Shown here one piece after another: positions 1 through 64,000 of a DNA stretch of 64,000 bases. The translations under genes and the position numbers were made by a program. Source of the stretch: Diphasiastrum complanatum (lineage: Eukaryota; Streptophyta; Lycopodiopsida; Lycopodiales; Lycopodiaceae); assembly GCA_029204225.1 (NCBI GenBank), contig CM055105.1, forward strand, positions 14,933,132-14,997,131. The letters are read 5' to 3'. Every line of letters begins with the position of its first letter. Position 1 is the first letter of the stretch. A model generated the notes under the pieces. It was not told the origin of the DNA. It searched no databases and was given only the letters and a program-made list of their open reading frames with translations.

Positions 1-2450
1 TTAGCCAAGCTTTCCAATGATCTATTTTGGCTAAGAAATGGTTGAGTTTGAGGTGCTTTAAATACTAGTTTTTTGCTCCCTACAAATATCAACTTTTCAG
101 GCTTTTTGATAGTTTTGAGGCCAAATTTCAACTTTTTTGAAGTTACTGGCAACAATCTTGTTCCAAAATGCATAACTACTATTTTTCAATACCTGCAACT
201 TATATTTATAGGATTGTATGAAACTGTGTGTTCATAATAGTTGTAAACTTGTCTAATTGTAATAAAGTGGCCTCTTAATTAAGATCAGATTCAAGATCTT
301 GTAAGTAGTGATTTTCAAAAGCAAATCGTTTTTTGCTTCTTTTCTTTTCTATGTCTGTCAATTAATTCTATTCAATCATGTATTATTCTATTGCCATGTT
401 TTAAATGACCTTTCATGTTTCTCTTTCGATATTTTGGTACCATTTTCATTTTGAATATTGTGTTCATTTTCTTTAGCTTTTTGTCAAGGTTTTGTGTAGC
501 AGATTGGAGTAGAACTTCTGATCTCAAGCAACGAAAAAGAAGTCGTAAACATTCGCCACCTAATTGGATGATTGTGTCATTATATTGAATCTTAAACTTT
601 TCATTTTTCCTTAGGGCTTTTTGTTGTCTTTGCATAGCTTCATTACGAATAGATTATATAAGTTTAAAATTATGGAAGCTTGAGAATTTCATTCTTATTT
701 TACATTAATGATAACCTATCAGTAACCAATCACACTCTCCTATGTAGATGTCCATTTCAATGCATAATAGGTATGTGCCAATATTCAATGCTTGTTTTCC
801 TATGAATGACAACTTGTCCAAATTGTTAAATACAAGTTCTTTGTCCATTCATGCATACATTGTGTTGATGTATTTTAGATGGCCTTGTAGCTCTGTCTTT
901 TCATGTCTCAAAAATATTTATGTTTTGAATGTTGTCTTTCACTTTCTTCAGCTTTTTGACATTTACTTTATGAAATGTCATTCTTGGTTGTTTAGCCAAC
1001 TCATCATTCTATGTACATAGATGACAGAAATCTGTCGAGTTACTATACCTGTCTAGGAATGATTGTTTTCAAAAATATCAAATAAAAAACAATTGCTTGA
1101 GAGCACACTGAGCGAGCTTTGTAGAATATTTGAGATTTTTCATGGCAATATGCAATTTGCAATTTCAATTTCATTCTTCATATTACATTATCGTTCAGGA
1201 GAAAGGCGAATCTCCTAGTTTATAATTTTGAGAGAAAAATCACCACCTTTTATTTTTCCATCTTATATTTGATCAAAAAAAATGGCTCTCTAACAATTGA
1301 CCTTTTTTAACAATCGCTAACAATGTGGAAGGTCAAATATTGTACAAATCTTGCTTAGTGTTCTTTGAGGCAATTAATTTTTAATTTATATTTTTGAAAA
1401 CAACCACTTACTAAAAGTTTGATTTTAGATTCGTATTTGAGTCATTCAATAAAGCCATCTCCTACCATAGCCATCCATATGTGTTCAAACAAGGGATGTT
1501 CTGAGTCTATGTTTAGATGGTTCTGATTTTTGTTGATTAGAAATGATTGTGTATAGCTTCTGAAAACATCTTCTTCAATAGCAACAAGCTTATTTAATAT
1601 TCATGTTGTACTTACTCATTGAATCACTTCAATCCATCTTTAAAGTTTGGAGTGTGATTTTCAAGTAAAAAACCCCCTCTATATTAATCGACTCAAACAT
1701 GGATGCTATAATCTCCGAATCCTCATGTCATTCTATTGCATCACAAGCATGAGGAATTATGGTGTGTGTCATTGAAAAAATGAATGGCTCGATGTGTCCA
1801 CATTTCTTGTTTGTTGTGGTCACTGAGTTCAAATTGAAATTAAAGAATCGAAAGCATTCCTTAACTTGTCTCTAAACCCTAAACCATGAATGCTCAGGCA
1901 ATGTTTTTGCTAAATTTTTTGAGCAAATTAGATGGTTGGTTTATATTGGTCATCCATCGATGTGTGATTGGAATGGCTCATAATCAATGGTTATCAATGT
2001 ATGTCACTAACTAACTAAATTATTAGCAAGAGGGTTGGACTAAAAGCTGCATTTAGGTCGACTGAACATGGAAGTCAACAATTGTGGACCCAATGTCGAT
2101 AGAGTGGTAGGTCAATCATAAGGTGAAAGTTTTCTTATTCTATAGCAATCATATCCAATCACATCAATGCTTAGAGTTCATTTTGTCATTAACATGAAAC
2201 AATCATCATTGATATGAAATAAGCCATTATAGTTACCTTTTAAAATTTGGTGGTGGTCAAAATCTTTTTACTAGAACTTTTTGGACAAGTTATTTGACCA
2301 TTTTTTATAATTGATATGGCACTTGTAAAAATTTGATCGATGCAAGTCCATGTAGCCAATCATTGGTATTCTACTTTGGAGAAATGGGAGACAGTCATTT
2401 CATTTTTCAGATTATACAAGTAACTTGAAAGTAAAATAGAACTATCAATT
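1..2450. other. AT-rich non-coding stretch, no supported gene
   Basis: No reading frame here resembles a known family. A minus ORF of 87 codons (372-635) and a plus ORF of 90 codons (748-1020) both start with ATG but lie in low-complexity AT-rich DNA. Around 400-480, 880-970 and 2730-2770 there are loosely similar copies of a T-rich segment containing 'tttctctttc.atatttt', so part of this stretch is probably old repeat. I see no promoter, RNA gene or splice structure. Confidence 0.5.
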
Positions 2451-2459
2451 TTTATGCAA

Positions 2460-2665
2460 GTATCATTAATGGAAGCTTATCTGACAATCATCCCCATCTA
2501 TGCAAAATGTTCGTTTCAATGCTAACATGCTTGTAGTGATAGTCAATGACTATTTTACTACAGCTGCCTATTTGCAGAATCGATCCATCACCAAAGCCCT
2601 GAATGGCAAGACACCTTACGAGGTGTGGACATGATCAAAACCATCACTCAAATATATTTGAGTGA
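2460..2665 (+). pseudogene. Copia integrase C-terminal remnant
   Basis: Conceptual translation gives YLQNRSITKALNGKTPYEVW, which is the conserved end of the Copia (Ty1) integrase core ('YL.NR.PTKAL.GKTPYE.W.GKKP'), followed by a stop and then KPSLKYI. In an active element this part of the polyprotein inserts the cDNA into the genome. Only about 60 residues are recognisable. The DDE residues, reverse transcriptase and LTRs are not visible nearby, so this is a dead fragment. Confidence 0.7.
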
Positions 2666-2832
2666 ATGAAAAGTCTTTCAAGAACTTTTGATTTTTAATC
2701 ACAAGTTTTCTATTCAGTCATGTATGAATTCTCTTGTCATGTTATAAATGACCTTGCATCTTTCTCTTTGAATATTTCGCCCTTGAAAAAACCTAGAGTG
2801 AAATAAAACCCTAAATTGTAACCCTTTCTCTC

Positions 2833-2836
<4 letters not shown>

Positions 2837-2872
<36 letters not shown>
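2837..2872. repeat. (TG)18 microsatellite
   Basis: An uninterrupted dinucleotide run of about 36 bp, preceded by 'tctctctata'. It sits about 170 bp after the Copia integrase remnant. Confidence 0.97.
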
Positions 2873-2874
<2 letters not shown>

Positions 2875-2879
2875 GCCAA

Positions 2880-3730
2880 ACATTGGAAAAGTTCCATGCT
2901 TCACACCCATCGGATTATAGCCCTAGTTTTGTCCACGGACAATCAAAAAACAAAAAGAATTTCAACTAAAATTTGCAAATTTTGAATGGAAATTTCTATC
3001 AAAGAACATGGCTCACAAAAGTAGAATCATTGCTGCAAACTTTTACGCTAAAGCAAGTTGTTATCAATGTTAAATCTTAATATTCTTAGCTATATTGATT
3101 GCTTGTACAGAGATGCATGAGAGATTCTCGAGAATAGGTGGGTTTTAGAAAGAGGATTTCTTTGATTATTATTTTTTTACTTGTCCACTCTATGCATTTA
3201 ACTTTCAGGTCTGATTGATAGCCTAAAGCATCTACTCAGGAGTTTAACCGACTTTCAGTCATAGTCAATTATCTTTTTCTATCCTTGGTGGTAAAAGTAT
3301 CATCTGCAACCCAGAAAGAAACCTGTCTTGCTAGAAATTTTTGTGGCAGCATAATTAATTACCACCAAACAAGCAAGAATCCATTTTTTCTAGAAAAGTT
3401 TCTTGATTGATTTTCCTCACAGAACAGGCAGGGAAATGAGTAAGACAAATATCTTCCTTTAGGCTTAATAAGCTTATGCATGGAATTTAAAAATTTCAGC
3501 CAAGCCCTTTACCTAGCTTGTGTTCAAAAAGAATTTCATGGTAAGCAATTATCCACGAATTTTATAGCACCAAATATCTTCTTTCATTTATTTTCATAAA
3601 TTCCTACAACAAGCAAATATCATGCCCTCACATAATAGATTGAAAGTATGACCTGTAAAAGGCCTTTCCAAATGTAAAAAAAATGTTTGGCTTCAAAACT
3701 TGATGAAAGCAACACAATTCTTCCTTTCAG
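2880..3730. other. Non-coding spacer
   Basis: AT-rich, with no ORF above about 60 codons and no family match. It probably holds the leader of the Copia element whose gag starts at 3735, but I could not find an LTR boundary or a primer-binding site in it. Confidence 0.45.
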
Positions 3731-3734
3731 ACAC

Positions 3735-4640
3735 ATGGAGCAATTGTCTTCAAAAATTCATCTCATTGAGCGATTCAATGGCAACGACTTTCACATGTGG
3801 AAGTATCCTATGAAGATGATAATGTTAGAGAAATATTAATGGGATGTGGTCGATGGATCCTCGATCCTACCACAACAAGATGCTAATCTCATAGCCAAAT
3901 GGAAATCCAAAGCTGGAAAAGCTCTTGTATTAATATCCATGAATCTCAAAAATATACAAATATCTCATATCAGTAGCAGCAAAACATCAAAACAAGCTTG
4001 GGATAATCTTGTAAGTCTGTATGAGACCCAAGATGTTACCACTCATCTATTCTTGTAGAAGAGATTTTTTTCATGCAAAATGCCATAATTGACTTCAATC
4101 AGTGACCATGTTAATCATGTTAGATCATTAATTGATCAACACGATGCAATCGAATAACCCATTGCTGACAACGATGCGGTCATGACATTCTTAGAAAGCC
4201 TTCCCACTTCCTACGATCATCTGGTCATGCTAATCTCGACACATCTAGATTTAACATTGCAAAAGGTCACCTCAATTCTTCTCAAAGAAGAACTTCGAAA
4301 GAAGTCGAATGATGTTTCTACGTTAGACAAGTCAATCGTCCTGTACTCGAAGAAGAAGAAGCACTCGAAAAAATCTGCTATCAATGTTTCGAAGTCAAAT
4401 AGATACACATCCGACACAACGGGAAAAGTCAAAACATCAACATATCAAACTCTTCTACAGGTATTGCAAGAAGAAAGGACATGCGGCAAAGAACCAACAG
4501 GCTCATGCTACAGTTACTAATGCTTTAAAAGACAAATCCAACCAAAAGATGTTCATTACCGAATCAAACAATTGTTCAAATTTCATCTATTGGTATCTCG
4601 AATCTGGTGCAACACAACATATGACTTCAAGATGAGACTG
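3735..4640 (+). pseudogene. Copia family A gag-protease remnant
   Basis: Starts at ATG 3735. Translation follows the Copia gag (UBN2-type) pattern: an N-terminal 'IERFNGNDFHMWKYPMK', then 'KTSKQAWDNLVSLYE', then 'FLESLPTSYDHLV'. A damaged zinc knuckle follows (FYRYCKKKGHAAK, first and last Cys lost) and then the aspartic protease start 'YLESGATQHMTSR', where the usual DSG is ESG. At least three stops and a frame change break it. The gag most resembles the one at 32.2-33.1 kb, so both belong to one family. Coding ends just before the miniature LTR element at 4693, and integrase, RT and RNase H are missing. In a live element gag would form the particle and the protease would cut the polyprotein. 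Confidence 0.85.
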
Positions 4641-4692
4641 GTTTACAATAGATCCCATCATGAATGGATCAATGTACTTTATTACATTTTGT

Positions 4693-5290
4693 TGGAGGAT
4701 GCAAGCTACGCACAAAGCGGCTGCATCCAAAAAGGCACCAAAATCCCATAAGCAAATGGAGACTATAACAGAATCCACATATAAGCTCATTGTAGACAAT
4801 GTACCCTTTTGGGGTCAAAAAGGGAATGATGGCAAGTGGCTAGGCGGTGTGGATGGGATCCCGCACGCAGCTCGCAAGCACACATGACACGCCATATCAT
4901 CTACTGGACCGCTCTCCGCTGCCGACAAACTCTAAGTTGGTATCAGAGCAAGAATTCTGGTCCTGAACGAGCAAGTGGGAGTTTCCTTTGCCCTGTGATC
5001 GCTTGAGTGGAGGTGTTGGAGGATGCAAGCTACGCACAAAACAACTGTGCCCAAAAAGGCACCAAAAAGAGTGCATTCATCCCATAAGCAAATGGAGACT
5101 ATAACACAATCCACATATAAGCTCATTGTAGACAATGTACCCTTGTCCCATGGTACCAGCCCTTTTGGGGTCAAAAGGGGAATGATGGCGGGTGGCTAGG
5201 CAGTGGGGATGGGATCTCGCACGCGGCTCGCAGGCGCGCACACATGCCACATCGTCTACTGGACCGCTCTCCACTGCCGACAAACTCTGA
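4693..5290 (+). mobile_element. TRIM-like miniature LTR retrotransposon
   Basis: Two direct repeats, about 4693-4935 and 5017-5290, both start TGGAGGATGCAAGCTACGCA (preceded by TGT) and end near 'CTGCCGACAAACTCT'. The left copy is followed after two bases by TGGTATCAGAGC (4938-4949), the standard plant tRNA-iMet primer-binding site. Only about 65 bp of internal sequence follows, ending in a purine tract (GAGTGGAGG, 5005-5013) directly before the right copy. This is the full architecture of a terminal-repeat retrotransposon in miniature: no coding, total about 600 bp. The right LTR has two insertions (about 12 and 19 bp) relative to the left. It sits between a Copia gag remnant and a Copia LTR. 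A clean target duplication was not found (TTTGT before, ATTGT after at best). Confidence 0.8.
4938..4949 (+). promoter_or_regulatory. Primer-binding site (tRNA-iMet) of the TRIM
   Basis: TGGTATCAGAGC is complementary to the 3' end of plant initiator tRNA-Met, where reverse transcription starts. It lies directly after the left LTR. Confidence 0.88.
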
Positions 5291-5292
5291 AT

Positions 5293-5770
5293 TGTTGGAT
5301 TTATTTCCTCTACTCTCCTAAATCCTATGTTAATTTGCCTCCATTCATGCTGCTGTATTTTACTTGTGTTGTCCCACAATCTGCATATTTACACGTAATA
5401 TAAGACAGGCGAAAAAGACGACAGTTGCAACAGTCTGCATTTTTACTCACTATTTATGACAAGCGAAAAATGCAACAGTTGCACAGCCTGCGTATTTACA
5501 AGTAAACCTGAAGAGGTGAAACATGTGACACTGCATTTTTACATGCATTTTATGACAGACAAAAAATGCGACACTGCACTTTTACACACATTTTATGACA
5601 GGCGAAAAAAGCAAAAAATGTGACATTGCATTTTTTAATACATTTTATGACAGACGACACTTGCTTAAAATGGGACACTGCATTTTTACACGCACTTTAT
5701 GACAGGCGAAAAATGCGAAAAATGCGACACTGCATTTTTACACGCAATTTATGACAGGTGACACTTGCCT
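5293..5770 (+). repeat. Copia family A LTR fragment with internal minisatellite
   Basis: Starts TGTTGGATTT, like the family A LTRs at 12882 and 48320. From about 5400 to 5760 it is an imperfect tandem array (6-7 units of roughly 45-65 bp) whose core is 'GACACTGCATTTTTACACGC' followed by 'TTTATGACAGGCGAAAAATG'. The same unit appears in reverse orientation inside the family A LTR at 58.46-58.63 kb, so the array is part of the LTR and varies in copy number between insertions. The right boundary is unclear. Confidence 0.75.
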
Positions 5771-6640
5771 CTAAAAATGTGAGACTTGCTTTTAAAAGGG
5801 CGCAGGTTGCTTTTAGGTAAGGTCAAGGCCAAAGGCCAAAAGGTGTCGCAATTTCGCATTTCGTGATAGCTGATGACGTCAACTATTACCAAAAGTTCGT
5901 GAACTGTAAAATGGGTAGTAAGAGCTTGGACTCTTATATCCAAAAATACAGATCTCTGAAATTGAGTTCCATCATTCGATCCTAAATTGGCACTTTGACA
6001 ATTTATCCCAGGGTTGCTTGCCAATTATGAAAAGGAATGTAGGAAAAATGTGCTTCAAAGCCTCGAGGATGTTTTTCAAATAGCAAAAGCATATGATTCC
6101 ACGGTAATGGTATTCAGAAAGCAATTTCAGCAAATTTCAACCACTTTGAAAACCAGGAAGAGAAAGAAGCGAGGGTACGAATGATTATTCAGTAAATCAC
6201 AGTCTCCAGTTGTTGATTTTGAGAAACATGTTCTCACTTTCAAGGAGGGTGATAAGGTAGCTACTTTATTTGGTAGCAAATTTGTACATCTGTCGGATGA
6301 AATTATTACAGTTAATATAATGGAAATATTTGATTATTCATAGTATGAAGTTTTTTCAGTATTTGCTATTTCTTTTATGGATGTTTATGATGTATATCTA
6401 AATAGTTGTGAATTCTATGCAATTCTTAACTCAGTAAGTTTAGATCTTGAACAAGCAAATGAAAAATCAGATCATAATTGAATTGACCATCAGAATTATC
6501 TCATAATTTATCGCTATTTAGGTCCATAGACCACAAAATAGAATTATTAATTCCAATAAGCCAACCTATCTGTAGATATTTTTATAGGTTCTCTTAGAAA
6601 GAGGAGATAGAGATTTTCAATCAAATAGAAAACTATATGA
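5771..6640. other. Non-coding or heavily decayed retroelement sequence
   Basis: Nothing recognisable by translation. Because the Gypsy RT begins just after it on the plus strand, this stretch may be decayed Gypsy gag/protease, but no catalytic motif is visible. Confidence 0.4.
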
Positions 6641-7885
6641 GTATGGGACATATCCGACCCAGTAAGTCACTATGAGACACTCATATTCTTCTGAAAGTAA
6701 AGATGTATGGAGGTTTCAAGACGTGCGTGGATTACAAGAGGTTAAACAAATTGACTATTAAGAATAAATATCCGTTATCCAAGATGAATGATCTTGTAGA
6801 TCGCCTAGGTGGGGCTAAATGCTTTACTAAGATAGATCTCATGACATTGTATCATTAGATAAGAATTAATTCGAAAAATGTCCAAAAGACTGTATTTCGT
6901 ACTAGATTTGGCCATTATGAATTTTTAGTGTTGCCTTTTGAGTTTACGAACGCTCCAAAAATGTTCCAACCATTGATGAACGATTTGTTTTGTCCATATT
7001 TGGATAAGTTTGTCGTAGTGTTCCTAGATGATTTTCGTCTTCATAAGACCTTTGAGGAACACATAAAACACTTGAAACTATCGTGATGAAATTCTGGTAG
7101 GAGTTACTCTATACTAAGGAATCCAAGTATGAATTATTTAAGCATGAGTTGGTCTATCTCGATCATACACACTTTTTATGGGATCAAGATTGACGAGGAT
7201 AAAATCAAGATAGTGGGTGATGGGTCGATTGTGCAAACTGTCAGACAAGGTAAATCATTTTTGGAATTTACGATTTTCTTTCGAAGATTCATTGAGGATT
7301 ATGCTAAAGTAGCAGCACCGCTCAATAATTTGACGAAAGAGAGTGTTAACAAAAAGAAAAAAAGAAATCAACCTAGTTTGCCTGTTGTTTGGAACAAAAA
7401 ATTGAATCAATGTTTTGAGAAACTTAAAACTTTGATCATATCGACTCCCATTTTACAGATTGTAGATCCAGATTTATCTTACGTCGAGAGAACTGACGCA
7501 AGTGGTACTACAATTGGAGTGATTCTATTACAAAATGATAGGCCACTAGCATTTGAAAACAAGAAATTCACTGGTCCTCAGTTGCGTTATACTACACATG
7601 AAAATGAATTATTTGCAGTTATCTATGTGCTAAAAACTTGGAAACACTATTTATATGGTAGTAAATTTACAGTGTACAAGGATCATTAGCCTCTTAAGTA
7701 CTTTTGTAATCAGCATGATCTTTAAGGGAGGAAAGCCCGATGGGCCGAATTGGTACAAGAATTCGATCATGAAATTTGTTATATAAGAAGTAGCTCGAAT
7801 CAAGTTGTGGATGCTCTTAGTCGGATTGGTGAACTGAATGATTTGTCATTCACCCATATTTCCATGGATCTATATTTTTGATGAG
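6640..7885 (+). pseudogene. Ty3/Gypsy reverse transcriptase-RNase H remnant
   Basis: Translation in pieces gives the start of Gypsy RT (GHIRPSKS), then VDYKRLNKLTIKNKYPLSKM with DRLGGAKCFTKIDL (motif A Asp present). The polymerase box is VVFLDDF, with both catalytic Asp kept. After a break near 7085-7100 comes the connection segment, then RNase H from about 7490: TDASGTTIGVILLQ, then KKFTGPQLRYTTHENELFAV, and SNQVVDALSRI near 7800. The longest open part is 7129-7689, closed by a TAG in the RNase H where the usual sequence is 'DH.PLKY'. At least four stops or frame changes are present. No integrase or LTR follows; similarity ends near 7885 where the next element begins. Confidence 0.88.
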
Positions 7886-8239
7886 AGAAAAATATAAATA
7901 TGATTCCCACATCACATTGATAGGCAACTTTTGATGAAAAAAACTAAATATGGAATTGGCTTGCTCTCGGGAGAGAGAGTTTACAAGTAGTTGCTATTGG
8001 GTAGAGAGAGAATATTGAAAAAATTCTAAGTGTTGAAAGCTCTCTCACTCTCATAGAGTGGATCAAGGTCCAAGATAGGTGGGAATGAAGATCAACCATT
8101 GGACCACTCTCACACCACCTCTTACATTGATTGGACCATTTTGGTGCATCTCTTGCTATGATTGGTCCATATTGTCAAATGACACTTTGAGGTGCATAGT
8201 CACTAGCCCTCTACCATCAAGCCAAGTGTAAGCAACCTA

Positions 8240-8660
8240 CACTATCACGAGCACAATCCTTTTGCACACAATCCTGCTTTGAATTTGTTGATAGATCCAT
8301 TGTTGTTGTACTTTACTCGAAACACCCACTTGCATCGAATAACATGTTTGTTGATAGGTGGATCCACAGCCTCCCAAGTGTGTTAGAAATCAAGGCATCA
8401 TACTATTTGGAAATGGCCTCAAACCACTTCTTAGATTGGAGTGCATCTTGTATATCTCTTGGCTCTTCATGAGAGATGAAAAATACATGATATGAGGTGC
8501 CATCCTCCACTTGCTTTCCTTTATCCACATATGTGAGCCTCCTTGGTTTGGATCTCTCTCTCATGGATCTTCTTGGTGTAGTTGCTTGAAGATCCTTCTC
8601 CTCAAGCCTCAACCACCACATCTTGATTAGCATCAAGATTGATAATTGTTGATTCTCCAT
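8240..8660 (-). pseudogene. Copia family B linker and truncated RT start
   Basis: 8660-8403 translates to the linker between integrase and RT (RRSMRERSKPRRLTYVDKG, then DIQDALQSKKWFEAI, the usual 'A....W..AM.EE' box). About 8345-8240 continues with KHVIRCKWVFRVKYNNNGSI and KAGLCAKG, the first RT block ('KWV.K.KY..DG.I...KARLVAKG'). It stops there, before any catalytic Asp. Confidence 0.8.
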
Positions 8661-9006
8661 GAGGTGACTTGATCATGCCTCATCCAAGTTGAGTTTTTGA
8701 TCTTCATGAAAGTTCACATCTCTACTTACAACAATTTTGTTTGTATAGGGAACAAAGATTCTATATTCTTTCTTGGTTGATGAATATCCATCACTCCACG
8801 TGCACAAAGCAAATACAACCAAATATCTTAAGGTAATCTACCTTAGGCTTTTCCGTATACAAATCTCATATGATGATATTTTTTCTAAAGCAAGTCTATC
8901 ACAAAGATTATTGGCACATGAAATTGTTTTTCCTCAAAAGTCTTTTGGAAGAGATGCCTCTATCCTAATTGCTTTTGCACATTCACATAGAGTTCTATTT
9001 TTTCTT

Positions 9007-9785
9007 TCAGCAACCCTTTGTTGGGGGGAATAAGCACAAGTAAACTCTCTCCTCACACTCTCTCTCAACTAAATCTTTGAATTTAGGGAAGACATCAAAC
9101 ACCATAGATTTGGAAGATAAGAGATACATCCAAGAAAATCTTTTGTGATTATCTATAAAAGTGAGATAACAACTAGCTCCTCCTTTGCTCTTGGAAGAGG
9201 AAAAGTGAACATCCATGTGTACTAGCTCAAAAGGATTATGAGTCTTGATGTTGGATCTTAAAAAAGGCCTTCTATGAGATTTGGCAATAGCACAAGGTTC
9301 ACAAGGTTGAAGCTCGTTTGACATATGGACTTTGGCAATCCAATAGTTTTTCCATATCTGACCATAGATGACATGGCCTTGAAATTGGGGTGGCCCAATC
9401 TCTTGTGCCATAAATCTTCTTGAGAAATCTTGGTTTTGTAGGCAACATCACAAATGCTAGCATACTCACTAGAATCTAGTTTGTACAACCTCCCAAATCT
9501 AGATCCTCTAGCTATCACTTCATACTCTCTCTTGATTACTTACGTGCCAACATCAAATTTGACATGCCAACCATTATCAAACAATTGACCAACGCTAATG
9601 AGATTTTTTGTTAGCTTGGGTACATAAAGAACATCATTGAGACACACAGTTTTTGATGATGCTACACTCAATAAAATACATCCTATTCCTTCAATCCTAA
9701 ACTCAACATCATTTGATGTATATATTGACCTCTTAGTACCCTCATAAGGCAAGAGACTAGTGAATAGATTTTTAGAACTAGGCAT
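9007..9785 (-). pseudogene. Copia family B protease end, pre-integrase and integrase N-terminus
   Basis: 9785-9540 encodes the region after the protease (VLYVPKLTKNLISVGQLFDN, a typical Copia signature). 9518-9258 holds the GAG pre-integrase domain (LWHKRLGHPNFKAMSSM). 9411-9007 encodes CEPCAIAKSHRRPF (second zinc pair) and HMDVHFSSSKSKGGASCYLTFIDNH split over two stretches: the first catalytic Asp (MDV) and the second (FIDNH) of the DDE core are both present. The frames overlap, so at least one frameshift separates them. The same protein family occurs on the plus strand at 62.0 kb. Confidence 0.88.
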
Positions 9786-9818
9786 ATAGGAACTAGCCCC
9801 ACTATCTATCCACCACGA

Positions 9819-10721
9819 TTATTCAATCTTGATGGGAGAAGTAGAAAAACTTGACTTCATCAAGGAATCCTCCCTATCACTCTCATTACCCTTACTCTCT
9901 TTCTCATTAGTAAGGTCAGCTTGTTTGAATTGGTTCTTTTTCTTGAAGAAATTTGAGGCATAGTGGCCTTTCTTGCCACAAAAGAAAACTTTGATCTTCT
10001 TCTTCTTCTTCCCAATAGATGTTGTAGCTTGAGAGGAATGGTTCTCATCTCCATCTTTGACTTTGTCTTTGTCCTTCTTGAAGTGTTGGTGTTGTTGTTG
10101 TCCTTTTCTCCTCCCCTTTGGCTTGTCCTTTGTGAATAGTGCTTTGTCCTCTCTGCCATACTTCAATGAAAATGTGTTGATCCTCAATAGCTTGTTCTCT
10201 TGCCTTCACTCCTCAGCAATAAGAACTCCTTGTAGTGCTTGCAAGCTCATCTTTAATTGCATAAGATTGGACAATATTATCAAATACATCTCTCAATCCA
10301 TAAAGGATTACTTGCACTAAAACACTTTGATTGAGATGATGTCCTATGCAAGCAAGCTCTCTATAAAGATCCTTCACTCTCAAGACAAAATTTGAAGCAC
10401 TCTCATTATTCTTTTGGAAGCTTTGAGAGATTTGCTTTCCTAAGAGTGAGCAATCTAGATGTATTCTTGGCCTTCATAGATGGCTTTGAGGGTGTCCCAA
10501 GCCTCCTTGGCTGAGGTGCAAGAACTAATCTCCCTCAACACTTCGTTGCATACATTCATTTTAATGCAATGGAAGGCAATCCCTGCTCTCTTCTTGTATA
10601 TTTGTGCTTCTCGGAGCACTTGTGACTCATCCTCAATTCCAAGTACAATATCCATCACATCTTGGAAGTCCAAAAACGATTCCATCCTCATCTTCCAAAT
10701 AGCATAATTGGAGGTGATCAA
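9819..10721 (-). pseudogene. Copia family B gag
   Basis: Starts near 10721 with TSNYAIWKMRMESFL, the canonical Copia gag start, followed by SSCTSAKEAWDTLKAIYEG (10721-10455). The central part is frameshifted (about 10190-10450). The C-terminal half (10187-9819) is Lys/Glu-rich and carries a zinc knuckle FFCGKKGHYASNFFKKK in which the first and last Cys of the CCHC are replaced by Phe. Gag packages the element RNA, and loss of two zinc ligands should disable it. Homologous gag starts occur at 30.4 kb and 34.9 kb on the same strand. Confidence 0.88.
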
Positions 10722-10733
10722 TCTCTCACCTTG

Positions 10734-10736
<3 letters not shown>

Positions 10737-10785
<49 letters not shown>
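10737..10785. repeat. (AG)n microsatellite at the gag start of a Copia element
   Basis: About 49 bp of perfect AG. It lies immediately 5' (minus-strand sense) of the family B gag, where the leader and initiator should be. Sequence beyond it no longer resembles the element. Confidence 0.97.
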
Positions 10786-10787
<2 letters not shown>

Positions 10788-11512
10788 TAGGCGTGCATCC
10801 TCAGCTAGTCATGAACAGAGAACCGCTGAAATTTTGGAGTGGCGCCTTTAGCACAAGCACGGAGGAATAGTTTTGTTGCTTTAAGATCTGTTCATACAAG
10901 TGCTTGTTTGCAAATGTAAAACATCGAATTTTCAAGATTCAATTTCCAGATTGCTATCTTTAAAAAATTGTTCCTTGAGTTATATAAACGGGAAAATGTG
11001 TTTAGCACAAAAGCAAAAACCATGCTTTTACTCTGGAAACATGAATTAAAGGCAAGAAAAGAAAATAGGATGTCTTCATTTTTCTATCCAAAAGCATGTT
11101 GAGAATGTGTCCAAAATTTTTGCAAAAATGAGACGTAGAGTTTCAAAAACTTATTTCCATCTAGTAAGTCAAAATCAAATGGAAAAGTTTGTTAGAGAGT
11201 CACTTTTCTTACGGAAATTCAAGTTTCCTTTGCTTAACATATGTAAATTTTAAACACAAGAACACACTTTAAGCATACTAAAAAAGGTGGTTTATAGCCT
11301 TTAGCTTCCACTAGATTTTAACATTTGTATTCACTTTACGGCTTTGAAAAAAAGTAGTGAATCAAACTAGATTCTATGCCATTGTTTAAACAAAAGTTTG
11401 AAGCAAAATCATCAAATATGTTAACAATTCCGAAAGTGAACTTCAAGAAGCTTATTCCAAATAAAACCATCATTCACTCCTTTACCATAGCAAAAACATT
11501 TCAACTGTTTTG
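10786..11512. other. Non-coding spacer between two Copia remnants
   Basis: No ORF, no LTR similarity, no RNA gene seen. AT-rich, with several short A and T runs. Confidence 0.5.
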
Positions 11513-12870
11513 CAACTAAGTACTCAAGAAAAAGGACAAAATAACTGAACTGCCTAAGGACCGAAATCCAATTACATGCAAGTGGATACTCAAAGCGAAG
11601 TATGATGCTGAAGGAAGATTAAATCGATACAAGGCTAGACTGGTCGCCAAAGGCTTCTTACAGATTCCAGATCTAGATTATTCAGAAACTTTCAGCCCTG
11701 TTGTCAAACATACTTCAATCCGATTATTACTCTCCTTTGCAGCTGCAGCCGATCTTGAAGTCCACCAAATGGACGTCCAAACAATTTTTCTGAACATGAC
11801 TGTTGAAGGCAGATCTACACCTCACAACCAGAGGGATACGAGCTCAAGGTAAGGAGCATATTTTTTGCAAAATCCACAAGGCTCTGTATGGTCTGAAACA
11901 GTCACCAAGAGCCTGGTTTCAGAAGATAAATGCATTTCTAATTGAGAATGGTTTTATTCCAAACTCAGTAGACTCGAATGTTTATTTCAAGTCTATTTTG
12001 GCCTGACTCATAATCATCACTTTATATGTAGACGATACGTTACTAATTAATAACAACTTGAATTTTTTGAAGGATGTAAAATGCATGCTAGCACAAGAAT
12101 ACAAGATGATTGATATGGGCCCAGCACATTACTGTCTCAGACTTCAAATTCTCCGAAATTGATCGAATAGACAAATTTATAGTAGTCAACAACGATATCT
12201 CACTAATGTGCTGGAAAAATATGGAATGACCAATTGCAAATCGAGTCTCTTTCCACTCAACTTCGGTCTGAAAATGTCAAAGGACCAATGTCCTCAAACC
12301 GAGCAAAAAAAGGAGGAAATGAAGCAGTACCCATTTCACTCCATTATCGGTTCACTGATGTATGCAATGCTTTGCACTCGTCCTGACCTTGCATACTCGA
12401 TCAGCTCACTAAGCTAGTTCCTAACCCATTGGGAAGCACTCATAAAGGTCATGAAATATGTTCGAAAAACCAAATATCTGAGCATCTGTTATGGAGGCAA
12501 CCAATCTGCCAACATTCTTGAAGGTTATATAGATGCAGATTGGGCAAGAGATATCAACACCAGAAGATCGACTTCTGGATTTGTATTCTTATTCAATCAA
12601 GGCCCAATCTCATGGAACAACCGAAAACAGACCTCAATAGAATTGGAATACATAGCTGCCACAAATGCTACCAAGGAGGCGATTTGGCTAAGAAATCTAA
12701 TGGCAGATATCGACCTTGCTTAGCTACAACCAACAACCCTACATTGTGATAATGAAAGCACAATCGCACTATCTTTGAATCCGAGATTTCGTTCTCGAAG
12801 TAAGCATATCGAAATCATGTATATTTAACAACATTCTAAATCTGAAGATCGAAGTTTTTCAGGATCCACA
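11513..12870 (+). pseudogene. Copia family A RT-RNase H remnant
   Basis: Translation in pieces covers RT from ITCKWILKAKYDAEGRLNRY and KARLVAKGF through DYSETFSPVVKHTSIRLLL and HQMDVQTIFLN. Next come KALYGLKQSPRAWFQKINAF (11803-12006), the polymerase box TLYVDDTL (about 12030), and 'GSLMYAMLCTRPDLAYSISSLS' split across 12340-12417. RNase H follows at 12451-12723 (YIDADWARDINTRRSTSGF, then SWNNRKQTSIELEYIA) and SKHIEIMYI near 12800. At least five stops or frame changes are present. It runs straight into a polypurine tract (AGGGGGA, 12874-12880) and a 3' LTR, so the 3' half of the element is structurally in place. Confidence 0.92.
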
Positions 12871-12881
12871 TTCAGGGGGAT

Positions 12882-13700
12882 TGTTGGATTTTAATGCTTA
12901 GGTCCAAATCCATTCAATAATGAGCATTTTGAAATCTGTTTACACTTAACTGCAAAAAAAAAAAACACTCGTAGTTATAAGTAGAAGATCGAAATCTAGA
13001 ATCATATTTTTTCGATCCCGGATCGACTCGAATTGAATCATATTTTTCCGATCCCGGATTGACTCGAATCGAGTCGTATCTTCTAAAACGGATCGAGTCG
13101 GATCTATAAAATTTGATCCAGAGGCAAAATTTGATACATACATTCTTTCGACACTGTTAGTCGATTTTGACCCACGTCGCGATCAGAAGGACAACATTGA
13201 CAGTCAGCCTACTTTGTACATAGATTTATTGATACAACGACAACTATCTACTGCAGGACGACTTTAGTAAATTAAATAGATTCAATCTTATACTTTCAAG
13301 TACTTAACACTGATATGCAATCATCAACAAATCGATTAAGTGTGTCTATAATAAAAGTCTGAAGTTTGAATCAAAAGTAAGGTAGAAGGCATAATCCATC
13401 TAGCAACGATCAAGAGATTTGCCAATTTTGCGCCTCACAGACTCGCGCACTGCTTCACGCTTATGTACTCTATTTTTGATTAATCAAAGAGTGCAATTTT
13501 GTCTACACTACTGATTTGTTCATTTGTGTATTTTCTTATAGATTGTAAGTCATCTTGATTCTTGCTGCTACGCTGACACACTTCCGATCCACAACTGATC
13601 CGTTGTATTCTTTCGCTGCCAGGATCTCGATCCAAATTTCGATCCTGGACGTCTATCCCTGAATCGATTCAGATTCAGGCTGAGATACTAATTTCCAATA
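12882..13700 (+). repeat. Copia family A LTR with 36-39 bp minisatellite
   Basis: Begins TGTTGGATTT right after the polypurine tract and ends near ATTTCCAATA. Between about 12990 and 13100 a unit containing 'TTTTTCGATCCCGGATCGAC' is repeated about 2.5 times. It is followed by GTGTATCAGAGTGCG (13701-13715), which looks like a decayed primer-binding site. That is unexpected after a 3' LTR. Confidence 0.82.
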
Positions 13701-13715
13701 GTGTATCAGAGTGCG
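13701..13715 (+). promoter_or_regulatory. Decayed primer-binding site
   Basis: GTGTATCAGAGTGCG matches TGGTATCAGAGTGC with one change. A primer-binding site marks the 3' edge of a 5' LTR, so this LTR may once have served as a 5' LTR (tandem or recombined element). The following sequence is not recognisable gag. Confidence 0.55.
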
Positions 13716-14382
13716 TTTATGATACAACACCATTTTCCAACATAACCTTGGGCTTCGCTTCCATAAAGAAAGTTGCTTTTTATTGATACTCAGGATAATA
13801 AAACATATTATTTGAGATTATTTTTGTTATTTTTACTACTTCTGTCAAATTCCTGCCTTGTAGGTTGACCATACCAATATACTTTGGTTCACTTTAAAGA
13901 GATGTTTGCATAGATTGTGCAAAATCGTAAAGCCACATCAGCTCCAATTTCAACTTGTAAACCCAGGATGTATCTTCAATGGTCCTTTTCACAGTAGACA
14001 ATTTCAGAGTCACTCCATGATTCAAAGTTGTAATATTAAATTGAACCGTTTCGGCATCTTTTAGTCCACTATTTGGAGTTCATTACACACATGGTGCAAC
14101 TCAAACAAAGTCCATTAAGGTGGGAGGGATTGGCTTTTTTTTCAAAGAATCAATGTTGTTAAGATCATATGGAAGTGAACTTGAGTGAACTCAAAGCATG
14201 ATAATGAAAGGCCATGGTTTTGAATAGGGGACTTGCTTGGCACCCACACATTACAGACCCTAAGCAAGGAGGCCAATGAAGGTTTTTAGTGTGCTCTCCT
14301 TATTTGTTCTACACTTGTTGTGAATGTAGATGCAGATCAACCTTTAATTTGCTACATCGCAATAGCATAGCCAGGAAGAATA
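13716..14382. other. Upstream region of the GNAT gene
   Basis: Non-coding. It should contain the promoter of the gene at 14457, but I cannot point to a convincing TATA box. A run of T/C dinucleotides follows directly and probably lies in the transcribed leader. Confidence 0.4.
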
Positions 14383-14395
14383 TCTCTCTCTCTCA

Positions 14396-14435
<40 letters not shown>
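14383..14435 (+). repeat. (TC)n(AC)n microsatellite in the GNAT leader
   Basis: About 40 bp of TC (interrupted once) followed by seven AC units, ending 21 bp before the GNAT start codon. CT-rich leaders are common in plant genes. If read in frame it would give a Leu-Ser run, an argument against any start upstream of it. Confidence 0.93.
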
Positions 14436-14456
14436 GAGTGGCTTGGCAATCAGAAT

Positions 14457-15383
14457 ATGGCCCATGTAATCACTTCATGCAATTGCCCAAGTGCCACTGC
14501 AAATTCTTCTTCAAATTTTATCAGGCCCACCAGCTCTGCATGCCCAACGCTCTTACCTGGAGCACACCACTTCTTCCCCACCAGGCCTTCACAGCAGGCT
14601 TCCTCGCTATCAAGACGCTCCTGTCGATTCAGCTGCTCAGAAAGTGCGCAGGGTGTGTTTTTTCATGTAGGTGATGATTCGAATGTGATGGGTTTTTGCT
14701 TCTCAGGGATTGTGCAGATCAAAGCAGGGAATTTGAGCCTCAGGTCTCACAGAAAAGAATTGAGGTGTAGTGGGGAGGCAAAAGAAGAAGTGTCAGCTAA
14801 CTTATCTCCAAGGTTTGGGAACCCATTTGTTCGCCATGTTTTGTTTTGTTCATGCTATTCTGCAATGCGTATCAGCAGCAAACGAAGAGCCTCATCTGTG
14901 TCTGAAGCCTTTGGTGTGACTGAGTCAGGCTTGTTTTCTCTCAGCAACGATGAGCTTTTGTCTCGAGGGTTTGAGCTGCACAGTTCATATGAGGGAATTG
15001 ACCTGGATCAGCTGAATTCCCTTTTTCTCAAGGTGGGCTTTCCTCGTCGCAAAAAGGAGAAGCTGACTAGGGCATTACAGCATACCCTTTCCCTGTTCTG
15101 GCTACGAGATGTGAAATCTGATCAAATGATTGCCTTTGCCAGGGCAACTGGTGACAATGTATTCAATGCAATAATCTGGGATGTTGTGGTGGATCCGTCA
15201 TATCAAGGGGCGGGACTTGGAAAGGCAGTGATGGAGAGGCTTATGGCAGACCTTGTGAAGCGAGGGATTAGCAACATTGCACTTTATGCAGAGTCAAATG
15301 TCGTGGGGTTCTACCGGCCTTTGGGTTTTGTCTCAGATCCTGACGGCATTAGGGCTATGGCATACTCTCGAAAGCGGCGATAA
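14457..15383 (+). CDS. Plastid GNAT-family N-acetyltransferase (GNAT1/2, SNAT-like)
   Basis: 308 residues from ATG 14457. An open frame continues upstream to a GTG at 14289, but it has no ATG and crosses the CT repeat, so 14457 is the likely start. Residues 1-~100 are Ser/Arg/Thr-rich with few acids, like a chloroplast transit peptide. The conserved domain runs from about 170 to 300: FPRRKKEKLTRAL, then FNAIIWDVVVDPSYQGAGLG, with the acetyl-CoA loop Q/R-x-x-G-x-G/A as Q250-G-A-G-L-G255, then NIALYAESNVVGFYRPLGF. This order and wording match the plant plastid GNATs known as serotonin N-acetyltransferases, which also acetylate protein lysines and N-termini. Ending with FYRPLGFVSDPDG is closest, from memory, to the GNAT1/SNAT2 branch. 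It is intact and intronless, unlike its surroundings. A retrocopy is possible, but no poly(A) tract is seen. The substrate is not decidable from sequence. Confidence 0.9.
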   Translation: MAHVITSCNCPSATANSSSNFIRPTSSACPTLLPGAHHFFPTRPSQQASSLSRRSCRFSCSESAQGVFFHVGDDSNVMGFCFSGIVQIKAGNLSLRSHRKELRCSGEAKEEVSANLSPRFGNPFVRHVLFCSCYSAMRISSKRRASSVSEAFGVTESGLFSLSNDELLSRGFELHSSYEGIDLDQLNSLFLKVGFPRRKKEKLTRALQHTLSLFWLRDVKSDQMIAFARATGDNVFNAIIWDVVVDPSYQGAGLGKAVMERLMADLVKRGISNIALYAESNVVGFYRPLGFVSDPDGIRAMAYSRKRR

Positions 15384-16115
15384 TATTTTTGGGTTATGTA
15401 GGTCTCCTTACTGGTGGGAATCCATCATTGGTGCAGAAGCATGACTGGACCCTGCAATCTAGCATCTAAATTGAACCACAGAAGCCCTTGGGATGTTGGA
15501 ATCTCGGGCCTGTTAATCTCCCTTTGTTCTGTAAAATTAGACGTTAGTTTGATACGGCCCCCATGACACATCTTCTAGAAAGATACAGTTATGGCTAGCT
15601 TCCCAACTCTTGAAGCATAATTAAGGACTTATTTCCAAGTAATTTGAGACACGGAGAAATAAGGAAGATTAGAATTACCTTAGAATCATTTTCTACAATG
15701 TATTGTTCTTCTTCCCAAGCCAGAAGCAGTGCAACTATTATAGAGAGGATTTTCCACATAGAGACCACTCAGAAGATGAATCATCGCAAAATATGATGAT
15801 TCAATTTGAGTTTTATGAACAGACCTTGGAATCTGAAAGTAGTATGAAATAAAGCAAAAGCAAAAGCATCAACGTCAAACTTGTGAAACTGATCAAGCAG
15901 AGCCACAGCATGATTGATCTTGTTTCTTTCTTTTGAAACTACTTATGTCATACTGGGAGTATGATTGACTCTGCTTCTTCTAGAGTTAAGAGATTAATTA
16001 AACTAGAGTAGTTTGGGTTGGAACTGCCTCAGAGAGAATCATCCAATCATAGCCCTCTTAGTTCATCATGAGGCTACATTGGTTAATTTTGCCGGTGTGA
16101 TTCCTCCACAGTGGA
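15384..16115 (+). other. 3' flank of the GNAT gene
   Basis: Non-coding. It probably includes the 3' untranslated region; a weak AATAAAG occurs at about 15850, too far to assign with confidence. No other feature is visible. Confidence 0.4.
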
Positions 16116-16120
16116 TGAAG

Positions 16121-16550
16121 TATATATATAGCCCATTGTGCAGAGGCTGATGTAACCAAATTCCCCTCCTTTGTCCTTTAAGCTCTTGTCTCTTTCCAAC
16201 CCTTTCTTTCGTCCTCTGGTTTCTTCCTTGCCCTTTTCCTTTTCCTCTTCCTCTTAAGTTTCTAACCCTTGAAGCGTCCTCCCTTTTCCGCCTTACTTAT
16301 TCCTCTCAACTCTTGAATTTTCTCCTCAAGGCTTGATCCTCCTGCTCCTTTACAGTTGCCCCCTCGTCTTCTCCTCTTCCTGCTGCTCCTTCCCTTGTTC
16401 TCCCCCTCTCCTCGTCCTTCCCTCCTAGGACTTCTCCTTCTCCCCTTTTTCTCATCCTCTTCCCTCTTCTGCTCATCTTTCTCTCCTTACCCCTTGCTTC
16501 TCCTTCTCTTGTTCTTCCTTCCCCTTAGTTCGCTCTCCTCTGTCCAAGCA
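16121..16550 (+). promoter_or_regulatory. TATA-like box followed by a long polypyrimidine tract
   Basis: TATATATATAG at 16121-16131 is followed from about 16160 to 16550 by an almost unbroken C/T-rich plus strand. This looks like a plant promoter with a pyrimidine-rich leader, and CCAAT-like sequence lies upstream (about 16040-16090). However, the only long frame in the tract (16356-16607) starts at TTG and encodes Leu/Pro/Ser low complexity, and no gene follows. It may be an abandoned promoter or simply a pyrimidine repeat. Confidence 0.35.
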
Positions 16551-16609
16551 CTCAAATGGGTGGAAATTTCTGCTCAACTGAGTGTTTTTCAATCACAGGC
16601 TTGTTGAAA

Positions 16610-19340
16610 AAACCCCAATTTGGATTGGTCAAAGCAAAATCCTTATTGGACCAGATTCGGATTGTAATTTGAGGAAACATTGTTTGTAATTCGTCAAGCA
16701 TAGGCTGTCGATGATCCATCTGCCAACTGAGTAAATGGCTTTAACCTTTTGGACAATCAGTTGAAGAACGGGTTTAAGGTTTAGAGTAGGAAGGGAATTT
16801 TTATTGCTGCCGAATCGAGAGTTTCTGTTAGCATTTTACAGTAATAATGATCAAGAGTGGTTGCGTACTGCATTAATGTATTACAATGATAGCACGTAGA
16901 CAACTCGAAAGATGAAATATGCAGTTGAACAAGGAGTGACATCTGCGATTTTGAAACGTCCTTTGTGAGTGACAACTTGGTACAGAAAAATATCTAATAA
17001 ATAGGCGTATGGAAGAATAAAGGGACTATCAACTCTGTAGTTCTGTTCAAGACCTGTTACTGGCTATATTACCACTTATGGGTGGAAGTACCAGCTACTT
17101 TCTTTATTCTACAGATAGAAGAAGAAAGCCTTTTTGAGAGATGATGCAAACGGTGCTAGAAGAGTGGATCTCCTTACCCTCCTCGTGTCCCGACTAGAGT
17201 GGAGTCCCCTCATTACAAACCTGGCGAACTTTACAAAGGAAAATGCAAAATGCTAGAAATCTTGGAGTCTAATTCACCTTATGTTGTTTGGTGCTAGATC
17301 AAATCTGCTCAGTGCTGAGGAGTGATACCCAATGAAAGGTGCGAATTTCTCGCCAATGCTAATCAATCTAGGATGCTAAATATGCACTTTCCATTTCATT
17401 TATGAAACGTTAGGTTAAGTACTGCCTCGTGATTGATTACTGGAAATCTAAATGCTTTTGCAATTCTAGGTTTAGCTGGAAATAGGGGTGCTCTATTTTG
17501 CAAGACTATTTATGTCCCTTAAATGATTTTGCCGATTGGCAATTATTGCTATAGTGTTTGTATGGTAGAATTAAGTAGGCTTCCTGACTGGCTGAAAGCT
17601 ATAAAAGGTCGTTGCAAGTCAGCAATGCTCCAATAGATTGTACCGTACCTTTTGAGTTGAAATTTTGAACTTCAAAGCCACACACACCTACCTCCTAGCT
17701 TGTTGTCTTAGATTCCCCTTCCAAGAAACCAAATACAACATAACAAAGACTGTCAACAAAATGTGAACCCTGAATATGTCAGGGAAAATGTTTAATGCGG
17801 GACCTGTAATATTGTTTTAAGCTTAGTTATCGAACTTACAACATTCTTATCAACATTCTTTTGGGATTACAGGGCCATTTGTCAAGTTAAGTAGTGATGG
17901 ACATATCAGACTTCAGGTGAACTTTCATATCCATCTCCAATGGATAGGTTCTTGTCCTTCACAAGATAAATAGGTCAGCTGCAAAACTAGCTGCAGAGCT
18001 TGAATGTTCTATTGATGTGCTGGGAGATTTGAAATGCTTGTTTTTTTGTTTACAGATTTTATTGTTGGCATGCTTATTATCCAGGCCTTCAAACACATAT
18101 ATTAAGTTCTTGTTGAGTCACGACTCATGAGACAGGATTTTAATTACTTCCTTACATGCTCTACATGCTTCGCTGCTGATCTTTCCTTCACCTTAGTAGT
18201 TTCTTAATATTTTCTACAAACACCGGTGCTGTTATACACGTTTCTGCAGAATTCAACCAAAAGAATGAATGTTACATGTGGATAATTTCTTGAAATGTCT
18301 CCTATGTGACCCAGCTACCTCCATAGGACAACAATCAGTGACCGGATGACTGAGAGTAGCTGCACAACTGTCTCCACCAAGTACATTTAAATAGAGCTGA
18401 TTCGTCGTAGTGAGAGGGTGTTATTAGTTTCAGTAAGGACCTAACATTAACAAGGGTAGCTCTAAAAGTTAATGTTGGACATTTTTTTTGTTCCGTTCAG
18501 TTACTATCCTAGATGTAACAAAGTTAAGTAAACCTTCACGTACCAAAATGTGCTATAGTTGGATGCAAAGGTATTGCCCCTGTGCCAGTAAACCCCAGAC
18601 AAACTACAGCGGAACAATTTTTTATGCACTCTCACAGCTTGTTGACACCTGACAAAGCATGAGCACACACAATGGAACTTCCTTTAACCCTATATTCATC
18701 GCGTGAATATGATAGGGTCTCTAAGACAAGCATATGCCAGATGTTTAGAGTTTATTCAGGTCACTTTTTGTAAGAGGTATGTAGAATCTTGGATGTGTAT
18801 CTGGAGTATTATCCTACTAGAAATGTCCATTTTGTGCAAGTTCAGTGCACAAAAGCTCAAGTATTGCAACAAAGAGCTGCTCCACTCAAAACAATTTGTA
18901 ATGAACTAATTACTAGTTGAAAGTGCTACAGCAGGTTGTTCTTGCAGTGTAGGAAATGGCTTTAGTCTTTCTGAAGGAAAAGGGGGAGGTAGGTATAAAG
19001 TGTTTGAGGCAGGTCAGACAAACAATTAAGAAGCTACGCTCAGGCGACTAATGTCATGTGTGATGAAATTAGACAAATAATAATGTCTCAAGGTGTCACC
19101 TTGAATGGGAGGTTAAGAGAAGAAATTGGAGATTTGTCTGGGAAACTTTCAAAAGGCTGCTTGTTTTTAGTGATGGATTTGAGGAACTTGCAAGCCAATA
19201 CACCAAGTACTGACAAGCCAAGACGCAGGATTATGCTGAGGTAGGAGTTGATGGTGAAGAAGGATGTGAGGAGATTGAAGAAGCGCCTATTAGGAGGTCA
19301 ACGAGGATATGGAAGCCCTGCTTGCTTTGATGCGGTAAGC
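16610..19340. other. Long non-coding stretch
   Basis: No family match on either strand. ORFs at 18703 (GTG start) and 19056 (62 codons from ATG) are short and without known motifs. The last ~300 bp may already be decayed Copia sequence, since a recognisable linker begins near 19350. Confidence 0.5.
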
Positions 19341-19344
19341 TTTT

Positions 19345-20200
19345 TCAAAGGAGAAATGGCTCTTAAGTGAACCAGCAAACCTAAAAGAAGCACAGGAAGG
19401 ACTTAATTGGGATGGCTAGCAGCAATGGCAATTAAGAGGAAACATACGCGAGAAGTTGTAAAGCTACCTCTAAGTTGTGTAAGCAGTGGGAAGGGATGGA
19501 AACTGAAGGCATTTAAGATGAAGTATATGTGAGAAATTTTGAACCTACCTGAAGGTTGATAGACAGCTGGAAAGAAATGGAAAATGAAGGTGATAGATGA
19601 ACTATATGTAGGAATTGTGAAGCTACCTGAAGTTTGGTAGGCATTGGGAAAAAAATGGGTCGTCAAGGCAATCTATGGAGCAAAGGACATCGTTGAAAGT
19701 TTCAAGGCCTGGATCCTAGCAAATGGCTATCTCAGATTGAGGGTTTGGACTATGCCTTAACATGTTCACTTGTAGCAAGGCTGGGGTCAATTCAAATAAT
19801 ATTGGCTCTTGCAGCAATCCATGAACCGAAATTGCATCAAATTTATGCATATATAACATTCTTGAATGCAGAATCAAGGCAAAAGTACGCAAGGTAGTCA
19901 GAAGGTTTCAAGGGACATGGTTTGTTATCATTTCATGGAAACTGATTTTGAAAGGATCTTCCAAACCAAGTATCTGCATGTGGCCCAATGAAGGCAACCT
20001 TTTATTCATTGCACTATATGTCTATGACAGTGTGCTTGCAGGAAAACAATGTTGGCCAGTTGAAAGAATATAAGAGGCAACTAAGTAAAAGATGAAGACA
20101 ACTGGGGATCTGCATTATTTCTTGGAAATACAAAACATAGGGGAAGTAAACATATCAACCAAGGCAAGTATGCAAAAACATCATAAAAAAACTCAAAATG
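19345..20200 (+). pseudogene. Strongly decayed Copia RT with a triplicated N-terminal block
   Basis: The order is typical of Copia: the pre-RT linker (LLSEPANLKEAQEGLNWD, about 19360-19410), then the block 'W.LV.LP.G..A.G.KWV.K.KY'. That block appears three times in tandem with an ~80 bp period (about 19450, 19530 and 19610): VVKLPLSC...GKGWKLKAFKMKY, then ILNLPEG..TAGKKWKMKV, then GIVKLPEVW.ALGKKWVVKAIYG. It continues with ARLGSIQIILALAAIHEPKL (about 19770), the polymerase box FIALYVYDSVLAG (YVDD changed to YVYD) near 20010, and TTGDLHYFLEIQ near 20105. Many stops and frame changes. No LTR found. Confidence 0.75.
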
Positions 20201-20204
20201 TAAG

Positions 20205-21250
20205 ATCATAACCCAATGACAACAACAATCACTAATTACGCATTGCATAAATAAATCCATTTTTAATGTTCCCGTATAGTTCCACTACATACCAAATGAG
20301 TTACGCATCAAATCGAGGAGAATAAGCTCACATGTATCCATCCACAATAACAACCAAGTAAGAACAAAGGCATTCTTGTGGGAACTACATGTGTCTACAC
20401 CTATTCTCAGTTGTTATCCATGGCACAACTTGACATTAAGCCTTATCATAAGGAATTTAAGTATAACTCATCGCAAGAAGTTATATTACAATTTTTTCAA
20501 ACTCTTTTAAATATTTCCTTTCATTCTTCTTTTTCTCCCGACCATTGACACCATAAATTTCCAACCATATTCACTTGAAGAAATGATAAGCAAAAAGTGT
20601 AATATTCTCTTATCATATTCGGGAACATTGCTGGTTTTCACAGAGGATCACAACACATTAAGCTATAGTACCACTTTGCTAGATATAAGAGATAAGAGTT
20701 GTGTTGTTGCATTGTTGTCCTACTAGCAAGATGTTGGTAATTTTAATGACCAAATCACTGGAGAATGAGAAATTTGAAATTTGTAAGAATTTTCAAGTTG
20801 AAATGTGCTCAATTTTGAGTTTGTGGGAGGTGTTCATAATACTGGCTGCTCATAGTTCGCATGTTAACTAGTTTACTATTAGTTGTAATTTGTGAAGCGT
20901 GGATGGGCCATTAATTTAGTTGTTAGTTGCATTTGAACAAATAATTGGCCTTATCTCATTAAGGCTAAAACTTGACTTTCAAGATCTTGCCCTTTATGAG
21001 TATGAATAGACCTCGTATAGATTAACATTTTGTGAATGGAATGTGCGCTTCTTGCATTAACTCATCAACATTGTAGAGGAGTTCTAAATCCAAAAAAGAC
21101 CCTTTGTAAAGATTTTATATATATATATATATATTTTCAAATTTTGCTTTCACATGGATCAATCAAGACACTCAAGTTTGAAATCTACGTAACGTAGCTC
21201 ATTAAAATTGTTTTTTTTTTTCTTAATAATGTTATAATTTGGCGTCAGGG
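20205..21250. other. Non-coding spacer
   Basis: AT-rich, no ORF or family match. It contains an (AT)9 run at 21117-21134. Confidence 0.5.
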
Positions 21251-21253
21251 GTA

Positions 21254-21777
21254 GCCCGCAAGCATGACATGTTATTCACAGTAAATATGTAATTTATCAT
21301 TAAAAATAGTATAACTTTTTCATTGTAGCTCCGATTAAGACAAGAATTATATTGTTGGAAAGCGCTCGACAAGAGTTTTTCAATGGTAGCCTACATGACC
21401 TACTTTCGAGCTACTGTTAGAAATTTATAACTAGTCAAATATTTTGAAAAAGTCAAATATCGCTTATGTGCGCCCATAGAGTATCCTCTCAATGAGAGGG
21501 TGCTCTATCTGTGCACAGAAGCGATATTTGGTCATAAGAGTCCTTAATCCATGCACAGAAGAGGTATTGGGTCTTTTTAAATTTTGACAGACTATAACTT
21601 TTGAACAATTGCTCGAAAGTAGGTCATGTAAGGTACCGTTGGAAAGCTCTCATCAAGCCCTTTCCAACGGTATAATTTTTGTTTCAATCGGAGCTATGGT
21701 TAAAATGTTATAATATTTTTAATGAACTACAAATGATAATGTACATAAAATGGTTAAGCATTGAAAATAGTGCGGGC
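21254..21777. repeat. Foldback repeat: two ~250 bp inverted arms
   Basis: The left arm starts GCCCGCA (21254) and the right arm ends TGCGGGC (21777). Between them the two halves are diverged reverse complements. Left TACATGACCTACTTTCGAGC (21390s) pairs with right GCTCGAAAGTAGGTCATGTA (21610s), left AGCTCCGATT pairs with right AATCGGAGCT, and left AAATATCGCTT pairs with right AAGCGATATTT. The centre (21476-21508) is a smaller near-perfect hairpin around AAT. The right arm holds a further nested hairpin CCGTTGGAAAG...CTTTCCAACGG (about 21633-21668). No coding. It looks like a foldback or MITE-type DNA transposon, or a hairpin small-RNA source. A target duplication was not identified. Confidence 0.85.
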
Positions 21778-21779
21778 AG

Positions 21780-24110
21780 AAATGAAAAAAAAGCATTTGG
21801 TCAAAAATGAATTTATTGTGAAAGTACTGTACTTTAGGACCATAAATGAATCTACAAAAGATCCACAAGAGTGATTGGATGCTTGCTTAACAATCTATCA
21901 AAAAACTAGATACAAAAAAGTTGATCTAGATTGGCAATTTGACAAACAACAAGCATTAACAATCAAAAGCATTGATCAACATTGAAATCCGAACCCACAC
22001 GTGTGTACTACAAGCTGTAGTACGGCCTTCAACCTGAGAAACAAGTAGAAATTGATTTGGTTTCATTTGGATCACAAAAACTCAATGTACATAGTGAACT
22101 AGCTTGAGATTGCCAATGAGCTCCAAAAATTTTCTATCTTCTCACTATGGAGAGAGAGAATACATAGCAAATTCAACTTTCTTCTTGAAGTTAGGTGGAT
22201 TTCCAGCATGTAATAAGGAAGTTAACTCACTCTCCTTGACCTAAAATGAAACCCTAGTCTATTTCTCAGAGTTATGCTTGGTAGGTAGCTAGTTGGTCAA
22301 ATTTTCACCTTAAACTTAGGTGTAGGTCCTATAAAGTAGGGATGACCACCAAATAGACATGACCAACTCTCTTGACTTGACCTAACCTACATTAGGATGT
22401 GTTTCCCATGTGGCATCATGGCCTCACATGTGTGGGACCCACTTGTATACACAATTTACACTATTCTACATGGTTTTTGATCAAGCTAGATTTGCCAATT
22501 TTTGGCAATTCTTCACATTTATTTCAAAAATTCACATTGATACATTTTGTCAATCTACGTGGCATTTCTTATAAGGTTCTTTTTTGGATTCAAAATTCCT
22601 CTAATGTTATCTTGGGCTACTACTTGTGTTTGGAGTGCAATTGTGTGTGTGTGTGTGTGTGTGTGTGTTTCTTTTTCCACATCTCTTAATGGATCTCCAC
22701 AGGGGAAGTAGAAATTTGAACACATTAGGGAGTTGTAGAAAATAAATCATATTGAGTGATGAGGTATGGGAGCACATTAATAGTATTAGCACCTAATAGT
22801 TCTAGTTTTTTAACCATGTGGGTTACCAACAATTATCAAGCTAATTAGTTGAACTAATTTTTGCATTCAAACAAACAATCAGTTTAGTTCATTAATAGCT
22901 AAATCTTGGCTTGCAAAGTTTTGGGGGACTAACAAACTCCCTTTGTATAAATTCAAATGAAATGCATACTTTTTGCATTAATTCATTAGCTTTCACATGT
23001 TGCACTCTCTTGGTCTATTTCGTATGTTTTGTCAATTGCATGTGTTGTTATTTCTATGCATTTTGTTTGCAGGTCTATGCGATCTTCATTGTGCATAATT
23101 TGATCACTTGAGACAAGAAGTTCATTGGAACTTTTAAAGGACTTTTTTGTTTTTGAAATACTTTAGCATCATCTTTGGAACTTACTAATAGCTTAACTAT
23201 TATGGTGAAGTTCCTAGATAACCTTTCTACTAAACAACCAGATAATTATCAATGTAATTATCTACTCATTACCACTCTAATTATTGTCAATCAAATACTA
23301 GATTTTAATCAAATGGATGGATATTATCCAATCACGTTGACTTGTGTCAAGCTTCAATTATTGACCAATTCTTAAATGCATCTTGCAAAAAGCCTATAAT
23401 AGATTTATGATGCATCATTATCTTGACATTGACTTGCTACTTTTTTTGACAAAAATACCCAGAGAGTTCAACATGCCTTTACAAGCAAAATCAGTAGAGG
23501 AGCCAACTATTTGGCAATCAAATGCTTTTCATTAGGAAAAATATGGGCTCAAAATTGGTCTTTTAAAAAGTTTTGACTTTAGAGAGAGTTTACGTAGAGA
23601 GAGAATGGAAACCGGTAACGTTTGGTTGCCATTTTTTGAGTTTTCGATAATGCCCACATTCAAACTATTGTGGTTTATTAGCTCTAACTTCAGGAATTAA
23701 TTAGTTAAGCATGTTTGTAATAACGAAAGACGAAATTTCTCTACATGTTTCATCTGACTTGAAATCTTGGTATGCTCTTTGCAAAATATGTAGCGAGAGC
23801 ACTATGAGCTCAAATTTTTGTATGACGTTGGAGAATTCTGAACTCGACATAGCCAATACAAAGCCTGAGGTACCGATGATCAATCTTTTGAGACACTATA
23901 GTTTTCAACAATGGAAAAAATTCATTTGCAAGTTGCACTTCCTATGGAATGTTCTCCATTTTAAAAGGAGAATTCAAAAGTTGTAGAAAATGATGTTTCA
24001 TTGATTGAAGATTTGAGAAAAAAGAATCATTAGCATATAGATTTATGGGTAGACGGAACAATCTATCCTGAAGATCCAAGTATCAGTTTATGGGCAGATT
24101 TTAAGTCTAT
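21780..24110. other. Non-coding stretch with a (TG)n repeat
   Basis: No supported gene. (TG)13 lies at 22642-22668. Around 22140-22480 the wording (GGAGAGAGAGAATAC, then AGTTGGTCAAATTTTCACC) resembles the family B LTR regions at 7.9-8.2 and 31.3-31.8 kb, so part of this may be an old solo LTR. ORFs at 22911, 23175 and 23711 are short and AT-rich. Confidence 0.45.
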
Positions 24111-24114
24111 CAGT

Positions 24115-24550
24115 CATCTCCTTAGTATCTGAAGGACATAAAGGATTACTTGGATTCCCTGGATAGATGGCACCGAGAAAATGCCTACAACCACAAGCAA
24201 GGAGCTACGTGAATGGAGGGAGAAAAATGACAAGGCAGTAGCCGTGTTATCATCATCCATCGAGGATAGCCTGACTCTTGACCTGGATACACTCTCTAAA
24301 GCAAAAGAGATGTGGGATACACTACTCACAATATTTCAGACGAAATCATGCAGTCAGATAATGTTGTTCGAAGATCAACTGACAAACCTACAGTGGGATG
24401 GTAAAGACCTCACTTCCTTTATTAGGAGGATGAAGGATCTATTCCTTTCACTACACAATTCTGGAACAGAAAATATAGTATCAGCAGAGAAGCAGCTCAC
24501 TTATCTGTTGAGAGCCTTACCAAGATCCTTCCAGAAACCCTCCTCTCTCT
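24115..24550 (+). pseudogene. Copia family C gag fragment
   Basis: Open from about 24181. It encodes ELREWREKNDKAVAVLSSSI, then AKEMWDTLLTIFQTKSCSQI, FEDQLTNLQWDGKDLTSFI and LTYLLRALPRSFQ: the UBN2-type Copia gag core. It matches closely, block by block, the gag at 54.8-55.1 kb inside the complete element. It begins after the first gag helix and ends at LPRSFQ, followed by a CT-rich stretch. Zinc knuckle and later domains are absent. Confidence 0.85.
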
Positions 24551-24809
24551 CTCCCCCTCACCCACCTATAATGGTTAATATTGTTTTAACCTTTGTTTTG
24601 GAAAATCTAATTATTAATGGGTAATGAAACTTCACAATGCATTTAAAGTTTTGAGAATATTTAAATTAAAAGCTAATTATCAAGTAATGCATGTTACAAT
24701 ATTCTCAAATAACTTCAAGTTGAAAGTTCATAGTTATAGTATTTCACTTTCCATCTCTTTGAAACTTCAAAGTTCATAGACTTAAACTTCAAAGTTGAAG
24801 TTGTCAAAG

Positions 24810-26640
24810 CTTGCAAGATTTTGGCATGCATAATGCACAATTAATATATGCTAATCGACAATTACAGTATGCTTATCAACAATTGCAACTTTATGTGCAA
24901 CAGATTGTGAATGAAAACTTTGCACAGAAAGGCTCTATATTAGAACTAAATACAATAATCACTAGTCTTCGGAGCTCAAACCAAAATATGCTAGAATCAT
25001 TGGAGAAGTTACAATCTGAAAGTTTGAAATTTGTTTCTGATGTAGATCTTATCAAAACAACAATACTGAAAGGGAAAAGACAAAAGGATACCAAAAAGAA
25101 TATTGATGATTTATTAATACACAATGGCAATCAGAAGAAAAGAATTCGAGCTTTCAAGTATGACTGTTATTGAAGTTTGATTACAAATTGTTTATTTGAA
25201 CTTGTTACTTTTTGATATAGTTATATGCATTTATATGATTGAAGATTACTTGTTTTGTGTATTACAGATCATGCTTGGCAGCAAAGGACTATTTGAAAGA
25301 TCGTTCATGTATTGGAAAATCTTTAAGTTAAAAAATCTACAAGGGCATTGATAAAAAATTATCGATTTGAGAAGATGAAAAATGAAATTGCAGGGATGGT
25401 GGTCTTGAGTAAGGTGCAAACTTATTTAGATGCAAATGTAATACAAGGTGCATGTGATCAGGTTGGAGTTAGCAAAAATGCTTATTCCATTTTTTTTAGA
25501 TTGTAGTAAAGATTAAGAAAACTTATCTTCCTTGTCCATAAGTAAGATTAGCAAAAAAGTCAAGGGAATGTTCAAAGTGGTTGGCCAACCATTTCATATC
25601 ACTCTGAAATCATCAAGGGTCAAAAGTTGGAACGGGTGAGTATCACTTTGATGAGCAAAGTATCAAATGATCATACATTTGAGTTCAATAAAAAAATCAT
25701 ATTCGTGGATAGCAACATTCTAGGTACTTTTCTATGACGTGTTAATCACAATTATATGTCTTATAATTTGGATAAGTAACTAACAAAGTACACATTATTT
25801 GCTTTGTTATAGGTGTTGAAAGAAAATCATGAGTTCTATCATGGATAATTTCACGTACAAATTATGGAAAGATCATAAAATAACATATGGAGGGTCAAAA
25901 ACTTACTGTGGAAAATCATGATAGTTTTCAAATTCAATGGCACCTTGCAGGCGATTTGAAAACGTTGAAATGCATGTATAATATTTCTCATGGGGCAACA
26001 TCTAAGCATCCATGTATTTACTACATGAAAGATTGCTATGATATGAATGTGGGACAAACAAACAATGGTCCAACAAGAGAACTAGAATATTCAAATCTGA
26101 AATGTGTTTTGCCGATACCCTTAAAATATGTACACATATGCACATTGCATGCTGAGGTACGTATTATTAAAAAGCTTATTTATCCTCATATTTTATTTGT
26201 TTGGAATACAAGATCAGAGTCTTTGACCAAATTAGCTATCACGAGGTTGGGGGAAATTATTTCAAAAGCAGGACTACATAAAAGAAATGTCACAATTGAG
26301 AAAAGTGATAGACTGTCAGGAAAATCAGAAAATGTTTCTAATAAGCCATCAATTAGGGGTTCTTAAGCAAGAAATTTTTTATCCAATCACACTTGCAAAG
26401 ATTCTAGTGCCAAGTATGAAATTTGGAAAGAAATTGTTTTAGCCACATAGAATTTTGAGAACAAAGGAAGTACACGAATGCAAAAGGCACAAGTGTGGAA
26501 GAATTTTGACACACTCGTAGGTGTTATTGGAAAGGAACACTTATCATCAGAAGATATCAGTTCTATACAAAAGCATTGCACCACATTTGTCAAATCTGTA
26601 CGAGATTGTTGGGAAAAAGATCACGTTACATTATAGAACG
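24810..26640 (+). pseudogene. Decayed gene with a transposase-like motif set (unknown family)
   Basis: The first part (24811-25173) is an open Gln/Asn/Leu-rich frame that should form a coiled coil. A second coding-like piece lies at about 25340-25505 (FEKMKNEIAGMVVLSKVQTY, then GACDQVGVSKNAYSIFF). The best part is 25887-26366 (159 codons): AGDLKTLKCMYNISHGATSK followed by HPCIYY, then YVHICTLHAEVRI and LSGKSENVSNKPSI; after a stop the frame continues to about 26630 (WKNFDTLVGVIGKEHL). From memory, the order 'GD.K.L....G..S..PC.YC ... H....H...R' recalls multi-copy uncharacterised proteins of cnidarians and other eukaryotes that look like transposases: an acidic residue, a zinc pair and a late His. 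The second Cys of the pair is Tyr here. Function is inferred only. It lies 1.1 kb upstream of the H3-Ulp1 gene on the same strand. Confidence 0.45.
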
Positions 26641-27145
26641 AGAGATAGTTTGCTCAAACTCTGAAGCCATTGATGTTTAAGCTTCAACACCTATATCATT
26701 ATCTAGTTCATCTACTTCAATTGGAACATATGCAAAAGCTTCAATTAAGGGAACAAAAGAAGATATAGAAGACAAACGCCATACCTTTGATAAGAAGGCG
26801 ACAACTTCTATTGTGGACATTGCCATATGTATTTATTTTAAAGTACTCGTGTAGATTCGAGTACTTTTTGTCATGTTTGTGCTTAGCAAATGGCTGTGAA
26901 TGTACTAGGTCATGGAATTGAACGAAACTAAAAGTGTCTACATTTATAACAATAGTGATAATTTGAGAAAAATTATCAAAAAGAGCAAGTAATTTCGAAT
27001 GATTCTCATAAATAAGCTTATCGATATCAAAAGGGCCAAAAAAGAGAAAAAAAAATACTCAAATTTGTCAAATGGAATGTCACTAGCTTTAAAAAACTCT
27101 CTAATATTATCTTTTGTAGACCATGAGAAATTGGCCATAGTGACG
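26640..27145. other. Spacer with a 10 bp perfect hairpin
   Basis: Non-coding except for a short minus frame (27138-26944, starting MANFSWSTKDNIREFF) that I do not recognise. AAAGTACTCG (26840-26849) and CGAGTACTTT (26858-26867) form a perfect stem with an 8-base loop, just after the transposase-like gene. Confidence 0.5.
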
Positions 27146-27146
27146 A

Positions 27147-27785
27147 TGATATTGGTTCAGCATGCATGACTGTTCTCGCTCGCGAATCCATGCTAAAGGC
27201 GTGTGTTGATCCGATACTTTGGAGGCGAAAGGGTGGATATCGGTTCAGCCGGCACGATTGTTCCCGCTTGCCCATCCTTGCTAAATGTGTGCATTGATCT
27301 GATTTAAGAGTGAAGACATTATGAAAAAAAGATCACGAAATCTTGATGCGTCAGTGGTTTTCATATTTATAGCCGCCGTACATGTGTCAATATATGAATG
27401 AATATCTGGGACTGTAAACTCCACCCATAATTCTACACCAACACAGTCCATGCCGCAAAGAAATAAATGCTCTATCATTAGAGCCATCTAGAATCATCAT
27501 TACTGACTAGATTATGATTGGATTTTTTGTGATTCCAAAAGCATCTCAAACTTAATAGTCACCGACTTTCGTACCTATTGAAAAAAACTTTTCCTTTGAG
27601 TTGCGTTTGGATTTGACCCCCGGAAATTGGTTCAGCACGCACGTCTTTTACAAAGCGTTCTAAATACCCTCACCCGTGCGTTGATCCACTATCAGGCTAC
27701 ATTATTTTTTTGGTGATATCGGTTCTCCTTTAGTGACAGACTGCTGTTCTTTACACGTGTGTGATGATCCGATACTAGGACAGAG
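27147..27785 (+). repeat. Four diverged ~80 bp repeats leading up to the H3-Ulp1 gene
   Basis: Units near 27150-27225, 27234-27303, 27625-27695 and 27716-27785 share a start 'GATAT.GGTTC' (third copy 'AATTGGTTC') and an end 'GTGTGTTGATCCGATAC' (variants GTGCATTGATCTGAT, GTGCGTTGATCCACTAT, GTGTGATGATCCGATAC). The first two are adjacent, as are the last two, with about 320 bp between the pairs. The last ends right before the ATG at 27787. Two more short copies of the end motif (GCGCGTTGATTCGATAT at 29334 and an inverted form near 29280) lie inside the gene, in its first intron. They may be regulatory repeats or binding sites of an element-encoded protein; this is inference. Confidence 0.6.
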
Positions 27786-27786
27786 A

Positions 27787-28190
27787 ATGGTGAGGACAAA
27801 GCAGATTGCGCAAATTCATTTTGGTGGTGTCCCATTGCATGCAGGCCACCAGGGAAATCCACCACCGCAATGCCCTCTACTACCGCCTCCTAGGCCAAGG
27901 GGCAGATCATGTGATTCGTCATGGTTGAAGGACATTCGGAAACTACAGAAGAGTAATGATATTCTAATTCCTAAAGCTCATATCCAGCGATCAATCAAAT
28001 AGGTCACAATAAGTATGTCGAGAGATGTGAGATGGACAATCACAACAATTGAAGCTCTACACACAGCCTATGAGGATTTCCAAGTAAAAAACTTTTCAGA
28101 TTGTGTTTTTTCAGTTGGTCATGCCAAGCGGGTGACTATTGTGCCCAAGGATTTCACGATTGTGTTCAAGCTACGAGACACATATGACAA
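27787..28190 (+). pseudogene. Histone H3-like module with CENH3-like features
   Basis: From ATG 27787: MVRTKQIAQIHFGG keeps the H3 N-terminus (R2, T3, K4, Q5, A7, G12, G13) but replaces R8, K9, S10 and T11. A Pro-rich tail of nearly canonical length follows, then LKDIRKLQKSNDILIPKAHI (H3 'LREIRRYQKSTELLI'), and QR. After the TAG at 28000 come DVRWTITTIEALHTAYEDF (alpha-2 start) and VGHAKRVTIVPKDF (H3 'AIHAKRVTIMPKDI'). The fold aligns to H3 without a gap from alpha-N to the C-terminal helix. LIP, RWT before alpha-2, A-x-E-D and KDF recall plant CENH3, from memory. The nucleosomal C-terminal IRGERA is replaced by a basic extension (KKKRKQSQPTR, then VSKRRRS) that looks like a nuclear signal. 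Confidence 0.8.
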
Positions 28191-28599
28191 GTTTGCTGAG
28201 TGCTTCCGACCAGCTCCGTCCTTGCCTCCAAAACCAGCAGCTGAAAAGAAAAAGCGGAAGCAATCTCAACCGACCCGACTTGTATTTCGGGTGCAGAGTG
28301 AGCGTGTCTCAAAGAGGAGGAGGTCTCTTGGCACTCCTTAAAAAGCCAGAGATTTTTCACAGATGTCTCCATTCAAGGATATCATGAGAGCAATTTCCTC
28401 TTCTCATAAATCTCCTTCCAAATCTTCTTCTCCTTCTCCTCCTAAATCTCCTAAAGCTTCTTCTCAAGCTCCTCATAAAACTCCTCCTACATTTCCGCCT
28501 ATTACGTCCCCCCTTCCACCATCAAGAGCAGAGTTAGAACAATTTATAAAATTAAAGGTCGACTCGTTTTTTTATGACAATTCAGTTTTGGGTTTTTAG

Positions 28600-29789
28600 T
28601 ATCACTTCCTGCACCCCCTAGACTTACATTTGTAGATTCTCCAAAATATTTACAGTATGACTAATTACTTTCTACACATCTTAAATCTCTAGGTATATTT
28701 TACAATTTTCAAATGCCACGTACCAAAATTAATCATCTCCTTAGCAAATTAGATACAGATGAATTAGAAAATAAAGATAACATGTTAGGAGATAATGTAG
28801 GAGCGTGGGCCATTCAATATTGGTTGGAGGTTTTTCAAACTCCAATTCTTGTAGATGTCGCATTGTTTCCTATGCAATTTATGAGTGCTTTCCACTTCCC
28901 CGATTTTGACACCTTGCACTCTGAGATGATGAAAAACATCAGAGAGGGGACTCCATTGCTCGTGCTCCCGTACATACACAAGTGTATGCTTGTCACATTT
29001 AATAAGTTGATTTTTCATATGAATTGTGATTTTACCTATAGTCTAAAAAACATACTGATTTCTGATTGCAGTGGCCACTGGAGCTTATATGCTTTGTGTT
29101 TATATCTCAATGATGAGGGTGTGTGTGATCCGATTTGTATAAAGATGAACTCTATTACACACACCCACAAAGAAGCGAAGAGCCTTAAGAAGACAATGTT
29201 GGAACTCTTTCCAGTGCCAGGTGCAATAATAGCCTATACAAAGCTTAAAATGTTTGATGCAAAGTTATTTTTTATTTGATATCGATTTGATGCGCGCTTG
29301 TTTCTTTTGTATTTTTCAATTTAATCACATGCGCGTTGATTCGATATATCATATACTTTTTCTACACAAAATTTTGTTTCTAACCTTCATATATATTTGA
29401 ACACTACAATCCTCCCAACAGACTGACTATGTTAGCTGTGGCTGGTATATGATATACAATGCCAAACATTATTTAAATTGGCTTGCACAACGTGATAAGC
29501 TTCCGAAATGGCTTGAGATAATCTATTTATTCACAATCACAATCACATATTCATAATTCTCAATCACTTATTCTTGATTAATACCATGTGCTTGTGTTTT
29601 TGTTTTTTGTAGTTCTCTTGCCCGAAGGTCTCTCCGAAGGAGATAATGCATTTCTGGCATGAGACAATAAAATTTGTTATCAAAGATTCATTTGCAGCTT
29701 CAATTACACATTCTTCACCAAAGTTACTTCCATCTGAAGAAATGGAGATAGAGATCATAGAAAAGAAAGACCCTCAACTTGAACAATGA
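28600..29789 (+). pseudogene. Ulp1/SENP-type cysteine peptidase (C48 family), three exons
   Basis: Exon 1 begins in frame near 28600 (LPAPPRLTFVDSPKYL) and continues 28713-29213. It contains VGAWAIQYWLEVF, the catalytic His in GHWSLYAL (CAC 29076-29078) and CIKMNSITHTHKE, where the family has Asp ('.DS..G.H') but AAC (29148-29150) gives Asn. Exon 2 (29422-29517) starts after CCTCCCAACAG and encodes TDYVSCGWYMIYNAKHYLNW, with the catalytic Cys at TGT 29437. Its donor reads GAG|ATAATC, one base off a GT donor. Exon 3 (29613-29789) follows TTTTTTGTAG and encodes FSCPKVSPKEIMHFWHE to a TGA. All three junctions fit phase 0 if exon 1 ends at CCA|GTGCCA. The family removes SUMO or related modifiers and is often carried by plant MULE and CACTA transposons. 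The Asp-to-Asn change and donor loss suggest inactivity. Confidence 0.78.
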
Positions 29790-29985
29790 TACTCAAGTTG
29801 AGCGGTTCATATATTTTCAAACATGATGTATACAAAAAATTATACGACATAATAGAAAATTATGGTGTTCAAATTCGATAGATGTTTCTATGTCTTTGTA
29901 TTTTATATGCTCTTCTTGCCTTGCTCTTACCTGCACATGAGAAACTGTTTAAATTCAATTATTTTGTAAGTAGAAGATATCTACC
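29790..29985. other. Short spacer
   Basis: Non-coding, between the Ulp1 stop and the convergent minus-strand frame at 29989. Confidence 0.5.
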
Positions 29986-29988
29986 CAC

Positions 29989-30386
29989 TCAGTCATTTTT
30001 ATCAGAAATATATGTGTGAGCATTAAAAAAAATTCCTGACTCTAAAAGGAATTTTGGAAAACGACCTTTATATTGCAAATTATTGATATCAGAATGTATG
30101 ACATCAATTATTCTTGCAATACATTGAACTACTTGCCATTCAATGAAATTTGATGATATAAATCTGCAAAACCAACACAAATATCGTGGAAAAAATTTAA
30201 GATAAAGAAAATACTAATACTAAGGAAATCTAATCTGAATATGTACATACTAATCATATACTTACAATTGCATTTTATTCTATCATCTGGATTCGAATCC
30301 TGACTGTTGAGCACTCTGTGAAGATAAGCATCCTTAACTAAAACTTTCACGATAAATTGACCGACAACTGATACTTTGAAATCCAT
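29989..30386 (-). pseudogene. Unrecognised two-exon-like coding remnant
   Basis: On the minus strand, ATG 30386 opens MDFKVSVVGQFIVKVLVKDA, then HRVLNSQDSNPDDRIKCN, ending at a strong donor consensus (AATT|GTAAGT near 30262). After an AT-rich gap, an acceptor TTTTGCAG (about 30160) precedes a 60-codon open frame with SSNFIEWQVVQCIARIIDVI and YKGRFPKFLLESGIFF, closed at 29989. The simple splice puts the second part in another frame, so the gene is either damaged or spliced differently. I do not recognise the family. It is convergent with the H3-Ulp1 gene and could belong to the same cassette. Confidence 0.4.
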
Positions 30387-30409
30387 TATCCTTCCTTTCC
30401 AAGAGCTTC

Positions 30410-31850
30410 TATATACGTTATCCGAGAATTAGAAGATACTCCATCCTTACCTTCCAAATAGAATAATTGGAGGTAGATAATCTCTCACTTGATTCCAATA
30501 GGAAGGAACCCATGGAAGCCATAAAAAATATAATTGACTTCAAAGAGTTGTTTCTCTCTCAATAATGGATCCAATAAAGGTATGCTACCAACTCCAAGAT
30601 GAGATCTTGCAACTAGGTGTGAAATCAATCTCACTAGCTCTACCAATCTCTCTCAAACTAGATCAAAATCTCACTCAAGTATGAAGTATGGACAAAGTTT
30701 GGGTCAACACTTTTCAAGCACGTGAAAAGCACTCAAAAAGTCCACAAATCACTCAAATACAATTGGATTGCATGAAACAATGTGACTAGGACCTCAAAAA
30801 ATTGTCTAGATCTCAAATAGACTAGATTGGCAAGCTTTTTCTTGAATTTTTGGATCAAACAAGCAAGATAGAGATCAAACAAAATGTGTCCAACCAGGTT
30901 GGGTGCCCTACCCACCTTGATTCAATTGGCTATAACTTTTGATTGGAAGATCCAATTGATATGGAACCAGTCGCTACACAATCTTGACTCTACTAGCTTT
31001 CTAGCAAGCTATCTAGCATGGATTTTGGATCTAAATTGGAAGAGAACCATCCTTCACACAGTTTTGAGCACTAAGATCCGTACAATACCAGATCAAGTCC
31101 AATTAATATGATAGTGAACCTTTTTGATCCAAAAATCTCAAAGATAGTAAGGGAGATGCAATCTACATTCTCTAGATCTTGATTTCAAGGCAAATTTTCA
31201 CACATAACTTGATAGATGTATGGATATCTTAGGTAGGCTCTGATACCATGCTGAATTTCACACGTGTGTGATAATGATCTCCTAAGACTTGGTGATTGCA
31301 CAAAGATCAAACATAGATTGATAACTAAGATCTATCTAAAAAAACTAAGGCAAGAGCAATTGATTGCATGCATATATCAATCAAACAAGTACATACACGT
31401 GTGGAGGCTTGGACTTGAAAAAAATAAGTATGAAAAGTCCTTGCTCTCGGGTAGAGAGAGAATCCAACTATCAAGCCTCGGGTAGAGAGAGGGAGAAAAA
31501 AATCCAATATGACTCAAAAATGTAAAAATCTCATTAACTCTCAAAAATTCAAGTACATAATGAACCTATCCATCCTTCTGATAGGAACTTGTGGTAGAGG
31601 ATGCTCAAATCTTATTGGGCCCCCATTTCTCCTCCTCTAAATGTGATTGGATGAGTGACTTAAGACTCCTCTAATTTGATTGGACTATCTTAATGAAAAT
31701 CTCTCTTTTGATTGGTCTCTTGACCTCATGCCAATACTTAGGAATTGGTCACTCATCAAATCTAATTAGGAGACTTGTAGCAAGCCTGACTAGCTCGAGC
31801 CACGTCACAAATCACTTTGGGCCTAATCATGGAAACACAAGTGTATTTGC
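30410..31850 (-). mobile_element. Copia family B 5' end: LTR, primer-binding site, gag start
   Basis: Reading the minus strand: LTR-like sequence from about 31850 to 31255 (ends GTGTGAAATTCA), then a primer-binding site (TGGTATCAGAGC at 31248-31237). After ~750 bp of leader comes a gag start at about 30490 (TSNYSIWKVRMEYL) that matches the family B gag at 10.7 kb. Similarity stops near 30410, so the rest is deleted. The LTR carries CTCGGGTAGAGAGAG twice (about 31445-31490), a motif shared with the LTR at 7.9-8.2 kb. Confidence 0.78.
31237..31248 (-). promoter_or_regulatory. Primer-binding site (tRNA-iMet) of Copia family B
   Basis: GCTCTGATACCA on the plus strand is the exact reverse complement of TGGTATCAGAGC. 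It fixes the orientation of the element and the LTR edge at about 31255. Confidence 0.88.
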
Positions 31851-32225
31851 TTGAGTTGCCTCCTAAGCCAAAGATGGCCCTATCACTAACGTACACATAG
31901 ATGGTAACAAACAAATTTGCAATACCCCTAAAATCAACATAGATGACTTTTTTTCATTTTTCACATTTTCAACACTGGAAATACACACTATTGCTTCACA
32001 TGCATACATGCAATCAGAACATTTCAAAAAATTTGCAAATTTTACTCTAAACATTGCCATAACTTTTGCTACACGACACTAAATTGGTCGTTGTAAAGCA
32101 CAGCAAAGAGGGAGAGTGGGTTAGCAAGATGATTTCCATGTCACCCCCACCACCTGGACTTCACACATGCGAGCAATAAATGATAAGAAAAACCAGTAGG
32201 AGGGCGCACTTTCTCAAGGAGATTT
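31850..32225. other. Non-coding spacer
   Basis: No ORF or repeat recognised. It probably includes the leader of the family A gag that starts near 32230. Confidence 0.4.
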
Positions 32226-32227
32226 CA

Positions 32228-33205
32228 CCGGTCTTATCATAGACAAGCTGAATGGATCCAATTATCATTTGTGAAAATTTAAGATGAAGACCTTGCTAAT
32301 CGCCAGTGAATTATGGGATGTTGTTACAGGTATAGAAGTAAAACCTGAAGATGCCAACTCAAAGTGGAAATCGAAGGACGGTAAAGCTTTTGCACTTATT
32401 ATCCTGAATATATCAGATACATAGATTGGACACATAGTTGAAGCTAAAACGTCAAGAGATGTTTGGGACATCCTGAACTCACTATATGATGTGAGGGACA
32501 TAACTACCAAGTTACATCTACGATGGAAATTCTTCACATTCAAGTTGTCTATTGGTGATTCTCTTCAGAATCACATCAACTAGTTTAAGAATCTCTTGCA
32601 ACATATGGCCGCTGTTGGATCAGTCATAGACGATCAAGACGCAATTACGACATTGCTTTCAAGCTTGCCCCCTACATATGAGAACTGGGTGATGATCATA
32701 TCGACACACTCAAACTTAACTCTTACTAGGGTTATCACTATGTTGCTGCAAGAAGATAATCGAAGAAGTTAAGACACCTCGTCGGCTTTCTCCTCTCAAG
32801 CTCTATATGTCAACAAAGGCTCTAAGCGAATGAAGCAGAAAAGCTCCAAGAAGGCTGCAACGAATCAGAAGCTGAGTCAAAGTCAAGAACAATCATCGAA
32901 TCCACAGTCGAAGAAGAAGATGTTTTGTAGGTATTGCAAGCGCAATAACCATGAGATCAAGGATTGTCGAATTCTCCAAGCGAAGAACACAACCAAGCAA
33001 CCTGATCAACAAGCAAACACAGTCTCATCATCTCCCCAGGTCGAAGTGGACGAAGGCGCATTTATGGTCAAAGATCAAAACGCGGTTTTGGATGATTCAT
33101 AGTTTCTGGATTTACCATTCAAAGTTTGGATAGGTACCAAACCTTCTTTATCAAACTTACAAGTTTTTGGATGTACTGCCTTTGCGTAAATACCTCGTGA
33201 TCTCA
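32228..33205 (+). pseudogene. Copia family A gag fused by deletion to the integrase end
   Basis: Gag translates as DKLNGSNYHL, then VEAKTSRDVWDILNSLYDV, LLSSLPPTYENWVMIISTHS, a Lys/Gln-rich part, and an intact CCHC zinc knuckle FCRYCKRNNHEIKDC (near 32930). Right after it, near 33100, the frame carries FLDLPFKVWIGTKPSLSNL and QVFGCTAFA, which is the C-terminal edge of the integrase core ('P.E.W.G.KPS..HLRVFGC'). Protease, pre-integrase and the DDE core are missing, so a deletion of about 1.2 kb joined gag to the end of integrase. Another deletion joins this to the LTR near 33215. A few stops are present. Confidence 0.88.
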
Positions 33206-33214
33206 AAAATTTCG

Positions 33215-33946
33215 ATATCGTCACCTTTTGCGACAGTGTCGCCTGTGGCTGTTTTAGTTCATTTTTGTAGAAGTGACAATTTGGTTCATTTATGCAGACA
33301 GAACGTTTACGACCAATTTCACCGCTTATCAGCAATCAATGAAGAGGAACCCGATGGATGCCAATGAATACCAACCAATTGGCAATCGCAATTGGTGACC
33401 TAATTTCTTACTATAAATAGCCGATTATATTCATACAATTTTAATGTAAGTAGTTTAATATCATCAAGTATTGCAAGTTAGCTCTCTATCAAGCTTTTAA
33501 GCTTGAACTCTCTTGAGCATTCTAGCTCATTTTTAGAGTTATATTTTAGAGTTGCTATTGCGCTATTGCTTATCAACATAGTTGCTTGTTATCAAACTTA
33601 TCCTCAGTTACTCAGAAACAGCTTAGAGTGCACGGTTTCTATCCGCTAATGTTTTGCGCTCATTAGCATCTAATTTTGTTTTTCTGAATCAATACTATCT
33701 TTTATTGCATTCAGTATATGTCAGAATGCATGCATCTCTGTATTTCCTTTGTAACTGATAAAATTGTCTGAGAATTCAATACTTCATGTTTGGCTACGTA
33801 ATCACTTAGTATCTAGCGAATTCAAAGTTAGTTGCTAAAGATTGAACGTGATTCTCATCACTACTGCTTTGTTCAATTTTTGATAGGCGTAGTCATGCAC
33901 TGGAAGTAGAAAGTTTCCGCTATGATTATCTAACCTATTTCCGACA
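33215..33946 (+). repeat. Copia family A LTR, 5'-truncated
   Basis: Contains TTCATTTATGCAGACAGA, CTATAAATAGCCG (a likely LTR TATA box, about 33410), GCTCTCTATCAAGC and TTGATAGGCGTAGTCATGCA, and ends ATTTCCGACA (33946). The same sequences appear in reverse order and complement at 57.69-58.35 kb. The first part of the LTR, including TGTTGGATTT and the minisatellite, is missing, because the deletion from integrase enters the LTR. Confidence 0.82.
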
Positions 33947-33955
33947 ACAAAGCCT

Positions 33956-34950
33956 GCTCTAATACCACTATCACGATCGCCAAGTGAAGATCACTCAAGA
34001 TCATGTCGCATGCAATCAAAAGGATACCTGTGGAGCCAAACCACCCAACCAACAGGAAACGAAAAGTCAAATCCCTAACCGCTTCACCCCCGAGCTACGA
34101 TGACGAAATGCAAGAGAGGAGAGGACTAGTCATGTTACGTCCATGTCTTCCAAGATCAAGATCCTCTCCTCTCTTAAATTCAGTCATCATGGAAGACATG
34201 GACATAACATGACTAGTCATGTGTGAACTTGCACGTCCATCATCTATCAACGATCAATTCAAAGATACATTAGAAGAAAAAAGAGTTGTAGACATCATAG
34301 TTGAACTCACATCAACCTCATTCAAAATATAGTTACCTTGCTTACCATCTTCACCTTGACCTTTTTTTTGAAACATCAAATTAAACTTTTGATTGCTCCG
34401 CGCCCTCTTCTTCATATTTGCTAGTCAATGCTCCTTGGCACACACTTTACAACTCCTTCAAGAAAGAAAGCTCCCTTTGAATTGCATGGATGTGAACTTG
34501 GTTCTTATATCCTTGTCCAAATCCATTGAGTATTTAAACAAGTTTTCTCTCCTTTATTGCATCTCCAACGATCTCAAGCTCCCTATTGAGTGATGTGATC
34601 CTCAATACACAAGCATTCGCCAAATCCTCTTCAAATCAATAAATTTGGTTGATTTTGTTTTTTATGGTTAGCATCCTTGAGGCATTCTTGGATTAATCAA
34701 TCCAAATCCTCCTTTGTTCTAGTGGCTCCATTCAACACTTTGAGAAGCTCATTTGACACACTCATTTTGATAATGTATACATCAAGTCTTGCTCTCTTGT
34801 CATATTTGGCTCCTTGTGCTTTTTGAGGCCTTGGCTCCCACCCTATCACAATATCCATTAGATCCTATGTAAACAATACAAATTCCATCATAATCTTCCA
34901 TATAGACTAGTTAGAAAAAGTCAATCTATTACTTCACTCCAACACAAAAA
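33956..34950 (-). pseudogene. Copia family B gag-protease remnant
   Basis: Minus-strand translation from about 34940: SIWKIMMEFVL, then DLMDIVIGWEPRPQK, IIKMSVSNELLKVLNGATR, and from 34590 EIVGDAIKERKLV followed by ILNGFGQGYKNQVHI and ELSFLKEL, all Copia gag blocks. Near 34240 LIDDGRASSHMTSHVMS resembles the protease start ('WLIDSGAS.HMT'), with the active-site DSG changed to DDG. A primer-binding-like GCTCTAATACCA (33956-33967) lies at the far left, where it does not belong for this orientation. Heavily damaged, with an interleaved inverted repeat at 34.11-34.22 kb. Confidence 0.72.
34112..34218. repeat. Two interleaved inverted repeats
   Basis: Arm A (34112-34125, AAGAGAGGAGAGGA) pairs with 34162-34175 (TCCTCTCCTCTCTT). 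Arm B (34124-34151, from GACTAGTCATG to CATGTCTTCC) pairs with 34191-34218 with one mismatch in 28. The order A, B, A', B' cannot form one hairpin with both stems nested; both together would be a pseudoknot. It lies inside the Copia family B protease remnant. Confidence 0.85.
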
Positions 34951-34954
34951 TATC

Positions 34955-36190
34955 ATGACTATTTTAAATAGAGCTCAATCAAACTTGATTAAAACAAGAT
35001 ACTATGCAATAAACCCTAAGCAAGTGCTTCACAAGCACTATATAAGTGTGCAAAGATAGATCCTTTGACACAGACAAGATATTATATTAGATCTATAAGA
35101 AAATGAATGCAATCTTTGCTTAATCAATAAGATCTACTTTGGTTTTTTGGGACTTATTATTAGGTTGAATTTCTATTGTGGTTGAGCTTTGGATAGGTAG
35201 ATGATTCTAGATAGATGCTAGAAAAAGATCTATCGATTGTGCATTTGTAGGTAAAAGCTTCAAGGAAGTGGGAATAGCATGTGCTCCATCTTTTTGAGGG
35301 AAATCTATATTGAGTTCTCTTTTCTATTTCTATTTGTGAAAATTATGATGAAACTAGTGATTTAAGTTTCTTGAGCTTTTCTTTTTGTTACTAGGTATGC
35401 TTATGTGCTAAAAGATCAAAAGAGAATGTGAGAGATCTTAAAATAAAAGTAGTAGTTCACACTTGTTCTTCTTTCCATGCTTGTGGTCCTTGTATAGTTT
35501 TAGAGCTTTTGTTGAAGGTTGTGGTCACTAAATGGCAATCTTGTGATGTGAGCTCAGTATCAGCTCCTCATTAGAACAATTCCCATTCAATATTATGACT
35601 TATTCTTCTCAGAAATCCCTGCCAAGCTCTTTCAAAGATACCATGTGGCAACAAGTAATATTCAAAGGAAAGGTGAGAAGAGGGAATCCATCTATTCGTG
35701 TGTCTCTATCTATTCATTTGGTGATGTTTGGATCCTTTATGCCTGGCATAGGAGCCAACTTAAATGAAAGAACATACAATATGAACGTAAGATATACCAC
35801 ATAGCAAGGCAATAAGTGAGCTCAACAATATCACTGTTGTAAATGACATACTTGATACGTGCCTGCAGTTATCTCCAGTATTCACTATAACTTGGACTAG
35901 CCAATGGCACAGCTTTCTTCAGAGCATTCTGAACCAGAGACAAGCTTACACTTTGTAAGCTAGCACACTGAGTTGTTTCTTCACCTCTAACCAAAGTGAT
36001 GCTTTTACCCATTGAAATAATAACAAGTTCATAATTATTGCAGAAATTTCATCTTTGTCTCATCATTCTGTCATTTGAATTTGGAGGCTTGATATGGTCA
36101 TGTGAGGCAAACAACTGCCTCGTACCAAATTGTCACATAAGCTACATCACAAATTGCTCTGATGACTGTTTTTAGTTACTTTCCAAAGAT
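34955..36190. other. Non-coding spacer
   Basis: No convincing coding or structural RNA. An ORF at 35595-35804 starts MTYSSQKSLPSSFKDTMWQQ and is not recognised. The part up to about 35500 may include a decayed LTR of the family B element. Confidence 0.45.
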
Positions 36191-36199
36191 ACCATAGTA

Positions 36200-36765
36200 T
36201 TGGGGAAACGTGTTTCCCAGCCCTTTTTGGTGGGAAACATGTTTCCCAGCATGCCTTGTGTCCCCAAACCTGGGAAACAACCCAGGGAAACGGGGGAAAC
36301 GGTCGTTTCCCCAATGGGGAACGTGTTCCCCATCAGGGAAACAATCATTCCCAACAACGCCATAGTAAGGGAAACATGTTTTTCTTCCTTGAAAAAAAAT
36401 GACCTTGAGAGGCTACAAGAGAGCTGTTTTGCTTGAAAATGGCCTAAAAACTGCCGGAAACCTGTCCAAAGCAGGTCATAATCGCACCGGGGGTTCCACA
36501 ATATTGCTCCTCAAATTCAAGCTAGAAACAAACCCCTTTTTATTGGAAACCTTTTCCCTCGGAAAACTCCATCTTTGGACAGCAAGGAGCATTTTTGTGC
36601 TATGTAACATGGTATATGATGCATACTTTGAATCTTGCATTGTATTCTAGATTATATAGTGATGAATTGTTTCCCTGTTTCTTGTGTCCCATTTCTCATT
36701 TCCCATTTCTTGTTTCCTGGGGCGGGTGCATTTCCTGGGTGGGTGGGAAATGTTTCCCATAACTA
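36200..36765. repeat. Cluster of GGGAAAC palindromic words
   Basis: The word GGGAAAC (or its complement GTTTCCC, or the related GGGGAAC) appears more than ten times between 36200 and 36380 and several more times between 36660 and 36765. Many copies are arranged head to head as near-perfect palindromes: GGGAAACGTGTTTCCC (36203-36218), TGGGAAACATGTTTCCCA (36231-36248, perfect) and ATGGGGAACGTGTTCCCCAT (36314-36333). No coding is evident; minus ORF 36501-36172 is a by-product of the repeats. Dense short repeats in both orientations resemble the subterminal regions of CACTA-type transposons, an inference. Confidence 0.75.
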
Positions 36766-37270
36766 TGAAACATACAGTTCTTGGTCATTATGTCTACATG
36801 TCAAAAAGTAGCTGAATCTATTAACGTCAGCTACCCAACTGGTCCTAATATTCTTCTCCAGACAACTCATAAAGTGCAATCAATGAGAATTATAGAAGCT
36901 AAATAGGGCCTAATTTTCTGAAATGAGGCCATACAAGCATGTTTCATATGCCACAAAACCCCGTGATAATGGTACTTACACACTAAACAGGAAAAATCTA
37001 TGCACAACCTCAGTATCAGGTCTGCATGCAGGATAAGTTATTTTCCACTTGTACCATTCTGCAGCTGCCAGCACGTGGTCCTACTAGAACATTTGAATGG
37101 GGCCTAGGTTCCCAAAAAGCTTTCCCCTGGATCCAAGCCCCCCCGGTTTGGACTTAGCACTTTGGTTTGACAGGGAAAACCAAAACGACAACCTGATTAG
37201 CTGCAACTTGCAGAGTTATCACTGAATCAGACCAAGCTTTACTGGGATTATAGACCTGCTCTTATTTTAT
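36766..37270. other. Spacer, possibly 3' flank or intron of a minus-strand gene
   Basis: Non-coding; directly downstream (minus sense) of the probable last exon at 37274-37512. Confidence 0.4.
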
Positions 37271-37273
37271 ATC

Positions 37274-37512
37274 TCACACACGAACACCAAGATGAGCCTT
37301 CAACCTTCGCAATTTTGAATCTAGGCGGCCCATAACTGGCAGTTCATATGCATTAAGAAGCTCATCTACATGTGTACTTGAGAGTCTGGAAACATCTTCT
37401 GCAGTAGCTGGGAAATTTTCTGGAATGCTTCCATCTAAAGTAGGAACAGGAATGAGAGGATCTGTAGAATGACAACTTTCATTGATACGTCTTGCATCCT
37501 GACAGCGCATCC
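37274..37512 (-). CDS. Probable last exon of a host gene (SAP-like C-terminus)
   Basis: The minus-strand frame is preceded by a good acceptor (TTGACATATGTGCAG, exon from 37512). It encodes DPLIPVPTLDGSIPENFPAT, AEDVSRLSSTHVDELLNAYE and LPVMGRLDSKLRRLKAHLGV, ending at a stop at 37274. The last part, 'VDELL.AY.LPV.GRL..K...L..HLGVR', looks like a SAP-type helix-extended loop-helix motif, which binds DNA or RNA in many nuclear proteins. The composition is higher in GC and less biased than nearby TE debris, and there are no stops. Upstream exons should lie to the right; a minus frame at 37901-37740 (ELTFSPIMKRKRCNELKVES) might be one, but I cannot prove it. Family not identified. Confidence 0.5.
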
Positions 37513-37944
37513 TGCACATATGTCAAATAATACAAGGACAACACAAGTTTTCAGACGGATATGGGTTATATGTAAAATGTGGTCTTATCTTAAACCACTA
37601 ATAGCAAGGCTAAACGTTTTGAGTTTAAACAGCAAAAATTGACAATCTCAAGTGATAGTTCAATTTTTTCTTTATCAACTTTACAGCCAAAGCCTGTGAG
37701 TTTATATAAAAAAGAAGCAAAGGGTGAGGAGAAAGAGATAAAACAGACCAACAACTGACTTTCTGATTCAACCTTAAGTTCGTTGCATCTTTTTCGCTTC
37801 ATAATAGGTGAGAAAGTAAGTTCATTCATCACCACACTCCAAAGAAGGCCAGATGAGGAGCCAAGAAAATTATCTAACCAGTACATTGTATGGCTTAGCA
37901 TGTCAGAAATAGAAACCAGAAACTCGGAACAGCAGAGTAAACCC

Positions 37945-38290
37945 CTGCAATTAGCATTTTTCCCAATGCTTTGGTGAAGATATCAGCCACACACTCCCTT
38001 GATGAGACATGTTGAAGCTCCACCTCCTTTGCCATGGCTTGTTCTCTCACAAAATGATAAGCCACTTCCATATGCTTGCTCCTTGCATGAAAAATAGGAT
38101 AGCTTGCCTATGTTTGGGCTGAAAGGTTATCAAAAAAGATTATTGGACTCTCTGAAAAATCCATCAAGTGAAAATCCATCACCATCCTTTTGATCCAAAG
38201 CATCTCCTTTGTGCATGAAGTCAAGGCTTTGTACTCGGTCTCACTAGAAGATGATGAGATTGTTGCAATCTTGAAACATTCTTGGGTCTA
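37945..38290 (-). pseudogene. Copia RNase H C-terminal remnant
   Basis: Minus-strand translation gives ISSSSSETEYKALTSCTKEM and LWIKRMVMDF, then ARSKHMEVAYHFVREQAMAK, EVELQHVSSRECVADIFTKA and LGK. This is the end of a Copia polyprotein, where RNase H removes RNA from the hybrid. It shows the normal sequence (VREQ..KEVELQHV) at the place where another copy at 61.5 kb carries a huge Arg-Glu repeat. No LTR follows that I can identify. Confidence 0.85.
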
Positions 38291-38330
38291 CAAAGAAAAG
38301 ACTCTCCGCAAACATACTTGAAAAAAACAT

Positions 38331-38630
38331 ATGGGTTACGAATTGCAGACTGTCAGTTTCCTTGGTCCGAACACATTGGGCTCAATAAAGGTAAGTGAAA
38401 CTGCACTTAAGGCTTTTCATTGGCAACAACAAGATGCCAACTTGCAAAAAGCTACACAATTCTTGGACCTTATCTGCAATGATGAGATTGATATTTTTAC
38501 TGATCGAAACTGGTTCCAAAAAAAGAAGCTAGAAGCCAACCATTTGGATGAACATAATGTCTCGATAGAATTGATCGTTTATATGGTACTCCTTAATATG
38601 GTAGCAACAAAGTTAGGGGTTAGGCCGTAA
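38331..38630 (+). CDS. Unrecognised 99-codon ORF
   Basis: Opens at ATG 38331 (MGYELQTVSFLGPNTLGSIK) and ends at TAA 38628-38630. Balanced composition, predicted mostly helical, with no signal peptide or membrane segment. Part of the following sequence has a coding look in another frame (DRILDLHSGEKVDMTEKVDY near 38650), so it may be the first piece of a broken gene. No family recognised; it could be chance. Confidence 0.25.
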   Translation: MGYELQTVSFLGPNTLGSIKVSETALKAFHWQQQDANLQKATQFLDLICNDEIDIFTDRNWFQKKKLEANHLDEHNVSIELIVYMVLLNMVATKLGVRP

Positions 38631-38639
38631 GAACCCTCT

Positions 38640-39588
38640 ATGACAGGATACTAGACCTACATAGTGGGGAAAAAGTGGATATGACAGAAAAAGTTGACTA
38701 TCATTCGTCTAATGCTCCCTATGGAATCTGGAGAGCAAGTCGAGTTAGAGACATATCATTAAGGCTATGTTATTCATGATTGAAATCTTAATTACTTTCA
38801 ACCCCACGACATTCTTGATTACATGATTCACTTATGTTGGGTCAACTTACATTAAGCGAATAAGACTGGCAGTATCTATCATTGAGCCAAGTGGTAAGTG
38901 TTATCTACTTGAGTTGATACATAACAACGCCCAGGGTTCTCACACAAAGCCAGGAATGGATCAGTGGATATGGAGCCATTGATACATCTTTGACGTGTAT
39001 GTGCAGTTGCAATATGTCATGTGTCTACCATGCATGGGAGAGTGCTATCATGAACCTGTACACAGGGGTTCAGTGTCATTCATCATCAGCCTATATGCTA
39101 TGCGAGAACAACAATGTTGGAGTCTACGACACCTTTATCATCTAAGTCTTGATAGTCGCTCAGGGGTATGGTTGTCGATAGCTCCAGCCTCCATTGCTCG
39201 AGGGTGAGCCTGAATGTATTCCATCATTGGGTGGTAAACTGGCAATCCAATTTCATGCTGTGCAGGTTTAGGAGGTGTATACAAATTTTAGAAAGCGGAT
39301 CCCCTTGGTGGTCAATTATAGGGCTCATATTGAGATATTGACCGAAGAGTCATTTTCGAGATGTTTTCATCTACAACAACTTTTATAGGGCAACTTTATC
39401 ATATTGCTAATTGATGTGTCTACTATCTTTTGACCCCATGTGCATATTTCCAAACGCATTATGTGAGTTCTCATTGTTGCATGTGTGATGTAATTCATGG
39501 TGCTTTACTGGCTGTGTGATTGTAGATAATTACTACAATGAAAGTTCATGGATTTGAGCTTGTAGTATCCAGTGAAACCTGTTCCTAA
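38640..39588. other. Non-coding or decayed coding stretch
   Basis: A frame near 39270-39420 (VYTNFRKRIPLVVNYRAHIE) looks coding but is short. Nothing else is recognised. Confidence 0.4.
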
Positions 39589-39700
39589 GGTTTTTCCTTA
39601 GGAAGAGGTACGTTCCATTCCTTAGGAAAGGGCGTTCCATTCCTAAGGAATGGTTTTCAGGAACGGGCTTCCGGTACAGTAACCTCTGGAAACGCCAGGA
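39589..39700. repeat. Cluster of TTCCTAAGGAA / GGAACG words
   Basis: Several copies of TTCCTTAGGAA, CGTTCCATTCC and a head-to-head CCATTCCTAAGGAATGG (arms CCATTCC/GGAATGG) lie within about 80 bp. The theme returns at 39.87-39.92 and 40.72-40.79 kb. It is the same style of organisation as the GGGAAAC cluster at 36.2 kb but with another word. Confidence 0.7.
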
Positions 39701-41450
39701 TCACGTGACGCGTAAGGAGTTGCCTAGATCAGACAGGAGCATTTTTTCAAATGTAACAAAGATCCGACTCTCAGGAACGATGTCTTCAGACAGTCAGATC
39801 AGACATGTACAATCAAAATCTTTCTTTACAAAAAATCTACGTAATGAACCGTTCCTTTCGTAGTTTAGGAACGGTACGGAACTGTACCTAGGAACGGTTC
39901 CTTTTCGTTCCTAGGAACTAAGGTAGTATCAATGTAAATCTTCAAGCACAAGTAGATTGAATGTGGTCTTGTAATCATTGAATATGGGCGGGGATACAAA
40001 TTTGATGATACAACCATTTGCATCATGAAAAGTTGCTTCATGCTAGGTTCTGGTTGCATGAAGTGAGCTCTAGACTTCACTTGAGCCTTTCTTGAAATTT
40101 CTTTGTGAAAACCTTGTCTCAACAAAATAGTGACCATTAAAATCTGTAGATCAAACTTATTTTTAAAAAAAAATGAGTAGCCCGCATACTGTCTATTCAC
40201 AAGATCAGAAGTCATTTCTACGCTGAAATCAGTCTGATATGCCAATTAAGTGGATTTACAGTAATAAACCTGGCAGCCATTCTGTGAAAACATATGCATA
40301 TGTCATCATTGGGCTAAAACTAATCTGATGTGCAAGCAATTCCTAAGAAAAACGAGCTGTGGAAGTTCTTTTGCAGAGAGTCCAAATAATTCCTTCCAGA
40401 AAAATCAAATATTGGAGTCAGAACTTTATCCGTAGTCATTTTAGTTCATTATGAGCTTGATAGTTTTGAAAAGCTCCATTTCCAGGTTTTATGATACCTT
40501 TCAAATCGCCTTTTCGAACCGTGTTTGAATCGGGAAAAAATCGGCTTTTCCAGGTTCGAACAGGCGAATCGGTCACGTGACGCGTAATGAGTTGCCTCGA
40601 TCAGGCAGGAGCATTTTTTCAAATGTCACAAAGATCCAACTCTCAAGAACGATTTCTTAAGACAGTCGGATCAGACATGTACGATCAAAATCTTTCTTTA
40701 CAAAAAATCTACGTAATGAACCGTTCCTTTCGTAGTTTAGGAACGGTACGGAACCGTACCTAGGGACGGTTCCTTTTTATTCCTAGGAACTATGGTAGTA
40801 TCAATGTAAATCTTCAAGCACAAGAGTAGATTGAATGTGGTCTTGTAATCATTGAATATGGGTGGGGAAACAAATTCGATGATACAACCATATGCATCAT
40901 GAAAAGTTGCTTCATGCTAGGTTCTGGTTGCATGAAGTGAGCTCTAGACTTCACTTGAGCCTTTCTTGAAATTTCTTTGTGAAAAGCTTGTCTCAACAAA
41001 ATAGTGAACATTAAAAGCTCTAGATCAAACTTATTTAAAAATAAAATGATTAGCCTGCATACTGTCTATTCACAAGATCAGAAGTCATTTCTACGCTGAA
41101 ATCAGTCTGATATGCAGATTAAGTGGATTTACAGCAAACATAAACCTGGCAGCCATCCTGTGAAAACATGTGCATATGTCATCATTGGGCTAAAACTCAT
41201 ATGATGTGCAAGAATTTCCTAAGAAAAACGAGCTGTGGAAGTTGTTTTACAGAGAGTCCAAATGCTTCCTTCCAGAAAAATCAAACATTGGAGTCAGAAC
41301 TTGATGCGTAGTCATTTTAGTTCATTATGAGCTTGATAGTATTGAATAGCTCCATTTCAAGGTTTTATGGTACCTTTTGAATCACCTTTTCGAACCGTGT
41401 TTGAATCGGGAGAAAATAGGCTTTTCCAGGTTCGAACAGGCGAATTGGTT
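39701..41450. repeat. 872 bp tandem duplication
   Basis: TCACGTGACGCGTAA begins at 39701 and again at 40573, and the two ~870 bp copies can be followed to the end of the second at about 41450 (AGGTTCGAACAGGCGAAT). They are highly similar by eye. Each holds a palindromic ACGGTACGGAACNGTACC block with AGGAACGGTTCC words, and a minus-strand frame with ISRKAQVKSRAHFMQPEPSM, open in both copies (within 40245-39865 and 41011-40814). I do not recognise that peptide; its preservation may just reflect recent duplication. Confidence 0.88.
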
Positions 41451-42192
41451 TTAGGTTTTTTTTTTTTTCAAAACATTAGTCACACCATACATATTACATA
41501 TTACAATGTACCATGTACATGGCTAGTTAGTAGTAAATTAGCAAATGTTCAATGATTCAAATTTCACGAAAAAGACAATGTATACAATGTGCATTGTTTA
41601 ACTTTAAACTGTTAACAGGTAATAGATTATAGTACTATCTTCTAACAGCTTGCAAGCATAGAATTAATGAACCGTTATCAGTTCACCCCGGTTCTGAGAA
41701 CCGTACAGTTAACTGTACGGTTCTTGAAGCATTTTGCCCAGAACCGTGGTAAACCGTACTGATTAATTAATTAATTTTTTTTTAGTTTACCCCCCAAAAA
41801 TAACCCAAAAATATGCAAAAAAAGGGCCAAAAAAATCTGTAAAATCTGTGAATTCTGTGAAATCATCTGTGAAATCTGTCAATCATCTGTCAAATGACTC
41901 AAATCATCTGTATTATCTGTGAATTGCATTCATATGACTGATAGCCTATGTCGATTTGTCGTTCTAATCTCCGCACCTAATACGCTTCCGCAAAGCTAAA
42001 TCTAAAACTGAATCAATTCGTGCATGGCTATGGAATCGATCGTGTCGATCCGGTGACTTCGAAGCCGTGATCAAGTAGGGCAGACTTCGATCCGTCGAAG
42101 TCGGTCTGAATCCGATAGCATAGCTGCATGCACCGAGGATTTCCGTTAGCTTCTCTCTGTTGCGATGCACACTCTCGCAGCGACGATATCCC

Positions 42193-42195
<3 letters not shown>
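41451..42195. other. Non-coding stretch with short repeats
   Basis: Contains a perfect palindrome at 41697-41724, poly-A/T runs, and about 41820-41930 a loose tandem array of 'AATCTGTGAAATCATCTGTC'. The flank at 42100-42195 is where the LINE 3' tail inserted. Confidence 0.5.
41697..41724. repeat. 28 bp perfect palindrome
   Basis: The left half is AGAACCGTACAGTT and the right half is its exact reverse complement, with no spacer. GAACCGT/ACGGTTC words occur again in the next 40 bp (AGAACCGTGG, AAACCGTACT). Confidence 0.95.

Positions 42196-42196
<1 letters not shown>

Positions 42197-42268
<72 letters not shown>
42197..42268. repeat. (AG)36 microsatellite forming the tail of a LINE
   Basis: A 72 bp uninterrupted run. 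On the minus strand it is (CT)n and follows directly after GACATTAATAAAG, the end of the LINE 3' untranslated region, so it occupies the place of a poly(A) tail. Confidence 0.9.
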
Positions 42269-42271
<3 letters not shown>

Positions 42272-45030
42272 TATTAATGTCTTTTCCATGCCAAAAGGCA
42301 TATAAGACTAGTAAATGTACATGTCAAGTATGTGGTAACCATAGGAGCATATGAAACGTCTCCAAAACAGTAACAAAAGTAGCAAATTTAGAGCTAAAGC
42401 TATGAACTGAAATATATGTGATGCTATAAGCTAAAAGTCATGAGTGAGGTATGATGCTATCATCTAGTCCTGTCTTGCTGATGCTGATGCTATAGAAGGA
42501 TGTAATACGGCCTGCGGCATGAAGGGCCACTGGTGGTCTCTGACGTCGTCTGGGAGGATGAAGAGGTCTCCTCGTGATAGGTCGAGTAGCTCGTGCTGCA
42601 ACATGGGTATGTGTGGGACGTTGTCTCTGATCTCTGTGGGCAAGTAGGTCATCATCATCATCATCGTCACCGTCATCAAATACTCGTCCTCTCCTCTGGA
42701 GAAGAAAGAAGTGATCTGAGGCTGAGAACCCTGACTCTGCTGGGCTGTATGATACAAATCCTATCGTAGTATAAACATCTCTCGTATCATGAGTGTCGCG
42801 CATCGAGAATCCTCATAAGCTATGAGCGATCGTAAGGTGACAGGTGTGTCACGGAACAAACGGTGGCATCTCCCTCTGATCTCGTAATATACCGGGCACC
42901 TAAAGATAAAGTGTTCCTCTGACTCCACCTCATCTAAAGAGCATAACTGGCAAATCTGCTTCTCTCGGGGTACCCTGGAATCTACGAGTCTCAATAGCCA
43001 ACTGATGTGATGATACACGGAGCTGTCCCAATGTAAATTTGAGGCAATGTGATAGTTTCGAGTCCAAATAATGTGGTAAGACTGGGAACCCTGCTATGTC
43101 AAGCTCAATAAAATGTGTCCAATAGTAGCCGGGTTTAATCCCAAGCTGTCGCCCCCAAGTACAGTCGAGATATGCCCGATATAAGATGCATCTGATATAT
43201 TGATGAGTACCTGAGGGGAGCTTTGTAATGGAGATACCAAATGACTCAAGGAGGAAATGGGATGCCTGAGAGAACCACGATAGTCGATAACCCTGGTCAT
43301 GAAGAAAGTGTGAGGACACAAGTGTTGTTTGTGTATATCTCATATCCTCATTGGGCAGAGCCTGGATTCTCTGAATGTATATGATAAGCTGGAACGCGCC
43401 ATATATCTGAATGGGTGGAACGACAAACTCTGCAAGAAGGATCTCATGTGGAACCGAGGGCTTCGCTCGAATCATACAAGCTAACATGGTGGTCTGCAAT
43501 CGTGAAATGCTGGCCCAATGTGATGAAGGGAGGCCGGTACACCATGTCTCTGTTGCATATAAGGCTGTGGGGGTGACAATAGTATCAAAGAGTCTACACT
43601 TGCTGCGAGCATCTCGGATGAGCTTCCTGAAGCAGAACTGCTCAAGCTAAACAAGAGAGGAACGCCCCTTCCCAAATCGGGTGGTGGCAGCCTGTCGCAT
43701 GCTGAAGGTAGGACCAGAAAGAGTATCCCCAAATAGGTATAAGAGGAAACTACCTCTAAGGCCTGTCCATCTAGGATGAGCTCCTGGCACTGCATGAAGG
43801 CTCGAGAAGTGTTGAAGACCATAACCTTGGTCTTCGCAGTGTTCACCCCCAACCCCCAACCCCCATCTAGTACAAAATCCCTGTAAACAATCCAGATGCC
43901 TCTGCAAACCCTCTCTGGTCGGGGATACTAGTACTACATCATCCACATAAAGGAGAATAGCAATCAGCTCTAACTCATCAATATACAATCCAAAGAGAAC
44001 CAGTGAAAGAGAGCACCCCTGTTTCACCCCAATGGTGCTCCAAATGTGATCAAATAGGCCACTGCTATGTCGAAAACATCCCAAGACCTTCTCATAAGGA
44101 GCCATCACTGCTAGAACAGTATCTATGGAGAAACCAAGGTCAGAAGTCTTTGAATGAGCAGGGAGCGTGGTACGAAATCGAAGGCTTTCCTGAAATCCAC
44201 AAAACAACAGTAAACCCTCTCTAACCTGTACTTAGCTTCCTCAATCAAAGCTCGAAGTGTAAAAATATGGTCAGTGGTAGAATAATGAGATCGGAAACCT
44301 GCCTGTCCCAATGCATGTGATCTCCGAGCTTCCGCCTCTGAACTCATTGCAGACTGGAGTATGGTACCATAGAGCTTCGTGAGAACATGTCCGATCATGA
44401 TGGTGCGGTAATTACCAAGAATCATGGGGTCACCATTTTTATGAATAGGGTGGATGATGTTGGTGCACCAGGATGAGGGGAAACCAGAGACAACGGCGGA
44501 ATTGAGGAGAGTGGCTAGTGTGGGAGCAAGGAGGTCGGAAGCATGGGTTAGGAGTTCAGATTCAAGGTCATCTTTATCTCTTGCTTTATGGGACTTCATT
44601 CTTTTGATGGCCGTAAGTACCATGTCATATGTGAAGAAGGTGAACTCAGAGGGGCGTGGGGAGATAGAGATGGGTGCGTCAGTGGATATGGTATATAGGT
44701 TGGTAGCGTAGTCGATCCATATGCGGAGGTCATCCAGGAGGGGTGGTGGAGCACGAGGGATAAACTCACGCCAAAAGGCGCCTGAAGAGGAACTGAAGAG
44801 AAGATCAACAAGACACGTTCCTTCGGAGTCATCATAGATACGCTTTTTTCGGCGGAGTGTGCGATGGTAAGAGCGCCTGGCGGGGAGGGGGAGATGAGGA
44901 TCGTGAGGGTGGGCATGGGTGACAAGCTGATGAAGAGAGCGACATTCAGCATCATATATAATCTCTTCTTAGTTAGATTTGTTTTTGGTCCTGTTGCTTT
45001 GATGGCATTGATCCATCTGATTTCCATCTT
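42269..45030 (-). pseudogene. Non-LTR retrotransposon (LINE) RT, 5'-truncated
   Basis: On the minus strand the RT reads AIKRMKSHKARDKDDLESEL, then SSWCTNIIHPIHKNGDPMIL, NYRTIMIGHVLTKLY, QAGFRSHYSTTDHIFTLR and CCFVDFRKAFDFVPR (motif A, near 44185). Next come GVKQGCSLSLVLFGLYIDEL, AILLYVDDVVLVSP (YVDD, near 43940) and NTAKTKVMVF. Downstream, near 42960, CQLCSLDEVESEEHFIFRCP is the C-terminal zinc-knuckle region (CCHC-like) typical of plant LINEs. Overlapping frames at 44623-44123, 44207-43647, 43852-43481, 43499-42930 and 43018-42761 show at least four frame changes. The endonuclease domain is absent (5' truncation near 45030). An Asp run (about 42650-42670) follows the zinc region. LINEs copy themselves by target-primed reverse transcription; this copy is dead. 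Confidence 0.92.
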
Positions 45031-45278
45031 ATGTGATGTACTAGTTCATCTTACATTAACAAAGCTTTCTTTCTTTCTCTCCCTCTCCCTCTCCCTCTCT
45101 CACGTCCATGTACGTACACATTTTTGTATGTTGTCTTTCTGTGTTCTTGAATATGTTCCTATGCTCCAAGACTACTTATTACATTCTTGGATGTACTGAT
45201 TGCATCATAAGTATTGTATTAAGTAGCTAACAACTATTTTAGAAGTAACTTTAGCTCTTCCAAATAGTAGATTTTACA

Positions 45279-45359
<81 letters not shown>
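45279..45359. repeat. Compound (TG)n(AG)n microsatellite
   Basis: (TG)12 at 45279-45302 passes directly into (GA)n to 45359. The same compound arrangement occurs at 52874-52971. Confidence 0.96.
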
Positions 45360-45361
<2 letters not shown>

Positions 45362-45503
45362 ACATGGTTCTCAGATCGTCTTTCAGACTGTCTACATCCT
45401 CGCGAGTAGCCATATTGGATGCCATGTTAACTAAGTTTGTCAAATGGGTTGTGATCAAATAGTTATCTCCACCAGGTTGTCCTTTTCCTCGCCCTCGACT
45501 CAT
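45360..45503 (-). pseudogene. Possible Gypsy gag N-terminus
   Basis: The minus-strand frame from ATG 45503 (MSRGRGKGQPGGDNYLITTH, then NLVNMASNMATREDVDSLKD) ends at a stop formed at the edge of the microsatellite. 'MATREDV..L' is the kind of wording seen at the start of plant Gypsy gag proteins. It is preceded by a possible acceptor (TTTTTGCTGCAG). The rest is replaced by the repeat. Confidence 0.35.
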
Positions 45504-47015
45504 TGCCCCAACTTTGCTGCAGCAAAAATCAAATTTTCAAATTAAAATAGACAAGGCAACATCTTCATCAACCGAAAGCATACTCTATGGTTGAAAGTAA
45601 CTTCTCAAAAGAAAGAATTAACTCCTTTACAGAAATAGTGATATGCTTTCTATTAGAGCATTGATGGAAAATGACGACATTTAGTCAAGAATTTACAACA
45701 CATAACATCGACAATAGCAATGCGATAAAGAAAAATCGGTAACGTGACAATTAGATGCATTGTATCTTTGATTTTCTTATAATTTATCGGAAGCGAGGCA
45801 AAAGTCAATGAAAGGGTGAAAATATGGCTATTTAATCTAATTTTGAGATAAAGAGTGGATCATAAATAGATGAAGAAGCTTACTATATAACAATACATAA
45901 GTCATTTTTAATCATGCTTGATTGCTTTCTACAATTCAAAAGCACAAACTTATTCAATACTCTTCATAAGAGCATCACAAACGATCTTGATCTCACAAGA
46001 TAAGTTGATCTCACAAAATAAGCCTCTTTATCATTCTTTTCAAGCAAAAGCTATGCCAATTCCTATTGTGCTATAATACCACCATACTAAGCCATTCAAC
46101 TCTAGAGGATGAGCATCACACATGATCTTAATCTCATAAGATAAGCTTATAAATTTGTATAAGAGAATAGTATCCAAGATTTTGAAGAAAATCCAACATC
46201 CCACTAATTTCTAGAGTTGAAAAAACAGAAACCTGCTCACCACAAATATTTCTCTACTGGCTGGCTGGAAAATGAACCACAGATTTGAGAAAAATACCAT
46301 GTCGGGATGCAATGTGAACTAGAAGCGGAAACATTCACAATGAAATCAAGTGATTAATGTTCTATGAACAATCACAAATTATGCATACAAGTGGAAGCAA
46401 AGTAGGATACCAATGGAGACAAATCTCTATACAAAGAATGTATGTACATAAGCATTGCCACTCTCTCTAGTCTCTCCAACCTCTTCAAGCTCTTCCTCCC
46501 CTCTTCAGCAGAAAGAGGGCACCTATTTATACTAGTAGAGATAGAGAAATCCAAAGGCCAATGGTTCCCTATGTGGAATATCCAAAAGCCAACAGCCAAG
46601 AGCCATGTGTTACATAGGAGTTACAAAAGCAAATGAAAAGCCTTGGCATTGGACAGCCAAGTGCTAATTGGAGAAGAAGGCCACTTGCCCCATGGACCTC
46701 CCATTATGAGTTGGGCCCCTCCAAACTTGAGTACATGGACCAAAAGTAAAAAAATGCTCCTTGGGTCCTCAAAACCATATACATTGCCCCAACTTCATTA
46801 AATATGGCATTAACCCCATGAAGTCACGCAATCCAAGCCTATTGAAAGCTCTATACTCGCCATACTATCTCTGGAGAAGATTCCACCCAGGGAGAAAATA
46901 AACTTTGATGACCCCTGACAGCCGTCCAAGGTGTACCTTTTGGTACCTCGACTTTGCAGTCAAAGCATCAATAGAGGAATCTCCATTAAAAGACAAATAG
47001 TGACTTCTAACAACT
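45504..47015. other. Non-coding stretch
   Basis: AT-rich with no gene recognised. 45990-46170 holds two loosely similar copies of 'GATCTTGATCTCACAAGATAAG'. ORFs at 46442 and 46599 overlap on opposite strands in CT-rich sequence and are unlikely to be real. Confidence 0.45.
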
Positions 47016-47019
47016 TTTA

Positions 47020-48310
47020 CTTTCATTTGCAACAGTGGTAGATCTAGAGATTCATCAGATGGATGTACAAACAACATTTTTACATGGTGTTATCAAAGAA
47101 GACATTTATATGTCTCAACCCGAAGGCTACGAGTTGGAGGGAAACACCCATTAGGTATGCAAACTTCAAAAAGCTCTCTATGGGCTTAAACAATCGTCTT
47201 GTGCATGGTTTCATCAAATCAACGAATTCTTTATTCAACAAGGGTTTATACCAAGTTCAGTTGATTGTAATGTCTACTACAAATCAGTGAGTTTATTTTT
47301 CGTTATGATTACATTATATGTTGACGACACATTACCTTTAAGTAATGACATTCGAATGCTGAAGAATGTCAAAAAGATGTTATCGAATGAATTTGATATG
47401 ACAGATTTAGGGGAGGCCCATTTTTGCCTTTGTATACAGATTTTCAGAGATTGTAATCATAGATTGATTTACATCAGTCAGCAAAGGTACATTCGTAACC
47501 TATTATTCAAACATCAAATGGCCGACTGTAAACCAACCAAAACTCCAATGGATCCAGGTTCAAAATATTCAAAGGACCAATGTCCCCAATCATTTGAAGA
47601 AGTTGAACAAATGAAACAATATCCTTATCATGTATGCCATGATATGTACTAGACCTGACCTTGCTTATTCAGTTAGTACACTAAGCCAATACATGTCGAA
47701 TCAAGGTTTCATTCATTGAAAAGCTCTACTTAGAGTTCTTCGATATTTACAGTTGACATAAAATTATTGCATTTGTTATGGTGGAAATTTGAATGATTAT
47801 TCGATACCATGTTAATCTTCTTCAAGGTTTTACAGATGCAGATTGGGCTGGAGATGTTGATAGGAGAAAGTCGACATCAAGATATGTCTTTGTATTCAAC
47901 AAAGGTCCTAGCTTTTGGAACAACAAGAAGTAGAATTCGACTACATTATGTTCTCGACAGAGGCCGAATACATTGTCGTCGCACATGCTACAAAAGAAGC
48001 CATCTGGTTAAGGCGTCTATTGTCAGACATCAATCTTAGTCAGTTACAAGCCCCCCCTCCCCCCGTCTTTTGCGACAATTAGAGTACAATTGCTTTATCT
48101 GTTAATCCTAGGTATCATTCCTGGAGCAAGCACATTCAGATAAAGTATCATTTCGTCAGAGACAAAGTACTCAAAAGGGAGATTATTCAAATCTTTTGCA
48201 AAACAAAGTTCATGACAGCGGATATATTTATTAAAGCATTATCGTTAGACAATCATTCTAAGTTTAGCAATATGCTCAACTTAATACCCCAATTTTTATG
48301 AGTTCACATT
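47020..48310 (+). pseudogene. Copia family A RT-RNase H remnant
   Basis: Starts inside RT (about 47040: DLEIHQMDVQTTFLHG), then KEDIYMSQPEGYELEG, KLQKALYGLKQSSCAWFHQI, the polymerase box ITLYVDDTLPLSND (47315), SNEFDMTDLGEAHFCLCIQI and CKPTKTPMDP. After a frame change at 47640 it reads CTRPDLAYSVSTLSQYMS, later FSTEAEYIVVAHATKEAIWL and SKHIQIKYHFVRDKVLKREI, then TADIFIKAL. It leads into a purine tract (AAGGCGGAG, 48311-48319) and the LTR. Closest in the window to the RT at 11.5 kb. Confidence 0.92.
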
Positions 48311-48319
48311 AAGGCGGAG

Positions 48320-48930
48320 TGTTGGATTTCATTCCTTAGATTATTTTGTAATGTGGAACTACTCTGCAGTTTTATACACATTGTTGAGACAATGTCGAAG
48401 GATTTGAGACCGTCTGCAGAAATACATCTATTGTCGACACAATGTTGAATAGACCTAAAATGATCATTTGAGGGTTCAAAAATAACAACTTCAGCAAATT
48501 TGATTGTGGAGTCTTATCCATTACATATTTCGGGTCCAATCCCATATCTCCACATGGTACTTAACGGCGCATTCCGTTAGGGCTGTGCCATCAACAACTA
48601 TAAATAGATCAGTAGATTAGTTCATTTTCTTCATCAGCAAAGTTGAATCAAGCAAGTTGAAGCTTCACTAGGAGTATTTTTCTTCTCCGCTCTCTCTATT
48701 CCACCATATGCATAGATTGATCATCAATAAGCTATCGCTATTACAGTTTGTGTAAAAGCGTAATTTATAGCAGAATTAGATGCGCTATTATCATAGTGCA
48801 ATCAGAGTAAACAATAGATGTATTTTTCATCATTCAGCAGTACATACTGCATTCGACAATTCGACACATGACTTGTTTTGTTCTACTCTTTCTATTATTC
48901 ATGCTAGTATGATCTGAGTTCCGATAATTG
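48320..48930 (+). repeat. Copia family A 3' LTR
   Basis: Starts TGTTGGATTTC directly after the purine tract. It contains a probable TATA box CTATAAATAG (48598-48607) as in the LTR at 33.4 kb, and ends near AGTTCCGATA. It lacks the minisatellite seen in other copies. Confidence 0.75.
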
Positions 48931-48956
48931 GCAATGAAGCGATGTTTCTCTATCAC

Positions 48957-50080
48957 TCATTTTTCGCACTTGTGAATGATAATAAGTTGTTTATGGTAGT
49001 ATCGAAATAGTTTTGTTATTACATTAACTATTGTTCCTACAGTCGAACCATCATTGTCGCTTATTTTTCCAACACATACAACCCCTTTACCTTTGGGGGC
49101 CCCTGCATCCTTTCCCTTTTGGTCAACCCGAGCTTGCCATTGACTAGTTTTAGGCGACAACATTGAAGGACGCTGACCCTTTTGGGCATGGGCATTCGAA
49201 TGCCCATACAACCCCTGTACCTTTAGGGGCCCCTGCACCCTTTCTCTTTTGGTCACCCCGAGCTTGCCACTGACTAGTTTGACCTTCAAACTTTCTCTTC
49301 TTGTTCCACTTGCCCTTGCGTCCCCAAGGTTGTTGACCACCTATAGCAGCTATCGCAATAGGATCCGGGCCTCTTTTTCCACCTTCATAATACAAAGACA
49401 TATGTACGGCTCCCCGCAAATCATGAGGCTGCTCCTTCCTCACCAAAGGGCAAATACTCTCTCGAAGTCCCTCCAGAAAGTGACACATTTTGCATGTACA
49501 TAGGAACTTCCTGAGGAATGCGTAAAAAAGCCTCTCAATACTTGTCTACATAATCCTGCACGCTCAAGTTACCTTGCTTCAAATAAGTCCATTGCTGCAT
49601 GACTCTATTATTTTCATCCCATTTTTTGAAATGCCTCCCATGAGGTTGGAACTAGGTCATCCCTTTCCACCTTCCTCCACCACCTTTGTGCTGACTCTTG
49701 AAAACGATATGTGGCTTCAACAATCATCACAGTTTCATCATCTATGCCACACATCTAGAATGCTTTCTCCCATTTTTGCAATCAATTCTCATGGCATCTG
49801 TGGTCCTCATAGATACTGCTCTAGTGAACTTCGGAGGTTTTAGATCCTTGATAGTCGGTAGCTTCCTCTTTTGAAATCCCAACCCAGCTTCATGGCCCGT
49901 TGACAATGTTCTTTCAGCTTCCACGGCCATACCATTGATCCTTTCTGGTTCCTGTGGAGATTTATTAGCCTTAAGCTGATGTAGAATTGTTGCAGAACAA
50001 GCTTCTTAGCATCCACCTTACAACACACTGCATCCAATCTCTGAGAATCTTGGCTAGGTTCTCCAAGTTGAGACATATTG
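48957..50080 (-). pseudogene. Ty3/Gypsy gag remnant
   Basis: Minus-strand translation from ATG 50076 (MSQLGEPSQDSQRLDAVCCK) passes through several broken frames with 'TYRFQESA..WW' and 'FKKWDE' like pieces. It reaches FYAFLRKFLCTCKMCHFLEG, then LRESICPLVRKEQPHDLRGA and VHMSLYYEGGKRG, the conserved end of Gypsy-type retrotrans_gag ('KF..GL...IR..V....P.....A...A...E'). After it a Gly/Lys/Gln-rich segment with SQWQARGDQKRKGAGAPKG occurs twice (about 49150-49270 and 49040-49130), a small tandem duplication. No zinc knuckle or pol follows. Confidence 0.72.
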
Positions 50081-50089
50081 TCGATTATA

Positions 50090-51370
50090 AGAAGAAAACA
50101 GCAAATAACAGCCCTTGTGAACTAGTTGATTACTGATTACAACACTTTGAAAGGTCTGAATTTTTGAAAATCAGCCTTTTGCAAGTCAGAATTGATGTAA
50201 GACAAGCTCAGCAAACTACTGCAGTAGAAGGCAAGTTGTAAAGGTGTTGAGATTCTGCAAAAAACAGCAAACCGGACCCCGACAAGGATAACGATGGAGC
50301 ATTGGACAACGCTCAGTTGTCAAATGAACATGAACATGCAATCCTTCATGCAAGCATGATTTCTTGTTCTTATAGGAACTTCCTCAAGAACACAACTAAA
50401 CTCACATTCATCATCTTCTTTGCTCTCCACACAATCATGAATGCACTAGTTTCTCTCTTCCTATAGAATTCTCGTACTCCATTTGTTGGACGTCGAATAG
50501 CTTTCCCCTCCATACTAGACAAATTTACCTTTACACATAATAGCAACATGGTATGTAACTTGAGTACACCCCATATCCACTATAAAATTTCACCACCAAG
50601 CAGAAACTCTATGTAACTTGAGTACACCCCATATCCTATGATTTTAAATTTCTCCCTCACTGAAAAAATAAGACGCATGATTTCTGAGTCATTAGGATTC
50701 ATCAATAGAAGTTATGTGCATAGCATATAGGAAATTCTTGGTATAGAGTATTTCTCAATTGGGAAATAGACTCGGTTGTTAGTAATTGTATCCCAGAGCA
50801 TGCAATTTGGATGACAAGACCTAACTATTCCAAGAATGACAATTGAGTTCATATGGTTTGTTACAATGGAAAGAGGGCTCACATCATTTTAAGCATGCAT
50901 TTTTGAAATTCCACATCCATGGTTCAACCTTAACTACCCTCGAATTGAGATTATCAACCATGATTAACTATAGGGAATCCAATAAAAAAAACTTAACTTG
51001 TTTATATCGAAACATAGATACAGGAAACAATAGGATAGATGATCTAGAATTTTACATAGCAACTTGCATTAGGTCCATGACAAAGAGAGAGGCAAATGGT
51101 GTCCAATCATTTGTATCACAAGCCGCCGATCAAATGATGAAGTACCAACCCAAATTTTTAACTATTACAAGATCAGCATAGCTTGACTGAACAATACAAC
51201 ATTAATTAGCGTCGAGCTATGTCTGGTGTGGTGTAGCACGCCTGGATTGAGATTGCCCACCCAGGTTTGTTTCCCTGCCCATGCATGGCACGATACAAGG
51301 AAAAGAAATACAATGCATAAGACTAAAACAACATATTCACAAATGCAATGCTCAGACTTGAAGATTGTAG
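50090..51370. other. Non-coding stretch
   Basis: No gene supported. The frame 50843-51181 is 112 codons but has only a TTG start and no known motif. A phrase of about 38 bp, beginning 'ATGTAACTTGAGTACACCCC', appears twice at 50553-50640. Confidence 0.45.
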
Positions 51371-51380
51371 GGCAGAATTA

Positions 51381-51893
51381 CTAGTTTGAATATGCTTGCC
51401 TTGCATCTTCCCAGGCTTTCTGCATGAGTAAGGCACTCTTGTGCGCAGAGCTATTGGCATGTGTCGACAATGCGCTTGGTTGAAAATTAGTGCTGCCTTC
51501 TTTCCTGAACGCATTCCTCGTTGTGGTGTGCCCATGAGCTTCACAAACTGTGCAAAACATGCGCTCCTCTCCGTTCACATTCCTCACAAACGCCCATGAA
51601 TGCAGTTCTTGCCACTTTTCCCTCCATAGACGCGGCCCTCGGAAGCGCTTCTTCTTTGGCTGCATGTCCTCAAGCTGCGCACCATCAACATGAGCATACA
51701 ATGTTACCACGTCCATTTGACTTCGAAATTCATGAGCACCTTCCTCGCCTTCCTGCATATGATCATCGTCTTTGTCAATCCCCTCCTCACTAGCATCTCC
51801 ATGTATTCCTGGATGATCACCTGCTTCCATATGAAGAGCATGATGGCTCAGAAGCGTGGCATTGCCCACGATGCCCTCGTAATTGTCCATCAT
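51381..51893 (-). CDS. TTF/BED-like zinc-finger protein (hAT transposase N-terminus type)
   Basis: ATG at 51893 (two adjacent Met), 170 residues, intact to TAG at 51381. Residues ~1-90 are acidic and His-rich, followed by a basic patch PKKKRFRGPRLWREKW. The domain from about 95 to 165 reads ELHSWAFVRNVNGEERMFCT, then VCEAHGHTTTRNAFRKEGST, NFQPSALSTHANSSAHKSAL. The layout 'W......ERMFC..C......N.F..GS..F....L..H..S..HK.A' is that of the zinc finger preceding hAT-type transposases and their domesticated relatives (ZNF862/KIAA1586 type), where C-C-H-H bind zinc and DNA. No transposase domain follows on this strand, so it is a single-domain gene, a first exon, or a truncated element. Unlike its surroundings it has no stops. 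Confidence 0.6.
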   Translation of the reverse strand: MMDNYEGIVGNATLLSHHALHMEAGDHPGIHGDASEEGIDKDDDHMQEGEEGAHEFRSQMDVVTLYAHVDGAQLEDMQPKKKRFRGPRLWREKWQELHSWAFVRNVNGEERMFCTVCEAHGHTTTRNAFRKEGSTNFQPSALSTHANSSAHKSALLMQKAWEDARQAYSN

Positions 51894-51894
51894 T

Positions 51895-53538
<1,644 letters not shown>

Positions 53539-53544
53539 ATCGAT

Positions 53545-54530
53545 TGAAGAAGTTTTACTCACAAAGCATTGCTAGCTTATGAAACAAAACCTGCAAAAAT
53601 ACACGGAAACTGCCCACAGACAGAAACTGTAAACGACCGCAACCGCAATGCAAACGGTTTCAACGAAAGCAACCACAACGCAACCGCAATGCTTGAGCTT
53701 AAGGTCCATTACGAAGTCGAACTAAATTGAACGCAACCGCAACCGCAACGCACTACAAGAGTCAACGTTACGATTATAAGCGAAGACCAAAGAAACACAA
53801 CCACACCGAAGGCAACCGTAGTGCAAAGCAACAAAGGCAACGAAGGTCATCGCAACCGCAACCGCAATGCAAGATGCACCGCAAACCGCAACACTCCAGC
53901 CTATGGTCCATTGCGAAACCGAAGGTCAACACTTATGATCAAGAAGCGAAGACCACAGCTCACAACATGAAGCCGCCAAGACACCGCAAAATGAAACTTG
54001 CAGTCGCCTGCGAAGTAAACCAAAGGCAGTCGCCAAGCTGGAGCTTGTAGTCACCTACGAAGCAAATCGAAGGCAATCCACGGAGGAAGCTAATGCTATT
54101 TGCACATCTTGCCCCTTGTGTATAATCTTGAATGCTTTATGCTTGTTCACTATCATTACACATTTAGCTGTTATTAAGTTTTTCGCACATAGACTCGCTT
54201 CAATCAATGTATGAAAAACAATATTAGATAGATAGTGTCCATCTAAAGTTTGAAAGAGGATAGATCTCAGTTAGCAGCAATGTCTATGGCTGAGAGTTCA
54301 TCTCTATCTAAGCTTAGAGGAGAAGGACAAGAGCGCCGCAAAACCACCACAAAGATTGCGTTTGCGGTCGCATTTTCGTTCCCTTCCTAGAATCCATGAC
54401 AGAGGACATTATCTAACATCCCATCAGTGGATTCAGACACAGAGCCTTTCATATCCTCATTCAGATTCCACCAATGGTATCAAAGCATGAGGTTGAAAAG
54501 TGTCTCATCTCCTTTGTGTAGATTCCATCA
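53545..54530 (+). repeat. Left LTR of the family C element, rich in CCGCAA
   Basis: Starts TG and ends CA. From about 53625 to 54060 it is built from CAACCGCAA and related words (CCGCAA hexamers, both exact and diverged), mixed with TACGAAG.. phrases. Near its end, at 54475-54486, it contains TGGTATCAAAGC, a copy of the primer-binding site, about 55 bp before the true one. The right LTR has the same internal copy at 57407-57418. Confidence 0.85.
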
Positions 54531-54531
54531 G

Positions 54532-54543
54532 TGGTATCAGAGC
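54532..54543 (+). promoter_or_regulatory. Primer-binding site of the family C element
   Basis: TGGTATCAGAGC, one base after the left LTR. A third similar string (GAGTATCAGAGCACC, about 54556) follows within 25 bp. Confidence 0.88.
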
Positions 54544-54639
54544 ATGCTCGATTAGAGTATCAGAGCACCAAGGTTTTATCAAACCAAGGTCATTCAGAAC
54601 AAAAGAGCCTCATTCAAGCTGAAAAGTTGTATACAACAA

Positions 54640-56200
54640 TGGTGTCTATAAGCAGCATTCAATCAAAGATTTGCATAGTACTTCAAGCAAATGGTTTAAA
54701 CTACCTATCTTGGAAGGTGAAGACTTTGCTTATCCTAAGAGGAAAAGCACTTTGGCCTTGGGTGGATGGTACTGAAGAAAATCCAGTAAACACCGAGAAG
54801 TAGCTTCGCAAATGGAACGAGAAAAACGATAAGGCAGTAGCTGTTATCTTCTCTTCCATCGAAGAAAGCATCATACTCGATCTCTCAACAATAGCAAATG
54901 CACGAGAACTATGGGATGCGTTGGTAGCAAGGTTTGAAACCAGATCATGCAACCAAATCATGCATTTGGAAGATCAACTCACATACCTACGCTGGGAGGG
55001 TAAAGACCTCATGACATTCATCAGAAAGATGAAAAATCTATTTCTTTCTTTGCACAATGCTGGCATAGAGCACGCAGTCTCACAGGAGAAGCAACTAGTG
55101 TATCTATTGCACGCACTACCAAGATCGTTCTAGACGACACACATTATGTTAGCTAAGAATCCTGCTATGACTCTTGATACAGAAGTAACCGAGATCACAG
55201 AAGAAGTAGAAGCTAGAGAGCACTATGATAACAGACAAGAGTTTATCAAGCTCTGTATAGAAACAAGGATCAACGCAAGAAGAAGCCTAATGCTAAGAGG
55301 TTGTCATCTCGAAGATCCGCGATCACAATCAACCGAAAGATGCAGACAAAGAAGGAAGATCAAAGGCACCTACCAAGCACAAATCGCAAGGTGGTGACAA
55401 GGAGTTGTGTGTTAGATGCAGACATGACGGTCATATCGTTGATACATGTTGGCTAAATCCAAACATTCAATGCGTACACTGTCATAAGAAGGGTCATGCA
55501 GCAGTAGAATGCTTTTAGAACCCAAGAAGCAAGAAGACACAGAGCAGGAAGGAGCTCTCCAATAGCTCGTCATATGTAGAGGAGCCAAAGTCCTCGAAGA
55601 TGGCTGAGGAGAGAGCGAAAAACAATCCATCCGCCTACCTATGCACCGAAGTGTGCACCACATCTCAAACGGATATACAAGAAGTCATTCTTGACTCCAA
55701 TTCTACGTCACATTTCATGACCACCAAGCACATAGTTGTTGATTACTGTCAGACGGATTCCTCCAGATACATCATTCTGGGAGATGGATCAAGAAGGCAC
55801 CAAGTAAGTGGAATAGGCCGATTGTGGCTATATGCCAACGACAAAGATAGGAAGCTTGACGACGTGCTATATGTCCCAACACCTCAAAAGGATCTATTGT
55901 TTGTCGCGAAGTTGGTTGATGCAGACATGAGCGCTATCTTTGCAGATGACTCATGTGAAGTGACCGAAACAAACAACACTCACATCATCACACATGGAAG
56001 GCGCAAAGACATCATATGGCACAAAAGGCTATGTTATACAAATGTGATGGCTCTATACAAGGCCAGTCAGAACGGAGTATTTACCGGTGCAAGCATCAAA
56101 GATGCAAACAGTCTGAAGTCATGTGAAGCATGTAACAAAGGCAAGATGTCAAGAACACCCTTCACAAGAGACTCGTTCAAGACAATAGAGCTCTTGGAGA
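54640..56200 (+). pseudogene. Family C gag-protease-pre-integrase polyprotein
   Basis: ATG 54640 opens MVSISSIQSKICIVLQANGL and NYLSWKVKTLL; after a TAG come LRKWNEKNDKAVAVIFSSIE, ARELWDALVARFETRSCNQI and YLLHALPRSF. Two intact CCHC zinc knuckles follow near 55405 and 55470: CVRCRHDGHIVDTC and CVHCHKKGHAAVEC. The last frame (55600-56229) has the protease start VILDSNSTSHFMTT, where the active-site DSG is DSN. Then come YIILGDGSRRHQVSGIGRL, DDVLYVPTPQKDLLFVAKLV, the pre-integrase IIWHKRLCYTNVMAL and SCEACNKGKMSRTPF, and it ends in TIELLEI, the beginning of the integrase core. Stops at about 54801, 55131, 55397 and 55517. The gag matches the fragment at 24.1 kb. Confidence 0.85.
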
Positions 56201-56203
56201 TCT

Positions 56204-57462
56204 ACCCACAAAGCATTGCTAGCTTATGAAACAAAACCTGTAGAAATACACGGAAACTGCCCATAGACAGAAATCGTAAACGACCGCAACTGCAATGCAA
56301 ACGGTTTCAACAAAGGAAACCACAACCAACCACAACGCTCGAGCCTACGGTCCATTACGAAGTCGAAGTAAACCGAACGCAACTGCAACCACAACCGCAA
56401 CCGCAACACACCGCAAGGGTCAACGTTACAGTTATAAGCAAAGATCAAAGGAACACAACCACATCGAAGGCAACCGTAGTGCAAAGCAATGAAGGCCATC
56501 GCAACCGCAATTACAACGCACCGCTAGGACTCACATACGAAGACCAACAGAAGGAGTCAACCGCAACCGCAAAGCAATGTGCACCACAAACCGCAACACT
56601 CTAGCCTACGGTCCATTATGAAGCTTTAGCAAACCGAAGGTCAACACTTACGATCAAGAAGTGAAGACCAAAACTCACAACAAGAAGCCGCCAAGACACT
56701 GCAAGATGAAACTTGCGGTCGCCTGTGAAGTAAACTGAAAGTAACCACCAAGTTGGAGCTTGCGGTCACCTACGAAGCAAACTGAAGGCAGTCCACAGAG
56801 GAAGCTGACCGAAGGCCATCGTGAAGTCAACAAATACCATTCATGGTGGTCTCTCTTTCATGACTGCAAGGCAGCGTAGACAAACGATTGCGATCACAAA
56901 CGACTACAAAACGACGGATCTTCACGACCCAAGTACAAGGAGGATCAAGCAAAGTACCAGATGTAGAACGAACTCCACGGACGAAGGAGACAACAAACTG
57001 AAAGCCATTAGAACATGCTTAAACCAGTTCTTGTGATCAAATGATTAGCATAAACCCCTTTTCTTTGTTCCTATATAAACAAGATGAACGCAAGAGAGAA
57101 GGTTGCGTAGTTGTTGATGATGTAAGTGTCCGCTAGAAGCGAGACCAGTTCATGAGTTGATAATCCTGATAAGGAGAAGGGGGGGTTTACACGTGCAAGC
57201 TAGTAAGCTGCACATATAGTTTGTAAGAGACATAGATTCTCTTGCGTCAACGCGTTGTGCGGTATGCCAAGCAGCGCTCACAAAGGTCATTTGAGAATAC
57301 ATATGCTATTTGCACATTTCTTGGAATCCATGACAATGCATTATTTGACATCCCATCAGTGGATTTAGACAAAAAGCCTTTCATATCCTCGTTCAGATTC
57401 CAATAGTGGTATCAGAGCGTGAGATTGAAAAGCGTCTCATCTCCTCTGTGCAGATTCCATTA
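56204..57462 (+). repeat. Right LTR of the family C element
   Basis: From CCCACAAAGCATTGCTAGC it parallels the left LTR, including CCGCAA-rich sequence (56280-56620) and the internal primer-site copy (57407-57418), and ends CCATTA before TCGAT. The middle (about 56810-57300) differs from the left LTR, so the two LTRs are not simple duplicates. One may have been altered by recombination with a related copy. The start is fuzzy because the integrase end TGGAGATCTAC resembles the LTR start. Confidence 0.8.
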
Positions 57463-57684
57463 TCGATTGATATTTCGAAATGATTGATCGGAAAGTGAAT
57501 GGTTTTCTTGGAGGAAAAACCTATGGTATGGGACATAGGCAATTTCAAAGAGAAGATCTGAAACTAACTCGGGGTGGCCATAGTAGAGGCGTATATCTTG
57601 AAACTGTTGGAAAGAGGTGTGTAAAAGATAGGTATAAAAGAGTCGAATAAAAATAAAATTCAAACGACAAGAAAAAAAACTTAT

Positions 57685-58690
57685 CATGCGCAGCTATCTT
57701 CCTCTTTCTTCATGCATGACTACGCCTATCAATTTTGAACAAAACAATAGTGATAAAAATCACGTTCGATGTTATAGTAACTAACTTTGAAATCACTAGT
57801 ACTACAGTGATTACGTAGCCAAACATTTAAGCATTGAATTATCAGACAAATAATCTTCGCGGAGAATTACAGAAACATATACATTCTAAGACAAACCTAA
57901 ATGCAATAGAAGATAGTATTGATTCAGTATGAAACGAAATGAGTACAAGAAGTTTGTGGATCGAAGCCGCGTACTCTAAGCTATTTCTGAGCGACTAAAT
58001 AAAAGTCTCAATTAAGCGCAACTACTGATAAGTAGTAAGCGAAATAACAATCAACTCTAAAGAACTAAGCTAGAATGCTCAAGAGTGTTCAAGCTCGCAG
58101 GCTTGAGAGAGAGCTAACTATTCAATACTTGATCTCTGAATGATTAATATGTTGAAATATGAACAATTATTTATACTAAGCAATTAGGTCATCAAATTCG
58201 GCTGCCAATTGGCTGGAGTCTACTGGCATTCATCCAGTTCTTATCAGAAGTTGCTTGCTAATAAGCGGTGACATTTGGCCGTAAACAATCTGTCTGCATA
58301 AATGAATGTAACTGTCACTCTGAAGAAATGAACGTAATTGTCATCAAGGAGAAAATGAAAAATGTGACTTTTGTGAGAAATACGACAGTTCGCAAAATCT
58401 CATTTCCTAAATATTGGAGTAGCCCCACACTTTGCCAAAGTCATTTCCTTAACATTTGAGGCACTTTGAAAAATGCAAAAAATATGACACTGTATTTTGA
58501 CCGCAATTTCTGATAGACAAAAAATGAAAAATGCGACACTGCATTTTTACTCGAAATCCCTAACATGCGAAAAATGCGAAAAACTTGACACTGCATTTTT
58601 ACTCGGAATGTTTGACAATGTGACTTTGAGAGAAAATTGACTGTAGCAAAAAGACAACAATGTCGGGTTCTGTAGTGAGAGAAAATTCCC
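57685..58690 (-). repeat. Copia family A LTR, minus strand, with minisatellite
   Basis: The reverse complement of the LTR at 33.2-33.9 kb: TTCATTTATGCAGACAGA, GAGCATTCTAGC and TTGATAGGCGTAGTCATGCA all recur in the same order on the minus strand. Before these (58460-58630) it carries three units of the GACACTGCATTTTTACTCG minisatellite known from 5.4-5.76 kb. It follows a truncated RT directly, so RT and LTR were joined by deletion. Confidence 0.82.
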
Positions 58691-58694
58691 GACA

Positions 58695-59069
58695 CTATTC
58701 GGTCATGTCGAATTCAGAAGATAGCATTGACTTGCCTTCTTTTATCATATCGATATTGTTGCTGAAGAGCAATGTGTTGTCCACATACAAAGTGATAATG
58801 ATAAAAGATTGTTGCACTGTCTTAAAGTAAACATTCAAATCTGAAGAGCTAGATGTGTAGTCGTGATCAATAAGGAAAGTATTGATCCTTTGAAACCATG
58901 CTCGAGCAGATTGCTTCAAGCCATAAAGTGCCTTATGGAGTTTTTTATTAAAACTTGGGTGTCTTCTAATAAAAGGGGGAGAAGTGGGGTGATAGAATTT
59001 TTGCTTAGAAGAAACATCTATGGCATTGATTCCAGATGGAATTTGTAATGTGTGTAGACAAAGGATCAA
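58695..59069 (-). pseudogene. Copia family A RT fragment
   Basis: 124 open codons on the minus strand, starting with CLHTLQIPSGINAID and reaching KLHKALYGLKQSARAWFQRI, FLIDHDYTSSSSDLNVYFKT, ITLYVDNTLLFSNNIDMI and LSSEFDMTE. The catalytic YVDD is YVDN here. It ends at DMTE, just where the second part of RT should begin, and the LTR follows. Confidence 0.9.
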
Positions 59070-59074
59070 CTTTT

Positions 59075-60220
59075 GAATCAGGTTTGAAGGAATATTTTGG
59101 ATATTTTGAAATATTCTAAGGATTGTTAGAAAATCCAGTTAGAAGATGTATGGGAAAAAATTTAGGAACCGTTTTTGTACGAATATGAAGTCACTGATTA
59201 TGAATTCGACTGATTAGTTTCAAAATCAGGTGATCCTATTACAAGAAAGGGTTATTTAGATGGTTCCTTGTTGGTTTTGATCAACTTGGTTTTAGTGACA
59301 ACTAAGAGTTGATGCAAAGGAAAAAATTCTTGGTTAATGATATATTCTTTTGAAAAAAATCTTGGATTGAGATTTTGGTTTCATATTCTATAAAATAGCA
59401 CTCTTTAAGAGATATACTTTCTTAAGTTAACTTGGCTACACGATTCTCAGTTAGGCATACAATAGATTGGTAAGATCTATGGAGATATGTTATGTAGTAA
59501 AGCGTAGTGGGATCATGTTTTCTTTGGACAAAGTTCTTAATCTTGTGGATCCACTATGTGTTCATTTGACTAAGTTTATTTGCATGCATAAACTAGTCAG
59601 GAAACATAGGCATATTGTTGAGAATTGTTTGAAGACAATCACTTTTTAACTTAGGAAGGATTAGAATCGGATTGAAGGTGGTGTTCTGAACATTCAAATA
59701 TTTCTAAATCTAGTGCAACTAACATGATCAGGAGAGATACTTCAGAGTTAGTTGGATGAGTCTACAAGGTATTATTATTTCTTGATATTGTTGCTCATAT
59801 GTATTGATTATAAGTTATTTTATTACTCATGTAGTGGGTGATATGCATTTGATACATATGGACTTTTGGTTTTAATAAAACCTTGTTTGAAAACAAAGTA
59901 TCATGTAAACTCAGATGGAGTTAAATAATTGGAGTAACCAGAAACCAAGTCTTCACATAATGAAGTTTAATAAATCTTAATTTATTCTAGATCAGAACTT
60001 AAGTGTATTTTGGAAGGTACCTTGACTTTGGAATGACACTTTGTGCCATGTAAGGAAACTTTGTGGATTACAGTTCTTTATAGGCATTGTAAAGAGAGTT
60101 GATTCGCATAAAGTAGGAACTTTCCTAGTGGAAAGGATTTTTGTGGAACAACTCATATGTCTTTAAGAATAGTGGCATTCATGTTCTCTTACTCTTAAGT
60201 ATAGAAAAGAATCCCGTGGA
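59075..60220. other. Decayed sequence, probably old Gypsy
   Basis: No frame is recognisable. The next 300 bp on the plus strand is Gypsy integrase, so this part may be a decayed RT-integrase region. The ORF 59467-59649 has no ATG-supported family match. Confidence 0.35.
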
Positions 60221-60224
60221 TTGT

Positions 60225-60560
60225 GAGTAAAGAATCATAGTTCAGATTCCAATCTATATTTGACTTCCAAGAGAGGTAACCTGAGTGGTGAAAAGAACAA
60301 ATGCTTTATGCATAAGTTTCTTGATGGCAATCTCATTGGAAGAAGTACCTTCCATTGGTTGAGTTTGCTTATAATAGTGTAAGCATTTAGCTACTAGGTA
60401 TTGCCTGTTCATGCTTATCTATGGTTTCAACCTTGATCTACGGTAATGGTTGAAACCGAGTCAATTGAAGTTCAAAAAGTGGTCAATTTCTTGTGAGAAA
60501 TGCAGGAGTTTCAAGTTGGAGATTGGGTAGTTATAGTGATCCACATTAAGGAGCCTATAA
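60225..60560 (+). pseudogene. Gypsy integrase C-terminal remnant
   Basis: Pieces in three frames follow the Gypsy integrase order: IVSKES.FRFQSIFDFQE ('IVSDRD.RF.S.FW'), then HWKKYLPLVEFAYNSV (near 60340), then a frame change with YGFNLDL, and EFQVGDWVVIVIHIKEP (near 60510), the usual 'F.VGD.V.V' after the core. Ends where the minus-strand Copia RT begins. Confidence 0.7.
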
Positions 60561-61260
60561 GTTGCCTAAACAAAGTGATGTCCATGAAGGATTTTTCATC
60601 ATCTTCATTTGGCACTTTTACATCTTGCTCCATTGGTGTGTCAACACTTTTGCATTCTTCCATCTTAAACTTCTTCAAACGACTTTGAGCATAGTTTACT
60701 TGACTTATAAAGATAAAATCAGATCCTCTAAGCACTTCTATGTCTAAAATGAAGTGAAGACACCCTAGATCTACCATCTTGAACTCTAAAGATAGATCTA
60801 ACTTGATTTTTTCAATACCATCAACACTTCACTAATGATGATGTCATCTACATAAATGAGTAAAAGTACAATACCAACATAATCTCAAGGCTTGCTTCCA
60901 GCCATAGATGTTTCTTTGGAGATGGCATACTTTGTCCTCCATTCCATGCTTGATGAACCTTGTGTGGCTACTCCATATAGATATCCTCTTCCAAAAAACC
61001 ATTCAAGAAGGCATTAGAGACATCCATTTGACATAGGATCCATCCAAAATGTGATGCAAGTGCAATGATTAGCCTTATTGTGACCATCTTGCCCACGGGT
61101 GCAAAATTTTTCTCATAGTCTATCCCTCTCTCTTGAGCATAACCTTTTGCAACTAATCTTGGCTTTATGTTTGTTAACACTCCCATTTGCATTCAACTTA
61201 AGCTTGAAGACCCACTTGCATCCTATTGTGAAGTTTTGGCATGTGTGAACTTCCCAACAC
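60511..61260 (-). pseudogene. Copia RT remnant, minus strand
   Basis: From about 61250 down: CKWVFKLKLNANGSVNKH, then PRLVAKGYAQERGIDYEKNF with APVGKMVTIRLIIALASHFG, WILCQMDVSNAFLNGFLEED (61192-60968). A broken part follows that still holds LLIYVDDIIIS (catalytic YVDD, about 60850), then DLGCLHFILDIEVLRGSDFI and LKKFKMEECKSVDTPMEQ (60777-60511). About five breaks. RNase H does not follow. This RT lies just after (minus sense) the RNase H end of another Copia copy. Confidence 0.88.
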
Positions 61261-61364
61261 ACTTACAAGGATCTTATGAGATGTTGTGATTGCACATGAA
61301 TAATTAAAGGAAAAAATTACATGAGCATAGCCACATAGAAAGATATTTTTTACTATTCTTCACA

Positions 61365-62015
<651 letters not shown>

Positions 62016-62240
62016 GTCTATGGCAAAGGAGTTGCAACCTTGTGAAGCATGTGTTTTGGCCAAAGCTCATAGAAGACCCTTTCCAAGATCAAGCATCAAG
62101 ACACATCAACCACTTGAACTTGTGCATTCAGATGTTCACTTCTCTTCTTCCAAGAGCAAAGGAGGAGCTATATGTTTTGTTTCTTTCATAAATGCTTACA
62201 CAAGATTCTCTTGGATTTATCTTCTATTTTCTAAAGTAGG
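62016..62240 (+). pseudogene. Copia integrase fragment, inverted relative to its neighbour
   Basis: Translates as AKELQPCEACVLAKAHRRPF, then PRSSIKTHQPLELVHSDVHF, SSSKSKGGAICFVSFINAYT and RFSWIYLL. It is very close to the family B integrase at 9.3 kb (CEPCAIAKSHRRPF...). The first catalytic Asp (HSDV) is present; the second (usually 'FIDD/FVDD') is Asn in FINAY. It is open from 62020 and ends near 62240. Confidence 0.88.
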
Positions 62241-62244
62241 CATC

Positions 62245-63055
62245 GCGTTCAACGACTTGAAGACACCATAGGAAAAGGACGACTTTCTTTGTTTATGGGC
62301 CCAGTTATCTATCGAGTAGAAAGGATGTCTCTACTGGAGCATAATTCAGGAGAAATTCAAAGTTGAGCCTTTTAGATCAGCAGAGTTGTACATAGGATGT
62401 TCTGCCATGTATGCCTTAGAGTATATATGTATAAAAAAATACCAGTTTTTGCGTAAAGAAGACAATAAGCGACAATTTTGGAAGCAGAAGTCGCAGTTCC
62501 AGCTGTATAAACCACAAGATGTTGTGGATATGGGTGCTTTTGATGATGCGGGTCTGCTCATCAATGTAAATATGGCGTATCCAGAACTTTTTAGTCTTCA
62601 CGTCGATTGGGAGCAAATCTTGCTGACTATTTTGCAAAAATTCAACACAATCTACAAGATCGAAGAAAATCAATTTGTTACAAGCACTTTTGCACATATT
62701 CTTTTTGGCAGTTTGGCACATTTGCAGTAAAGACTTTGTTTTTTTTACAGAATCTTTATGTTAAAAGTTTTGTTTATAAGATTTTCAGCTCGCTTTTGTA
62801 AAGAAATCACCCTATAAAGTGATTCAGATGAAGATGTAAAGTTAACTCAGGAGCTGTTCGATGGAACATTGCTCCTTGTCAAGCTCGAAAAATTCAGCAA
62901 CCTACCAGTTGGCTGATATACACAATCAAAGGACATGTTGATGTTGTAGAGGATCTACAGAATATGGAGTTAGCCCAAAGATTACACAAAGAATTGAATC
63001 CATCATAAATATTCATTCTTGCCTATGTAATGGTGAATGTTTCTATGTGATGCTG
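62245..63055. other. Stretch with an unrecognised 114-codon ORF
   Basis: The plus frame 62386-62730 starts at ATG (MYIGCSAMYALEYICIKKYQ) and contains KPQDVVDMGAFDDAGLLINV and LHVDWEQILLTILQKF, then ends at TAA. It has balanced composition with aromatic and acidic residues and could be an exon, but I know no family for it. The open frame extends upstream without ATG to about 62335. The rest is non-coding. Confidence 0.35.
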
Positions 63056-63059
63056 AATT

Positions 63060-63330
63060 ATGATCTTTGAAGTTTTGAAGACATTTTGGAAGTTCGATTT
63101 TTGTTCTAATAATTTCAAAGATCAACTCAAATCAACCTACTCAATTCAAGAAACATCAAGTCATATATTCAAAGCTGAAGAAATATCTCAAATGGAATAT
63201 CTAAAGGAAGGAACATATGAAGAAATATCTTTTGATCTTAATGAATATGTGAAGACCCGAATTAATCGCCAATGATACTCGAAAGGAAGATTATATGTTC
63301 ACGAGGACGTTTCACATTTGAGGAAGGGGA
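63060..63330 (+). pseudogene. Gypsy polyprotein C-terminus and polypurine tract
   Basis: An open frame 63060-63275 ends with SFDLNEYVKTRINRQ and a stop. In the same region SKGRLYVHEDVSHLRKG leads into GAGGAAGGGGA (63320-63330), a polypurine tract placed exactly before an LTR start. The coding assignment rests on position more than on sequence. Confidence 0.5.
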
Positions 63331-63332
63331 TA

Positions 63333-64000
63333 TGTGATGTCACAAATTTACTAAATATTGAAGATCAACCTAAATATGGCATAATATACTCAAAAATGAA
63401 GATATGAGCTGGATAAATATAAATCATGAAGAGGCCTATATCATTTTTTGGAGAATATAACTCCTAAAGACTTGTCGTGTATTTAAGGACAAGACCTCCA
63501 GAAGTGAAACGCTACCTTGGATAGCCTTTACTAGGTCATTGATGCAAAACGACTAAATATGAATCGACATATTATACTAGAGTTATTTAAACTCTTAGTT
63601 AAATATACCTCTCACGGTATAATTGAACATACATTCAACCTAACTATTAACTAGACCTTTTCATGGGAGCGACGCACCTGTAGTCTTTAGAGGTGTGTTT
63701 GTTCGCTTCGTAGAACATATATTGACCACACGCTTCAGTCTCAATCATCAAGAGAGAAAGAGTTTATGTATTTGTGAGAGAATGAAGAAGTGAATAGAGT
63801 GTTGAGGATTATTCTCTCTTATCTCTATTCTCCACATTGTTGAGTGTGAGTGATCTTGAGTCTACTAGCAATTTCTACTGCATTACATGAATTACTCTCT
63901 GGTCAGACCATCGCTTTAGTGCATTACAGTCGTTTGTTGTATGTCCGTAAATATGTTCTAAAGAACTGTCTTAAAACTATCTTATTCGTCTGTCGCAAAC
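63333..64000 (+). repeat. 3' LTR (Gypsy-like), cut by the window edge
   Basis: Starts TGTGATGTCAC after the polypurine tract and runs to the end of the window. Contains CTTGTCGTGTATTTAAGGAC (possible TATA-like TATTTAA, about 63479) and a CT/GA-rich part near 63740-63830. The end of the LTR is not in view. Confidence 0.6.

Follow-up and report, generated by a model that had tools for sequence, protein, structure and literature searches.

A transposon-borne H3-like gene is already known from a fungus. In Pyrenophora tritici-repentis, a TIR-bearing hAT DNA transposon carries an H3-like open reading frame, H3L, which has been amplified with the element to 26 H3L genes and which, according to its authors, is neither H3 nor CenH3 (PMC3538342). 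The plant system described here likewise pairs a TIR-bearing, amplified DNA transposon with an H3-like gene that falls in neither group; however, the fungal gene is a separate, unfused open reading frame accompanied by a hAT transposase, present in tens of copies, with no peptidase described in the available part of that paper (PMC3538342). Histones have also been described from viruses, where the available text, unlike the locus reported here, includes no Ulp1 fusion (PMC9145170).

The other half of the gene has its own precedents. Ulp1 domains occur in plant DNA transposons of the VANDAL/KIU type of Mutator-like elements, and an anti-silencing activity, VANC, has been reported for VANDAL elements; the accessible portions of these reports mention no histone, and the transposase and termini differ from those found here (PMC13317346, PMC10398659). 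Ginger1 transposons likewise bear a Ulp1 fusion (a C-terminal Ulp1 or OTU domain), but fused to the transposase, and the word "histone" is absent from the main text of the source (PMC2836005), as it is from the main text of a 2026 review of plant transposon gene capture (PMC13317346). Among the titles and abstract openings listed in searches of an open-access library, no H3-Ulp1 fusion, no H3-bearing transposon in plants, and no transposon-borne histone beyond the fungal hAT H3L were found.

With regard to the element itself, two further comparisons are informative. As far as the available text describes them, CMCT transposases (EnSpm/CACTA, Mirage, Chapaev, Transib, Plavaka, ESTA and Lanisha) share a D, D, E set of residues, the last two of which flank C(2)C and H(3-4)H motifs, and most members have CA..TG termini; the present element is similar in these features, whereas CMCT transposons generate 2-5 bp target-site duplications and this one generated 0 bp at both of its empty sites (PMC12730594). 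Insertion without target-site duplication has been described for Spy, although Spy has a PIF/Harbinger-related transposase and prefers AAATTT according to the part of the paper available, while Pfam recognized no transposase of that kind in the pieces scanned here (PMC4482050). What is new is the fusion, the plant host, the scale and the type of element.

Architecture of the locus

The sequence analyzed, hereafter the window, is a 64,000-nt stretch of Diphasiastrum complanatum (GCA_029204225.1, contig CM055105.1, 14,933,132-14,997,131, forward strand), and all positions refer to it unless stated otherwise. Sequence inspection, Pfam and comparison with relatives show that 27787-29520 holds a decayed copy of a gene encoding a tail and core resembling those of H3, then a basic linker and pieces of an Ulp1/C48 peptidase. 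MVRTKQIAQIHFGG begins at the ATG at 27787 of this copy. The features recognized are as follows:

24019..26630, + strand: gene 1, putative transposase, in broken pieces (24019-24156, 24802-25158, 25333-25503, 25603-25689, 25833-26201, 26289-26630), from tblastn
26762..26953, - strand: fragment of gene 2, no assigned function, from tblastn to F-A gene 2 (E 4.3e-5)
27787..27915, + strand: H3-like N-terminal tail, MVRTKQIAQI..., with K4 kept and Ile at K9, from sequence
27916..28176, + strand: H3 histone core with one in-frame TAG (28000-28002), from Pfam Histone (34.6 bits, post-TAG part) and the tree
28177..28599, + strand: basic Lys/Pro/Ser linker with a TAA (28339-28341), from sequence
28665..28981, + strand: N-terminal part of the peptidase region, in another frame, ending ...VLPYIH at a predicted GT donor, from genome-wide matches of a 91-aa piece (28713-28985)
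29072..29222, + strand: peptidase exon with the catalytic His (GHWSLYAL), start predicted, from tblastn to F-A and F-C exons, with C48 assigned via relatives
29419..29520, + strand: peptidase exon with Gln and the catalytic Cys (QTDYVSCGW), from tblastn to F-A exon 3
29992..30141, - strand: fragment of gene 4, second part, from tblastn to F-A (E 9e-11)
30237..30413, - strand: fragment of gene 4, first part, no assigned function, from tblastn to F-A (E 5.6e-13)

The first-pass annotation had described an H3 N-terminus and a gapless H3 core, followed, past two stops within the frame and a small frameshift, by a C48 peptidase with His and Cys in place, and each of these elements was recovered. 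The core aligns to host H3 without gaps and contains LIP, RWT and KDF. The 112-aa half after the TAG matches Pfam Histone (E 2.6e-8, cut-off 26.4 bits), while the 71 aa before it reach 16.2 bits, under the cut-off; a fold model of the H3 part with the TAG read as Gln was poor (pLDDT 38.8). H3 and linker share one frame, interrupted by the TAG and the TAA, and the peptidase lies in a different one: its offset from H3 is 710 bp, no multiple of 3, versus 723 and 711, both multiples of three, in two open relatives. The His (GHW, near 29072) and the Cys lie on separate exons, the two peptidase introns being predicted from GT/AG signals and relatives. The peptidase piece of the window alone had no match in Pfam.

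Genome-wide copies and the H3-Ulp1 fusion

The 1.74-Gb genome of the host plant was searched for further copies. With the Pfam Histone profile, 6325 first-look candidates and at least 153 matches were obtained; among the matches listed, the first 13 were canonical H3 (163.7-165 bits), the last three were partial (83-84 bits), and the rest scored 95-110 bits. Twenty of the 95-110-bit loci, taken mostly for their long open frames, comprised eight of family F-A, eleven of F-B and one of F-C, and each has further copies in the genome. Near-identical loci also occur (L032/L033, L013/L028 and L019/L025). A 293-aa F-C query yielded 8594 candidates, and nearly all of the 134 scored matches cover roughly residues 1-288, well beyond the H3 core; many of these copies contain stops.

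Whether the two halves belong together was addressed by searching with each of them separately. The H3 half of the window family gave 5344 candidates, of which the best 150 were scored, and the 91-aa Ulp1 piece gave 1379 first-look candidates, of which the best 150 were scored, every one at 114 bits or more. Between these two sets of best 150 places there are 22 pairs no more than 2 kb apart; in each, the two parts share a strand and H3 precedes Ulp1 by 634-802 bp. No pair shows any other arrangement, and 0.013 pairs would be expected under uniform placement; some of the 22 pairs are duplicates of each other (e.g., C8 and C430). At two places, C17:3696177/3696900 and C16:5763660/5764371, both halves report one stop-free open frame, of 417 and 378 aa, respectively. 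F-A has a frame of 331 aa that leads through H3 into the peptidase, and six of the eight copies contain no stop in it. The junction that had been proposed from the window alone is therefore borne out by other copies of the same order, and the count of H3-then-Ulp1 neighbors within 2 kb that had been suggested as a check, run here on the host genome, did not return the outcome named as fatal to it, namely that the two are never adjacent elsewhere. An H3 retro-copy that landed by chance beside an old Ulp1 gene, as the break between the two parts in the window copy might suggest, is extremely improbable, since 22 co-located pairs in a fixed order, against 0.013 expected, and two single open frames exclude chance as the cause of the adjacency. 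It is almost certain that an H3-linker-Ulp1 fusion is carried by a mobile element.

By eye, TAG is the commonest internal stop among the genome-wide H3-Ulp1 copies, as expected if CAG turns into TAG where CHG is methylated; this would be a sign of the host silencing these copies.

Transposon structure, insertion and class

The suggestion that the gene belongs to a mobile element is supported by inverted repeats and empty sites in relatives. Two related copies, on C2 and C7, are DNA transposons of 9.3 and 8.7 kb, bounded by inverted repeats of about 35 bp (CATTAG...CTAATG) that are perfect in the C7 copy and imperfect in the C2 copy. Allowing up to two mismatches, the F-A terminus occurs at 990 + 1034 places in the host genome and the F-B terminus at 858 + 836, compared with 0 for the control. 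No termini of the window copy itself were found. When the two flanks of the C2 copy were joined and used as a query, every one of the 40 places scored, out of 1443 candidates, was Copia sequence matched over a span as long as that of the query, so insertion occurred with neither duplication nor deletion; no gap was seen at this empty site in either of the two alignments viewed. A second empty site also gave a 0-bp duplication, with the limitation that most of its 34 matches share only 7 left-flank bases and two are the element's own flanks. Among nine terminus pairs, two share 3 flanking bases and one shares 2. L014:1-8410 and L064 represent this CMCT-like group of DNA transposons that insert without target-site duplication.

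The F-A element contains, in order, a transposase-like gene (+), gene 2 (-), H3-Ulp1 (+) and gene 4 (-), and pieces of all four are present in identical order in the window copy. F-B is arranged with gene 4 first and the transposase-like gene last, on the opposite strand. Gene 4 is kept in F-A (L014:7600-7992, -), F-B (L018:2141-2590, +) and the window family (29992-30413, -), with no recognized domain; a BAH domain suspected by eye was dropped, as Pfam and PDB gave no support.

Gene 1 of the window matches F-A and L021 proteins (best tblastn E 1.3e-42, 58% over 123 aa). The F-A protein shows, by eye, the motifs LKLDES, GDLKTLK, CLYC, HVCTLH and QGMEKSH, with matching pieces in F-B, in the order D, D, C(2)C, H(4)H, E, which, read by eye, agrees with the CMCT definition. 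The window gene retains GDLKTLK and HICTLH but has CIYY at the C(2)C position. The relatives' termini (CATTAG...CTAATG) are of the 5'-CA..TG-3' type, while the 2-5 bp duplication of CMCT elements is missing at the two empty sites. No convincing Pfam match was obtained for the gene 1 pieces and no PDB match for one transposase piece, and IMG/VR contained no relatives of one transposase piece or of the F-A H3-Ulp1 frame. The window copy is best explained as a degenerate DNA transposon with a putative CMCT-like transposase gene (CACTA/EnSpm-Mirage-Chapaev-Transib group).

Two other classes were compared and did not fit. CACTA/EnSpm elements have CACTA ends, a 3-bp duplication and a tnp2 Pfam match, and the present element has other ends, no 3-bp duplication and, in the pieces scanned, no tnp2 match. 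Mutator/VANDAL elements have a long duplication and a MULE transposase Pfam match, neither of which was seen here in the pieces scanned.

The peptidase part

Assignment to the C48 peptidases rests on relatives. When spliced, L014 matches Pfam Peptidase_C48 (PF02902) at E 4e-7 (30.5 bits, cut-off 20.7), and five of seven peptidase members match PF02902 at E values of 5 or lower; one member is a composite of two copies. A seven-row peptidase profile searched against PDB matched three sentrin-specific protease sequences weakly (E 0.017-0.031). Within F-A, the first Ulp1 exon is present in all eight loci, the His exon in seven, and the Cys exon with its Cys in four (L012, L014, L023 and L026); Tyr replaces the Cys in two loci and it is absent from the other two. 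In F-C, the His exon, the Cys exon or both occur in six of eight loci, several with lost catalytic letters: Cys-Ala is seen instead of Cys-Gly, L034 has Phe at the Cys position, and L038 has Asn at the His position. His, Gln and Cys can be read in the window and in some of the copies, and Asn (KMNS/KLNS) stands, as judged by eye, where the catalytic Asp would be expected. Across the 11 F-B loci, tblastn matched no Ulp1 exon.

The histone part

The observation that the tail lacks K9 extends well beyond the window. K9 of the conserved ARTKQTARKS H3 tail is missing from all 28 tails read, being replaced by Asp in F-A (8/8), Ala in F-C (8/8), Asp (10/11) or Gly (1/11) in F-B, and Ile in the window, whereas K4 is kept in 25 of 28 (7/8 in F-A, 6/8 in F-C, 11/11 in F-B, and the window). 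In the core, H113, K115, R116, T118 and D123 are retained in eight aligned transposon rows and in the window, of which H113 and D123 belong to the H3-H3' contact. L014 scores 95.3 bits against Pfam Histone, and the 60 listed of 175 PDB matches all carry names of histone H3 or histone-domain proteins. F-B histones have a long extra region between the tail and the histone core; this very long N-terminal region (L018:4140-5096 and other F-B loci) includes a Pro run and the conserved stretch MKFLDEELAASGELP.

An unrooted tree was built from 29 rows (26 different) and 96 columns, with CENH3 represented by three plant sequences and F-B by rows that leave out L018, one of the seven chosen, owing to a length filter. 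Host H3 forms one group (99/95, starred) and the three CENH3s another (95/88, starred) that includes no transposon rows; F-A, F-B, F-C and the window lie opposite both (92/86, not starred). The window groups with F-C on a long branch (99/97, starred). A starred branch (98/96) places F-B together with H3 and CENH3, apart from F-A and F-C, so the tree does not establish a single H3 capture for all families. As placed in this unrooted tree, the transposon H3 part falls inside neither host H3 nor the three plant CENH3s.

The leaning towards CENH3 that the first-pass annotation had read from LIP, RWT and KDF is not supported by the tree, in which the three CENH3s group alone, although the unrooted tree permits a sister relation. 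CENH3-like letters (IP.APF, AED, KDF) occur in part of the rows, and none of them is common to all eight transposon rows and both aligned CENH3s but absent from H3. No host CENH3 gene was apparent among the best 150 scored places, which comprise 13 canonical H3 genes followed by H3-like sequences at 69-77 bits.

Selective constraint and possible roles

Constraint was assessed by pooled pairwise Nei-Gojobori dN/dS values. The F-A copies had been obtained via the histone profile and the F-C copies chosen on the whole protein, so that F-C is the fairer set. The H3 core gave 0.27 in F-A and 0.34 in F-C (bootstrap ranges 0.15-0.47 and 0.21-0.57), the linker 0.73 and 0.72 (0.43-1.29 and 0.42-1.35), and the tail 0.63 and 0.36; the linker exceeded the core in 0.9975 (F-A) and 0.9775 (F-C) of bootstraps. 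The H3 core is under purifying selection. For the peptidase part, constraint is not clear in F-A (0.67, no better than the linker), and the last 70 residues in F-C gave 0.41.

Plants silence transposons via H3K9me2 and CHG methylation acting in a loop. The best overall explanation, to which slightly less than an even chance is given, is a CMCT-like transposon whose H3 variant-linker-Ulp1/C48 gene counters this silencing. The H3 core would pair with H4 and then enter or dock on nucleosomes; the tail, lacking K9, would be unable to take H3K9 methylation; the attached peptidase would free silencing factors at chromatin of SUMO or a similar modifier; and together they could weaken H3K9me2/CHG-methylation silencing of the element. 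That a K9-less H3 takes a SUMO-type protease to chromatin in this way is a tentative proposal. Confidence is reduced because the peptidase is weakly constrained and has lost its Cys or His in some copies; moreover, the loss of K9 could be drift, and in the 11 F-B loci, which have H3, no Ulp1 was found. A broader version, in which the K9-less H3 replaces host H3 on element copies to form a transposon-made chromatin, most of the families seen also deliver a SUMO-type protease so that the H3K9me2-CHG loop is blocked, and the plant CMCT-like and fungal hAT histones arose independently, is doubtful.

The histone could instead be a passenger, a captured host H3 gene carried without function. Plant transposons commonly capture pieces of host genes, according to the available text of a recent review (PMC13317346), many copies here have stops, and F-B is possibly a separate capture. 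Against this, four divergent families all retain the H3 core, its dN/dS is well under that of the linker in the two families tested, and K9 is gone from every tail read, which makes a passenger unlikely.

A role in targeting, in which an H3 module, perhaps of CENH3 stock, tethers integration to centromeres or heterochromatin while Ulp1 clears the site, is improbable, though it gains some weight from the tree being unrooted and hence compatible with a CENH3 sister relation, and from the partial resemblance in IP.APF, AED and KDF. Exact F-A termini are bunched on C1, where 42 of the 83 listed fall in two stretches (64.9-66.7 and 95.0-100.7 Mb) versus 6 expected; a centromere, a knob or local amplification may each be compatible with this pattern. 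However, F-B shows less clustering on C1 (6 of its 35 listed termini in the same stretches), the F-A termini among those listed for part of C2 appear even by eye, and the transposon rows fall outside the starred group of the three plant CENH3s. Still less probable is a decoy, that is, a protein that sequesters H4, histone chaperones or K4 readers without entering nucleosomes: the core residues are retained while the tail and C-terminus are un-H3-like, as a decoy might have them, but the fused peptidase would be left unexplained.

If the anti-silencing explanation is correct, the fusion of a core-histone variant with a SUMO-type protease would give parasitic DNA a new weapon against epigenetic silencing. 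The families would form a natural experiment in which K9 has been removed and K4 mostly retained, permitting a sharp test of whether an element-encoded K9-less H3 breaks the H3K9me2-CHG methylation loop, and they point to a group of CMCT-like transposons that insert without duplication. In annotation, many H3-like matches in such a genome should be expected to be transposons. Smaller derivatives also appear to exist, since two F-B termini that lie just 1.1 kb from each other (C1:67871296-67872435) likely delimit a short non-autonomous element.
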